Source: Ascochyta rabiei (lineage: Eukaryota; Ascomycota; Dothideomycetes; Pleosporales; Didymellaceae). From it: a stretch of DNA of 64,000 nucleotides. Below the pieces are notes generated by a model. That model ran no database searches, was not told the DNA's origin, and worked only from the letters and a program-made list of their open reading frames with translations. The stretch covers positions 310,001 to 374,000 of the forward strand of contig NC_082419.1 of NCBI RefSeq assembly GCF_004011695.2. Direction: 5' to 3'. Shown here one piece after another: positions 1 to 64,000 of this stretch. The position numbers were made by a program, and so were the translations under genes. Position 1 is the first letter of the stretch, and each line of letters opens with the position of its first letter.

Positions 1-585
1 CCCGCCGTTGCCCCCTCCTTTTCGCATTGTGGGCGACGGAGAGCTGCAGACGGCGTGCGGCGAGGGGCGAACGTACCTCCCAGCATGAGTTTGCGATCTG
101 GCAACCGGCCTGGCCGACTAGACGCGTGCAGAGTCAGTATCAACAAATATCACTAGGATGTCCCGCCCAAGACGGGGCGGTCAGGGCGCGTGCGCGTGTG
201 GGGGTTTCATACCGTTGAGGGAGATGACTTCTCTCATGATGGATGGAGAGAGTATGAATTGGTGTAGCTGGATGCCTTCTGCGCAGAAGCTGAAGCGGCT
301 TGACGGGGACTGCGGGTGGGGAGCAGCGGAGACGGTGTGTCGAGTGTTGTTGGCACCTGGCGCCGTAGAAGATTTAGTGTGTTTATCGCGGAAGGAGCTA
401 GCTGGTATGGTCTTAGGTCCGTGCCCCTCTCTCTCCAACCTGTTGACCAACCACAACACCACCAACAGGACGACACACGCTTGAGTGAAGCTGCGCGCCG
501 CTCAATGATGCTGCTCTGGTCCACGTGAGAGTATGTGATTGCCCGTGTCGAGCTTCTTTCTCACCATTTGTGCTGTCCGCCAAAG
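1..585. other. Upstream region without a supported gene
   Basis: Several short overlapping frames exist on both strands but none has a recognisable domain, intron structure or protein-like composition. It probably holds the promoter and 5' leader of the gene starting at 586, and perhaps the end of a gene outside the window. Confidence 0.5.
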
Positions 586-1403
586 ATGCGCGTCGTAGCT
601 GCCCTGCTCTGCGTTGTGTCACAGCAGGCCTGGATGGTGAACGCCAACGTCGAGAAGACAATTTTCCTCGGTCCCAGCGCTGTGACGCTGCCTGATATCC
701 GCCCCAGCTTAGAAGACTTGCGCCTGCACTCGCTATCGAACCTTGAACCTATCCTGCCCACCCAGCTTCCGGTGCAGTTCCCCTCGCACACGAACCCCCA
801 CGGCATCGAGTCCTGGTACCTTCTGAGTGGCCTAGAAGAGGGCCGAAGATACGAGGTTCGCATATGCTGGCCAGCGACTGTGAGTCCTGTTGCTCTAATT
901 TTCAAAACCATCTCAGGTATAGGCACATGTTGACGGTGCTGCAGTCACCAACAGACTTCTGGCTCGACACCTACTCAATCGCACAAGTCTTCGATACCCC
1001 AAACCTCATATCATCTCTCGCAAGCTACAGTGAACAATTGGCTGAGCCGCATCTCAAGAGTAGCTTGGACACGCAGAGAACGCTGAAAGAAGCCCAATCA
1101 ATACTGTTCTTGAGAGTCCAGGCAGCAGCGTCGTATTACTCGACTAACCGCTCGTTGATGGAACGTCCGCCACTAGTCGATGTAGATATCAGTAAGTCAC
1201 AGTATCGTTGCAGCAAGATAACCAAAAAGCTAACAAGCGCAGTTCTCGACCCCTTTCTCCTGAACGTCCTGCCTCGCTCTTTGGTACCGGTCGCTATATA
1301 CATCACAGCTGTTGCTGTTGCAGCCTGGTTCATCTCAGGCTACCTTTATCGCTGGCTGCTCTCGGTCGTTGAGGAACCTCGCGAGAAGCCACATGCAGAC
1401 TAA
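586..1403 (+). CDS. Pga1-like GPI-mannosyltransferase II co-activator (probable)
   Basis: I read three exons, 586-879, 945-1191 and 1243-1403. The introns are 65 and 51 bp, start GTGAGT and GTAAGT and end CAG; the second is in frame, so it could be retained without a stop. The first in-frame ATG is at 586. The protein is about 233 residues, with a cleavable-looking hydrophobic N-terminus (MRVVAALLCVV), a lumenal domain with the run EKTIFLGP and CWPAT-SPTDFWLDTY across the first splice junction, and one C-terminal membrane span followed by a short charged tail. Signal peptide, lumenal domain and C-terminal TM are the layout of fungal Pga1, which partners the ER enzyme adding the second mannose to GPI anchors. 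The family call rests on layout and remembered motifs and is tentative; a generic type I ER membrane protein is the alternative. Confidence 0.6.
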
Positions 1404-1489
1404 GGTCACGCCCAATTGCGGCGAACTGTCCGTCTGAGAGGGATCGCTGCTGCATCATTCGGTCGCTACGGACAAAACCTGCGCCCGGC

Positions 1490-1915
1490 ATGACCTCTAC
1501 TACTAGCGTGCTACCTACATCTCTGCTTCTTTCGTCAAGAATGTCGTCCTTCGATCGTCTTCCGGCCGAACTGCTGCTTGAGATATGGGAGCATCTTGAT
1601 GTCAACTCGTCTATGCAGTTCGCACTTGCTTTGTTCCCAACGCTGCGCCGTCATAGTCTGATACCTCAGTTAACACTACCAACGTACATACGGATCATAC
1701 GCGACAACATCCAGTACCGTACTCTTGGCGGAGATATCACAGAGCTGTTGGCGAGACTACCAATGGAACTTTGGCTACAGATAGCGGAGCTGGGAAATTC
1801 GAGAGATAATATCAGTTTGATGTTCGCTCTCGCTGGCCAGTTTTTCCGGTTCCAGGGACGAGCGAGCAAGGCGACGAAAACGAGGTTGCATGTTTGGAGT
1901 CGCCGGAAGCAGTGA
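1490..1915 (+). CDS. Small F-box-like protein
   Basis: A single exon of 141 codons, or 124 if the second ATG at 1541 is used; that ATG gives the cleaner start MSSFDRLPAELLLEIWEHL. LPAELLLEIWEHLD is the typical first helix of a fungal F-box, the motif that binds Skp1 in SCF ubiquitin ligases. A second related stretch (LPMELWLQIAELG) follows about 60 residues later, so the protein looks like two F-box-like repeats with no C-terminal substrate domain. It ends in a basic tail. It is much shorter than a normal F-box receptor, so it may be a truncated copy or a minimal adaptor. Confidence 0.6.
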   Translation: MTSTTSVLPTSLLLSSRMSSFDRLPAELLLEIWEHLDVNSSMQFALALFPTLRRHSLIPQLTLPTYIRIIRDNIQYRTLGGDITELLARLPMELWLQIAELGNSRDNISLMFALAGQFFRFQGRASKATKTRLHVWSRRKQ

Positions 1916-2425
1916 GAGGCTTCGACTGATTTGATTCTGCTATCTCATGAGCCGGCGCTTGTCACACGTTGAACACCGTGCCCTATAAAATCAAAAGGCG
2001 ACATATTTGTTCAAGATGATGCTACCCTAGCAGACATAGCTATTAAGGATGTTAAACGTATGCGCGAGAGCAAGCATTACGTTGATTGCCAACGGTATCT
2101 AAACTCACGTGGACAGCAAATAGAACCAAAAGGTCAGCTCCTTCATCAAGATGATACGTCGATCTGATAGATTTGTTGTCACTCGATATCTGAAGTGCTT
2201 GGCATACGATGACGTAACATTCTAGCACCCCACTCTCGGCGCCTCCCCTCGCTGCCATGTGTAAACGCCGGTGTTGTTGTCCGGACCTTTATTGCGTGTA
2301 CTTGGACCAATCCATCATTGCCAGTTGCTCCAACCCTTGCCGGTATCGGTGTATAACCCTGCTGGATCATCACTCGCTCCAATCTCTACCCCTCACCAAA
2401 GTAGATATCCCACACTGCAACAACA
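1916..2425. other. Intergenic region, no gene seen
   Basis: About 510 bp between the F-box-like gene and the aldo-keto reductase. Short frames on both strands have no recognisable features. CAACAACAATGG around 2420-2430 is a normal fungal start context for the following gene. Confidence 0.6.
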
Positions 2426-3446
2426 ATGGCGAAGCTTGACCTTACAATCCCAAATCTCAAGCTCAACGATGGCGCCTCAATCCCCATGCTGGGATACGGC
2501 ACAGGTACAGCGTGGTATAAGACTGGTGACGAGTCTAAGATTGATCAGAGCATCATCGATGCTGTGAAGATGGCAATCAAACTGGGATACACGCATCTTG
2601 ACGGAGCAGAGAGTACGTTCCAGTTCACTCTCAATTGCATCACGGCAGCTTCCTCTTTATAGCTTTATCATCTGCTGATACACCAATATAGTGTACAAGA
2701 CAGAACAAGAATTGGGAACTGGTATCAAAGAGTCCGGCGTAGAGCGAGAGAAGCTCTTTGTGACTGGCAAGGTTGACAAGCCTAATGTCCACGACATCGA
2801 GGGCGCACTGCAAACAAGTTTGAAGAAGTTACAGCTGGACTACGTTGACCTGTATGAATGATTTGGAGCTCTTGTATGACCTCTACTGACCAAGTGCAGC
2901 TACCTCATTCACCAGCCATGGTTCGCGCAAACCGACGAAGACATTCAGAATGCCTGGGCACAGATGGAGGCCATCCAAGCCAAAGGTCTGGCGAAGTCGA
3001 TTGGCGTTTCAAACTATGCTCCTGCTCACCTGAGAGCACTGTTGAAGACCTCCAAGGTGGTTCCAGCGTGTAACCAGATTGAGTTCCACCCTTACCTGCA
3101 GCGTACCGAGCTTCTGGCTCTGCACAAGCAGCATGGCATTGCCACAACGGCCTACGGTCCGCTCACTGCAGCTACAAAAGCTGTGCCAGGACCTTTGGAC
3201 GACTACTTTGCGGCTTTGTCGAAGAAGTATGCTGTCGGCGCCGGCGAGATCTCCCTTAGGTGGTGCATCGACCAGGATATCGTGCCTATCACTACTTCAT
3301 CGAAGGAGCAGAGACTCAGTGACTACCTGAGGGTTGCCACTTTCAAGCTCACGCCTAAGGAAATCCAGGAAATCAACAAGATCGGTCAGCAGAAGCATTT
3401 CCGTGGTTTCTGGCAGGTGAAGTTCGAAGACAGCGACAGGACTTAG
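2426..3446 (+). CDS. Aldo-keto reductase
   Basis: Exons 2426-2612, 2692-2851 and 2900-3446 join in frame to a 297-residue protein, a normal AKR length. The introns are 79 and 48 bp. Visible AKR features: the N-terminal strand and substrate loop ([12 protein letters not shown]), [15 protein letters not shown] with the catalytic Asp and Tyr (assembled across the first intron), the catalytic Lys in [11 protein letters not shown], the catalytic His in YLIHQPW, the barrel segment [10 protein letters not shown], and the C-terminal cofactor loop [10 protein letters not shown]. Proteins of this type use NADPH to reduce aldehydes, ketones or sugars in a TIM barrel. The substrate cannot be told from sequence. 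No secretion signal is present, so it is probably cytosolic. Confidence 0.93.
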
Positions 3447-3995
3447 ATGCAGCGTTACCAGATTATGAACAAGAATGAAAGTACAGTGACGTACGGCTTG
3501 CCGTATTAGAGAGTTAAAGTCCAACACCCATGCATTTGTATCTAAAGTGGTAGGATATCTGGATATAAGCACGTGGTCACTCCACAGGTTAAGCGGTCAG
3601 CGGCAGCTTTGCAAAAGTAGTGCAAGTGTATACGTATTCAAACAACCGAAAGTCTTCATTATTATCTAAGATAACGGCTAAGATATTCCTAACTGCAGGA
3701 GGTATTGCTATTGTTTTTCTGCCACATGTTGCTGTTCAAGCTTTGGTGAAGGCTGGATTACGTAAGCGACAATCGCGAACATTCAGCGGAACAACTTTCT
3801 CGTCATCTCCACGACCTGCAACCTAACCCCATCGCGCGCACGCCCTACACCCCAGTCGCCACCACGCGTAAATCTAGGAACCAGTGCTGTTCAGATTCAA
3901 ATTACCGATCTCACGCCATCGGGCGTTGCGCAACTGTGTAACAGTCGCCTTGAGGATCGCATCTCCAGCTACCCGTGCACGCAGCAGACACCAAC
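3447..3995. other. Intergenic region, no gene seen
   Basis: This holds the 3' end of the reductase transcript and the promoter of the SF3B2 gene. A 68-codon frame at 3620-3826 has no recognisable feature and is not called. Confidence 0.6.
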
Positions 3996-5765
3996 ATGTC
4001 GGGGGCAACTGCAGCAAAAGGAAAGAAGCAGGCAAACAAGAACGCCTATAGGCGCGCGAAGAAGAAGGCACATCGCTCTGTGAGCTCTTCCAAACCTAGA
4101 AATTGCTCCCGCAAAGCCATGCTAATGAAGACACAGGAGACACCATCCGAAGCTGGCGACTCTGCGCGTGAGAGCGAATCCGCTGAACCAGAAAGCGACA
4201 CCAATAACGATGTACAGGCGGTGAAGTCTGCGGACTTGGTTGACGTCGACGACATCGCGAATCAGTACGATCTAGACAACCCGCTGTTCGAGCAGTATAA
4301 AGACATATTTGAGAAGTTTAGAGAACGAACTGAGGAGGAGGTTGCTACCAAAGACGAAGAAAAGCCGGAGATCTACTACAGCGACAATGACGACGTCAGC
4401 GAGGAAGAGGATGGCACACCAAAGATCTCTAAGAAACAGCGGAAGGCCATGAGCAAGCTCTCAGTTGCTCAGTTGAAGTCTTTGGTCAACAAACCCGAGC
4501 TGGTAGAATGGACTGACGTGTCTTCCTCGGACCCGCAGCTATTAGTGGCCATCAAAGGAGCCAAAAACGTCATCCCTGTACCGACGCATTGGTCTCTGAA
4601 GCGAGAGTACCTGTCCTCGAAGCGAGGTATCGAGAAGCCGCCTTTTGCGCTGCCGAAGTTCATTCAAGAGACTGGTATTGCCGAGATGCGTGATGCTGTC
4701 CTTGAGAAGCAGGCAGAGATGACGATGCGACAAAAGCAGCGTGAGCGCGTTCAAGGAAAGCTCGGCAAACTCGATATCGATTACTCGAAGCTTTACGACG
4801 CTTTCTTCCGACGACAGACGAAGCCCGAGTTGACACGGTACGGAGAGGTATATTACGAAGGCAAGGAGTTCGAGACCAACCTCGTGAACCTCAAGCCGGG
4901 CGAATTGAGCGAGGAGCTGAGAGAGGCCCTCGGCATGGCACCTGGCCACCCACCGCCATGGCTTATCAACATGCAACGTTTTGGCCCGTCACCTTCCTAT
5001 CCCAACATGCGCATTCCCGGTGTCAATGCGCCCATTCCTCCAGGCGCTTCTTGGGGATTCCAGCCCGGCCAGTGGGGTAAACCTCCAACCGACGATGCCG
5101 GTCGACCGCTGTTTGGTGGCGATCTCTATGGTACCAGCGTTCTCGAGGAGCAGCAGCAGCCCACACACGAAGGTGAGCCCGTTGAGCGCACAACATGGGG
5201 CGTATTGCGCGCTGAAGGCGAGAGTGAGGACGAAGAGAGCGACGAAGAGGAGGATGAGGATGAAGAAGAGGAGGACGAAGAGGAGGACGCAAGTGGGATT
5301 CAGACGTCGATGACTGGCGCTGCATCTGCCATGCCATCGGAGATTGGTGGCACAGAAAGCATTGGTGGCGAGTTCACACTTCGCAAGCAGCGTAAAGGTA
5401 TCGAAACCGAAGAACCAGGTGCACCGCGAAGCGCATACCAAGTCCTTCCTCAGAAGAACATTTCGGCATCGGGTTTCTTCGGTGGCGAGCACGCTTACGA
5501 TCTCGATGCAGCGAAGAGGGACCAGCTCGGAGCGGCGCAGAGGAAACGAAAGGTGGGCGATGTTGACATCTCTGTGGACGTGGACCAGTTGGCGGATAGC
5601 GACAAGCTGGACAAGGATGCTCTGAAGAAGGAGTACGAGTCGAGGCAGCGAGCGGAAGCTGCAGGACAGTGGCAAAGCATTGATCAAGACGATCTGGCCG
5701 ACATGATAGCGTCGGAGAGCAGAAAGAGGGTCAAGAGGGAATCAGAACGTGGTGGCAAGCGGTAG
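3996..5765 (+). CDS. CUS1: U2 snRNP splicing factor SF3B subunit 2 (Cus1/SAP145)
   Basis: One uninterrupted exon of 589 codons from the first ATG (3996, MSGATAAKGKK) to TAG. The order of features is that of SF3B2: a basic Lys-rich N-terminus; an acidic middle; the conserved DUF382 block (ELVEWTDVSSSDPQLLVAIKG, then NVIPVPTHWSLKREYLSSKRG); the PSP proline-rich block (the Tyr/Glu-rich run YGEVYYEGKEFE, then LGMAPGHPPPWLINMQRFGPSPSYPNMRIPGVNAPIPPGASWG, read here in pieces); an acidic run around 5230-5290; and a charged tail. The protein helps tether the U2 snRNP to the branch-point region. It acts in the nucleus with SF3B4 and SF3B1. TAG is used as the normal stop, which shows the code is standard. 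Confidence 0.96.
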   Translation: MSGATAAKGKKQANKNAYRRAKKKAHRSVSSSKPRNCSRKAMLMKTQETPSEAGDSARESESAEPESDTNNDVQAVKSADLVDVDDIANQYDLDNPLFEQYKDIFEKFRERTEEEVATKDEEKPEIYYSDNDDVSEEEDGTPKISKKQRKAMSKLSVAQLKSLVNKPELVEWTDVSSSDPQLLVAIKGAKNVIPVPTHWSLKREYLSSKRGIEKPPFALPKFIQETGIAEMRDAVLEKQAEMTMRQKQRERVQGKLGKLDIDYSKLYDAFFRRQTKPELTRYGEVYYEGKEFETNLVNLKPGELSEELREALGMAPGHPPPWLINMQRFGPSPSYPNMRIPGVNAPIPPGASWGFQPGQWGKPPTDDAGRPLFGGDLYGTSVLEEQQQPTHEGEPVERTTWGVLRAEGESEDEESDEEEDEDEEEEDEEEDASGIQTSMTGAASAMPSEIGGTESIGGEFTLRKQRKGIETEEPGAPRSAYQVLPQKNISASGFFGGEHAYDLDAAKRDQLGAAQRKRKVGDVDISVDVDQLADSDKLDKDALKKEYESRQRAEAAGQWQSIDQDDLADMIASESRKRVKRESERGGKR

Positions 5766-6096
5766 AAGGAGGAAGAGGTGGATCTCTGTACGAAAGAAGT
5801 CGCGGCTGCATGATTGGAGAGCTCAACGTTGAGCCGGCGTTATGGGGTTCCAAGGGGTTCTTAGGGTTCGCTGCCAGCATTGGGATACGGCGTTATGCAC
5901 GACAGCCAGCAAGAACGTGTGCAATGAACAGAGTTGAGCTTCCGAAAGTCCAGTCTTGCCGGCTGATTGGGGGTGAGATGAAGCTCACAGTGACAAAGAC
6001 GCCCCAGCTGGAAGATACGGCCACGATTGCGCGCCCGAATGAGCTGTTGCTGAGGATGCAGACGTTGCGAAGTGAAGCGGGAGGATAGCGACGTAC

Positions 6097-6219
6097 TCGA
6101 GATTCGAGATTCGAGATTCGAGATTCGAGATTCGAGATTCAAGATTCAAGGTCCAAGGCTCAGATTCGAGATTCAAGATTCAAGATCCAAGGATCAGATT
6201 CAAGGTTCAAGGTTCAAGT
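6097..6219. repeat. 7-bp tandem repeat (GATTCGA family)
   Basis: Seven-base units of the GAGATTC type repeat nearly perfectly from about 6097 to 6150, then continue to 6219 as degenerate units (GATTCAA, GATCCAA, GGTTCAA). The gradient from exact to decayed copies suggests growth by slippage at one end. Confidence 0.9.
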
Positions 6220-6524
6220 GACGCGAACTGGTAGGAAAGTTGCGCAAAGACCATCACATCGTCCTGCAGCCAGTCGACGATCTACGGCCATGCACCACCG
6301 CCTACCTCTGCTTCGAACCTCCACGCCGCAGGTAGTGATCACCGATACAGTCGACAAGCGAGAGACGAGGCAGAAGAAGCTTGAGACGACGCTCGAAATA
6401 AGGTTTCCATGGCTCGTTGGTTCCACCGCGACCGCTGAGAGCTCGTGATCGACGTGCATACACGTGACGCAGGGCGTTGTTCGCGTGTCAAAGCCTTGGC
6501 CCGAACTTTCCACTTTCCACTTTC

Positions 6525-6569
6525 AACAGTCGACTTTCAACAGTCGACTTTCAACAGTCGACTTTCAAC
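6525..6569. repeat. 14-bp tandem repeat (CTTTCAACAGTCGA)
   Basis: About three consecutive copies of a 14-base unit containing CAGTCGAC, preceded by two shorter TTTCCAC units. It lies about 200 bp upstream of the RS-rich protein start, in the presumed promoter or 5' leader. Confidence 0.9.
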
Positions 6570-6679
6570 TTGGCTGCCCAGCTCGACCACGTACAATCGC
6601 CAGGCACCAGCACCAATCGTCCAGAACGCCATATATACGGGTAGAATCTCACTTGCTGTTCGTCACCGTGTGAGACTGT

Positions 6680-6742
<63 letters not shown>
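6680..6742. repeat. (CAAG)n microsatellite
   Basis: About fifteen perfect copies of the tetranucleotide end about 20 bp before the ATG at 6764, so the tract is probably in the transcribed 5' leader. It has no stop in one frame on the minus strand, which creates an artificial CLLACLLA-type frame that is not a gene. Confidence 0.95.
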
Positions 6743-6763
6743 TCCGAGTGGGTCGAGGCAATC

Positions 6764-8638
6764 ATGGATCGAGACCGCGAGAGAGAGCGAGACCGAAGGT
6801 TTGTCAAGCCGACACCATCGTACGCGCGCCAACCGAGCAGCCCCCGCTTGCAGTGCACGCAACAAGCACCCTCGCGCAACAGCAACTGACTTGACGTGGT
6901 GCGCAGGGACGACCGGTACTCGAATACGTACAGACCACGTTCCCCCCGGCCCCGAAGCCGCTCCCCAGGGCCTCGCGCGGACAGCTACCGCGCAGGCCGA
7001 TCGCCGCCCCGCCGCAGCTCTCCGCCTCCGCGACGAGGGTCGCCACCCCGCCGTGGTCTCGCCTCGGCCGACACGTACACGCCGGGAGGCAACAGTCGCC
7101 CGTCGCGGCCCAGGACTCGCTCGCCCGTCTTCAGGAGACGATCGCGCAGCCCGCGCCGAGACGACAGCTGGAGGGCCAGGCCGCGCTCGCCGCCCCGCCG
7201 CGCCTTCTCCCCGCGACGAGACGACTTCAGGAACGAGCGGGCGAGGTCGCCGCCCCGGAGAGACGGCTATGATTCGTACATCCGCTCGCCGCGCCCGCGC
7301 GAAAGGTCGCCGCCGCCCAGGACGCGTGAAGCCTCGCCCGCTAGGAGCAGGGGTGTGCGTTCGCCTGTGAGGGCGGCTCGATACGACGAGCCGCGCTCGC
7401 GCATCACCAGGTATGCACCGCCCACCGCTGCTGGAGCGAAGCCGCACATGGCTAACTGGACCAGTCCGAGACGCACTTCCCCTCCCCCCCGCGACAACCG
7501 TGACTTCCGCCGCCGCTCGCCCTCGCCGCGACGCGAGCGCGCCGACCCATACACAGCAGACACATGGCGAAGCCGCAGGTCGCCTTCAGCCCGGCCTGCA
7601 TTCACCTCCAACGAACCCTCGGGCGTGCAGTCTGCGGCAACCTCGCGGAGGTCCTCCCCTCGACCGACCGTCCACCCCAGCAGGGCCGCTCTTGTAGACG
7701 ACAGGCCAGCCAGAGAGCCCGTGTCCGCGCCCAGGTCGCCGTTCCGCGAACGAGAAAGCAGCAGAGCGCCCCGCGACAACTTCCGCGAGAGGGAGAGGGA
7801 GAGGGAGAGGGAGCGGGAGCGATCACCGCCTCGACGCAGGGAGGCCAGCCCGATGCGAGAAAGGAGTCCACCGCGGAGACGGGACGCCAGCCCTCCACGA
7901 GGACCAAGGGGCGACAGAGACAGGGAGTTTGCACCCCCTACTGGACCTTCGTCTGCCCGCCGCGACGGCGACTTCCCAAGGGCACCTCCTACAGGGCCGT
8001 CCAGCCGTAGCTATCCTTCGCCCGCCCTCTCACCGCCGGTTGGGCCTGCAAGCTCGGCACCGACGGCACCACCCGCCGGCCCTCGAGGCGGTAATCCCGC
8101 GCTCAGTGCGCCTACCAGGCCTCGCGGCGGCGGGCGAGGCGGCTATCCATACGACGCACCACGCGACTTCTCTGGCCCACCACGCCGGGGATCGTGGGGT
8201 GCTGGCCCTCGCGGCGGCGGTGAGTTCCGTGGTGGCTTTCGCGGTGGCTTCCACGACGGCCCTCCCTCAGGCCCTCGGGGCTCTGCGAGCGGGCCGTCGA
8301 GCTTCTCAGCCACGTTCCGCGGCTCCAACAACTCGACCGCGACGACGTATCCGCGCACCATGCGTTTCCGGGACCATCTTGCTGATTTGCCCAAGGAGAT
8401 GCCAGGAGGCCAGAGGGCGCCTGAGGTGTACGACAAGAGCAAGATCCTGCGACTGGAAGAGGAGGCCAGGAAGCTGCGTGACCTTATCGACAAGAAGGAA
8501 GACGCGAAGAGAGCCAAGCTTCGGGAGTGGGATGCGCTGGAGAGGGATGCCGAGACGGCGCAGCTTCGCGTCGATCTGGCAGAGCAGTCGTTGAGAAACC
8601 TGAATGGCGAGACGGAGGTCGGAGGGGCTGCTTTCTAG
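6764..8638 (+). CDS. Arg/Ser-rich nuclear protein with C-terminal coiled coil
   Basis: Exon 1 is 6764-6798 (MDRDRERERDR), followed by a 108-bp intron and exon 2 at 6907-8638; total about 588 residues. The first two thirds are RS/RD/SPPR repeats (SPPRR, RSPSPRR, RERERERERERER at about 7785-7815). A Gly/Arg/Pro-rich RGG-like part follows (RGGGRGGYP, FRGGFRGGF). The last ~100 residues are a globular-to-coiled-coil tail beginning FRDHLADLPKEMPGG and running into LEEEARKLRDLIDKKEDAKR. RS and RGG composition suggests a role in pre-mRNA processing or speckle-type assemblies. No RRM is visible, so it is not a classical SR protein. GC content is clearly higher than in its neighbours because of CGN codons. 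Confidence 0.8.
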
Positions 8639-8845
8639 TGGCGAGCAGCACTCGGTGGTTGGAACTGCGCTGTGCGGGGAGAGCCAGGGCAGGGCATCGG
8701 TGGTGCCATGTTTTGTGTACGATGGCTCTTGGAAGAGCTGCTTCTTGCATAGGTCGTTGGTGTGGTAGCATAGTAGCGGGCGCAGGGGTTGGCAGCATGT
8801 CCAGAACGATATCGAGATCTTGACCTTGACGTTGTTGTCATTTAT

Positions 8846-8995
8846 GCATGTCTTTGCACGTCTTTGCATGTCTTTGCATGTCTTTGCATGTCTTTGCATG
8901 TCTTTGCATGTCTTTGCACGTCTTTGCATGTCTTTGCACGTCTTTGCATGTCTTTGCACGTCTTTGCATGTCTTTGCACGTCTTTGCATGTCTTT
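8846..8995. repeat. 10-bp minisatellite, 15 copies (GCATGTCTTT)
   Basis: Fifteen exact-length units of GCAYGTCTTT run without interruption. They differ only at one position (ATG versus ACG), and the last eight copies mostly alternate, giving a 20-bp higher-order unit. The tract lies 3' of the RS-protein gene and about 230 bp upstream of the Pol III subunit start. Because 10 is not a multiple of 3 and contains no stops in some phases, it makes long spurious frames on both strands. Confidence 0.95.
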
Positions 8996-9223
8996 TGGCC
9001 CGTTCACAGCCACAGCCACGGTCTCGTCCTCCAGCATTCGTCGCCGGTGGTCACTCACCTCGGCGCCTCGCTGGGCTGCTGGCGGATTTCCTCCAATGGC
9101 GATTGGCCCACGCATCCCCACCGCGATCCCTGCCGTGACTCGCAGCTGCCGGCCGCGCCAACTTTTTCCCACTCAACGCCTCCAACGTGCTCGACCGAGG
9201 TCTCTTCGTCCGCGGTCGCAGAA

Positions 9224-12200
9224 ATGGTGGGCACCAAGGTAGGACCAGGCGCACGAGCACCGAGGGCAGAGGAAGAGCATCGTCCCTAACATGCGCACAG
9301 GAAGCGCCAAAAGCCACCCCCAAAGCTCCCCCGCGCGGGGCAGCGCGGGCGAAAGCAGCGGCAGCAGCAGCAGCAGCAGCAGCCACAGACGGCAGCGTGC
9401 AGGACGCAGACGCAAGCAACGGAGGCCCCGTGGGCGCTGAGAGCGCGGCTGCAGACGGACAGCCGCCCGCAGACGTCAACCCGAACGCCGCCCTGTCCGC
9501 CGAAGCCACGCGCAAGCGCAAGGCGCCCCTCAACACGCAGGCCAAGGACGAGTTCGCCGCCCTCCTCGAGCCCTTCTACTACGGCAAGCGCCTCGATGAG
9601 CCCATCAACACCGCCCGCGACAAGTGGAACCTGCTGCCCGCCTTCCTCAAGGTCAAGGGCCTGGTCAAGCAGCACGTCGACTCGTACAACCACTTCGTCG
9701 ACGTCGAGCTCAAGAAGATCATCAAGGCCAACCGTTTCGTGCGCAGCGACTTCGACCCCAAGTTCCTCCTCGAGTACACCGACATCCGCGTGCTGTCGCC
9801 CAACCGCCAGGAGGAAGATGACCTCGAACACCACCACAGTACCATTACCCCGAACGAGTGCCGTCTGAGAGACATGACCTATGCCGCGCCCATTGTCGTC
9901 GACATCGTCTACACACGAGGCAACGCAAAGGTCAAGCGGACCGGCATCAAGATCGGAAGGATGCCCATCATGTTGAAGAGCAACAAGTGCGTGCTGGCCG
10001 CCAAGAACGATCGCGAGATGGCCGTCATGGAGGAGTGTCCGCTGGACCCTGGAGGCTACTTCATCACCCGCGGGCAGGAGAAGGTCATTCTGGTCCAAGA
10101 GCAGCTGAACAAGAACCGTGTGATTGTGGAGAGCGCAAAGGGAATCATGCAGGCTAGCGTTACGAGTTCGACGCACGAACGACGCACCAAGACATATGTC
10201 ATCCAGAAGAAGGGGCTCATGTTCCTGAGGCACAACACACTCTCCGAGGAGGTTCCTGTTGTGTTTGCGCTAAAGGCATTGGGTGTGCACTCTGACAAGG
10301 AGATCTTGCTCATGGTGGCTGGAGACGACAGCGCGTACCAGGACAGCTTCGCCATCAACTTCGAGGCATGCGCAAGAGAGGGAATTCACACGCAAGAAAA
10401 AGCCTTGGAGTATATCGGACACCGTGTGCGGTTGACGAAGAAGCCACTCGGCGCGTCGCGCATGCGCAACTACCATCTCGAGGCCATTGAATGCTTGTCC
10501 AACGTCATCCTGCCGCACGTTCCAGTCGTTGGCACAAATTACCGGCCAAAAGCTCTCTACGTTGCCTTGATGGCACGCAGAGTCCTCATGGCGATGCAAG
10601 ACTCCAAGCTGGTCGACGATCGTGATTACGTCGGAAACAAGCGTCTCGAACTCTCCGGGCAGATGTTGTCCCTTCTTTTCGAAGACCACTTTAAGCGCTT
10701 CAACCATGACTTCAAGCTCAGCATCGACAAAGTCTTGAAGAAGCAGAACCGCGCCCAGGAATTCGATGCTTTCTCGCACTTCAGCGTACACAAGAACCAC
10801 ATCACCATGGGTATTGAGCGTGCCATCGCCACCGGAAACTGGAGCTTGAAGCGTTTCAAGATGGAAAGAGCCGGTGTCACGCACGTCCTCAGTCGACTTA
10901 GTTACATTGCTGCGCTGGGTATGATGACGAGAATCAGTTCGCAGTTCGAAAAGACGCGAAAGGTGTCCGGACCTCGTGCGCTGCAGCCAAGTCAGTTTGG
11001 CATGCTATGCACGTCTGATACGCCCGAAGGAGAGGCGTGTGGTCTCGTCAAAAACTTAGCGCTGATGACGCATATCACAACTGAAGACGATGAGGGGCCG
11101 GTGCGGAAGATTGTTTTCCTGTTGGGCGCGGAAGATATCTGCTCACAGACTGGAGAAGAGATCCACGCGGAAGGTGTGTACTCTGTGTGCCTGAATGGTA
11201 CGCCAATCGCCGTCACAGACACGCCCAAGCGATTCCTGAATAGCTTCCGAAAGCTCAGGCGAATGGGTCGCATCTCGGAATTCACCAGCATCCACATTGA
11301 TCACGATCATTGTGAAGTCCACATCGCTACAGACGAAGGTCGTATCTGTCGGCCAATGATTATCGTAGAGAACGAGCGCTCCAAAGTCACATCGCGATAC
11401 CTCAAGGCTCTGCGAAAGGGTACCATGGAGTTCGAGGACTTCTTGACAAGAGGGCTCGTGGAGTATCTGGATACGAACGAGGAGAACGATACCAACATTG
11501 CGTTGTCTGAAAAGGATATCAACCAGCACACCACACATCTCGAGATCGAACCCTTCACCATCCTTGGTGCCGTCGCTGGTCTCATCCCATACCCACATCA
11601 CAACCAGTCACCTCGCAACACCTACCAGTGTGCCATGGGTAAACAAGCTATTGGCGCCATTGCCTACAACCAGTTCAACAGGATAGATACCTTACTCTAC
11701 CTGATGGTCTACCCTCAACAGCCCATGGTCAAGACAAGAACCATCGAACTCACCAAATATGATAAACTGCCCGCTGGTCAGAACGCCACTGTCGCAGTCA
11801 TGTCATACTCGGGCTACGATATTGAAGATGCGCTCATTCTAAACAAAGCCTCCTGTGACCGCGGTTTCGGTCGCTGTCAAGTCATGAAGAAGCACGTCAC
11901 ACCTCTCAAAACCTACGCCAACGGCACATCTGACCGCATCAACGCCGGTGCCCTTGATACAAACAAACAGGAACACCAAGCTATCGGCGCAGATGGAATC
12001 GCCCAGGTTGGTGCTCGCTTGGAAGCCGGCGACGCCTACCTCCTCAAGTCCATTCCCACTGACACCGCGGGTCCGGCCTCGAACCAGTACAAGGACAAGC
12101 CCGAGCGATACAAGCTGCCGGATTGCTCATACATCGATAAAGCATGTATTACCGAGAACGAAGCCGGAACCACGCTCATCAAGCTCCTGATGCGACAGAC

Positions 12201-13011
12201 ACGACGCCCCGAACTCGGCGACAAATTCTCCTCCCGTCACGGCCAGAAAGGAACAACAGGTCTTATTGTCCAACAGGAAGACATGCCCTTCAATGACGCC
12301 GGTATCTGCCCAGACATCATCATGAACCCTCACGGTTTCCCGTCGCGTATGACGGTCGGGAAAATGATGGAACTGCTCTCTGGGAAAGCCGGTGTACTCA
12401 ACGGAACGCTCGAATACGGTACCGCGTTCGGCGGAAGTAAAGTCGAGGACATGTCCGAGATCCTGGTCAGCAATGGATTTTCTTACACTGGTAAGGACTA
12501 CCTAACGTCAGGTATCACGGGAGAGGCGCACCAGTTCTACACGTTCTTCGGTCCGATCTATTACCAGAAACTCAAGCACATGGTGCAGGACAAGATGCAC
12601 TCCCGCGCACGAGGCCCACGCGCCATCTTGACCCGCCAACCAACAGAAGGTCGAGCCAGGTCTGGAGGTCTGCGTCTCGGAGAAATGGAGCGCGATTGCC
12701 TCATCGCCTACGGTGCGAGTCAGTTGCTGCTCGAGCGGTTGATGATCAGCTCCGACGCCCATGACGTCGACGTTTGCGAAAAGTGTAAGTCTTCTCGTCT
12801 CCTCTTGTTATCCACAGATATTCTCAAGTACTGACTATCCGCAGGCGGCCAGATGGGCTACTCGGGCTACTGCAAGCTCTGCGAGAGCGAAAAAGCAGTC
12901 CGCCGCATTACAATGCCCTACGCGGCCAAACTGCTCATCCAAGAATTGGGCAGCATGAATGTCAAGGTCACGATTGGACTGGAAGACGAGTTTCCCCGAC
13001 ACATGGACTAG
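9224..13011 (+). CDS. RET1: RNA polymerase III second-largest subunit (RPC2/RPC128)
   Basis: Exons 9224-9238 (MVGTK), 9301-12784 and 12845-13011 give about 1,221 residues. The start-proximal 62-bp intron is common in fungi. A species-specific N-terminus with a ten-Ala run (9356-9390, from GCA/GCAGCAG repeats) precedes the conserved body. Pol III-type signatures are [37 protein letters not shown] and [24 protein letters not shown] (read in pieces). The active-site wall [10 protein letters not shown], the flap [10 protein letters not shown] and the C-terminal zinc ribbon [16 protein letters not shown] are also present; the ribbon is split by the last intron after the T of its second Cys codon. 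It forms half of the catalytic cleft that makes tRNA and 5S rRNA. Pol II's RPB2 is excluded by these Pol III variants. Confidence 0.95.
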
Positions 13012-14662
13012 GTAGCGGATCCATTCTATTTTGTTAAGAAAAAAGGCTGTCTTGGCGGGGAGGGTGCATAGCGCTGGCGCAATGGGATTTTTTTGCCTTT
13101 CCTTCTTCTGAGTTCTGAATTACGTCTTCTGATACAGAAATCACACACCTTACTCTGTATGCTCAACTCGCTCTTGCCTTGAGATATCAAACTACTACAC
13201 TCCGCGCCCCGCGGCCTTCCTGGCGGCTGCGTCCAAAGGTGCCTGGGGAGTGTTGCGCAGCGCTGTTTCCACGCGCCGCCAAGTTCTCGCAGGGCAGATG
13301 TGCTGACGGCACCCAAAGTGGAAGTGACGTCTCAAGAGATCAACCGAATCCGGCTAGAGCTGGTCCACTTCAACCTCCTCTGTTCGAACTTCGGTCTGCT
13401 GGACTATCAGCTTCCATCTACTTACGATCTGGGATTCTCGTCTTTTGAATCTTGAGATGGCATCCGAGGCCCCATTACGGAAAATCAAGACTGGCGCTCG
13501 AGCCAATACTCCAACTGGGCGCTTCGTCGACGCTAGCCCTTGAGTTTGTTTGCTTGACTCCAGAATACGATACGTACCACTTGCCTTGGCTGATACCGAA
13601 ACGATCAGGCTTCGTCCTGCGAGATGTGCGCGTGGAGCTTTCTAACGCTTTACTATCTGCTGTTGTTCAGCTCAGGTCGGCTAGCATCTCCACGTTGTCA
13701 AGCGGCAGCTGTCTTTGAGAGCTACTGTGTTTGTTCCGAAATGCCGATTGTGCCAACCTTCATGCTAAAAGGTTCCATGGTGTGGTGACATGTACACGCC
13801 GTGTAGGCTAGGGCGCAAGAGGTGGAGAGCTCGAGGGCGATGTGTGGCGCCGCTGGCGCGGTTACGTGCTGCTGAGGCTTGGAAAGGGATCTACTGCCTA
13901 CGAAAGCTGGTGTTGAACCTGAGCTTTTGCGTATCTAAATTCTAACTCTCTTGCGTTACATCAGCTCATTCTTTTGCTTCAAGCATGCCTTGATGGTAAG
14001 AGCCGCCTGTGGTGGGAGAGGTTGCCTCCGTAGCTGCGGCCGAGACTCAAAAAATGCTAAAAGTTAGGCAGCACAGCTATATTCGCCTTCAGGGAGCTTA
14101 GCCGTGAACTAAGCTTCTCCGCGATCAAAGGGCTGAGTCGCTATTCGGTGTTTCATATGGAGGTATGCATTGGCAGACCAACACGCGGACAAGGCGGGTC
14201 TCTCCCACGCAGGCGATTTCACAGCCACCTCTAAAAATGGTACTTAGCTCGCTGGCTTTTCTTCTTCCCCCCTTCGCAACACAGCTTTGTCATCACCAAA
14301 TATTAAAGCTCAAGCTATGAACTAGCGACGACCTTGGTGATTCTCCACCTAGAACTTGTGTCCTGAAACTTCGACACCGTGCTTTGCGGGTTAGCTTTCT
14401 GAACTTCTGAGCAGCCCTTCCTTGCGCCTCCAAATCTGTACAAGTATGCACCCCCACCTGATCGTAAGTCGAGCATGTGGTAACCACTCTTAAAGCTAGA
14501 TTGGATCCCATCCTGTTATTTCAGGTCGCAGTGGCAGAGTCTTTGAGACACCCAAACAATGTAAGCTGGATGTCTCTCTAACCTAGCATATCTGCTGAAC
14601 TTTCTGCCGCAACCCATCTAGAGTGTTAGCTTACCATTCTCCGGATTGCCCCACTCTCCATC
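13012..14662. other. 1.6-kb region with no supported gene
   Basis: Two + strand frames (13179-13448, 13452-13718) have no recognisable domain and no intron signals joining them. A short start at 13456 (MASEAPLRKIKTG) runs only 28 codons. The stretch has a few poly-T tracts and ordinary GC content. I see no tRNA, repeat or mobile element. Confidence 0.5.
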
Positions 14663-16444
14663 ATGAACCTGGATGTCCATCTTGATGAGCTCATGCTCGA
14701 AATCTGTCGAGACCTGATCAGCGACTCCGAAAGACTGCCCGCCCTGACCCGAGTGTCACGTAACATCCGCCGCCGCGCTTTCGAGGTCCTTATGAACAAC
14801 TGCACTATCGATTTGTCTTCCAGCAGAAATCAAATCATTCACAGCGTAATGGCACACTTGTTTGCTCTCGTACACGACACTACTGTACCTGTGCCAGACG
14901 TGGCCATTGAGAGTACAGGGGATCCACTCGTGGACAAGCTCGTGAAGTATGCATCCAAGTTCAAGACTCCCAAGATCGACGCATTCGATCGCCACTGTAT
15001 TCGATCTACCGTCAGCGGCTCAGTACTTTTACAGTACATATCGGCCGTACAGGTGCTGGAGAGTGCCACCATGTACGGAGCTAAGTCATGGAAGTCGAAA
15101 TTCAGACGGGGCAAGATGGAAGACCTTCTGCGCTTTCTTCTGCGTGTCACGCGACACATCAGCACTCTAGAGATGGGACGCTCTTTGGAATGGATGGGTC
15201 AAGGTGGCATACAAGGCATGTGTCCTATGCTTCATGCACTCAAACTCGATTGTATTATTCGCCAGTCCTTTTCACACAAGTGCTGTAACTTCATTCAGCT
15301 TTTGACCACGAAGATGCTTGAATTCACTCGCAAGGGCGTAAAAAATTAGACGTTTCAGTTTCATGGGACTCAACTACTTGTGAAAAACCCTCCGCTTTAT
15401 GGGCCGTTGGGTATCCCCGATGGGCTTGCAGAAAGCGATTCGGGCGTGTCGTGAACTCGAGAACCTTCGAATACTCGCTCGATTTCGATCGCTGGTCGAA
15501 GCACATCTCGTCGAGGCTGCGGCACAACTTAGCTCATCTGATCTCCGCCCTGCTCGCGAATTACCAGGATATGCTCAGGCATCTTACTGTCTTTGACTTG
15601 GAGGCTCAGGCGCGCGGCCTATGCCAGGACGTGGATCGCCTCTCTCAGGTCACAGTTCTGAGGACGTTGGCTATCAACCACCATCATCTGCATTCTCGCC
15701 CCAGAGGCGGCTACGCCGCCCCGTGTATAGCTGCTCTCAGCTCTCCCACAAGACCCCGGCTTCCCTTCTGCTGTCGCTTCCACCATCTCTCCAGAGGCTG
15801 GAGCTGCAAGTATGTAACCAAACATTGATCACAGGCACGCTCCTCGATTTCTCACACGGCATGGACATCTTCAGTGCTCTCCCGAGCCTCCGCACCATCA
15901 GGACAACGTTCGAGCGCCCCCTTGGGTCCTCCCCGCGTGACGAGGAGCAGGAGCCGAGGGGTTTGATTCCAAGACTGAACGCACATGGAAGCTGCACGGC
16001 GCTACAACAAGCTGCCCACCGCGTTCCCAGAGCTTACCTGATGCAGTTCGTGCCTGGTCCTGAGCCTCGGCGGCGTCCTTCCTGAGAGTCAGCCGACGTC
16101 GCCGTCCTGGACACGGTTCACTGGCTGCGACCTTTAGCTTGCCATCGCTGCTTCTCCAAGTCAAGCGTCTTCTTCGAGACCTCCGGCGATGCTCAGCCCA
16201 ACTGACCCACACTTCTGTTCTTCCTTCGATTTGTTCTTGTACTTTCCGTCACAGACGACAACTGCATTGCGGCTGCTCACCTGGACCATCGCAGACCCTG
16301 GTGTGGCGAATACCTGTGCTTTCTTCTCTTCTGCAACGACTGAAGGGCTTCAGAAGTGTTCAGATAAAAAAGGGCTTATTTGTGAAGCTGTACGGCGACC
16401 TCCACAGGGCGTTCCAGTTTTGTGCACGTCACTACAACGAGTAG
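14663..16444 (+). pseudogene. Decayed F-box/LRR-type gene
   Basis: The segment 14663-15349 encodes 228 codons beginning LDELMLEICRDLI, an F-box-like start, and ends at a TAG. Protein-like LRR-type text then continues in other frames: CRELENLRILARFRSL near 15430 (frame of 15399), LRHLTVFDLEAQ and LSQVTVLRTLAIN at 15570-15680 (frame of 15451), and PPSLQRLELQVCN with IFSALPSLRTIRTTFERPL at 15780-15920 (frame of 15621). The frame changes lack splice signals of usable size, for example around 15455-15475. I therefore read it as a frameshifted pseudogene with a stop near 15347. A multi-exon gene with unusual introns is the alternative. Confidence 0.55.
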
Positions 16445-16605
16445 TATCCATGCTCTGAGCAGGGGGTTTTCTAGTTCTATATCCATGAGTGTAGGTGGTA
16501 TGTAGACAAGGAAAGAACATCACAATAGCATGCAGGTTACGTTGCAAAGCTGATGTGATTTTGAGTGACTCTACCTTAATTTCTACAATGTCTATAGTCT
16601 ATCCT

Positions 16606-17808
16606 TTACGACTCCTTGAACGGACACCCTTTGTCGGCACTTTGACTCTTCGTCTTCTCCTTCACGACCTTCCACGTCAAGTCCATGAGCCTTTCGCCAA
16701 GCTCGACGTCGTTCGCCTTGTCACTGCCCTTCTCTACAGTGGCAGGCGGGCAGATGTACTGACCGCTCTTCTCAGTTGTAGTAGCAGCGTACATGGTCGA
16801 TACCGCGCCCTCGAACTGAGTCTTCTTGAACGGCGCAAGACCAACACTCATGGCGTATCCACCAAGTGGGAAGGCCTCGTGGATATGCTCCGTGGACTGT
16901 CTGGTCTCGACAATACCAGGGTGGATGGCGTTGGCAAGGATATTTGGGTGTTGAGAGGTGAGGTGGCGATTGAGGTACTTTGCGTACAAGAGCGCTGCGA
17001 GCTTGGAGCGTCCGTACTGCGGTTGTGCGCCGAGGTCGGTGTTGAGCTCGTCGACAGAGGCGAATTGCGTGTCGCTGGGTGTTTGCTCGTGAAGGTTTGA
17101 AGATGTGCATACAATGCGGACCTTATCGCCGTTCTTTGCTGTCTCCTTGAGGATGGGGAGCAAATGCGAAGTAAGTACGACGTGGCCGAAATGGTTCGTT
17201 GCCATGTGTAGGTCGACACCATTCTTGGCGAGCTGGTATGTCATGATTCCGCGTGCGGCATTGTTAATCAGGATGTCAATTCTGTCTGTCTGCTCGGCGA
17301 TCTTGAAGGCCGTGCGACCGGTCTCTTCCCAATCCGAAAGGTCACACTTCATCCATACTACACGTTTGGCCTTGTCCTCACCCATCTCCTCTTTTATAGC
17401 GTTGATGGCGTCGGCGGAGATGTCATCGGACTTGGAAAGGATGAAGAGCTTCTTGATGTTCTTGGAGAGCAGAGTGTGTGTGCAGCCATAGCCAATGCCT
17501 TCTGAGCCACCAGTGACAACGGCAACCTTGCCAGTCAAATCTGGAACAGCATCGAGCGAGAATTGGTTCTCTGGTGATGCCATTTCATTTCCAGGGATAA
17601 TCTTGCCGAGGTTCTCGGAGATGGTGTTCTTGATGGCCTCCATACCGGGTATTTGTGATTTCTGTGAGACGGGTGCTTTGAGGCGGTCTGTGTTCTCAGT
17701 AGAGTAGAGTCGGGACGACAGAAGAGTTGTAAATGCTCGCACGTGTGATGTTTGTATAGCTGTGCTTCTCAGTGAAAGAGCAGGTCTTAGTAACTTTGAA
17801 GATTGCAT
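16606..17808 (-). CDS. Short-chain dehydrogenase/reductase with mitochondrial presequence
   Basis: A single exon of 400 codons. Residues 1-35 are Arg/Ser/Leu-rich with no acidic residue (MQSSKLLRPALSLRSTAIQ), typical of a mitochondrial targeting sequence. The SDR core has the cofactor motif VVTGGSEGIGYG at about 98-108, the structural NNAA at 182-185, the catalytic Ser in IVCTSSN (about 232-238), and YGRSK at 265-269 carrying catalytic Tyr and Lys. The substrate loop and a Cys-containing C-terminus follow. The core resembles retinol-dehydrogenase-like and WW-domain-oxidoreductase-like fungal SDRs. The substrate is not deducible. Confidence 0.92.
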   Translation of the reverse strand: MQSSKLLRPALSLRSTAIQTSHVRAFTTLLSSRLYSTENTDRLKAPVSQKSQIPGMEAIKNTISENLGKIIPGNEMASPENQFSLDAVPDLTGKVAVVTGGSEGIGYGCTHTLLSKNIKKLFILSKSDDISADAINAIKEEMGEDKAKRVVWMKCDLSDWEETGRTAFKIAEQTDRIDILINNAARGIMTYQLAKNGVDLHMATNHFGHVVLTSHLLPILKETAKNGDKVRIVCTSSNLHEQTPSDTQFASVDELNTDLGAQPQYGRSKLAALLYAKYLNRHLTSQHPNILANAIHPGIVETRQSTEHIHEAFPLGGYAMSVGLAPFKKTQFEGAVSTMYAATTTEKSGQYICPPATVEKGSDKANDVELGERLMDLTWKVVKEKTKSQSADKGCPFKES

Positions 17809-18124
17809 GATTGGAGGTCAGCTTAAATCTCATAAGAACAGGTATGTCGCTGGACCCCATCGAATCTGGCGTACACAAAGAGGACCCCATCATGACGTGC
17901 ACATCCAATAGCAGTCGCCCTGATGTATCCAGCCTTCCCAGTGTGGAGTGAACAGCAGACGCATGATTTCGTGATGACGCCGTGATGTCGATCGACCCTA
18001 GCGCGGCGCTAGCGTGTCGCCTATCGATACCGTGCGGGTAGCTCTTGCTCCACGCGACGACGCCACGACGCGCTCTGTTTGTGTACTCCGCGGGGTGATC
18101 TTAGCTCGACCAGAGCTTGGAACC

Positions 18125-18817
18125 ATGAGCACCGATCCGCTCCCTCCCGAGCCTCTCGAAGTCCAAGCCGCACGCCAGGTCCGCATTGATAGCGACATAA
18201 TCAAACTTTGCTGCAAGCCTAAACCTCCGTACACCATACCGACAGTCCACGGTATCGGGCTGTACACGCATGTAGCAGGTCCCAAGATTGTACAACAAAA
18301 CCCGCACGGCATCTATGCCGATAGAGACGATGGCGAGGTTGCTTTGCTACCGCTCGGTGGCCCTCACAAGATCTTACCCAGCAAATCACTAAACAAGGAG
18401 GTAGCAGCGATTTACAAAAAGTTACAAGATGCCGTTCAGGCCGAAGAGAAGATATGGAACGACATGAGGGCTGCTGCTGAAGCCAAGGGTGAAGCTGCCA
18501 AAGACGCATACAAGATGAGCCTCGAGACTCTCAAGAAGAAATACGGCGATATCAACACACCAACATCAGAGAGCGCAAAGCTACAGCAAGACCACTCGCA
18601 ACAAAACAAGCGGAGACTCTCTGAAGCAGTGGGCAGTGGAACGGACGAGGTACTGAAGAGGAGAAGAGTCAGCTTTGCTCAGCACTCAGAGGCTCGACAG
18701 CAAAGTACTGATGTATCTATGGGCGGAACAGGTACGCATGAGGAGAAGCAAGAACGTGCGAGCAAGGCCGGTAATATGTACGAGGCCTATCGAGACCCAC
18801 GAAGACAAGGGCGCTGA
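18125..18817 (+). CDS. Unknown 230-residue protein, probably nuclear
   Basis: The ATG at 18125 (MSTDPLPPEPLEVQ) is preferred; the longer frame from 18014 has only a GTG start. The N-terminal 110 residues look folded (QVRIDSDIIKLCCKPKPPY, HGIGLYTHVAGPK, VALLPLGGPHKILPSKS). A helical Ala/Glu/Lys-rich region follows (VQAEEKIWNDMRAAAEAKG), then a basic segment KRRRVSF that could serve as a nuclear localisation signal. I do not recognise the family. The gene is divergent from the SDR gene, with starts 316 bp apart. Confidence 0.75.
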   Translation: MSTDPLPPEPLEVQAARQVRIDSDIIKLCCKPKPPYTIPTVHGIGLYTHVAGPKIVQQNPHGIYADRDDGEVALLPLGGPHKILPSKSLNKEVAAIYKKLQDAVQAEEKIWNDMRAAAEAKGEAAKDAYKMSLETLKKKYGDINTPTSESAKLQQDHSQQNKRRLSEAVGSGTDEVLKRRRVSFAQHSEARQQSTDVSMGGTGTHEEKQERASKAGNMYEAYRDPRRQGR

Positions 18818-19288
18818 GAGTACTGTGGATGTCGAAGGCATTGTCGAGCATAGCCAGGTCTGATTTGGGGGGTGTTTTAAGCGTTCTTGGTCACAGCGGT
18901 TCCAGCAAATACCCGGATGGCGTAACTCTCTTACTATTGCCACTTGAATTGATTGATCATTTTAAATGCCAGCCGCCGCATTTTTTACAACCAACCATGG
19001 TGCAAACTGGATGTTTGCCAAGGCCATATTGATTCCACTAAGTCCGTTCTAAAAGTCTTCGCTGAACGTCTCTCAACAAGAAGCCAGATTAAAACATGTT
19101 TTGATAACGTAGGCCTTAGCTAGCGCACTGAGCTTACACAGCCCTCTTTTCCGATTTGGTTTGCCTGTGCCTTCCATTCCCAGGTAGATCATTACTACAA
19201 GAACCATGAACTCGCATACAGACTTTTGGTTACCCAACTCTCGTACCCGAGTACAGGTTGATCGTTGGCCACGTATGAAGTGAGAAGC
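18818..19288. other. Intergenic region, no gene seen
   Basis: This holds the 3' end of the unknown protein gene and an unassigned stretch up to the pseudogene. No repeats or RNA genes were recognised. Confidence 0.5.
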
Positions 19289-19860
19289 TCAATGAAGATT
19301 CACCATTGCGAACAATATTGCCACCGAAGCCGTCACGAGCTGCCCAATCCCAACCGACAAACTCTAATCTCCTAAGAAGATACCAAAAATGACAACAATG
19401 ATCCAGATCAAAGCAATCACAATACAGGTGCGGGGCAGTTCCAAGAGAAAGCGTTCAGTCTGCAAATCAAGCACGAGCTCGATGCCGGGCAGTGCTTCGA
19501 ATGATCCGCTCGGGTTTTTATGACTCGGAACCTCGAAGCGACTGCTTCAGAGTTTAGCGACGACATGAGAAGATTGAATAATTAACCCACCAGCTATCAA
19601 GGATGGTGCTCTCTTGCGCTATATCATCCAAAGTTTGCAAAGTTTGCGCTCTCGCTGGGTACAACGCACAGTCTTTGATCAAGCATCGCCGTTTCATTTT
19701 GTAATTCGACGGCTATTGGCTTCTATGTCGACTTTGATGCATTCGTCTCCATGCAAATCGCGTCTTAATTCACAAATCTCGGTGTGCCAGCCATTATGGC
19801 AACAAGGATCGAACTCCAAGACATAGTTGTTGCGTTTAGAGTAGGTTGAGCTGTGAAGAT
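19289..19860 (-). pseudogene. Truncated paralogue of the neighbouring two-TM protein gene
   Basis: The minus strand carries a degraded copy of the C-terminal half of the gene at 20231-21514. Matching pairs, this copy versus the intact one: LIKDCALYPARAQTL / LIRDCARDPAKAVRK; LPGIELVLDLQTERFLLELP / VPAIEIVLGWQIDRIIGEMP; IVIALIWIIVVIFG / WVIIAIIWIGVTVGG; SLSVGIGQLVTASVAI / SVSTALGQLLAASVAL. The copy is broken. Trp in GDWS has become a stop (GGAGATTAG on the minus strand, around 19363), there is a frameshift near 19690 just before LIKDC, and the N-terminal ~200 residues are missing. The promoter-side sequence is also duplicated (19933-19960 versus 21584-21611). Confidence 0.8.
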
Positions 19861-20230
19861 CTAACGAGGCTGCAGAACCATGTGTGTAACCTAAGTCAGT
19901 CTGATTGAATTGTTGGCTTTACTGGTCTGGAGCACTGCCACTGGCCCGATCTGCAGCCTCATCCATGGCGTTTATGGGGCGCTTAGCGTATCGCAAGGCT
20001 GAGCAGCTGCCAGTGTACGCGACCAGCGCACAGCCTCATAACTTCTAACCAGAACCTGGAAGAGCTTGGGTTGTGCTGAAGGGTCTTGAGAAAGCAGTCT
20101 GGAAATGAGTTGAAATGGTCGTCCTTTATTTCTGATAATCCTTTGCTCGCTATATGGACATCTCGGCGCCTGCGTTGCTTATCATTCTAGCCGTAGTGGA
20201 GAGGTCTCACACTTCCAACTACTACAAATG

Positions 20231-21514
20231 CTAGGACTTCCGCTTATTACCTGTGCCAGTTTTCCCATCCCTAGTCTTACGAGTATGAGCTTGATCTACC
20301 GTGAGAGTGAGAATTAAAGCCACTGATGCCGCAAGTAGCTGTCCAAGTGCCGTCGAGACACTCCAGTCCCCGGCCAGCCCACCTACAGTAACCCCGATCC
20401 AGATGATGGCTATGATGACCCAAGCCTGTGTCATGTGGACTGGCATTTCACCAATGATACGATCGATCTGCCATCCTAAGACAATCTCAATTGCCGGTAC
20501 CTTTTGATTAGGATCAGGATTACTGTTCAAAGTGTGAGCGAGTCCCACTTGAAGGGCAAGATCGACATACTAGTCTTTGAGTATGACACTTCTAGACAAG
20601 GCTAAGCCGTCCAACGTGTTGTAGTCTTTGCGAACAGCTTTTGCTGGGTCTCTGGCACAGTCTCTGATCAGACCAACCTTGAGCAAGTTGTTTTCTCGTC
20701 TTGAGGCTTCAACGCCTTGTAACTCGATACAACTATCAGCCTCAAATATTGAAGAGCATTCCTGGGCGTGTAAGTTCCTTTCTGGTTCGCAACAGTTATC
20801 ATTGTAATAATCGAGCTTCGAAGGCAGCATCGCGAACTTTTTGTCGATGGAGTTTTGTATGTCATCAAGATCTAGCGGCAAAATCTCCACTCGAAACTGA
20901 TTGGCACTCTCAGTCCCTCCCAGATAGCGGAACTGGAGCACGTCGTCAGCAGTGACCGTTACAAATACGTGTAGACTTACCTCGACCTCACGAGCATCAA
21001 CGACACCATAGAATGGTAACCATCTTTTCCACTTGCCATGCTCTTGGTAGCACATGTCAACAATCTTGGTGTAGATAGTAGAATCACTCTCAAATTTGGC
21101 GTCCTTGATCGAGTCGGTCATTTGGCTAATGCTCCCATTCTCCTGTTTGATCTCCTTACGGACGCGACGTCCGTCTGGTCGGAAACATGGTATTTGAACG
21201 GCGTAATCTTCTTCTTTCCCTCGAATGCAGATGAAGCATAATTGCTGCGCATCGGTTGGCAACGTACGCTCATTAAAAAACAACGACAAAGGCCAGAGCC
21301 TGGTGGTAAACCTGAGCTTTAAAGAACCCTTGGTCTCCCCAAGGTCATATGGAATCTGGAGTGCCGGTGGGCTCGCGTCTCGATTTGATTTCATCGCACT
21401 GCGCATCTCAGGCTCTTCTGAGTCTGCAATCGTGGCCTGTCGTTCCTCGTCGTTCGTGGTCGACCGCGCAAACATATCGAATGGCGCAGGAGATCGAACA
21501 AATGTAAACAGCAT
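20231..21514 (-). CDS. Unknown protein with two C-terminal membrane spans; in-frame TAG or tiny intron
   Basis: From the ATG at 21514 the frame is open to a TAG at 20570-20572, then continues in the same frame to 20231. Joined text makes one protein of about 415 residues. The soluble N-terminal ~310 residues include CFRPDGRRVRKEIKQE, CYQEHGKWKRWLPFYGVVD and the Cys/Asp-rich YNDNCCEPERN. The C-terminus has two hydrophobic spans (WVIIAIIWIGVTVGGLAG and LGQLLAASVALILTLTV). The stop could be removed by a 42-bp in-frame intron, 20589 to 20548 on the minus strand, which starts GTGTCA, ends TTCAAG and has a pyrimidine-rich 3' part; it would join LALSR to MGLAHTLN. Otherwise this copy too is inactivated. 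I do not recognise the family, but the decayed tandem paralogue confirms the reading frame on both sides of the stop. Confidence 0.65.
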
Positions 21515-21857
21515 ACAAGAGTGGGCACTCCGAGGCTATATGATTTCTCAGCCTTGCAGATTAGTTGTTCGTGTCTGCCTAAACACTGCCACCGGCCTGA
21601 TATGCAGCCTCGTCGAAAGCGCTTGCACTCGGCGCTTAGCTGGACGCAAGACTGAGAGGCCATTTCCTCACAGCACACGGCCTACTCGGCAATGTGGAAA
21701 AAAGGAACGAACTGACAGGCATGGGCTCCTCTTCTGTATCGCTTGATCTCACGGTAATGCGCGCATGGCGTTGTTATTGAAAGAAAATAGAGTAGTATTG
21801 GGTATCATAGTGGTCAAATACGAAAGGCGAACGGCTAAGCGTGAACCATGGACATGC
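21515..21857. other. Promoter-side duplicate and MED6 3' flank
   Basis: 21584-21611 matches 19933-19960 at about 25 of 28 bases in the same orientation. This marks the outer end of the tandem duplication that produced the adjacent gene and pseudogene. Confidence 0.7.
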
Positions 21858-22892
21858 CTACGACGCGGAACCGGCCGGAGTTGTAGGGCTTGTTAGTCCT
21901 TTGCTCTTCCTCCTTTTCCTTCTCTCTTCTTTCGGCAGACCGGCCAAACTGCTTTTCCTGCTTGGCGCGTCCAAAGCCATAGGCGTTGCGATGCCCTTTG
22001 GTGTTGCTACGACTGACGGCGCCACGCTTGTGGGCTGAGTGTCGGTCTTGATAGTAGGCTGAGAAGCTTGCGAAGCCTGAGTGGCCTGCTCCTGGGCTTT
22101 GTTGCGTGCGTCGACATGGCTCTTCGAGTTTGTAAAGACAAAGGCACCAGGTTCGCCCAGCAACGGGTTCTCGTCCATGTACTCGTCTCCATAGGCGTGT
22201 GACAAGTTCAGAGATTGCATGAAGAGGTCGTCTGAAAACTGAGTGGTAGATGTGGTAGGGTCGATAGCTGCTGTGGCGTCTTTTGTTTGCGATTGCGAGG
22301 TGGACGCATCAGGATCTGTGGGCGCGAGCGCAGGGCTGCCAATGCGACTGCCAGCAGTAGCGACCTTGACGGAATCATAGGAAGGTGGCATGTATGTGTG
22401 GCCAGTCGCTGGCGACCAGTGCGACATGTTCTTGGACAGCTCGGCCATCTGCTGCATTCGTGTTGAGACAGTCAGCAGGCGTGCCTGCACAACATCCAGT
22501 AGACTTGGTGCCATGAGAAGTCGTGTTCCCTGCGTATAATAATTGCCTTCAACGACTGTCTCCGGATTGCCAGTCTCTCTGTTCTCGACCTTATGCTGCC
22601 GTTGTATGAGCCAGGGCTGTCCCTCGGCCTTTGGTTCGCCAGCTACGATGAACTGCAGCCCAGAGTTGTATTTGCGTAGCTCTGCCTCGTACGTAGGGCG
22701 ATCGTTGAGGAGTTGCATGCCATTGGGGTGACCTTGTGCAGTCGAGTATACGGCGCTGTTGTTACTGTTTGGCTCGAAGAAGGGTGAGTTCATGTGGTAG
22801 AAGATGATGTTGTTGTCGCTGTCCAGATGCGCAAGAGGCATCTGAGGGTCGGCATACTCCTGCTCATCGAGGGGCGGTATTATGGCCGGCAT
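21858..22892 (-). CDS. MED6: Mediator complex subunit 6
   Basis: One exon of 344 codons from MPAIIPPLDEQEYADPQ at 22892. The frame extends further upstream but with low-complexity text that does not belong. MED6 features are the N-terminal IIFYHMNSPFFEPNSNNSAVY block (the conserved YF-SPFYD-x-S-x-N region), the block around GMQLLNDRPTYEAELRKYNSGLQFIV (in pieces), PWLIQRQHK, and YYTQGTRLLMAPSLLDVVQARLL, which matches the YYI-G-IYQAPD-x-SR region. The C-terminus is Ser/Thr-rich and ends in a basic KEERRKRRKSKG. It is a head subunit of Mediator, bridging activators and RNA polymerase II in the nucleus. It is divergently transcribed from the MMTAG-domain gene. Confidence 0.9.
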   Translation of the reverse strand: MPAIIPPLDEQEYADPQMPLAHLDSDNNIIFYHMNSPFFEPNSNNSAVYSTAQGHPNGMQLLNDRPTYEAELRKYNSGLQFIVAGEPKAEGQPWLIQRQHKVENRETGNPETVVEGNYYTQGTRLLMAPSLLDVVQARLLTVSTRMQQMAELSKNMSHWSPATGHTYMPPSYDSVKVATAGSRIGSPALAPTDPDASTSQSQTKDATAAIDPTTSTTQFSDDLFMQSLNLSHAYGDEYMDENPLLGEPGAFVFTNSKSHVDARNKAQEQATQASQASQPTIKTDTQPTSVAPSVVATPKGIATPMALDAPSRKSSLAGLPKEERRKRRKSKGLTSPTTPAGSAS

Positions 22893-23061
22893 GTTGACTG
22901 CGGGTTCGGGACGTGTAATGTTGAAGAGAGAGGATGGCTTTGAGTCGTGGGGAAGAGCTCGACGGTCCAAGCTCCACCGAGGCAGGCACCTCCGTCCTCT
23001 CGCCGCAACTTTCCTTCCTAGATCACTCACTTCCCTCACTTGCACCACACAACCCTCCACC
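22893..23061. promoter_or_regulatory. Compact bidirectional promoter, MED6 / MMTAG gene
   Basis: Only 169 bp separate the two divergent start codons of two nuclear gene-expression proteins, so both core promoters and 5' leaders must lie here. I see no TATA box. Confidence 0.6.
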
Positions 23062-23846
23062 ATGGATCTACTACAAACAGTGCGCAAGGAGGGAAGCCGG
23101 TAGGCGCCGTTATACCGCACGATAGGAAATTGCTAACACGTTACAGTGGCGGCCGCAACGAATTCAAATGGGAGGATGTCAAGAACGACGCGCAGCGCGA
23201 GAACTACCTGGGCCACTCGCTAATGGCGCCAGTTGGGCGCTGGCAGCAGAACCGCGATCTCAGCTGGTACGCAAAAGGCGACACCGAATCTAAGGAAGCC
23301 GAGGCTATGCGTATCAAGGAAGAGAAGCGCAAGCTGAAGGAGGCCGAGGAGGATGCCATGCTCGCAGCCATGGGCCTGCCGGTCCCAGAACGAAACAACG
23401 CCAACTTGACACCATTAGGCGAAAGGGCGCACGAAGCCGATGTAAAGGATGCAATAGAAGAAAAGGCGAAAAATGGCGAATATGAGGACAAATCTAAGAG
23501 GAGGGACAGGAAGGAGCGGTCGAGGCGACATAGAGACGATGGCGACCGTGAGAGGCGCAAGAGACATCGCTCGAGGACTCGTTCTCAGGACCGAGACCGC
23601 CGCCACAGACACCGAGACCGCTCAGGGTCCCGCGATAGGCGGAGAGATGGCGACCGAGAGCGCGACAAGCGCAGACACCGATCACGAAGTCGCGAACACC
23701 GGCGACGGGACGATCGTACTGAAACCCGAAGAGAACGCAAACCAGGTGAGGAGCGAACTCGATCACGGTCCCGCTCGAGAGACCGCCGCCGGAGGCATGA
23801 TTCTAGAAGCAGGTCACCACACAAAGCTGAGAAGAGGCGAGACTGA
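23062..23846 (+). CDS. MMTAG-domain (kinase phosphorylation protein) RS-rich protein
   Basis: Exon 1 is 23062-23099 ([12 protein letters not shown]), followed by a 47-bp intron and exon 2 at 23147-23846; 245 residues. The N-terminus [33 protein letters not shown] and [15 protein letters not shown] is the MMTAG (multiple myeloma tumour-associated protein 2) domain, conserved from fungi to animals. A Lys/Glu helix and a long RS/RD/RHR tail follow. The RS tail suggests a nuclear pre-mRNA-processing protein; the molecular role of the domain is poorly known. Confidence 0.88.
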
Positions 23847-24737
23847 ACGCAAATACAAGCGCATCCTTTCATGGACCTAATGAGACCTCTGGATCAATAT
23901 GAATCATTCCCTATGTAAGAGTGGCAGCATCTTCGAGCATTGTTCGGGAACCTCCCTACAACGTCCTTTTCTCAAATTGCTGGATTGAGGCCGTATCGGT
24001 AACACGAATGTCATCCTGAGGACCGGATCACCAACAGCAAGTACACGCACATACGAACCGTAGTATACTCCTTGCAACCGTCGCTGCACCTGAAGTAACC
24101 ACTCATAGTGTAGTTGCGAATGGTGGGACCCGATTGCTTGGTGTGTCTATGCGTGTACGAAGCTATGCGTAACACACTACCAGAGAGGACTAGCCAATGC
24201 AGTATTGATAAACGCCAAGGCTGCCAAGAGCTAGGCAGATTCCTACATCATGGCGGTCTTCCCACTCTTTATGTAGGCGCAGTCAGCCTTGTTGCCTGGC
24301 TTGGTCGGTAGTGGCAATGGGAATGCTACTAAGTGTTCGATCAGGCTGGCTGCACGCGGGACTGATGAACCAAAAACTGCCGGGCAAGATTCAAATCCAT
24401 GGCGGACATCTAGTTATCGTTGCTAAGAGAACAGCTCACAAAAGCACGTTGACGTGTCAAAACAATATCGCTGCTTGTGATCGCGTCGTTGCATCTGTGT
24501 AGATGTACCTACCCCTCAATGCCGGTACAGGCAGACCTGTTCCGAGTAACGTCGGCTCTCCACAAACTCCCCTCTACGCATGATGCAGAGTGCATAGCGT
24601 CCGAGTCTTGGCTTACACAGCATAGCTTTTCCACATGGTCAAACCAGTCTCATATATAATAGCTTTCCCGTGGTTTTCTGCACATTTGATTCGAACTTTA
24701 ACGTGCTTCATAAAAGGAACACTGCATCGCAGACACA
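23847..24737. other. Intergenic region, no gene seen
   Basis: About 890 bp. Short frames on both strands have no recognisable features. TATATAATAG at about 24652-24661 lies about 80 bp upstream of the amidase ATG and is a candidate TATA element. Confidence 0.5.
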
Positions 24738-26446
24738 ATGTCGACTCCAGAGCCCAACATGGGCGTAGCAGACTGGAGGCAACTTGCCCTCTCGAAACGC
24801 GTCTCGACGTTTAACAAAATCCCCCATGAATGGCTTCTCCCTATCGAACAAGCCTCGCAATACACCGAGACGAATGCCATCAGCGTGCTAGACGTACCAC
24901 GGTCGTGTGGCATCCTGACCCAGCAAGAGCTGGACATTACAGAGAACTACGATGCCACTGAGCTCGTTCAGCATATGGCCAGCGGTAAGCTAACCAGTGT
25001 GGACGTCGTTACGGCGTTCTGCAAGCGCGCCGCCATCGCCCACCAAACCACGAACTGCCTGACGGAAATTATGTTCTCGGAAGCCCTCGCGCGAGCCCAC
25101 GAATGTGATTCCCATCTCGAGAAGACGGGCGAAACCCTTGGCCCGCTGCACGGCCTGCCCATCTCGCTCAAAGATTCGTTCAACGTCAAAGGTGTCCAGA
25201 GCACAATCGGCTATGTCTCTTTCATTGCTCACCCGCCCGCGACCACCAACTCGGCCGTGGTACAGATCCTCTTTGATCTTGGCGCAGTCTTCTTCGTGAA
25301 GACCAACCTCCCGCAAACCATGATGACAGCAGACAGCCACAACAACGTGTTTGGACGCACCTTGAACCCTCACAATCTGTCTCGCACTGCGGGCGGCAGT
25401 ACAGGTGGCGAGGGCGCACTCATCGCGATGAAGGGAAGCGTGCTGGGCGTCGCCACTGACATTGCAGGCTCGAACCGCATCCCCGCGCTCTGCTGCGGAA
25501 TAAGCAGCATCAAGCCCACGGCATCGCGTGTCCCTTTTGCAGGCGGTGCGCCACCCGGACGTCTGGGGAGTCCGGGGCAGATTCTGCTGGCGATAGGACC
25601 GTGTGGGCGTTCGATACGGGATTACGAGTTGTTTCTACGTGCGGTTGCGCAGGCGCGGCCGTGGCTGCTAGATCCCACGGCGCTGAACATTCCGTGGCGG
25701 ACAGCAGATGCCGAGATTAAAAAGAGGAAATTGAGATTCGGACTCATTCGCAGCACGCCTTCGCGCTCTTTGCACCCGCCAATTGCGCGCGCGTTGCACT
25801 CTGCGGCGATGACTTTAAAAGCTGCTGGTCACACAATGGTCCTGCTTGACGACAGGATTGGGGATATGTACGCCGATGTCGAGCTAGCGTGGAAATACTT
25901 TATGCTTGATCCTTCAGGTGCACCGTTTCAGCATATCCAAGCGAGTGGCGAGGATCCGATCCCAAGTTTGAAGATCAGCGGCTGGCCCGAGCTGAAGGAA
26001 TGGAAGCCGAGTCTGGACGCCTTGTGGGAGATGAACATACAGAGGGCGGGCGTGTTGAAGAAGTATCATAATTTGGTGACTGGAGAGCAGTTGGATGCCA
26101 TCTTGATGCCAGCATATCAGGCGGTAGCGCCGAAGCACGACACATATGGATTGCCGATATACACTGCATTGGTGAATCTGTTGGATTATCCTGCGGGTAT
26201 ACTGCCGCACGGGAAAGCGAACAAAGCAGCCGATGCAGCGTTCCTGGGGGACAAAGTTACGTATGAACCGACCTGTAAGTTTTTCTGGTCCTCAGATCGC
26301 AGACTTGAGGCTGACACATAACAGATGATCCCGAAGCAGCTGAGGGCATGCCATCACACATCCAAATTGTCGGCAAACCGCTCATGGACGAGGAACTGCT
26401 TGAGATCATGAAGACCATCGAAGCGGTGTTGAAAGATAGTTCTTAA
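24738..26446 (+). CDS. Amidase-signature family enzyme (fungal acetamidase type)
   Basis: Exon 1 is 24738-26274 and exon 2 is 26325-26446, with a 50-bp intron; 552 residues. The Ser-cisSer-Lys triad is intact: Lys145 in GLPISLKDSFNVKG, the cis-Ser at 221 in AGGSTGGEGAL, and the nucleophile Ser245 in TDIAGSNRIPA. The usual GGSSGG is GGSTGG here, but the second residue is not the catalytic one. Overall it resembles fungal acetamidase/fatty-acid-amide-hydrolase-like enzymes, with the C-terminal MDEELLEIMKTIEAVL of that group. It hydrolyses carboxylic amides to acid and ammonia. No signal peptide is visible, so it is probably cytosolic. The substrate is unknown. Confidence 0.92.
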
Positions 26447-26932
26447 CTGCTTGAACACAGAACCGTCGTCCATCCAGCTCTCCAATCCACCCCGCTATTT
26501 CCACAAGGTCCGACAGAAACGGTAAAGGTCCGCTGTCGAGTCTGACAGTTGACGTGCGAACCTGTGAGGCCCGAGTGACGAGGGGTTTGGAGTTTGGGAC
26601 TGGGCGTTGTCTTAGTGTCATTGCAACTTACGACTTGTAGCAGATCATGTGCCTCATGATCCGTGCTCTGTAGGGACAGGTGCTGATCAACTGATAACGC
26701 CAAAGAACACCTTGCTAAATCACACGTGATGATGTGTGGGCCTACTGCGTCGAATGATCCGTCATTGTTGACATTGCTTGCTGTAGATTGCATGTTACAA
26801 GATATGGAACTGGGTATATTCGTCAACCGTTACCTGAGTCGTTACTATGCTCCGCTCCAACTCCAGCGGCACTTGTGTTGCAGCAATATACCAATTCGGT
26901 GAAAGCTGTGGCGAGCTGGTGCGTGTACGCGT
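26447..26932. other. Intergenic region between convergent genes
   Basis: This holds the 3' ends of the amidase (+) and SEC22 (-) transcripts. Frames on the minus strand at 26443-26826 have no recognisable feature. Confidence 0.6.
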
Positions 26933-27746
26933 CTAGAAAAATCTCCACCAAATGAACACGATGACGATGAACGCAAGACCTCCAATCGGACCGTACTGCA
27001 ACTGTTAGCTTCATGCTCGCTGCTCTGGCAGAACCCACCCGTTTTCACTCACCTGCTTCAGCAGGAGCTCCCAATTAATCCTGACTGCCGCCTTCTTGTA
27101 TTTTCTGCTGTCTTCCCTTAGTCTGCTCGAGATGTCTCCCATGCGCTCTAAGCTGTCTCCTCTGTACAGCAGATCCTCGATGTTCTTCGTCATGACCTTT
27201 GTCACGTCTTTCAACTCATCGTTGAGTTTATCGAGATTCTGTGTTGCCCGCGAGTCTTGGTATGTCTTCTTGGTGCGCTGGATGAAAGTGTCGAACTCTA
27301 CGAATGCGTACGGCCGGCACGACGGTAAGAGGTACTGTTGTGGCTGGTAGATGGTGGTGAACTCTTGCGAGAGATCAGAGAGATACGTGAAGGCGAGCTT
27401 TCGGGGGTAGGAGCGGTCGCATATGCAGAGGAAACAGAGATCGCCGCTGATGAGGTAGCTGTATCGCATGTCAACGTGTGGAGGCTTGATATCGGAGGCG
27501 CTGCGACGCACTGGTATGTGTAGGAGCCGCTTTCGATGCTGGCTTGCGGCTCTGAGTTGCGATTTAGGCGGCGCTGGACGAGCTTGACCTTGCCCTTGAC
27601 CTCGCTGAATTCTGCGTCTTCTTGCCCATCGTCAACCGAAGCAGTCAGGATCAGACCTGCAGCTCGTTAGCACCCTGCCCAAACAATGACGTCTGTCTCT
27701 CTGGTTTCCTACCGTCGAGTCGCGAGATAATTGTGTGCTTGATCAT
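26933..27746 (-). CDS. SEC22: ER-Golgi R-SNARE Sec22
   Basis: Four exons on the minus strand: 27746-27713, 27656-27512, 27458-27053 and 26995-26933. All splice phases agree and give 215 residues, nearly the length of yeast Sec22. It begins MIKHTIISRLDG, then the longin domain (SESGSYTYHYLISGDLC-type text, with HYL formed across the second intron; DRSYPRKLAFTYLSDLSQEF). The R-SNARE coiled-coil region is TKNIEDLLYRGDSLERMGD, with the zero-layer Arg in this stretch. A C-terminal anchor (YGPIGGLAFIVIVFIWWRFF) is encoded by the last exon. It drives vesicle fusion between ER and Golgi. The third intron removes the tail VSENGWVLPEQRA seen if unspliced. Confidence 0.95.
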
Positions 27747-28601
27747 GATTGCGGGGCAAGTGAGAGAGGATGTGGGAGCCTAGAATTGATCTTTTGCGCG
27801 CAGAACAAACCAAATGTCTGTCTAAAATGTGCAAAGGTGGTGGTGTTGAGGCTACGTGTCGAGGTTCAAGCTGGCTGCCATGCTCCTGGGCCAGCCAGGG
27901 TGACGACGCGGAGGTTCGCGAACGGACCATCAACACCAACACTCGACTTGACCCACCACAACACCACCCATCGCAAGACTTATCATGTTCTTCTGCAGCT
28001 CGAAATTTCACCCGTGCCGAGATATAGGTTCCAGTGAAGCGCTACAGCAACGAAGTACGCGCGCGTGTGCAAGAAGCAAGCTTGATGCTGAAGACAACGT
28101 GACTTGGCGCGTCAACAACTCCAACCACATGTCTGTTCGACACTCTCATCTTTTACATTCCATACCTCTCTCTGTACCATCTGCAAGCACGTACTAGCTC
28201 CAAGCTCCCTATGATCAATTGGTGATTAGGAATTCGCAATCACCGAGCCCTAGTCTCGTTACTGTCTTTCCCGCGTCACGATCAGTGTCACCCTACCTCA
28301 GCTGCGACTGCTCTCTTCTGAGGTGGGGTTGTCCTCAGCCTAACGCATACACCTCCAGCTTCAGGCCTCCAATCGCCTTTTCTCAGCTTGCACGGTACGC
28401 ACACGCTCTTCACCTCAACGCTTGTCTACACGGCTGAGCGTATACCCCGCATTCCACACACCATCTGGACGTCTTTTATTTGTGGCCCTACTCACCATTT
28501 TTTTATGGAACCCTGTCAGTGGACAGGTAACGCGCAATTTGCCATGAAACGTCGCCTTTGTTGCACTCATTGTGATCGTTGTTTCGACTGACAAAGACAG
28601 G
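27747..28601. other. Long 5' flank between divergent genes, no gene seen
   Basis: About 855 bp between SEC22 and the Zn-cluster/Asx-homology gene. Pyrimidine-rich stretches (28240-28420) suggest fungal promoter or leader sequence. Small frames are not supported. Confidence 0.5.
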
Positions 28602-30127
28602 ATGTCAAACAGAGCAGATCATGCTGGCAGCGATAGCCTGTCATACAACGCTTCGACTACATACACCAACAACCAAGCACCTCTTCAACAAACGACCGTT
28701 TTGACTTTATCTACATCCAAAAATAAGACCACCATGGATCAAGCAGCTTTGGGAAGCTCCTCTCTCTCCACCGCAACTGGTGGTTTGCATGCTTCGGCCA
28801 GGTCTGTTACGACTAATCCTTCGGTCCAACAATCATCCTCAAACCCCAGGCAACCACGTTCTGACTTGGATGGTGACAATCTATCCGAGCCTTCCACAAA
28901 GACAGGATCAGAGATACCCGCCGCATCAGCATCGAGCCATGCCATGGATTGTAGGGCTGGGCGAGCATCAAAGCGTATCAGGACAGATATTGGAGATGCG
29001 GATATATCACCAGTGCGTAAGAAGATTGCAAGAAATCCCAGGGTCGATGTAGTCATGTCAGTCACGAAGTCACCGCCCCAGGCAAAAGCACCGACCAACA
29101 TGAGCAACGACAATCAAGATGCGTCAGAAAGTGATGAGTCTCCGGTCAGACCCGAAATCCAGGCCACGGCCACGCCAGCTGAGTTGGTAGCTCCAACACA
29201 CAAATCGAAACCAGAGTCAACGACTGCGCCGATGAAACCGATCACCATCGCTGGTCGTTGTCGCGCTTGCGACACTTGCAGAAGACGTAAAGTGAGTGCC
29301 GAAACCCTCTCGGTGGGTGTCGTTTGGCTTACAACTAATAGGTGAAATGTAAACACAAAATCGCTGAGGAAGGGATCGATGACAACGCCAATTTCAAAAG
29401 AAAGACAACCCCGAAAAACTCCACGGCTAAGACGTCGAAAAGAAGAAAGCGTGTGCAAACTGATGGGTCAGACGGGCCAGCAAGCCTTGGAGCAGCGGCT
29501 CCGAATGCGGAAGCTCAAGGGGGGCAAATGGATGATGCGAATGATCACGGACAAGAAGTCGAGGAAGAGGTACCTAAGGAGACTAAAGCAAAGAAGAGAG
29601 CTGCGCCAAAGAAAGCCGAAGCTCCGCCAGCACGCATCAGCACACGTAACCGTAACGCTCCAGAGCGCTTTGGAGACCTTGAAGAGCATCCATCCGCCAA
29701 GGCAACCCCACTAAAGAAAACCACCAAAAGGGTTTTTGACCCTGTCTACATTACCACAAACTCTACCAGTCGTCTCGGCAAAGCAGACATGCATCGCATG
29801 CTTCTTTCAGATGCTGCGTGGACCAGCCTGTCAGCTGAGCAGCAAGTGACACTTGTCTCCATGCTCCCTAATACCTCTGAACATCAACAACTCATAACGA
29901 GGATCGAGGCAGGCGAGACAGAAGACACCAGACCGTGGGCTTTCACACTGTCCAACGACTGTTTCAGGACCGATGTTGCCAAATTCAAGGAGGACTTGAA
30001 GAACGGCCATCTGGCAAAGACATGGCAAGCCGCTGCCGAACAAGCTGTCATCGAGCGCGCAGCGGGCGAGTATGACGCATGGAAGGCTGAGGAAGCAGAA
30101 CTGTGGTGGGGTCAGAAGGGCAAATGA
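28602..30127 (+). CDS. Nuclear protein with Zn2Cys6-like motif and Asx-homology (DEUBAD-like) domain
   Basis: Exons 28602-29291 and 29342-30127 (50-bp intron) give 491 residues. The N-terminal 220 residues are Ser/Thr-rich and disordered with NLS-like KRIRTD and RKKIARNPR. A cysteine cluster CRACDTCRRRK-VKCKH is formed across the splice junction and matches the first half of a Zn2Cys6 cluster; no clear second half follows. After a Lys/Glu-rich linker comes a folded domain (RMLLSDAAWTSLSAEQQ, then LVSMLPNTSEHQQ, and DDxF-like NDCFRTDVAKFKEDL) that fits the Asx-homology/DEUBAD fold, which in animal ASX proteins activates a deubiquitinase. A role in chromatin is inferred from the family. The Zn cluster without its second half argues against a classical transcription factor. 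Confidence 0.8.
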
Positions 30128-30422
30128 ATGGCTCAAAACAATGGTATGCAGGGGACGTTAGAGCAATGGCCAGCTAGCGGACTCACTTGTCGTGTCTAAT
30201 GACCGAAGAGCCAGGTTGGTCTAGACTGACGAAGAGGGAGCGATGCAAGGCATACGCATAGTCTGGATGTGAAGAAACCGCTACAGCACCTTGCAGTCTC
30301 CAAGCAAACATGTAGAATCACACGCTCCAACGTCCCGTGGATATCTCCAAACTGTTACATATAAGATCATTACACATCACGCTTGCCTCCAATACTGGCC
30401 GTATCCTTTCCCCACTGCAATT

Positions 30423-31133
30423 ATGCCATTATCCCAACCAGCATTCCCAGACAATCAGTACCTCGACACCATACTAAGTCGTGTTGCCCTTTCTAGCGCC
30501 GCAAGCCCCTGTCCCATCTGCCAAGAACCCTACTCGTCCTCCTCCCCACCCGTCCTTATCCCGGAGTGCGGGCACATATTCTGCCGCCCTTGCATAACAG
30601 CGTGGTTCGAGAGCGGCTTAGAAAACGCAAACACATGTCCTCTCGACCGCGGAGTTCTGTCCTCTTCGCAACGAGGAGCAGATGCGTCGGACCAGGACGG
30701 TGCTTCAGCGCTCGCACGCAGCGTGCATCTAGGTCCAGCGAGAGACATAGTTGAGAGGCCAATTGTAGAGCTCTTCATGGGCGGGGAGATCATTGCCGTT
30801 GATGGTCTGTTAATGCGGCAAGGCTGTAAGTGCGTAATCAAGGATTTGTGGTTCCTCACTGCGAGATTGCTACAGTCTACAGAGGGGTTCTGCGGTGGTG
30901 AGGTGGATGCGCTGGGGCTAGATGTTAAGCTTTTGAGAAGCTGCGTTCAGGATGCGCTGCCGAGAGGAGTCAGGTGTGGAGAGGAGGGTTGGAATGCGTT
31001 GTACGGGTGTGCAAGGCAGATGTTGGTGTGGCATAGTGAGGATGGGAGAGGTGAGTGGGAGGGTGGGGAGGAGGTGCTGGTGGAAGAGTTGAGGGGGTTT
31101 GTAATGAGTCTGCACGGGACTTTTAGTGGATAG
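30423..31133 (+). CDS. RING-finger protein, probable E3 ubiquitin ligase
   Basis: I start at the ATG at 30423 (MPLSQPAFPDNQ), which follows an in-frame low-complexity extension. The protein has 236 residues. The RING-HC motif is complete: CPIC, then CGHIFCRPC, then CPLD, with spacing C-x2-C-x(~16)-C-x-H-x2-C-x2-C-x(~16)-C-x2-D. In the last position Asp replaces the usual Cys, as in some functional RINGs. The C-terminal ~140 residues have no recognised domain but contain a conserved-looking core (IVELFMGGEIIAVDGLLMRQG and CKCVIKDLW). The 3' third has biased, GT/GG-rich codon use. Confidence 0.85.
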   Translation: MPLSQPAFPDNQYLDTILSRVALSSAASPCPICQEPYSSSSPPVLIPECGHIFCRPCITAWFESGLENANTCPLDRGVLSSSQRGADASDQDGASALARSVHLGPARDIVERPIVELFMGGEIIAVDGLLMRQGCKCVIKDLWFLTARLLQSTEGFCGGEVDALGLDVKLLRSCVQDALPRGVRCGEEGWNALYGCARQMLVWHSEDGRGEWEGGEEVLVEELRGFVMSLHGTFSG

Positions 31134-33145
31134 TTAGGACTATGGTTGGATTTGGTAACCTATGTCACGCTGTCTCGCTATCCTGTTGTTGTTGGCTTAG
31201 CAAAGCGTTCTCAGTATGGCGTTGGGATAGTTGAACCACTGAAAACTTGACTCATTGGAGACGGGACGGGAAGTGCCCGATCATTCACCATGTGTCTTGA
31301 ATGAGACCTAGGCTTGAGTCTTTTCCTGTAGTTCTGCTGACTGTATGGTTTGCTCAAAAGTATCACGCATGGACAATCGCTCCGAATCCGCAACAAATGA
31401 TACAATGAGGATGTCAAAAACGGGACGAGCTGGATTGCGGTCTGACTGGAGACTGTGTCCTGGGGGAAGATATGGGCCATCCTGAAGATCTTCCTGAGTC
31501 CTACAGATAACCTGGGATATAGCACTATGCTTTGGAGAAACCAGCATGGTGCAAGCTTGACTCAAGTCGATGCGTGGATCGGCGCTACTCGGCTATACGT
31601 CATCTCGTCGCACTTTTCCATCCTTTCTCATCTAATTACCAACCATCTAACTTATTTAATAACAGTAGGAAATCCGAGGTATCTATTGGTATCTGCGAAG
31701 GATGGTCTTTGAGAAAGTGTGGATGTTGAAACAATCGTTTACCCGCCCTCTACGAGGTCCGGTTTACGTGACTGCCTTCAGGACAGCCCAGATCAGATGA
31801 AAATCGACAAAACATCGACTCAACACAAAATCAGTTGCTAGCCGAGCTGTTATGACCTGTTCCGTTTTGCAGAGTCGCGATTATCACTTCTGATCAACGT
31901 AAGATCTGAGCAAAGCGAAGAAACACAAAGCTTGCTAACCGAGTCCAAGCTTGTCCAGAGAAAGAAAGTGAACTCATGGACGGACGACTGCCAACCTTCA
32001 AACAACCAAAAATTGTGTGCAAAATGAGGAGGTTTGGTAAGGTTCTGTAGTCATGCAGATGTCCCACTGGATTACCGTACTGCTCATCGAGAGACCTATG
32101 CAGTAACGGTTGGCTGCTCAATCAGGTTATTGGAGCAAGGATGTTGTGGGAGAACGTTGCCAAAAGTGTGGCCATTGACTGATCCTACTTCGACGCGTAA
32201 TGGTCTCGCCTGCTTCGATTGAACAGGTATCTGATTGACTGATGTGTAGCGTTCTGATGAATTCGACTGGAGAGGTATAGTTCATCTCGAGCGTCGTCGG
32301 ATCTCTACTGACAGCGTGTGGTCGCTCTCTTTTGATTGTGGTTATAAGTATGCGCAGTATTCTTCCCCTTGAAAATGGAGCGATTCGACACTAGTCAGTA
32401 GGATCTGTTCTTTCGCACGGTTGGGCGACGTGTTTCAAGAGCTTTCTGCTATTTGAAGAAGCCCAAACCTCTGGAAATGAAGTGAGAGTGAACATCGAGG
32501 GATGTCGGCAAATCCAGTTCCTATTTGCGAGTTGAAAAGAAACCTTTTCAGCGTTGTATCCACGAACCGATTGACTCGTATGAACATGAAGTAGAGGTTG
32601 ATACTGCACATCTCTATACTTTCAAAAATAGTTTCAACAAAAGGCTCACAGTGCGGATTGACACTGGACGTACATTGGTGGCCGAGTGCACAAATCACAT
32701 GATTGTAGCCGTGCTGAAAGGTACCGGTACGGAGTTTTTAAGTCACTACGGAGAAGCTTCACCTTTACCGACACCCCGACATCAACGAAACTCCGCCCAC
32801 CACCAAGATACGCAGCTTCAGGCCTGAAATTTCGCGCGACCGCTCAAAAAGAGTCTCAATAGACTTTCTTGCAAGTGCTGGCTGCGCACTCTCTATCTGA
32901 GTGCCCTGAATATCGCACCCACCACGACAACTTCTCAACGCCGCCGTTTCCGAATTTGACAAAATTTATGCGAAGCCAAAACTACCGCACTGCTCAGGTT
33001 TTCGAAACATCATAGCTACTCACCAGTGGATGTCTTAATCTGTTTTCCCCACCTTGCTTTGTCGATATCGACCGACCCGACGCTGCCGCTGGCTCTTCCT
33101 TAACCCCACTCCAAGGAACACCAGATACAGGTTGAACTTGGCGCG
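31134..33145. other. 2-kb region with no supported gene
   Basis: Frames of 60-105 codons occur on both strands (31211-31565, 31894-32222, 32391-32962) but none shows a known domain, good start context or splice pairs. Composition is ordinary, not RIP-like. It could hold a non-coding RNA or a lineage-specific gene that I cannot prove. Confidence 0.45.
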
Positions 33146-35417
33146 ATGGAACCTAAACCCTCAAAGGAGATTTATCGACCTGACTCAGAGGCACCCTCCA
33201 AGAAGCTTCCAGAACATGTCGATGGCTTTATCGAGGTGCAAACTCTAATTGACATCCACAAGTATCTTGGCGAGAGCGAAAAAAGCGACGACATCTCTCT
33301 AGCCGCTTGGATAAGGGAGCGATACCTTTACGAGCCAATTTCCGAGGAAGCTCGTCAGATTCGCGATGTAGAAGGCTTTGCTAAGCTTGACGCAGCATAT
33401 CGAAGGGTGCGATTGCTTACAGGGAAGGCGCAAGATAAGTGGCCATTCTTCTACAGGAACTGGAAGAAGATGTCATCTATTGTTGTCAAAAACGTTGTTC
33501 TCGGGGACGCCGCCATGAGCACGAACGTTCCAGTCACTAAAGGTGGAGTTGGGGATTCATCCACGAGCAATGGTTTCGTTGGCCAGCGTGGTAAAACTCG
33601 TGCGCAAGTTCGCCAAATATTGGCTGACAGTGCGTAGATTCTGCCTTATATGAGCCAAAGTTGCAGGTACCGTTCTTTACTAAGAAACCCACTTCACACC
33701 AGGTGCTGTCACAGAAGTCCTCACAACCAGCTCCTTCCGTCTTAGCCAGCCAACCCACGCCAGAGCAACAGGTTCAACATCGAGGTTTGTTATTCCGAGA
33801 CTTTTCTCTATTTCCAAGTAGGTTGGCATTTGTTGTATCGATTGTGTTAACTGTCGCAACCCTGCGGTCCTTATTGCTATTGAACTCGTATTTTTCAATG
33901 TTTTGTACCACGTCGTTGGATAGTTTCTTTACTGACCGTAATAGCCCCAGAACCTTCCTATACATTCACCTCAGACACAACACTAGAGACTACCGTCTAC
34001 GATAGCAATTCAGACCCGTCTGCATTCAACGGCACTGTCAACAGCACGGTAGTACCAACAACCGCATTGCGAGATGCTAGAGCCGGCCAAGTGCGTGGCT
34101 CTTATGGACGCTTTGTAAAAAGCACACTCTCTCCCATTACTGCGAGAAGTGGCCCTATCATCAAGCCCGTGAAGAAACGTAAGTCTACGGATCCTCACTA
34201 TCGTTACGACGATATGCCCAAAGGCTGACAATATATAGTCAGAACCAAAGCTGCTCTCCATGCTGGAAAAGAAGAAGATGCATACTCGAGTAGCGAGGAT
34301 GTCAAAGCGCCTCAGGCGGCTCATAGTATGTGATCTCTTCTGATCTGCAACATGCAGCACTAACGATAGCAGCTGTCGATAGTGGGATCACCTCAGACGA
34401 CGACGATGAGGTCATCCAAAGCAGCAGTCCAAACTCGAACAAAGATATGGAGACTACGAATAGCTCAGTTAATGGTACGTAGTTTCAAGAGCTGTGTTAT
34501 CGTTGTAGTGCCAAATATCAACACACTCCATGGTCGGCTTTCGCTTACATACCCTTCTAGACTCACCTGCATCATCTGTCCTTGCCGCTGAGGCTGAGGC
34601 TGTGCCATCTAATCTTGATCGAATGCCACCGGGACTCATAGGAAGGAAACGTAAGAGTGAGCCCGCGACTCAACGAGGTGCTAACAAGCGCGTTCGTGGA
34701 TCACGGGGCGGAGTGCTCGGCAGACTCCGCAAATCTGAGCCGACGGCCATGGATTCTCCACCAAGCATAGTCGAAGACGCAAAGATCAGGCAAGTACCAT
34801 CGGAGGGAGCAGATATTTCCAAAATGGCCACGCGGCGCAGCACTCGGAAGTCTGCTGTCTCTACTCTCAAGCGGCCAGCTTCACCAGAACCTTCTGCTCG
34901 AAATGGCTCGCAGGCAGTGCCACAACAGAAATCAGACGAGCCCAACAGTCATCCTGTGACAAAGGACGTCGTCGTTGCCCTTGGTAGTGATGGATCGGCC
35001 ACAACGAAACCCAACGGAGCCTTCTCCATGAATGCCAACGGGATCGACAAGCCTGTGCGGGACACCTTTGCCGAGGATATGCCTAGCGATTCCCTTGTTC
35101 AGTCAGCTATGTCCAATTCTGAAGCTCCGGACACGCGGAAGGCCTCCAAGTCGTCAAAGCAGAAGAAGCGGGTCTCTTTCGTGCCAGAAACCAAGGCTAA
35201 TGTGGCCGTTGATTACGAATTTTTCGCTCGAATTTATACTAGTGGGATAACAGAGGAGATCAGTTTGTCAGAGGAGGATCTCGATCATAGAGGGGATATC
35301 GCCAAACGTTATGCCGCGTGGCAGAAGTCAGGGGAGGCTAGTATCACATTCGAAACCTTCAAGAACATCGTGAAGTTCGCGAAACAGGATTGGCCGCGGT
35401 CAATAAATCGTCCATGA
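33146..35417 (+). CDS. Six-exon unknown nuclear protein
   Basis: Exons 33146-33629, 33731-33784, 33945-34178, 34239-34325, 34373-34474 and 34561-35417; all five introns are phase 1 with GT-AG borders, giving 605 residues. The N-terminal ~110 residues look folded (EVQTLIDIHKYLGES, ISLAAWIRERYLYEP, KWPFFYRNWKKMSSIVVKN). The centre is Ser/Thr/Asp-rich and disordered (SGITSDDDDEVIQSSSPNS). A basic part with KRKSEP and RGANKRVRGSRGG suggests DNA or RNA contact and nuclear import. The last ~70 residues look folded again (VAVDYEFFARIYTSGITEE, FETFKNIVKFAKQDWP). I do not recognise the family. The uniform phase-1 introns support the gene model strongly even without a name. Confidence 0.75.
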
Positions 35418-37082
35418 CCACAGAAAATCACCAAGACAACGAAGCATACGAGGGAACAGCGAGGAACGATGACTATGGAAGATGCTCGAGCATTGGCGAC
35501 TAGGAAGCTCTACCAAGTAGTAGGTGGATAGCTTCAAAGCGGCTCATTTGTGCTCTTGTTTTTGCCAAGCAAGGTCCCAAAAAGCCTAGATACATCTAAA
35601 TAAGGTTTCAAGAATCTACCTCAAGCGCTCATTTGAACATATCCCCTGTGCAATACTGCCTGGTGGCCTTTTTGTAGTGCATAGCAAACATTCTGGTGAG
35701 GAGATTATTCGTTCGAACACGCGCAATTTCAGATATTCGAATTTGCCTTGGCTGGCAGCATTACAGTAGAACGCAACCTAGAGCGTTAGTTCGACTAGAC
35801 GTGAAGTTTATTGTGGCACAGTTTCTAAAGCTGGATATGCTAAAACATACATCTGTATGCAAGGGGAGCCTGAATGAGGAAAGGCTTGATCCATCATGAA
35901 TTGCCCCTCAATCGCAGAATACAAGACGTAGTTTCTAATGTTTTGTACAGTACTAGCTAGATACGTTACATCGAACTGCGCCGGCTTCACAACCACCAAC
36001 TATCATGACAACTTTCGAGATCGTGGCCCTCGACAATGTCCACACGGCTTCCACAACGTCAGATCGTCGCTTTTACAGACCATCCTATTGGCTATCTCGT
36101 CCACCACGTTGGTGCCTCTAGATGGACCGCCCATCAAATTTTGTTCGCTGATGGTCTGTTCGGCTGACTTCTAAAAATTCCATCACGCCATAGCCGCAGC
36201 TTGTGCGAAGCCAACACTGTGCCTGCACTGTCAAACACATCTCGTGCAGTCAAAGCGCATTTTCGCACAGCTCGTGGCTGCAGAATTAAATTCAATACAC
36301 CTCTGCCTTCGTTTGCAGGTATCGTATCTCAAGTTTGCCTTCTGCTCCTTCTAGGTCGAGCGTTCCACAACGCAGCAAACATCAGCCTAAATAAGTAAAG
36401 TTGATTGGACATGAGAGCCAATACGGAGATGAACCATCACACCTGGGCACGAGATTAAAACACTAGGGGAGAAGAGATGTAGTTAAGCGATGCAAGGCAT
36501 CAAGTACACGTTCATGCTGCATGGTTCCGCGTGACCTTCGGTATCACAGAAGCGGAACAATACCATTCCATGACGGAAACGTAAAACCAATGCCCAAGAG
36601 ACGGCATGAGTGGGCGCAAACAACGTTCGTTTCGATAGCGTGGAGCTGCGAGGTGAACAAGCGGCGCAACGGGAAGACGACGGAAAAGGAGAGACTGCGG
36701 CGAACCTGCGAATCAGCGTCGGCGGCCCTGGGCACACGCCGTCCCCCGTCTGCCAGGGAATGCTCTGTGGGCCGCATATCAACGATGTACTCACCCGCTA
36801 GCACTCTCCCTATATGCATGACTCTCAAGGCTGCAACGACACCTTCGATGGCCTTTTTCCCTCGTGAAGGTCCAGACGAGCGCAATTTCAGTTGGCGTGC
36901 CCTTGCGAGCATAGGGCAATCTGACCAGCACCCATCGACAGCTAGCAGTTCGCTCCTACAGAGCCGGATCCTGTTACCTATCTTACCTGCACATCCTCAA
37001 CATTCCCCTTGCACCTGAGATCACGTTTGCTGTAGTCAGCCTGTACCCTACCCACGCGTCAAGAGTTGGGCAAAGCGAAAAA
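35418..37082. other. 1.66-kb region with no supported gene
   Basis: Overlapping frames around 36483-37018 on both strands lack domains; the opposing frames are mirror artefacts of a GC-rich patch. Nothing repeated or RNA-like was recognised. Confidence 0.45.
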
Positions 37083-39011
37083 ATGCGGCTGTATGGAAGC
37101 GCAATTGCGCTGCTCGCAGCAACAAGCGCCGCAGAGCCAATTCCACGTGCTGTTCAGGCACCCACGGTCGATCTCGGCTATGCAGTGTATGAGGGAAGTT
37201 TCGATGGCAACAACACAATCAATGCTTTCAAGGGGTAATGCGTCTGATTGAAATACAGCTGTTGAGCTTGCAAGCTAAAGAATGTATCAGAATTCGTTAT
37301 GCTGCACCACCTGTTGGCAAGCTTAGGTTTGCTGCCCCTCAAGCTCCAGACAAGAACAGGACCTCGATCATCCCAGCTACTAGCGATCCTCCATTCTGCC
37401 CACAGACTGGTGCTTCATCAAAAACGCCTGCTGCTTATGGGTTTACCTCGGCTCTCGGAAACGAAGATTGCTTATTCTTGAATGTGTATGCGCCAGCGAA
37501 CGCCAAAAATCTGCCCGTATTCTTCTGGATTCGTACGTTTTCCAAGCAAGGTAGCGTAATATCACACTGACAAGAAAGTAGATGGTGGTGGCTATGGCCT
37601 GTTCAGTGCTACAGGCCTTGACCCTACTGAGTTCATGAAGCAGAATGACAACGGGTTCATCAGCGTTATTATTCAGTACCGTCTCGGTGCTTTTGGTTTT
37701 CTCTCGTCTGAAGATGTCAAGAAGGGTGGTGCTCTCAATGCTGGTTTACTAGACATGAACTTCGCCTTGCAATGGGTGCAGCAATATGCTAAAAAGTTCG
37801 GTGGCGATCCAACTAGGGTCACGATAGCTGGCGAAAGTGCTGGTGGTGCAGCCGTCTTGTACCAGAGCATGGCTTATGGCGGAAAGCAGAAAGACAACCT
37901 CTTCCACAATGTAAGTGCCTTTATGAGGCCCGGTAGTCAGAATCTAACAGTAGTCAAGGTTATCACTGCTAGCCCATGGATCCCTTTCCAACATAAGTAC
38001 AACGATGACCAACCCACTAAAGCTTACAACGACTTTGTCACAGCCGCAGGCTGCTCGGAATCCACGGAAAAGCTACTGTGCCTTCGCAGTGCCGATACGG
38101 TCATCGTCCAGAACGCCAGTGCCCTGGTCTCAGAGGCTGGTCCGTTTGGTACGTTCGCATTTTTGCCCGTAACTGATGGATCGTTCGTCAAACAACTCCC
38201 CAGTCAGCAGCTCGCTGCTAGAGCCGTGAAGGGAGTACGTGTCTTGTCCGGCAACATGGCCAATGAAGGTGTACCACTTAGCCCTCTAACTACTCGCACC
38301 CTTCAAGATTTCAGGAACTACATCGGCACCACCTTCCCCGACTTCACCCAGTCCGAGAAAACCGCCATTGAGAAGCAGTACTCCTATGTCGGTGACACCG
38401 AAGACGTCAATCCCGCGGCCCCTCTTTTCGCGACAACAGGCACTTCCGTGCCTACGGCTGTTAACCAATCCACCTTTGGCACCGGCCAGCAACAGCGCGT
38501 CCTTGGCGTTTTTGCCGAATATGCTTTTGTGTGCAACAGCTACTGGGCTGCATCGGCCTTTCCCATGTCTTGGAAATATCAGTTCAGCGCTCCGCCTTCT
38601 TACCACGGATACGATCTGCAGGCGCTATGGTCCGGAACACCAACACCTGGCGCGAGCTTCAAGCGCGCGTTTCGCAAGATCTGGGGTAACTTTATCACTG
38701 CAAACACGCCTGTGATCTCTGTTGAGGATGCCAAAGGTGGTGTTGCCAACAGTACGGTGCCTGTTGCAAGCGGGCATGGTGGCAACATCCAATGGCCAAC
38801 TTGGGATGAGAAGAATCCTGTTCTGCTCAACTTGAATGCTACAGGGGGGGTTGCGACGTTTGTGCAGGCGACAACCGATCTCTTCTACAATGTGTACAGT
38901 GACCCGGGTGTTAGCAACCAGATCAGTCTGGCTAATGCGAGGAACTGGGAGGGTGAACGAGGCAAGAGGTGTGATTTCTGGAAGAGTGTAGCCAAAGACG
39001 TGCCGTACTAG
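37083..39011 (+). CDS. Secreted type-B carboxylesterase/lipase
   Basis: Exons 37083-37234, 37291-37532, 37582-37910 and 37959-39011 give 591 residues. It begins with a signal peptide (MRLYGSAIALLAATSAAEPIP). The family marks are RYAAPPVGKLRF, the EDCLFLNVYAP motif, the oxyanion-hole HGGGYG formed across the second intron, the nucleophile Ser at about 217 in TIAGESAGGAAVLY, and the C-terminal His region SYHGYDLQALW. The third intron (48 bp, in frame) removes VSAFMRPGSQNLTVVK and restores the family's HNVITASPWIP. Several NxT/S glycosylation sites are present. It probably hydrolyses esters outside the cell; lipase, feruloyl esterase or cholinesterase-like activity cannot be separated here. Confidence 0.92.
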
Positions 39012-39840
39012 AGTGCAGCATGTAGTTGCTCATGCAAGTGTTATTTTAAAACCTCAGCATGTGACGCTGCAGTAGCCGGGTACCAGCAGTACGTGCTGCC
39101 CAGCGAATTCCACTTTCACGAAGGCAACATACAAGTCCACGTACTCATTGGTGTCCTCCAAGTTTTACGATTCTTGGGATAATACCATTAGCTCTCTTTG
39201 TTAAATTCTTATCTTTAGCATCGATCTGGCCTGCCAATCCACAACGCGGCAACGCCTTCGGGAACTTTGATACGTATCACTCCAACTACGTTCGGATCAC
39301 GCTATGTCCATGTGATAAGAAAATAATATAGTCCAAGCTTCATCGGATCAGGCGCCCAACGAGGATACTACTTCGGAGATTTACTTTTCGGACCTACGCT
39401 ATCGTAGAAGAATGCACGGAGAATCGTTTTGATCGTGGGTTGTACATCGACGTAGCTAGCGCAAGGGGGCAGGACTGATTGAGGGAGCATGGCGAAAGGC
39501 TTTATGAAGCTCGAACAAGATGCACTTTAGGATCTGGAGGAGGTTGGAGGCGGCAGCTTAGCTGAGGAAGTTAGCGGTGCTGACATTTAATTCTGCAACC
39601 CTTTTACAGTTCAACAGGAAAGCCCTGGTTGTCTATTCCGTCGCTTATCAGCGATTCCTATCCCAGTTGAAGCCGATATATGTGTTCAGGATCAGTTACT
39701 TGTAAACTCCGAAATTGACTTCATGACAACTCTGCTGAACCGTGTTGTTGAAAGTGGTTCCGGCCCATGCGCTAGTCCATGTACCTAGATTATCTCCTTT
39801 GCGCTGTAGTCGTAAAATCATCGAGCAGGCAGTAGCTACC
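39012..39840. other. Intergenic region between convergent genes
   Basis: About 830 bp between the esterase and the SAT4-family gene, with no supported coding frame and slightly AT-rich composition. Confidence 0.55.
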
Positions 39841-41167
39841 CTATCGTCGCACACTCCAAGTTGCCTTCCTCATGCCCGGTGGCAGCGGCCCCGAAGGACC
39901 ATCGGCTTCATCATCGATCCTCTCGATCGTAGCCCAGATCTTTGAATTTGGCTTCGCAATAAGCTCCATGCTCTCCAGCTGCTCCCAACCGCCATGTGCT
40001 GCAGCTCCATTTTCCAGATTCGTCTGTATGCAGCTGCTATTCTGTGTTCGGTCGTGTCTCGTGAGGCTCAGTGCAAGCGCGCGCCGGTTTCGGTACGATG
40101 TTGAGCCAATGGTGGTTGTGTGGCCTTCGGAAGGTGATACTTCCGGCCCAGAGGTGTTACGAGGGAGGTTGCTTTTGCGCTTACGCATCATGTGCCAGAT
40201 AATGGGGAGATTGGTACAGAGGATGCCGCCTAAAGGCTCAAAGACGGAGTATGCGCCGAGTGGTACATAGTACCAGGTGAAATCGGGGTTGTTATGACCA
40301 AGAATGACGGTGAGACGAAGAGAAGAGACAACGCAAGTCCTACAAAATGTGTTCGTCAGTAGGCTACGAATGTTGTAATAGAACGCAACTTACGCAAGAC
40401 CAACACAGAAAATCAGACACAGAAGTAATTTCTTCTTTGTCTGTAGCTGTAGGTGCCATATCATGGGAACAGGCATCAAGAAAATCCATATATCGCTAAC
40501 CAAATTTGAGAGGTTTGTAAAGTAAGTGAACGTGACAATAGCCAAGCAAGTACCATTCACGGTATGCTCCCAATAGGCATTGAGTGGCCGACACACAAGG
40601 AACAGTGTGACCGTGATGCCAATCCCCCATGCAATTACGAAGGCGACGGTTACGAGGACAATCTTGCGGAACACGGGGTAGATAAAAATTCTCCAGTAGA
40701 AGGCAAGGATACCGAGTTTTACTGATACAAGTGCAAGGTCGTAGAAATGGCTGAAGATGAAGTCGCCTTTCCGAACCATCGTCTTGTCGAATTCAGATAC
40801 GTAGACAACGTGTCTACCCATACCATGAGGAGGGCCTATTGTCGTAAGTGACCACCGTGAACTAGTGTTGTACACGATGAGCTTACCAAATCCTAGGCCA
40901 CTTGCACATTGCCCAATTAGACATATCTATCGGACGCTGTCAGAGCAAAGACATATTGGATGGTATGGGTGTACATACTGTTGCAATGATGATGAAGTAG
41001 TCGTCTAGGTGTATGCCAATCTTGCCAAGGTGCTTTGAGTACAGTCGCAATCCGGTGCTGATGATTGCGGCGGCAATTGGGACGCTATAGACCCAGCGTA
41101 TCTCTGTTACTCTCGAGTCGCCCTCATGCATAGCTGCTAGCTGCGCCGGTGTAAACGGAGGGGCCAT
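39841..41167 (-). CDS. SAT4/rhodopsin-domain fungal integral membrane protein
   Basis: Four exons on the minus strand (41167-40979, 40926-40887, 40835-40394, 40339-39841) give 389 residues with consistent phases. The spans are in the order of the fungal SAT4/'rhodopsin domain' family: SVPIAAAIISTGLRLYSKH with IHLDDYFIIIAT; a short loop GLGFGPPHGMGRHV; ALVSVKLGILAFYWRIF; IVLVTVAFVIAWGIGITVT; the Cys/Trp loop CRPLNAYWE; DIWIFLMPVPMIWHLQL; LLLCLIFCVGLAT; and a cytosolic Ser-rich tail. The LDDY, CRP-x-xYW and MP-x-P-x-xW signatures are typical. Related proteins include PTH11-like receptors, but no CFEM domain is present here, so ligand and role are unknown. Confidence 0.87.
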
Positions 41168-41801
41168 CTCTCATGCCCAGCCAGTCTATGTCGTTGTTTT
41201 GCTATTGTTGTTGCGAGTGACGTAGTTATGAGGCTGAAAAGCCTGGAACGCCTTTACACTGCGCTTCAATGGGGTCATGGGAGCTTCGAGGGAACATGAT
41301 CCAAGTCGCGAATATAACGCCTATTCGGTCGATACGCTAAAGAGGGAGACGGGGAAATTATAGCATCGTTGCGCGCCGTGATTGTCGAATCGACTAAGAA
41401 GCGGAGGGGGCGCGGCGAAGAGACAGGCCGAGCGGTCCGAGTGAAAGGGCAGAGAGCTCAAAAGGGCCGTCTTTTATCGCATGTATATTAAGAGTTCGAG
41501 TCGGAGATGCCGCTTTGCATCCAGCTGCGGTTGGACCTTAGAAAATTTGTGCCACAGCCTTGGGAGAGCTGGTACAATCTTGATCACATAGACATCATAG
41601 ATGTGTCTGGATGCGATGAGATGTGCAGCAGTGTTAAGCAGTGTGTAACCACGAAAGACGTGGAGGCTTCGGGAGCTGCAGTACTCTCAGCATGGGGAAG
41701 ACTTCGCTGGAAAGCTTTGCTTATCATGACACAAAACATAACGTTGGCTTAAGCATCGGCACCACGGAAGAAGCTTGTGTACATGGTTCCATCACTGTTT
41801 A
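41168..41801. other. Intergenic region, no gene supported
   Basis: Two + strand frames (41507-41752 and 41641-41976) overlap the 3' end of the PhyH gene on the other strand and lack any domain. The frames are probably chance. Confidence 0.5.
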
Positions 41802-43054
41802 TTATCGCTCTAGACTATTCGGTAGAGGGTATCGAATATACCTAGGCTCATTTGAAGATGTCCCATACCAAGATCCTCTATCCTGCCAGACACTGTCAGA
41901 TCTATACGCCATCATTGAAGCTGTAGTCCTTGTCCCATCGCTGTCTTTGTCAGCAGCTGCAAGATATGCAATCTGAGAATCACCTACTTTGTCCCAAGGC
42001 TTACTTGAATCTACAAAACGCAAATCTGTGCCCACTCTGATTACGTTTTCTGGATCGTAATTCATGGTTGAAGCGTGGATCTGGAGATCATCAGCCATTA
42101 CTCCAGCGCTGCAGGCAAAAACAACTTACCGCGAAAGGAGTATGCAACACCACATCGCCAGCTTCGTACGATGTCACTAACCACTTCCTGTCGAAAGTCT
42201 CAGAGTACTCGCGCGCGCCGTCTGCTAGTAGACCAGTTGCAAGCATGTTTTGGTTAAAAGCGTTTTTAGCCTCCTCGTCGGTCATGCCACTCGCTTTCGC
42301 CTTGCTTGTGAAGTCTGCCTCAACTTCTTGTCCGAGTGTATGTCCTGGACGAGTTTCAGTTAAACGTTCTCGCGTACGGTTCTACAGACTCACCATTCTT
42401 CAAGTAGATTAACCCCCCACCGGTAAGACTGACATCACCCATTGGCACCCATGCAGTGACACTGGTCGGTTCGCCATATCTCAGAAAAATCTGGTCGTAA
42501 TGAACGCCGATGGCTTTATTTCCTGGTGTGTTGTTGCGAAGCAGACTCCTTCTCACTGGAAGCGTGTTTTCGTCGCCCCATCCTGTCATACGTGCAATGA
42601 AGTCTTTCAGGGTTGGATGCTTGCAAAACTTTTCTTTGTACCAGTCTTCGTAGTGTGCCTGCAGAGCAAGATCTACAAACCCCTTCGCTGTCTCTTCTCC
42701 AGGTCTTCCATTACCACCAGTTGCGCCAGCCCCGATACCTGGGTAGTCCGCAGGGTTCTTTTCAGGGTCGAAGATGCCATCGACGGGTTGTGTCCCTGGC
42801 TTCAAGACACCACTTGGGGATAAGAAGCTGAAGTACTCCTCGCGGGCTTTCAGGACATCTTCCTTTGGCAACAATCCCTTCAAGAAGACGTAACCATCCT
42901 CGTTGTATCTGCACCGTAGCTCTTCCATAGGCATATTTGGTGTCGACTGTCTCAGGGCGCCGACCTGCTCTGGACGAAGGAGGCCATCATTCACATACAG
43001 TCTCTCTCCGTTGAAACTTGGAACGTCTCGTTCTGGTGATGAGGCATGAGGCAT
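41802..43054 (-). CDS. Phytanoyl-CoA dioxygenase (PhyH) family enzyme
   Basis: Three exons on the minus strand (43054-42394, 42344-42130, 42080-41802) give 384 residues. The N-terminal part has the family's YNEDGYVFLKGLLPKEDV and REEYFSFLSPSGV. The Fe(II)-binding His-x-Asp is in AIGVHYDQIFLRYGEP, and the distal His is in DVVLHTPFAIHAST, with the 2-oxoglutarate-binding Arg most likely in ENVIRVGTDLRF. Introns are 49 bp each. Members hydroxylate small molecules with 2-oxoglutarate and O2 and often sit in fungal secondary-metabolite or catabolic clusters. Here a regulator and a cyclase lie nearby, but no synthase is present, so a cluster role is only possible. Confidence 0.9.
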
Positions 43055-43670
43055 GTTGGTACAGTGACGTTCGAATGCAAACAAAGTGCAGAAAACTTCG
43101 AAGGGGATAATTGAGTTACGAGTAGTGACGGGATTCTTTCGTAAGTTTAAATGTCGACCCAACGTGGCGGTATACTCCTTTACGATGACGATACCGGTGG
43201 AATTGCTTCCTACGTTCGATGACTTGAATCCCACATGCGACACGTGCGTATGGGGAAGCGGGGCTGAGAGCTGGGTTATCCCGTTTTCGATCAGCCCTGC
43301 GGCGGTTACGAACGCTAATATTTACTAAGAGCACGCTGTTCGATTGGGTGAAAGCCTGCATCTTCGGCGACACTGTTCCCGATGCAGAAGCGGGGTCCAA
43401 TTCTGCTGCAATCCTCTAAACCTCCGTAGGCGAACCACACAGCCGCAAAACCTGGCGTCCATCCTCGCTGACGGGTAATTGCCCCGACAACAGACATTGG
43501 CCGCCAGATAGCCTTTCTGGACGGTGACACAAATGCCATGGTATGCGATATCGTAATTGGAAGTGCACTGCTTGTTTTCTAATCTACATAGCAACCGTTG
43601 TCGCACGCGTCATTACAGATGTAAAATTTAGCCTTCACCCCAAGTAAACAGACACTAAAGACTGCAACAG
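43055..43670. other. Divergent upstream region; missing first zinc-cluster exon expected here
   Basis: Between the PhyH start and the regulator's first readable exon. I searched it for a Cys-x2-Cys-x6-Cys half-cluster ending in a splice donor and found none on the + strand. A minus-strand frame at 43325-43606 has no known domain. Confidence 0.5.
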
Positions 43671-45356
43671 GCGATGGGGGACAGCCAAGATGTGGACGGT
43701 GTGAGCAAGCCAAAAAGCAATGCGTCTACGAGACGGGACGGCGCTTTCGGCGGTCGTCCATCCAAGAGACCTTCAGCGAAAATCAGCCTTGGGTCTCCAT
43801 GCCTCCTCGCAGTACGGAAGCATTACTTACCTGTGCAGCAATGAAAAATAATGACCAATCTGAACAGTACAGTTCTTGGATGAATCGAACGACATACGCT
43901 CCCAATACTCTGATGAAGTATACTTCCCGTTCTACAGTCCTCCTACCGCACAAAGCTTCTCACCCCAAGCACTTTCGTCTGTAAGTGGTGGAAACCATAC
44001 AGGCACGCCGTCGACCTCTGTTGTCACACCTGCCGAGGGCCTTACGGTTCTGTCGCTCCTCAACTCAGAATCGCCGGCTCAGTCTCACCATAACGCTGTT
44101 TCTCCTCCTTTTGATCATCATGCACCCTCGAATACATCACACCCCGATGAGGCTCGCATGTTCGTCTATCAACAACCTCCAGGTGAACCTATTCTTTGGC
44201 CTCTTGAGCATGAGCAAGAGGCAATGTTGCTGCGGCACTACATTGAGAATGTAGCACTATTTGTAAGTAGCACGATACCAGAAGCTGAATATCTGCTGAG
44301 ACTCGTCAGTTCGATATGATTGATGATGAGTGCCATTTTTCTGTTCATGTTGTACAAAGAGCGAAGAAAGACAGCACATTGATGAATGCCATCTTAGCCC
44401 TATCTGCACGCCAGCTTAGCCGCACCACAGATTTCGATCCGTATATTGCAGATGCATATTATCAGCGTTGCTTCGACACACTCATCCCCGCGCTCAATAA
44501 CAATAACATCGCGATCAAGGATGAGTCGCTTCTTGCAGCGACCATCATCTTGCGACTGCTCGAAGAGATGAACATCTCCATTATCGGCAATGATCCACAA
44601 GGGCACCTGTTTGGAACTCAGGCTATTATACGCGCCGCAGAGCAATCGTATGCTGCGGCAAGTGGGCCAAGCTTCCGACAGGCTATCTATTGGGCCGCTT
44701 TTCGCCAGGAGCTGTGGATATCGCTGATGACACAACGTGCCTTTCAGCTACATATCTTCCCAGCTGATCGGTCACTTGAGCCTGCTAGTGATCCAATATG
44801 GGCTACACGTACCATTGCTCATCTAGGCGATGTTTGCAATTTCGCATTTGGGGAAGACAGGCACAGTGTCTCACGCTACGGCCAGCTCATGGACGAGAAC
44901 AGATCCTGGAGAACACGAAGACCTGACAGCTTCGATCCTTTCTACTATCGGCAAGACCGAGACGGCAGCGGAAGAAACTTCCCTGACATTCGGCTGCATG
45001 AGAAATCTCATGTAATGGGTACGCAGTATAACACACTCGCTCATATGTTGTTGGTTGTGCATGACCCTACGATCCCACAACTCGGCCCAGCGCATAAGCA
45101 GTCTCGCGCAGTGGTGGACAGGATGGTGCAAGAGGACGTTCGCACCCTCTGTGGTGTTGCGCAATCGAACGAGAAGTTCTTTCCGTGCAAGTTTGTTGCT
45201 TGCTATGCCATTGCTCTTGTCGGCGATCGCTTCCCAATGAGAGACGATCAAGAGCAGTTGCGCGAGCTTTGGTATGCGTGCGAGCGTTCGCACGGGTTTC
45301 CGCCAACAGCAACAATTCAGCAGCTTGAGGAATCCTGGGGATGGCACAATCACTGA
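43671..45356 (+). CDS. Zn2Cys6-type fungal transcription factor, 5' end unresolved
   Basis: Readable exons are 43671-43811, 43868-44262 and 44310-45356 (introns 56 and 47 bp, phases consistent). The first exon starts after a CAG acceptor-like site with GDGGQPRCGRCEQAKKQCVYE, the second half of a Zn2Cys6 cluster. The typical linker GRRFRR...TFSENQPWVSM and the splice-restored IQFLDESNDIRSQY match the usual 'FVDET' segment. The C-terminal body (EHEQEAMLLRHYIENVALF, then FDMIDDECHFSVHV, MNAILALSARQLSRT) is the fungal-specific regulatory middle domain. The first three cysteines are not found upstream, so either a distant first exon is missed or the gene is 5'-truncated. DNA binding would fail without them. 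Confidence 0.7.
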
Positions 45357-45625
45357 GAGTTGGTATCTCGTATCAGCTATAGAGACTGCTCGCGAGATGC
45401 AGAGCACCTGCCTCATGTGCCACTCGTGGCATTTCAGGCGCTGCGCTTCGACAGAAAGACTTTCCAGTTACCGTCCTTAATTTCTTGAACCAGCGATGAC
45501 TCGCATTGTGGATCGAACGCGGTGTGTAGTGGGTCAAGACTGGGCCGACGCTGAACATAGCATTCCATATCGGCGTGAGCGTTCAGTAAGGGTGCTTATG
45601 CCACACGTAATTCCAGTCAAAACGA

Positions 45626-46918
45626 GTGTATCATGAACGACCACGTATACGGTCGAGACGAGCAGTGAGGTGGAGCATCAGATATCAATGTCTCGTGCTT
45701 TCTTGTGGCTTGCTGTCCTCTATGTGGGTCAAGGAGAGCTCCAGCCAAATGTCTGCCGGAGAAGAAGAAACAAATCGATTGTCTCTCTTTCAAGATTTGA
45801 CACATAAAGCCCTCCACTGGATCCACTTCCTTGAAGATACCCGGAGCCACTTCATCACACACGAGTGCAATCATAGAAGATGGTCATCAACGTATCGATG
45901 ACGTGGGTGCATCACCACATCCACGTCCAGCGTTCGAAGTGCCTTTCGGTTGGCAAGATGCAGCATCTCCGTACTTCACACGTCGCTATTTCCACTTCAC
46001 AGAATATAGCTGCTCTCAAAGTGCGTTAGACGCCTTGAGTGACACACTCCACCTCATCTTTAAGCTTGATCCACAAGTTTCTGGAACACACAAAATCTAC
46101 TTGCACACTGGCCTCATCTCACCTCGTGACCCTGGCATCGTAGATATATCGCGTTTGTGGATGGCATGTTAGCTTCTCATGAATGCATGTTTGTTAGGCT
46201 GCGTTACCGATGAGCCGGGCTTTGCTGATAGGGCCATGGATGCATTGGCGGAGAAACTTGAGCCAGGCACATGTCCAGATGTTGTAACAGTTGCTCATCT
46301 CTTCAATACAGAGCAGAAGGGCATACCAACCACACTAAACCAACTTGTGATTGGTCGTTTCGATGATGCTTCACAAGCGGACCTTCAACTTCTGGACAAC
46401 TTCAGCATGCCAGTGTCATTCTCCCGAGTTGCTCTCTAGACTGCACCGCATCGATTCGACCGAAATATAGATGCAGCTGTGCAGTCAGCTTGCGAGTATC
46501 ACATACACAACACTAAGGAAGTCTGCTATAAGACGGTATTGACTCCAGCGTATGCGCTGAGTAAGAGGAAACGCGCAGAAGTCCGTGAGCTATGTGCTAA
46601 ATATGCAGAAACGACTATGGCGAACGTCACACATAATGATGTCAAGAGCGTCGATCGGGAAAAACGCAGAGCTGATGCAAATCAGGCACTAAGGAAAGAT
46701 ACAGGCAGGACCTGGGTGGGACCAAGAGATTGGAGATTGAGATATCTGTGGAAAGAGCTGACGTCGTGAAGCAAGGTCTGGGGAGGCTCAAGAACGAAGT
46801 CTTTGACGACCACACGTCGAAAGATGCAAGGAAATGTCAAGAAATGACCGCATCAATCAACGAAATAATGGCGGCCTTCGACTTGAGGAGAACACTAGAC
46901 AACTCACCCATTTCCTAG
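45626..46918 (+). pseudogene. BTB/POZ-like gene inactivated by in-frame TAG codons
   Basis: A single frame from 45831 to 46769 is open except for TAG at 46170-46172 and TAG at 46437-46439. Text runs naturally across both: IYLHTGLISPRDPG...DISRLWMAC, stop, LLMNACLLGC...FADRAMDALAEKLEP...TLNQLVIGRF, stop, then a Lys/Arg-rich tail (LSKRKRAEVRELCAKYAE). RLW-x-AC...FADRAMDALAEKLE resembles the region after a fungal BTB domain, where a C-terminal helix bundle (BACK-like) follows. An upstream segment in another frame (SLFQDLTHKALHWIHF, about 45770) may be its N-terminus. Both stops are of the CAG/TGG-to-TAG kind expected from RIP, 2-3 kb from the RIP block. The BTB assignment is tentative. Confidence 0.5.
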
Positions 46919-47305
46919 GGTCGAGATATTGAAAAGGGAACTGCTGCGACCTCTGTCCCAATCATAAAACCAAACAGCGAAACGCCGGGTTTCGAGACGA
47001 CAACCTCTCACTCTGAGTCGCAAATTCAAGTCATCCACGTCTTTGCTGTGGAGTCTCCTGACAGCACTGTACACAAGTGTCCTCATTCTATGGAATGAAA
47101 GGGTTTGAAGAATCATGGGCAAGGTTTGAACTGCCCTGGCGCATACCCTGAGTCTACTCTAGGCGTGGGAGGTGCTGCTCTGGGGGAGAGTCGATTGAGT
47201 AGCCAGTGCTTTGTTGCAGCGTATGTACAGTACTTTGTGGATGTATGGGTACATATGTGGTCTTTGTTACAATGTCGAGTAGAGGTTAGAAACTTTCAGC
47301 TCCTC
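46919..47305. other. Intergenic region, no gene seen
   Basis: Sequence between the BTB-like pseudogene and the 3' end of the cyclase gene, with no supported feature. Confidence 0.55.
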
Positions 47306-48629
47306 CTAGAAGATCGCAGTCCCGTTGACATGCGAACTGACACCTCCTGGGCAGTTTGCTGGCGCACTCGTGAAGAAGAAGGTCCACCTGTTCTTTTCTC
47401 TGCAAGTCTGTGCCAGTTTCTCCAAATCAAGCATTTCTCCCAACGGCATTCCTGTCATGTGTTAGAACGTCTACTCGGTGAAAGCCAGGTCACGGCCAGA
47501 ATAGCAGCTGCGACTTACCCCAGAGTGCCAGGATGTATTCCTGTCGTGTGTCAGAATGTGTAAACAGTGATAACAGAGCTACGGTTCAAACGATGTGACT
47601 TACATGTAAGTGATAATCTTCGTGCGTCGGCCATGCTTCAAATGCTGGTGCATCACCACCGACTGTTGCGAAGTAGCAATCATGCAACCAATCTAAAATC
47701 TTCTGTTCCTGACTCACACCAGCATACCGTGCGCCGTCCTCGCCATTGGGACCGTGGCGCTTCGCGGCTTTTGTTCTGTCATCATCAGACTTGCTGTCGT
47801 ACGCTTCCTTCCAACCTGATCGAATGAACAACATGTCTCCAATCTTGATATCACCACCCTGGGCTGCTGGACGGATATCGATACCTTGATCTTTTCCGCA
47901 CTGATACAGTTCCTCCCATGAGATGGGGTAGTAATCATAAGGATCGTAGTTGATGCCTTTTTTGTGCGCATAGCCTCGGTAATCAAGCAGGATTCCGCGG
48001 CCTGCTACACCGTGCTCGGCCCAGTGGTGAATGGAACACTTGTGGTTCGCGGACGGCCCGGCAATATCAGAGCCTTTGGTCCCGTTGTAGAACGATCCAG
48101 TGGGGATGTGGGCAAAGTGGCGGAAGCCATCCCATTGAGTTCCGGATTGCGTATTTAAGTGGTAGAGGTCGTCATATGCGATGCCTTCCAGGAGGGTCTT
48201 GATCTCGTGCTTGAATGTTTCGCGGCCAAATGCTGGCTGCCCGGGAACATTCAAGGGAAGACTGAAGTCCATTCAGTAATGTTTCGGTGATAGTAGTTGG
48301 CTTCACTGACTTGACAGGTACGATCTCACCAGATCTGATCTCTTTGGCAGCAGCAGCTACGCGTGTGGGTGTGAGGAGGTTCAGACGGCCGATCTGCTAG
48401 TGATGAATATATGCCAACGTCACACGCAATTGTCAAATCGTACATAGTCATCGTTGCCCCATACCCAAGCAGCTTCTTTGGGTGCCCCCGGGATGTCAGG
48501 AAGCTCACTTCTGGTAGGGAACTTGGTGGAATTCGGATCCCACGGTATAGTCGTGGCAGTTTTGTTCATGGTCAAGAAGTCGGTGATCTGCGTCAAGCGC
48601 GAGTTGGCGGTGTTCTTTGGGTCTGCCAT
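47306..48629 (-). CDS. Cyclase-family (kynurenine formamidase-like) metal hydrolase
   Basis: Five exons on the minus strand: 48629-48444, 48396-48311, 48261-47604, 47540-47519 (only 22 bp) and 47451-47306. All phases agree; 365 residues. The family text is RLNLLTPTRVAAAAKEI, LPLNVPGQPAFGRE, HLNTQSGTQWDGFRHF, then DMLFIRSGWKEAY, EAWPTHEDYHLHEYILALWG and ANCPGGVSSHVNGTAIF. In bacterial kynurenine formamidases the metal motif is HxGTHxDxPxH. Here the motif reads SGTQWDGFRH, with Gln for the second His, as in the fungal branch of the family. The product could hydrolyse or cyclise a small amide or lactone; the substrate is unknown. The unspliced third exon would end at VSHIV, so the 22-bp micro-exon is needed. 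Confidence 0.88.
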
Positions 48630-49017
48630 TGTGATGATCTGTTGAAGTCTCTCGGACTTGGGTAAAATGGTAACGCAAACCAGAAAAGTCAAGAAATGAA
48701 GCCATATAATATACCCCACTAGTGCCTACGTAATGACAGTCGCCCCGCATTTCTTCGCTGTTAGGAGCATTGTCAACATCGAACCGCCGAGGCATCCAAG
48801 TTGTGGGGTCACCTTGCCGCGCCGATCTGACTTTCGTTAGCTGACTCGGCTTGTCAGAGCCCTACAATGGTATTCGCAATGGCAGTTTCTGCGATAATGC
48901 AGAATCTGGAACGCGGTGGAGCTTTGTAAGGTTCTGCTTCGAGTCGAACGAAGATAGGTCTGTTTATGTGTGAGACCATCCATGCGCGCGAAGCATGACG
49001 TAACGCCTGTGCGATCT
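48630..49017. other. Flank of the mobile-element block
   Basis: Normal-composition DNA from the cyclase start to the left edge of the mobile block. Composition changes within about 100 bp after 49,080 from ordinary to about 70% A+T. Confidence 0.7.
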
Positions 49018-49026
49018 GAAGCTCGG
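49018..49026. repeat. 9-bp target-site duplication, left (GAAGCTCGG)
   Basis: Exact direct copy of the nine bases at 62240-62248, immediately outside the terminal inverted repeats. Confidence 0.8.
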
Positions 49027-49067
49027 GAGGCATCAGGTCATCGGACCATGAGATTTAGAGGGCGGAC
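49027..49067 (+). repeat. Left terminal inverted repeat
   Basis: 41 bp that reads GAGGCATCAGGTCATCGG and so on, matching the reverse complement of 62199-62239 at 38 of 41 positions. The 33 bases from 49035 on are identical. It is less mutated than the interior. Confidence 0.85.
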
Positions 49068-50083
49068 CATAGTCTAAGCCGCATAGAGTGGCGCTAAGAC
49101 TAAAGCAATATTAGCGCGCTAGGCACTAGAACATATTTATAACATATTTTTAAGACATTTTATGTAAAATAATAATATAAAAATTTTTTATAACTATAAC
49201 TACTACTAATACTACTAGCATAGCTGCCTAGCAAGCTACTACCTAGCTTAATAGCAACATATATCTTAAAGAATATCTTAGAAATATATTTCTAATATAT
49301 TATAGGTAAACTATAAGAATTATTATACTTTCTACTACCTACTATATAGCTGTCTAGCCCTTACTTTTAACACTATAGGCAGCCTGTTTATCTATATTAG
49401 AGAGGTCTTCTACTAAGAGGACCTAAAAGGCAGAAACCTTTATAGTGTAAGAATAAACCTAGAATATTTTTTTAATATATTTTAACTTTATATAGTAATA
49501 ACTTAGTAGGTAAAGTATACTATGTACCTATATTCTAGGCTAGTATAGCTATATATAGCTAGCGCCCTCTTTATACAGTACTAGCTACCTACCTACTATA
49601 GAGTACTAGTAAGTACTATATAAGTCTAAATACTATAATATATTTTTAATATATTCTAAGTTTATTATAGTTTAGTATAATGCTATTATAACTACCTACT
49701 GTAATATTAAGGCCTAGATATACTAGCAGCAGCTAGCCCTTACCTAAGCCTAAGGCCTACAGCCCCCTCCCTAGCTAGCAATCCTCTAGCTAGATAGTAG
49801 TGTAAGTGCAACATCTTCTAAACATATTTCTAGCTTATTTTAGTACATCTACTAAATATCTTTTAGCTTAATATTATTTATATAGCTACTGCTGTAGGTA
49901 CGCTTAGTAGAGCTAACCTCTACCCTAACTATAACTAGTTAGAATACCTAAGTTAGTTTTTCTATAATATGCTTTTAACAGGTTTCTAATATATTTTAGC
50001 CTATATCTTTTTTACTAAGAGTAGTTTAGCCTATAAGAACTGCAATCTGTAGGTAGGCCTACTAGCTGTAGAAGAAAAGGATA

Positions 50084-50140
50084 ATAACAATAACAATAAC
50101 AATAATAATAATAATAACAATAATAATAATAATAATAATT
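50084..50140. repeat. (AATAAC)n/(AAT)n microsatellite
   Basis: Alternating AATAAC and AAT units, about 57 bp, within the left arm. It may be a slippage product in already AT-rich DNA. Confidence 0.85.
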
Positions 50141-50222
50141 AGGAGGAGGATAGGGGAGATAATAAGGAGAACCTAATATCTATTAGGTCCTCTGTCCTCT
50201 CCTCTATCCCCTCTAACCTTAC
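50141..50222. repeat. Imperfect hairpin (82 bp)
   Basis: GAGGATAGGGGAGA near the left end is mirrored by TCTCCTCTATCCCCTC near the right end, with an inner stem ACCTAAT/ATTAGGT around a short loop at about 50170-50188. It could fold as DNA or RNA and it escapes much of the local AT bias. Confidence 0.7.
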
Positions 50223-50331
50223 TAGCCCTTAAACACGTTTATAACGTGTTCCTAGCTTATTTTCTATACTATAGTTATATATAATTATAAAATTAAGTAT
50301 AGTTACTTAAGATTTCTCTTTAGGTATTTAA

Positions 50332-50336
50332 GAAAT
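50332..50336. repeat. 5-bp target-site duplication, left (GAAAT)
   Basis: Directly before the TG of the 5' LTR and identical to 57631-57635 after the 3' LTR. Confidence 0.9.
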
Positions 50337-50538
50337 TGTTAGGCGCTAGGCCTGGGGGTACCTCTGCTAGTCTTGGCGAGCTACTATAGGGCTAGCCAGC
50401 CCAGACTATATAAAGGTGTTAGAGGTTATTACTAATACTCTAGTAATTAGTCTTATTACTACATACTACGTACCTTAATACACCTGCTATCCTCTTTAAC
50501 CCTATCCTCTCTTGTAATTACTTTGTATACTCTTTATA
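50337..50538 (+). repeat. 5' LTR (202 bp)
   Basis: Begins TGTTAGGCGC and ends CTCTTTATA; the 3' copy begins TATTAGGCGC and ends CTCTTTACA, so the ancestral ends were TG...CA and RIP altered one end of each. Both copies are exactly 202 bp. ACTATATAAAGG in the LTR is a TATA-like promoter element. Confidence 0.93.
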
Positions 50539-50929
50539 TTCTAATTACTCTTATATTATAATTAAAGATAGACCTAAGCTACTATAAGTCTTAAACTAAA
50601 TTATCTAGGCTTACTGTCTTTAGAGAGGGACTAAGACAACCTACCTGTAGGAGAGCTGGTAGAGCGTAAGGTAACACCTCCCTCTGCAGATAAGGAGATA
50701 CCTTAACAGACACTAAGTGTCTATAGTGCCTTAAGAGGATCTATAGGTCCTCTAGGCAGTATATCTTACCTTAGAATTTGCATCTATAGGGCAGCTTTAG
50801 CTAGAGAAGGCTAGAATAGCCTAGAAGTAGGTAATTAATAACAGGAGTTAGAAAACTTGCGTAACTAGTTATAAGAGACAAAAGACTATAAGGAACTTTC
50901 CTCTTTCTATAAACTTAGACGCAAATACA

Positions 50930-51890
50930 ACAAAGGAGATCTAGTAATAATCCTATCCTTCTAAAAAGTACTAGAAGGGGTAGAGAAACTACAATCTTCC
51001 CTATCTATAAACCTTCTATAACCTAAACCCCTATAGAAGTACGTAAAGCGCAACTGCGCTAAATACAACTATTAGGAGAAAGATTGTAAGAGATACTTCT
51101 TCTAATCTCTAGTTAATTTCCTTATAGAGGAATAAAAGATTAACTTTAGCGTAAGGTACCTCTTAGAGAACCTAAAGATGTTGTAGCAGGCCTACTGCAT
51201 AACTAACTGCTGTAATTAGCTAACCTAGGAACTAACATAGTAAGAGCTAAAAAGAATTATACTAGACGCTTTAGAAATGCTAGCTAAACGCAAGTAAGCA
51301 GTATACAAATCCTTAAAGTAATACAAGTAGTAGAAATTTTAGTCCCCTATAGATCTGTTAGATTTTATACGTCTACTATAGGAGGAACTAGGCAACTTAT
51401 ATACGCTAGAGCTTTAAGTCCTAGAATATATTGCTGTACTACTCCCTAGTATATAAAAGGACTTATTTCTTATCTTCTATAATTAAAGGGACACAATCCT
51501 AAAGGTAGAGGAACAAGCTAATATTATTAACTAGAGACTGGGTTAGTATAGCTAACAGCTACCTAAGAAGACTCTAGCTAAGGGTAAGATAACTAACAAA
51601 GGACTACAGAAGCGCTAATTTAGTAACTCTAGGTTAGAGGGGAATACAAAAACCCTAAAAAAGTTATTTAAGTTTAAGAAGTTCTGTAAGGAGCTAGTAA
51701 AGGGTAAAAAGGGCTAAGATAGGCTATATAAGACCTAAAACGCGTGCCTTAAGTATAGAGAAACTAGTTACTACTGCCCTAACTACCTAAAGCTAAAGTT
51801 AAACTAGAAAGACCCTGCTCTAGATAAGTTAGGAAAAGACAAGGGACCTAAGAGCTAATCTCCTCTCTTGTAGCCTATATTAAATTGTCT
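50930..51890 (+). pseudogene. Decayed gag with ruined CCHC zinc knuckle
   Basis: The charged, Lys-rich capsid/nucleocapsid region ends in a zinc-knuckle footprint at 51745-51786. C-x2-C-x4-H-x4-C is read with Cys in position 1 but Tyr at positions 4, 9 and 14. Each Tyr is one transition from the expected Cys or His (TGY or CAY to TAY), exactly the RIP-type change. Gag would package the element's RNA; this copy cannot. Confidence 0.75.
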
Positions 51891-51969
51891 AATAAGAAGA
51901 AGGAGAATATCTCTCTTTATAAGGTAGTGTACCTAGAATATATATGCCTACTTATAGTTAAAGCATCTA

Positions 51970-52160
51970 TAGGCAACGCAGAGAATGTAGAAGCCTTAAT
52001 AGATAGAGGGTTATAACTAAACTTAATTTTAGTTCTCCTAGTAAAGGAGCAGGATCTAGAGGTTATACTATTAAATAAAATAGTAGCTAAAGGTGTAGGC
52101 AGAGCAGAATTGCCTATCTATAGAGTAACTATAGCAGAAGTATCTATTATTAACTCCTGT
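51970..52160 (+). pseudogene. Decayed aspartic protease domain
   Basis: Around 51990-52030 the text ALIDRG, a stop, LNLI lies where retroelement proteases have their D-S/T-G catalytic loop. The middle residue is Arg here. It is followed at the usual distance by the RT region. Confidence 0.6.
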
Positions 52161-52639
52161 AGAAGATAGGAGGTCTAACAGATACCTTTTATAGTTACAG
52201 ACCTATAAAGGTACAAGATATACCTTAGATTACCCTAGATTAACTAGATAAACCCTAAGCTAAGCTATTTAAGCTAGTGTATGCTCTTCTAAGGGAAGAA
52301 GTATAAGGACTCTCCTAAACTAGAGAAAATAGCGTTAGAAGATGCTAAAGAGTTTAAACACACTATAAGAAGTCCCTTAGTAGACGTTTATATATATATA
52401 GTAAACTTAGTAGGTATACATAACCTAATATCTGCTAAAAAGAGCCTAATTCTAGAAGTGTATTGCGAATATGCGCACTTAGGATTAGAGGATAATGCTT
52501 AGGTCCTACTAGAGTATAGAGAGCACAACCTAGCAATTAATATTACAGAAGGAGCTACTTCCCCCTACTAACTGTTATATAGTCTATCTGTAACAGAATT
52601 AGAGATACTTAGGAAGTATCTAGCAGAATATCTACAACG

Positions 52640-53200
52640 TGGCTAGATATAACACTTAAGGTTGCCAGCAGGGGCGCCTATTTTCTTTTTAAAGAAGAAA
52701 GATAGCAACCTATAACTGTGTGTAGACTATAGAGGTCTAAACAAGATAACAGTTAAAAACTACTATCTATTGCTACTAATTACAGAGTTACTAGAACAAC
52801 TAGTGTAAGCTAAGTTTTATACTAAACTAGATATACATAAGGCATATTACTATATCTAAATTAAGGAAGGGGATAAGTAGAAGACTGCTTTTTAAACTAG
52901 GTATAGACATTTTAAGTATATAGTAATGCTGTTTAGACTTATAAATGCTCCTGCCTAATTTCAGGCCTATATAAACAAGGCACTAATAGGATTAGTTAAT
53001 GTAACTTATATTATGTATCTAGACAACATATTAGTATACTCTAAGACAGAGGAAGACTATATTAGACATATTAAGAAGGTCTTAGAGAGGCTTTGCAAAG
53101 CAAACCTCTATATACGCTTAGATAAGTGTAAATAGCACTGTTAACGTATAGAGTACCTTAGGTATATAGTCTTACCTAAAGGGGTAAGTATTAACCTAGA
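52640..53200 (+). pseudogene. Decayed reverse transcriptase domain
   Basis: Recognisable gypsy RT blocks are LPAGAPIFFLKKKD, LCVDYRGLNKITVKN, FYTKLDIHKAY and FKYIVMLFRLINAPA. The catalytic box at 53016-53027 reads Tyr-Leu-Asp-Asn in place of Tyr-x-Asp-Asp (second Asp GAC to AAC, a G-to-A change). Six or more in-frame stops interrupt it. Confidence 0.9.
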
Positions 53201-53439
53201 CAGGGTTAAAACAATCTAAGAATAGCTAATCCTGCGCATAGTTTGTAATATCTAAGTATTTATAGGCTTTATAAACTACTATTAGAGATTTATTACAGGG
53301 TTTTCTAAATTAGCCTTGCTATTAACCTAATTAACCTAGAAAGGGCTAAATTTAGCTAAATCTAGTTAAGTAATAAGGAAGGAGGAGAGTTAGCCTCTTA
53401 AGCTAAGCAAAGAATCCCTATAAGCTTTCTAGAATATAA

Positions 53440-53770
53440 AGGATTTATTTATTAACGTACCTATCTTAGTTTATTTTGTACCTAGGAGACAGACTAGGAT
53501 TAAAGTAGATACCTCTAGAGGCGCTATCTTAGGAATCCTTAGTTAACTAGTCCCTAGGGAGGGGAAGCTGGCCTAATAGAGGCCTGTAGACTTCTATTTA
53601 AAGAAGTTAATCTAAGCAGAGTATAACTATAATACTTACAACTAGGAACTTCTTATAATTGTCTAGAGCCTACAGCATTAGCAAAGATACTTAGACAGTA
53701 CCTTCTTTAAGATCTTAATAGATTACTAAAACCTAAAATAGTTTATAGAGACAAAGGTTCTTAGCTATTA
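53440..53770 (+). pseudogene. Decayed RNase H domain
   Basis: Text such as VDTSRGAILGILS and the AEYNYNTYN-type segment (original E and Y positions) matches the Ty3-type RNase H after RT, with TAG stops between. Confidence 0.7.
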
Positions 53771-54234
53771 GTAAGTAAGGGCATACTTAGTGTTATCTAA
53801 GTTTAACTTTATAATTACTTATTACCTAGGGTCTACAAACCCTATAGATAGACCCTTACAGTGTCCTAATTACATAAGAGAGGCGTAAGACCCCTTATAA
53901 AAGTATAATAAGGCTTTTATATAACCGCTTTAGGAGATCCTAACTAGAAGGAACCCTAATACTCCCCTAGTAGTGGCTATAACCCTCTGTTTGTCCGTAA
54001 AAGGAAGAAAGGACATAAGGGATCTTAAAAGAGAAGAATTAAGAGAGAACAGTTAGACAGAGCTAACAACAGACTTAGACAACACAGACAAACTCTCTAG
54101 CACTAAAAAAGAGTTAAGCAACGTTAAAATAGGACAAAATAACCTAGAAAAAGATAATATAGCTAAGGAGAGGTGTATCTTAATTATAAGGCTAAAAGAT
54201 AAAGTGTAAGTTATTAAAGAACGTTATAATAACC

Positions 54235-54960
54235 TAATATTAGGACACTTTAGAGCACAAAGGACCTTAGAGAAGATTTAGCGCAGATATACCTAGAGGG
54301 GCATTAATAAGGATGTATCTAACTACTACTACAACTGCTTAGTATATAGGAGATTAACTACTACCTAATACAAACCATATAGGTTATTATAACCTTTACT
54401 AGTGCTAAGCTAACTATAGAAGGACGTAATAATAGATTTTATTATAGAACTACCCCCTAGCAAGGTGGCTAGGCTAGTGTATAACTTAATATTAGTAGTA
54501 GTGTACAAATTAACTAAAATATTACACTACATACCAGCTAGGGCTAATTAGGATAGAAAAGACCTGGCAAATACCTAGATTAGAGAAATTATCTACTTAC
54601 ACAGCGCGCTAGCACAAATTATCTTAGATTAGGGGCTGCTAATGAACTTAAAGACGTAGGAAACCTTTAACTACTATTTAAACTTAAGACAAGTCTTAAC
54701 GTTAGCCTATTATCCCTAGACAGATAGCTAAACAGAAAGGCAAAATTAGACTCTTAAACAGTACTTACGTTGCTACTATACTCTAGAATAAGATAATTAG
54801 GCCCTATAAATTTTAATTGTAGAATTTGTATATAATAATAGCATTTACGTATCTATAAATGTAACACCTTTCTAAGCCTGTTATAGTATAGATCTAAGGA
54901 GTATAGATTAGCCTACTTTAGTATTAAAAGGTAGAGAATCTCCCCTTGTAAAGGAATTAG
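54235..54960 (+). pseudogene. Decayed integrase with recognisable D,D,E core
   Basis: The zinc-binding and linker region (GHFRAQRTLEKI) is followed by VIIDFIIELPP (first Asp), an LD-stop-G box (second Asp; Arg/Trp codon lost), and T-E-R-Q-N (Glu) before FVYNNSIYVSIN. The D,D(~35),E layout of retroviral-type integrase is preserved as a footprint. Stops are TAG or TAA. Confidence 0.85.
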
Positions 54961-55324
54961 CTGCTAGAGTTATTGCCTTACAGGCTACCTGCAAAGTAAA
55001 TATAGAAAAGTTAAACAAGTATTAAAAGAAACACTTAGATAAGAAACAACTACTAGCACCCTTTAAAGTAGGCGATAAAGTACTAGTCTCTAGTAAGAAC
55101 ATTAGGACAGTACGCCTAAAAAAGAAGCTAGACTAGAAATACCTAGGACCTAGGACTATTATAGCCTAGATTAGGCCTAGTGTATATAGAGTAGACCTGC
55201 TAGGAATAAAAGGGATCTATCTAGTATTCTATGCGTTACTGCTAGACCTATACACACTAAGAAGTTAACTCCTATCTATATAGGAACAAATACAAGAACC
55301 TATAGTTAAAGGGGAAGAGAAGGT

Positions 55325-55460
55325 GTAGGATATAGAAAAAGTCCTTAATAGAAGGTAACTAGACAATAGACAGTAGGAATACCTTATTAAGTAGGACAGA
55401 TTCCCTAAATTAGAAAACTTCTAGGAAATTAGTACAAATCTTTCTAAAGAAGTGCTAAAA
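55325..55460 (+). pseudogene. Decayed chromodomain at the integrase C-terminus
   Basis: The text DIEKVLNRR, then EYLIK and DRFPKLENF...ISTNLSKEVLKQ matches a chromodomain, with two Trp positions now stops. Chromodomains steer chromoviral integration to heterochromatin. Confidence 0.8.
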
Positions 55461-55599
55461 CAATAGTAGAAAACTATAAAGTAACTGCTTAGACTGCGTA
55501 ATAAGACATTAAGGTTAAAGTCTAAAAAAGAGGGGGACTAAAAAGGCTAAATACCTTTACTTAATTATAATTTTTCCCTATAGGGGTTTTTTAATTAAT

Positions 55600-57428
55600 A
55601 AGTGTTTAATAGTTTACGCTAAGGGAAAATATAACCCTACCTTACCCTAAGAAATACAGACTAGCTAAAGCAGATATCTTTTAGCCTATTATAGCTATTT
55701 CTAATATAAGGAGATAAAGAAAGTTACACGCTATATTATATAGTTATAATTATAAGTAAATATAGGAGAATTAGTATAGAAGAACACCTTTCTAGTATTA
55801 TTTAGACTATCTAAGAGTGTAATACACCTAATTGCCATATTAGCCTAATACTGTCTACTAACTACAAACTTAGGTATTATTAATCTAAACCTTCTATTAT
55901 AAGGAATATCTACTAACTATAACTACTACTATAGGTATAAGTGGTAGCCTTACAACTACTATAAGGCTTCTTAGCAGCAGCAGCAGCAGCAGCAGCATTA
56001 GCGGCAGCCTGTTCAGCAGCCTCCTGCTCCTCCTGCTCCTCCTAGAGTTAACTAAGGGTCTTTCTAGTGCTAGCAATATGGTACTTTAACTAAAAGAAGT
56101 TAGACATTGTTAAAACAGGTTAAAACATGCTATAATACCTTCTTGCAGGGGGTAATAGGCGCATCTAGATTAGACCTACTACTGCTTTCCTCTAACATCT
56201 TCTTTTGCTTTATCTTAGCCTTAACAGCGCTAGCCTTAGATTAATCTTACTTCTTAATATAGATGCTAGACAAGGTTAACTTATGTGTGTAAGTGTTGCT
56301 ATTATAGAGTATAAGTAGCTCTTTCTATAGTAAATAGTTCCTATAAAGGTTAGATTATGCTGTAATAAGCTAAAACGCGTTAGAACGTACTCTTAAATTA
56401 TACCTAGCAATAAGCTGGCCTAGTTAATAATAGACTTGCCTATTGCAGTCTTCTTGTTAAGGGATATAGGCGTAGTAGTAGCAGGTGTTGCAGGGGTAGT
56501 CTTAACTCTAGCAGCATTAATAATAGCAGCATAAGCAGTAGTAACTAGGTAACAACTAGAGTAAAGGCGCGCTATGTTGCTAGAAAGCCTTAAATAGCTG
56601 TTAGCGTACTTATTAGGGCCCTAAATATGTTAAAAGATACTAAAACAAGCTAAAAGGAGATAAAACACGTACTAATAGGCAATTCTTGTTGCTATTATAA
56701 CACTCTCTATAGTAGTAGGCCTAGGCTTCCCTATAGTGCAGGCTACCCTATAAAGCTAGGTTAGTAGAGAAATAACAGTCCCTATAGACATTACTATTAG
56801 CAATATAGTAGAGATATAGCATACAGCACTGCTTAGCAGTCCTACTATTCTTAGTAATGTTAATCTTGCAGTAGGCAGGCATTAACATAACAGCTATAGC
56901 AAATAGTAGTTAGTAACAGTTAGAAATAGTTAGTAGTAGGTAGTAGCGGTTAGGAGCAGTCTAAAGAGGTTACTAGGGCGTAATGTACAGTGCTATCTGC
57001 TAAAACGTGTTAGAACGTGCTAGAAAGACCTAGAAAATCCCTTAGCTATCCTTATAAAAGTGCTAGACAGAATAGGTTAGTACTTACTAAAACAAAGTAG
57101 GATATAGTAGTAACTAATAGAACTAGGGGTATAGATAGCTTATATGCTGCCAGCTACCTAGTTAGAGCTTTAGCCTGCGCAGATAGCTGCCTAGACCCTA
57201 GAGGTAAAGTAAGAGGTAAGAGAGGATTTCTGTTTAACTTTTACTAGGTAAAGGCAGAATTAGTATTAAGCCCTATCTAGCCTTACAAGGCGTCTAAAAC
57301 GCCTAAACCTAGTTAGAATTAGCTATAACAGGACAGACAGAGTAAACACGTCTAAAGCTAGGCTAAAATAATACAGTATTGCTAATTATACTATTGTTTA
57401 AGCTAAACAATCTAGAGAAGGAAGGCAT
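55600..57428. other. 1.8-kb 3' non-coding part of the retroelement with antisense coding trace
   Basis: This is longer than the usual 3' region of a chromovirus. On the minus strand an ATG at about 56107 opens a frame that continues through TAG/TAA-interrupted text (MSNFF, stop, LKYHIASTRKTLS) into EEQEEQEAAEQ and an Ala7 run with KKP (55965-56045). Upstream of that ATG are three intron-like motifs. The + strand carries no sense frame after the chromodomain. Confidence 0.55.
55977..56043. repeat. CAG/CTCCTG triplet tract spared by RIP
   Basis: Eight CAG units, then CAGCAGCCTCCTG and CTCCTG repeats, sit in DNA where CAG elsewhere has become TAG. On the minus strand it encodes Gln/Glu/Ala runs. 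Confidence 0.85.
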
Positions 57429-57630
57429 TATTAGGCGCTGGGCCTAGGGGTACCTCTGCTAGTCTTAGTAAGCTACTATAGGGCTAGCCAGCCTAGACTA
57501 TATAAAGGTGTTAGAGGTTATTGCTAATACTCTAGTAATTAGTCTTGTCACTACATACTACGTACCTCAATACACCTGCTATCCTCTTTAACCCTATCCT
57601 CCCTCGTAATCGCTTTGTACACTCTTTACA
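57429..57630 (+). repeat. 3' LTR (202 bp)
   Basis: Begins TATTAGGCGC (TG lost by G-to-A) and ends CTCTTTACA. It aligns end to end with 50337-50538 without indels by my reading, differing mainly by transitions. Confidence 0.93.
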
Positions 57631-57635
57631 GAAAT
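57631..57635. repeat. 5-bp target-site duplication, right (GAAAT)
   Basis: Matches 50332-50336 exactly. It shows the insertion was a normal integration and that the two LTRs belong to one element. Confidence 0.9.
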
Positions 57636-57639
57636 ATAG

Positions 57640-60600
57640 AAAGCCTAATGTGTGTATTATATCTTAAAGAATTACTTAGAAATATACTAATTTTTAAATA
57701 AGTATTCTAATATCTATTAGTAGGTAAATATATTATAAATATATTCTATATAAACTTACCTTTAAGATATAACTTCTTATAGTTTTGATATAGGTAGAGA
57801 ATACTATTTCCTTTTAATATCCTAGCACATTCTTTATAGTTTAGCTGTCCCTTCTTTTTACCTAATTTTACGTTACTAGATTAGTAGAGTAGGTACTTAA
57901 ATATAAGCTTTCCTTTTAGTATATTTCTCTTAAAATATATTTAAGGAATCTTTAGTGCTAGTTTAACTATAGTAAGGCTATCCTCTACTAAAAGACTATC
58001 TATAGAAGCTGTAGGTAGGCTAAACTATTATATAGGCATATCTAGAATACGTTTAGGTTAAACCTGTTTATTATTATCTGTAATAGGTCCTAGGGGCAAG
58101 GTAGGTTAAGGAGAACATGTTTTAGACACGTTCTTAGTCTATTCTAGGTTAGAAGCAGAATAAGCTTTTAGAATACTGTAGTGCTGCTTTATTATATTAT
58201 AAAAGAAGTTAAGAGCTTTATGCTCTTAATAAACAGTAGACTAGCTAGTCTGTTAGGCTGCAGGCTTATAGTCTAAATAATACTTCTTAAGATAGGTAAT
58301 AAGCCTACCTTAATTACTAAATTTCTACTAAATATATTAGTAATATAGTATAAAAATATTATTAAAGTATACTCTATAAAGTTAGTTCTTATATATAACA
58401 GCCTAATAGAACAACTCTCCTTCGTAGATAATAAGTTCTCCCTGCTTGTTATACTTACTAAACCCTACTAACCTAAAAGGTAATATTAGTAGAGTAGCAT
58501 ACTTATAGTATAAAGGCTAAATATATTAGGAATATATTTATAGTATATTTATATAAGCTTATATAAAGTAAGAGAGTCTTAATACCTATATAGTAGAAGA
58601 GTAAAAAGAAGTATTTAATAGTTAGTAGTAGAAAGGAAGGTAGTTTATTAAGACATGCTAATTCTTTACTTCTACTAGCATTAAATTTTTTTTACTAAAC
58701 TAAGCCTACTTAAGGAGTAGGGAAACGTAGCTAGAACATGTTTTAAACACGTTCTTATAGCTAAAGTTCTTTCTTAAGTTACTACATAGCTAGCTCTCTT
58801 CTTTAAATATTAAGCTTCTGCTCCTTTATATAAAGAGTGTCCTCTCTTTGCTTAATATCCTACTCCTAAACTTCTTTTTTAAATTAAGCTTTCTCCTACT
58901 TCTGTTTAAACTCTTATATCTTATTCTATAGTTAAGATGCTAATTAAGTATTACTAGATTAAGGTATTTAGAACATGTTTTTAACGCATTTTATGTAATA
59001 TACCTAACTTAAGTCTCTAGTTAAGTAAGAGATTCTCTTAGTGTACTTTTAATTTGCAGATATCCTAAATCTTTTCTTCTTTTCCTTTATTTAATATAGC
59101 TAGAAGAATTGGCTTATAAAAGAGCTAGTATATCTTTATCCTTACTCTTATAAGTTAGATTAAATACTTCCTACTCTACTACTCTTTCTTAGCGTCCTAA
59201 AACATATTTAGAATATACTTCCTACCTATTATATAGACAGCACTTACTCTTCTTATAACCTATATTATTATAGAAATATTAACTTAGGCTTAGTATACCT
59301 TAATTATTATATCTATTTCTATATTAATTTCTATTTATCTACTCCTAAACATCTTAAAGGTCTATTTATATAGCACTGCTCTAAACATATTAGTAACACG
59401 TTTAAGGCCTATTTACACATCTTACCTTTTAACTCTAGCTAGGAGCTGTAGCTATTAGCTAGTCTAATAACCCTTTAACTTAGCCTACTTAGCTGCATTT
59501 AAATATAATTCTAACCTATCCTAAATTTATTTTAGGATAAAGCTATATACTTAAATAAGACTAGCAGCTATAACCTAATTTTTCTTATATTTAACCTAGT
59601 TAAACATAGTAGATAAAAATTTAGTAGCTAATAGAAATTAATTAGATATATTTAAATATCTAGAAAGAGTTTTATTATTAGTACTTATACTAAAGAAGAT
59701 TGCACAGCTTATAGTACTTAGCAGCTGTTTTAATATTAAGTAGAGACTTTAAGTGTCCCTATAATAAGTTCTTAATATATTCTGTCTATAGATATTCTTA
59801 ATCTATACTTTATAGAAAGTAGATATTATAGAATTATATATAACTTATTAGTTACTACTACTATAGTTAATTAGAAGGATTAATTAAAGAGAGATATCTT
59901 CTAAATCCTAAAATTTGTTAAAGGCGTGTTTAAGCAACGTTAGAGTAACTTACTAGCTATCTGCTTGCTATCTATGTTAATAGTAGTTCTATAGAACCTA
60001 TTTGTATAAAGATAGTACTACTAAATAGATATACTAGCTCTTTTAGTAATCTTTATAAAGAATAGCTTAAACTAACTCTTATATATCTAGCTTTGTTATA
60101 AGTTAGTAATAATTTAGCTACAAGTAAAAACTAGAACTAGGTTAGAACGTGCTCTTAAGGTGTTATAAATTAATTATACTTTTTCTATAGTTAGGTAAAA
60201 AGACAGTAAAGAGAACCTCTAACTATTCTCCTGTAAGTCTCTTGACTAACATGTCTATTTAAAATATCTGCTACTTAATAAAGATTTTTGCCTATTTATT
60301 ATAAAAGTAGATAATACTTATCCTAGCTATAGAGGTTATAATATATTAAATATATACCTAGTATACATAAATATCTTTAAAATAAGTTAAAGGTATATTA
60401 ACTTACTATTATAGGTTCCTAATATTTAAGTCTCTACTTAAATAGAACACCTTTAATATCTCTACTATATAGAAACTAAGTAAGCTTCTCCTTATTAATA
60501 AGACATATAATATAATCTTTATTAATAAAGGTAGTACTTAGATCCTTAATTAAATAGAATCTATAGCTAGCAAGATATGTAACTAGCTAAGGTAAATTTA

Positions 60601-62160
60601 AGAAGTCTGCTAAATATATTAGTAATATATTATAGGTTACTTCTTAGTATATACATCTTAATGTCTAAGGAGTTAGTATTAGATAAAGAATATTTATAAT
60701 ATCTAGTATATAATCTAGTTCTATAATAAATAGAGAAAGAAGAGTATATAAATATGTTCTAAAGATAATAAGAATAAAGTATAGAGTATTTTCTAGATTA
60801 TCTAGAATAATTATATAAAATATAACTAGACAGTTACACTAACAAATAATCTAGCCCTATTCTTAAGGGTAGTTAACACCTGTTATACTTAGAACATACT
60901 TAGAACTTATTTCCTACTACTTACTATAGGTTTAGAGATTACCTATTATAGGCTTAATAACGTTATACTGCTCTCTACTATTCTCTTTATTCTCTAGTAT
61001 AGGGAGACTGTTCTAGAAGAGATCTACTAGATAGCTTACATCTACCTCCTTTTAAACCTATTAGAAAAGATGTTTTTTATCTATATTTAGTTAATATAAT
61101 CTATAAGTAATAAAGAACTTATATCTACTAATACCCTAAAACATATTAAGAATATATTTAACTATATTACATTATATCTAAACAGCTTACTTACCTACTC
61201 TTATTAGCGCCTAACCTATAGCTTGTATGTGTCCTTTTTTAGTATATAACACCCTTTATTAAACCTACAGTTAATACTAATATATAGCCTAAAGAAGATA
61301 TTAGTATAATATACTTAAAATATATATAGAACACGTTTATACACCTATACCTGCTTTTATTTAGTTATTAAAACTCTCTTAGAGACACTACTCTAAATCT
61401 TATAGAGATTGTTATATATCTCCTCTATAACCTTACTATATAAATACGCTTTTAATCTATTCTAAAGATATTTATAGTACTTAATACTAGTATACTTATA
61501 CTTCTATCTATAAGCATAGCTATTAAGAAATAGACAGAATATTAGTTATTTATATAATATTGCAGCCTTAGAGTACTAGAACTTAATTAAATATGTTAGA
61601 AACGTAGTAGAAACGTATTCTAGTAATATACCTAAGTTACTTATACTAGTACAGCTTCTTATATCTATAGTAATCTCTATATAATTTTAGTTAGCTAAAT
61701 AATATATATATACCTATCTTAAAGACCTTTTAGATATAGAGGCAGCGCTGTACTATACTTAAGCCTAACAGTATTAAAAGTAGTACCCTGTAAACTTCTA
61801 GGTATAAATTAGATCTTTGTCTATAATATATTAGAAATATATATAAAACACATTTATATCTACTATACCTAATTTCTCTCTTTACTACTCTAAATAACAC
61901 CTAGCTAAGTAGTAAGATCTATTTTAACTACTTCTAGAGTATTATAAAGACTAAAGCTACTCTCTTTTCTTTTATTACTATTATAGTTGCTGTTACTTAG
62001 GGTAGAATTAAATATATATAAAAGGTCTGCTATACTACAAAAATATATTCTTAATAGAACTAAAATATATTTAATTAAGTTATTAAGTAACTCTTAGTAA
62101 AAACTTATTACTATACCTAATATAGCTGTACTAGACTATGCTATCTTTTAGAGATCCCTG
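57640..62160 (-). pseudogene. Right arm of the DNA transposon: decayed multi-intron gene on the minus strand
   Basis: Minus-strand segments between intron-like motifs read as protein with only TAG/TAA breaks. Examples are LGKKKGQLNYKECARILKGN (57800-57880), GFSKYNKQGELIIYEGELF (58410-58470), a Lys/Glu coiled-coil stretch (58790-58930) and ASIDSLLVEDSLTIVKLALK (57940-58010). Best-formed intron: 57759 to 57714, 46 nt, GTAAGT...CTAATAG. Another runs from 60179 to 60137, starting GTATAA with TTCTAAC near its 3' end and CTAG. Because stops are all RIP-type, this was once a large gene of the 5.9-kb element. I recognise no transposase, helicase or recombinase motif. Confidence 0.5.
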
Positions 62161-62198
62161 CTAAAGCATGGTCGCCTGCCTATCTAGGTTTAGTTATA

Positions 62199-62239
62199 GT
62201 CCGCCCTCTAAATCTCATGGTCCGATGACCTGCTTCCTG
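62199..62239 (-). repeat. Right terminal inverted repeat
   Basis: Reverse complement reads CAGGAAGCAGGTCATCGG and matches the left repeat at 38 of 41 positions; inward of it a weaker match continues with RIP-type differences (GTCTAAGCC versus AACTAAACC). Confidence 0.85.
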
Positions 62240-62248
62240 GAAGCTCGG
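62240..62248. repeat. 9-bp target-site duplication, right (GAAGCTCGG)
   Basis: Exact copy of 49018-49026. Outside it the DNA returns to normal composition at once. Confidence 0.8.
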
Positions 62249-62970
62249 TCCGTCGCTCTTCGACCCTTCCTGTAGCCCTTACCACAATATTTACAGATCT
62301 CAGCTGCGTTATTTTCCATGTCCAGTAGACGCAAAAGTTGTGGTTGATGACAAGAAATTGAAGGGTCGTGAAATGACTGAGAATGTTTGATGATGGCTGC
62401 CAGTGCGTCTTATTGTCTGTCGGCGGCGCCGCAGTGCGCCTTACTTTCATTACCCCTATCAAGCCAAGCAATGCTGACGGTCGTCGGATCCTAGCCTGAA
62501 CTACTGCCATGGCTGCTGAGGTGAGAAGCTGGGTGTCTTTTGTGGATTCGACTGAATCATCACCTCAATCACATGTAGGATCTGTATTTGCTATCATAAA
62601 AGACGTGAGGACTATTTCTGGTCTCGTCGTTGACTGTCAGAGACAGCGATCCAAGAGAAAGATTATTTCTTATCTTCTAGGGGTCCAGCATTGCCATTGC
62701 CCATCCAAGAAGTGATATCCCAAATACTTTCGTTTTCATGATGGAAACCTCGTACAGGGAAAACCCCGAGATGGCCCGTGCTTCCGAGCCCTTCCTTTTG
62801 CAGCCTGTGTTGTGAAGTACGTACCGACGTACATCAACTCATCTCAATCTATACAACCAATTCCACCTGAGAATCTCCTGCGACTACAGATCCACTAGTG
62901 TGCTTCGGGGGCAGCAAAGAACTCCTGGACTCGATTAGACACCCTCTCTTAGGGCAATTGTCTTTACTGA
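62249..62970. other. Flank of the mobile block, no supported gene
   Basis: Ordinary composition. A 68-codon frame at 62509 (MAAEVRSWVSFVDS) and a minus-strand frame at 62208-62510 have no domain. It is probably promoter sequence for the kinase gene. Confidence 0.5.
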
Positions 62971-64000
62971 ATGCTTCGACATCTGCGATCGTTGTTGAAG
63001 GCTACCCTCCGACTTGGATTACCTATTTTGGCTTTCATCTTGATCTTTCACTTTCTGGAGCCTCTCAACAAGCAAATGCCGCCATCACCGTCTCAGGAGG
63101 TTGCATCCACTCTGCTTGCAGAAAATGGTCTTGACCTACTGTCAATATCATTATTGCAGTCGCTCTGGGCTGGATACGGGCAGATATGTCACGTCACTGC
63201 AGCCGATGGATTGGCTCCAGATTTCTTAGCTTCCCTGCCGGGAAATCTGAGGGACCCGCTCGTGAAAGAACACAGGGCCAAAATCGAGAAGCTGCGCAAG
63301 TCTTCGAAATCATATGCTGCGGATTCGACACCCCAACATACGCACTCCTTCATTCTCAAATTGATCACACCGCCACCAACAAGAGCAGGAGATGAGGGCC
63401 ACACCAGGAAGATCTTGAGCTACCAAGTTGAACAGTATTTTTACAGTCACTTAGCACCACAGCTGCCTGCGTCTGTGTTCGTCGCAAAGTGTCTGGCGAG
63501 CATCAACAAACACCACTCGGATGGTACTTCTACCACCGCTATGATCATGAGAGATTTGAAGCAAGAGTTTCCTGTGGCCGGCGAAAAGCGAGGGTCCTTA
63601 TCACGCACCCAAGTCAAAGCTGCACTAGACTGGCTGTCTGGATTCCATGGCTTCTGGTGGCCTCGAGTAGGTGATCTTGATCGCACCAAATTGGTGCTCC
63701 CACCGCTAGAGGAAGTCATGCATGATGGCCAAGATGCATCGGGCAAGACTGTCTGGCTCAACGGAGGGTACACCTACCTGGCTACGCGACGGAAAGAATA
63801 CGACGGCCTAGCAAACGACTACGAATCTGAGTGGAGAGAGGTATTGACAGAGCCGTCAGAAGGCCAGAGCCGTTCTATCTCGGAAATGGTCGCTGCGTTC
63901 CTCGCACCATCGGTGTCGGGACACGGTCCTATCGAACAGTACCAGACGTTGATTCACGGGGACGTCAAGTCAGAGAACCTCTTCACCAGTGAGTCGGGAG
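62971..64000 (+). CDS. Membrane-anchored aminoglycoside/choline-kinase-like phosphotransferase (partial)
   Basis: The frame is open from the ATG at 62971 to the window edge (343 codons), so the gene is incomplete at its 3' end. The N-terminus MLRHLRSLLKATLRLG followed by LPILAFILIFHFL is a signal anchor; a second ATG at 63076 (MPPSPSQEVASTLL) would give a soluble form. The kinase text includes HSFILKLITPP (the Lys of the N-lobe), a Met-rich hinge TTAMIMRDLKQEF, DWLSGFHGFWW and the catalytic loop TLIHGDVKSENLF, which fits the APH/EcKinase-type HGD-x-x-x-x-N motif. Such enzymes phosphorylate small molecules such as choline, ecdysteroids or aminoglycosides. The substrate is unknown. Confidence 0.8.
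   Translation, partial: MLRHLRSLLKATLRLGLPILAFILIFHFLEPLNKQMPPSPSQEVASTLLAENGLDLLSISLLQSLWAGYGQICHVTAADGLAPDFLASLPGNLRDPLVKEHRAKIEKLRKSSKSYAADSTPQHTHSFILKLITPPPTRAGDEGHTRKILSYQVEQYFYSHLAPQLPASVFVAKCLASINKHHSDGTSTTAMIMRDLKQEFPVAGEKRGSLSRTQVKAALDWLSGFHGFWWPRVGDLDRTKLVLPPLEEVMHDGQDASGKTVWLNGGYTYLATRRKEYDGLANDYESEWREVLTEPSEGQSRSISEMVAAFLAPSVSGHGPIEQYQTLIHGDVKSENLFTSESG

What the first reader, a model, noticed from the sequence alone, without database searches (positions are those of the whole stretch)
49018..62248. A 13.2-kb block is one TIR transposon with a 9-bp target duplication
Seen: an exact 9-bp direct repeat (GAAGCTCGG) abuts inverted repeats that agree at 38 of 41 positions, 13 kb apart, and composition switches exactly there. 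Subtracting the nested retroelement gives a 5.9-kb element. A 9-bp duplication points to a Mutator-like transposon; Mutator-like elements are known in fungi, but one carrying a large intron-rich gene would be unusual. The family is inferred, not shown.
Basis: partly seen in the sequence, partly recalled or inferred. Interest (0 to 1): 0.75.

Follow-up and report, generated by a model that had tools for sequence, protein, structure and literature searches.

The report
Jumping DNA aimed at CRE boxes
A worn-out fungal DNA transposon, with a retroelement nested inside it, belongs to a small family whose known insertions all lie about two turns of the double helix from the same gene-switch sequence (TGACGTCA), which suggests that it landed by reading, or by riding on a protein bound to, that switch.

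Summary
Block 49027-62239 is one TIR element with a perfect 9-bp duplication; a 7.3-kb Gypsy retroelement is nested in it, leaving a core of about 5.9 kb. The genome (probably Ascochyta rabiei) holds 10 copies with both ends, 2 right-end fragments and 2 relatives.

The unexpected result lies outside the given coordinates. At 14 of 14 insertion sites a CRE/ATF (bZIP) box, T(G/T)ACGTCA or a near match, sits 14-16 bp beyond the duplication. 13 of 14 match ACGTCA within one mismatch at outward positions 26-28; the fourteenth has TGACGT in register. Random host positions do so in 2.9%. In an open 6-mer x offset scan the maximum is 13; 300 random sets never passed 7. A 57-bp duplication in one copy is centred on a CRE.

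'Mutator-like' is not shown: no transposase domain was detected, although eroded MULEs elsewhere and the nested Gypsy were. The intron-rich gene is not supported. Best reading: a TIR transposon whose integration is phased by a CRE-bound protein, probably a host bZIP factor (inferred), or else by the transposase itself.

The parts
48996..49003 (-). CRE/ATF box TTACGTCA (TGACGTAA on +), 14 bp outside the left target duplication
49018..49026 (.). left copy of the 9-bp target duplication GAAGCTCGG
49027..62239 (.). TIR DNA transposon, 13,213 bp with the nested element, core about 5.9 kb, heavily RIP-mutated
49028..49071 (+). left terminal inverted repeat
   Evidence: I3, 93% over 44 nt
50332..50336 (.). 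GAAAT, left copy of the target duplication of the nested Gypsy
   Evidence: strings, read by eye
50337..57630 (+). nested Gypsy-type LTR retroelement with broken frames (reverse transcriptase, RNase H, integrase zinc domain, Tf2-1-like SH3 just under its cut-off)
   Evidence: (LTR pair D2)
57631..57635 (.). GAAAT, right copy of the target duplication of the nested Gypsy
   Evidence: strings, read by eye
62195..62238 (-). right terminal inverted repeat
62240..62248 (.). right copy of the 9-bp target duplication GAAGCTCGG
47586..48632 (-). host cyclase gene reading away from the left end; probable start codon about 397 bp from the element (gene model by eye)
62971..64000 (+). host kinase-like gene (EcKL match) reading away from the right end, cut by the window

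Best explanation
The block is one copy of a low-copy TIR DNA transposon family whose integration is phased by a CRE/ATF box. SHOWN: copies share their ends, made staggered 9-10 bp insertions, and inserted independently; at 14 of 14 sites T(G/T)ACGTCA or a near match lies 14-16 bp beyond the duplication, on the left or the right flank. INFERRED: a protein bound to the box held the transpososome on one face of the DNA, so that the centre of the staggered cut fell about 22 bp (two helical turns) from the centre of the box. The likeliest such protein is a host bZIP factor of the Atf1/CREB kind that the transposase touches. This sends the element to regions upstream of genes and leaves the box in place. 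Later the copies were mutated by RIP and took in Gypsy and other insertions.
For: 13 of 14 sites match ACGTCA within 1 mismatch at outward 26-28 against 2.9% of positions in window 1-48000 and 2.3% of 14,400 flank positions; P about 2e-19. Open scan of 4096 6-mers x 101 offsets: maximum 13, against at most 7 in 300 random sets of 14 host sites. Columns C 14/14, G 13/14, T 14/14, C 13/14. Sites were collected by TIR alone. C5a: a 57-bp duplication with TGACGTAA in its middle, 24 and 25 bp from the ends. C22: ACGTCA at 26 on both flanks. The octamer is rare: 755 + 726 strand matches in 40.9 Mb. bZIP matches, 9 over the cut-off, lie elsewhere in the genome and none inside the elements. Known parallel: Tf1 integrase binds Atf1 (passages).
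Against: No transposase was identified, so no protein contact can be tested. Five of the 14 boxes are weakened: C3 ACGTCG, C20 ACATCA, C6 TCGTCA, C11 and C13 GCGTCA; C8 lacks the distal half (TGACGTAT) and fails the one-mismatch rule. Three sites show one flank only (C5b, C11, C2). The MULE control is small and not clean: by the exact-TGACG rule 1 of 10 MULE elements against 11 of 14 here (Fisher 0.003), and of four MULE sites read in full one meets the one-mismatch rule in the same register. No empty site was available. A strict spacing could equally mean that the transposase itself reads the box.
Confidence: 0.6

Rival explanations
1. The transposase itself reads the box: one of its DNA-binding parts recognises ACGTCA in the target, as TnsD of Tn7 reads a site at a fixed distance from its insertion point (recalled), and no host protein is needed.
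For: Spacing varies by only 2 bp over 14 sites, tighter than would be expected of a loose tether. Both TIRs carry AGGTCA at positions 9-14 from the element end, one base off ACGTCA and read away from the junction like the box; this likeness may be chance.
Against: The motif is the classic bZIP box (recalled), palindromic and used from both sides, and a host factor is known to guide Tf1 through such sites. No DNA-binding domain was found in the element.
Confidence: 0.3
2. The element is an ordinary Mutator-like transposon with a transposase too eroded to see; the family label is right and the CRE rule is a property of that lineage.
For: 9-10 bp duplications, as in a MULE family of the same genome.
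Against: TIRs differ (GAGGCATCAGG against GGGAGTTGTTAACGTG). PF10551 finds 11 eroded MULE matches but nothing in these elements. No Pfam hit in the frames scanned. This is compatible with the best explanation, not an alternative to the CRE rule.
Confidence: 0.35
3. No targeting: insertions fell anywhere near genes, where CRE boxes are common, and the match is chance or survival bias.
For: Sites are in gene-rich DNA and many seem to be upstream of genes.
Against: A fixed 26-28 offset is not explained by a promoter preference; local flanks give 2.3% and random host sets reach 7 at most.
Confidence: 0.02

Closest known systems
Tf1 LTR retrotransposon of fission yeast, guided by Atf1 and Sap1 (passages of PMC7175516, and PMC5371812)
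   Same: Fungal element directed to promoters; the integrase binds Atf1, a factor that by recall binds TGACGT boxes.
   Different: Tf1 is a retrotransposon with an integrase; loss of Atf1 changes its targeting only modestly. Here a TIR DNA transposon with spacing fixed within 2 bp.
Tn7 with TnsD (recalled)
   Same: Insertion at a fixed distance from a recognised site that lies outside the duplicated bases.
   Different: Bacterial, 5-bp duplication, one chromosomal site; no relationship claimed.
CSB-PGBD3, a domesticated piggyBac protein tethered to AP-1 (abstract of PMC3459987)
   Same: A transposase-derived protein is enriched at bZIP (AP-1) motifs, presumably through the factor.
   Different: Binding and gene regulation, not integration; the contact is made by the CSB part.
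MULE family of the same genome (TIR GGGAGTTGTTAACGTG)
   Same: 9-10 bp duplications, TIRs, RIP erosion.
   Different: Other TIRs and a detectable MULE domain; TGACG near 1 of 18 exact ends.
Zisupton/Dileera (KDZ) DNA transposons of fungi (passages of PMC12730594)
   Same: Fungal TIR elements with large genes.
   Different: 8-bp duplications; no KDZ domain found here.

Membership tests
TIR (class II) DNA transposon | terminal inverted repeats flanked by a target duplication of fixed length, in several independent copies | tested here: met
   exact 9 bp in 6 copies, 10 bp in C21, 10 bp with one mismatch in C3, 10 bp in C13; exceptions C5a 57 bp and C20 none
TIR (class II) DNA transposon | encodes a DDE-type transposase | tested here: inconclusive
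   none detected; heavy RIP
Mutator-like (MULE) | 9-bp (8-11 bp, recalled) target duplication | tested here: met
Mutator-like (MULE) | MULE transposase domain PF10551 | tested here: not met
   (11 matches, none inside these elements); a fully eroded domain is not excluded
KDZ / Zisupton | 8-bp target duplication | tested here: not met
   family value
Starship | captain tyrosine recombinase domain (recalled) | tested here: not met
   no Pfam match in the frames scanned; erosion not excluded
factor-tethered integration (Tf1/Atf1 kind) | insertions in register with the binding site of a transcription factor | tested here: met
factor-tethered integration (Tf1/Atf1 kind) | physical contact of integrase or transposase with that factor | not testable with these tools
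   no transposase in hand

The most novel reading that the evidence does not exclude
A eukaryotic cut-and-paste DNA transposon family that integrates at a fixed helical phase (centre of the cut about 22 bp away) from CRE/ATF boxes by docking on a bound bZIP factor, using either side of the palindrome and, in one copy, both sides of the same box.
Probability: 0.5. Interest if true: 0.85.

Novelty: new variant of a known kind. Interest (0 to 1): 0.74.

Why it matters
Phasing of insertions by a transcription-factor site is known for a few retroelements; in the searches made here (open-licence papers only, listings seen) it was not found described for a TIR DNA transposon. If true, a transposon family reads the regulatory map of its host at near-base resolution and sits beside response boxes without destroying them. 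That makes factor-guided transposition testable in a new class of element, may explain why these copies lie next to genes, and gives a simple rule (TIR, 9-10 bp duplication, CRE at 26-28) for finding relatives.

Tried and rejected
Transposase identity. Pfam scans with stops as X: right part of C15 in six frames, none; right part (for C22 and C8 not quite the whole of it) of C3, C20, C22, C8 and C9, 30 frames, none; left part of C15 in six frames, none, and three plus-strand frames of part of C20, two chance matches far below cut-off, Tim54 E 0.26 and RIFIN E 0.55. The left part of the other copies was not scanned. A protein search with one minus-strand frame of C20 scored 7981 candidates, none at E <= 10. 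No frame stretch without a stop common to all copies exceeds 83 codons. A purine/pyrimidine codon score gave a weak minus-strand signal (22.1 against a null maximum of 18.5 in 100 simulations) and 27.0 in the left part at a run of AAY repeats: too weak to call a gene. Window coordinates printed are 2 too high.

Non-autonomous from the start? 773 TpA steps are shared by all copies with data; this could mean an AT-rich ancestor or saturated RIP; not resolved.

Relatives C2 and C13 were fetched in the hope of an intact transposase. C13 is a 591-bp miniature element; C2 shows a left end only, in gene-rich DNA. with the C2 end found C2, C13, one end of the main family and a 33-bp match at C5:230418-230450 that was not followed.

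MULE control: four elements read in full; one of the four (m2) meets the one-mismatch CRE rule in register, so the control is not clean; chance for at least one of four is about 11%. By pattern count 1 of 18 exact ends (10 elements) has TGACG at 16-36 bp, and that one is the same m2. One search printed a Fisher value for 12/14, a wrong count; one search gives it for 11/14.

Literature: ten searches, of which 31 was about the species and 18 and 57 about Tf1. The two primary Tf1/Atf1 papers are not held.

Full report
What was claimed and what is there. The 9-bp repeat GAAGCTCGG lies at 49018-49026 and 62240-62248 and abuts inverted repeats of 44 nt at 93%. GC drops at both borders. The element runs 49027-62239. 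Inside it lies a Gypsy retroelement at 50337-57630 with GAAAT on both sides, identified by reverse transcriptase, RNase H and integrase zinc domains read with stops as X. The remaining core is about 5.9 kb.

Other copies. The left 183 bp gave 22 matches in the genome of 40.9 Mb in 23 contigs, and a 28-nt TIR pattern with up to 3 mismatches also gave 22 places. They form 10 copies with both ends (C15 = this window, C21, C8, C3, C22, C9, C20, C6, C5a, C4) and 2 right-end fragments (C5b, C11). A looser pattern added two relatives, C2 and C13. The tool calls its counts lower bounds. Aligned core pieces are 90-96.5% identical to C15. Of 5921 core columns 479 are C/T and 473 A/G, against 157 columns with two bases that differ otherwise, the mark of RIP. 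The same Gypsy family is nested at different places in 6 of the 10 copies (C15, C21, C8, C4, C6, C9).

Target duplications. Exact 9 bp: C15, C8, C22, C9, C6, C4. Exact 10 bp: C21. 10 bp with one mismatch: C3. 57 bp: C5a. None: C20, whose left end is heavily mutated and which may be a recombinant. The miniature C13 has GAAGGAAGGA, 10 bp, on both sides. C5b, C11 and C2 show one end only.

The CRE rule. Reading outward from the element with the first base of the duplication as 1, ACGTCA or a one-mismatch form starts at 26, 27 or 28 on at least one flank at 13 of 14 sites (25 flanks examined). The fourteenth, C8, reads TGACGTAT with TGACGT at 24-29. Aligned on the box the columns are A 11/14, C 14/14, G 13/14, T 14/14, C 13/14, A 12/14, with T two bases before in 10/14; the nine duplication columns show no consensus by eye. 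The gap from the 9-bp duplication to the octamer is 14 bp at 8 sites, 15 at 3 and 16 at 3. The box was seen at the left end in C15, C3, C4 and C2, at the right end in C21, C8, C9, C20, C6, C5b, C11 and C13, and at both in C22 and C5a; only one flank was seen in C2, C5b and C11. Weakened boxes were counted in: C3 ACGTCG, C20 ACATCA, C6 TCGTCA, C11 and C13 GCGTCA.

How unlikely. The same rule is met at 2.9% of positions in window 1-48000 and at 2.3% of 14,400 positions in local flanks, so 13 or more of 14 has P about 2e-19. Because the rule was formed after looking, an open scan over 4096 6-mers and 101 offsets was made: the observed maximum is 13, and 300 random sets of 14 host sites never passed 7. 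The octamer TKACGTCA has 755 + 726 strand matches in the genome, fewer than its reversed control with 1359 + 1414. The window holds two, no more than expected, and one of them is at this insertion.

A natural double. In C5a the target duplication is 57 bp with TGACGTAA in its middle (24 bp on one side, 25 on the other). Either one integration joined its two ends on the two sides of one box, or two alleles with insertions on opposite sides of it recombined. Both readings make the box the point of reference.

Control. A separate MULE family in the same genome makes 9-10 bp duplications (four elements read). Of its 18 exact ends in 10 elements one has TGACG facing the end at 16-36 bp. By the same exact rule our family has 11 of 14 elements (C8, C3 and C20 fail); Fisher P 0.003. 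Against a clean contrast: that one MULE, m2, is in the same register (GCGTCA at 28), so 1 of the 4 MULE sites read in full meets the looser rule.

Setting. The insertions are in GC-balanced DNA next to genes. Here a cyclase gene and a kinase-like gene read away from the two ends, with probable start codons about 397 and 731 bp off. By rough frame calls a frame reads away on the side of the box at 8 sites (C15, C21, C8, C3, C20, C4, C5b, C13; weak in C20); boxes lie on both sides at 2 (C22, C5a); the gene is on the other side at 2 (C9, C6); 2 are unclear (C11, C2). Ten frames were sent to Pfam: nine matched, of which the MFS frame stays below its cut-off and the F-box frame has no single stretch that passes; the C9 frame had no match. 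Gene models were judged by eye.

Identity of the element. No transposase domain was found in the right part of six copies or the left part of C15, while the same treatment finds the eroded Gypsy and a profile search finds 11 eroded MULE matches elsewhere. A 9-bp duplication alone does not make this a MULE; heavy RIP means the absence is not proven. No bZIP match maps inside the elements, while the genome has 9 over the cut-off.

Mechanism. Shown: independent insertions in register with a CRE/ATF box. Inferred: a protein on the box docks the transpososome at about two helical turns. A host bZIP factor (about 0.6) and the transposase itself (about 0.3) are the live options. The nearest parallel is Tf1 and Atf1 in fission yeast (passages); a domesticated piggyBac protein enriched at AP-1 motifs (abstract) shows that a transposase-derived protein can be drawn to bZIP sites. 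That TGACGTCA is the bZIP/CRE box is recalled, not from a call.

Organism. Probably Ascochyta rabiei or a very close relative. Passages of PMC7341154 give an assembly of 40,927,385 bp, a largest contig of 3,373,759 bp and a contig with two telomeres of 1,223,093 bp; here 40,901,820, 3,374,210 (C1) and 1,223,078 (C21). Among the named hits of the cyclase the best are Pleosporales (names, order recalled).

Limits. One genome only, so no empty site; no transposase; the factor is not identified; 14 sites, of which three show one flank only and five have weakened boxes besides C8.

Noticed in passing
copy C5a, G000:C5:733008-766141 (L025-L028): 57-bp target duplication centred on TGACGTAA: one wide integration or recombination of two insertions on either side of one box.
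   Followed up: partly
G000:C13:322850-323450 (L047) and L049: A 591-bp miniature relative with a 10-bp duplication GAAGGAAGGA and GCGTCA at outward 28.
   Followed up: partly
window 50337-57630 and copies C21, C8, C4, C6, C9: The same Gypsy family is nested at different positions in 6 of 10 copies of the TIR element, as if it preferred AT-rich RIP-mutated DNA.
   Followed up: no
copies C22 and C5a, about element position 170: Both copies carry an insertion of about 1.86 kb at nearly the same place, and C3 one of about 1.84 kb near 1104; not identified.
   Followed up: no
ten full copies, core: 773 TpA steps are the same in all copies with data although RIP at variable sites is 46-69% per copy: an AT-rich ancestor or saturated RIP.
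   Followed up: partly
L035-L045, L050-L057: A separate RIP-mutated MULE family (TIR GGGAGTTGTTAACGTG, 9-10 bp duplications); one of its members (m2, C3:2458474) also has GCGTCA at outward 28.
   Followed up: partly
element ends: Both TIRs carry AGGTCA 8 bp from the end, one base from ACGTCA.
   Followed up: no
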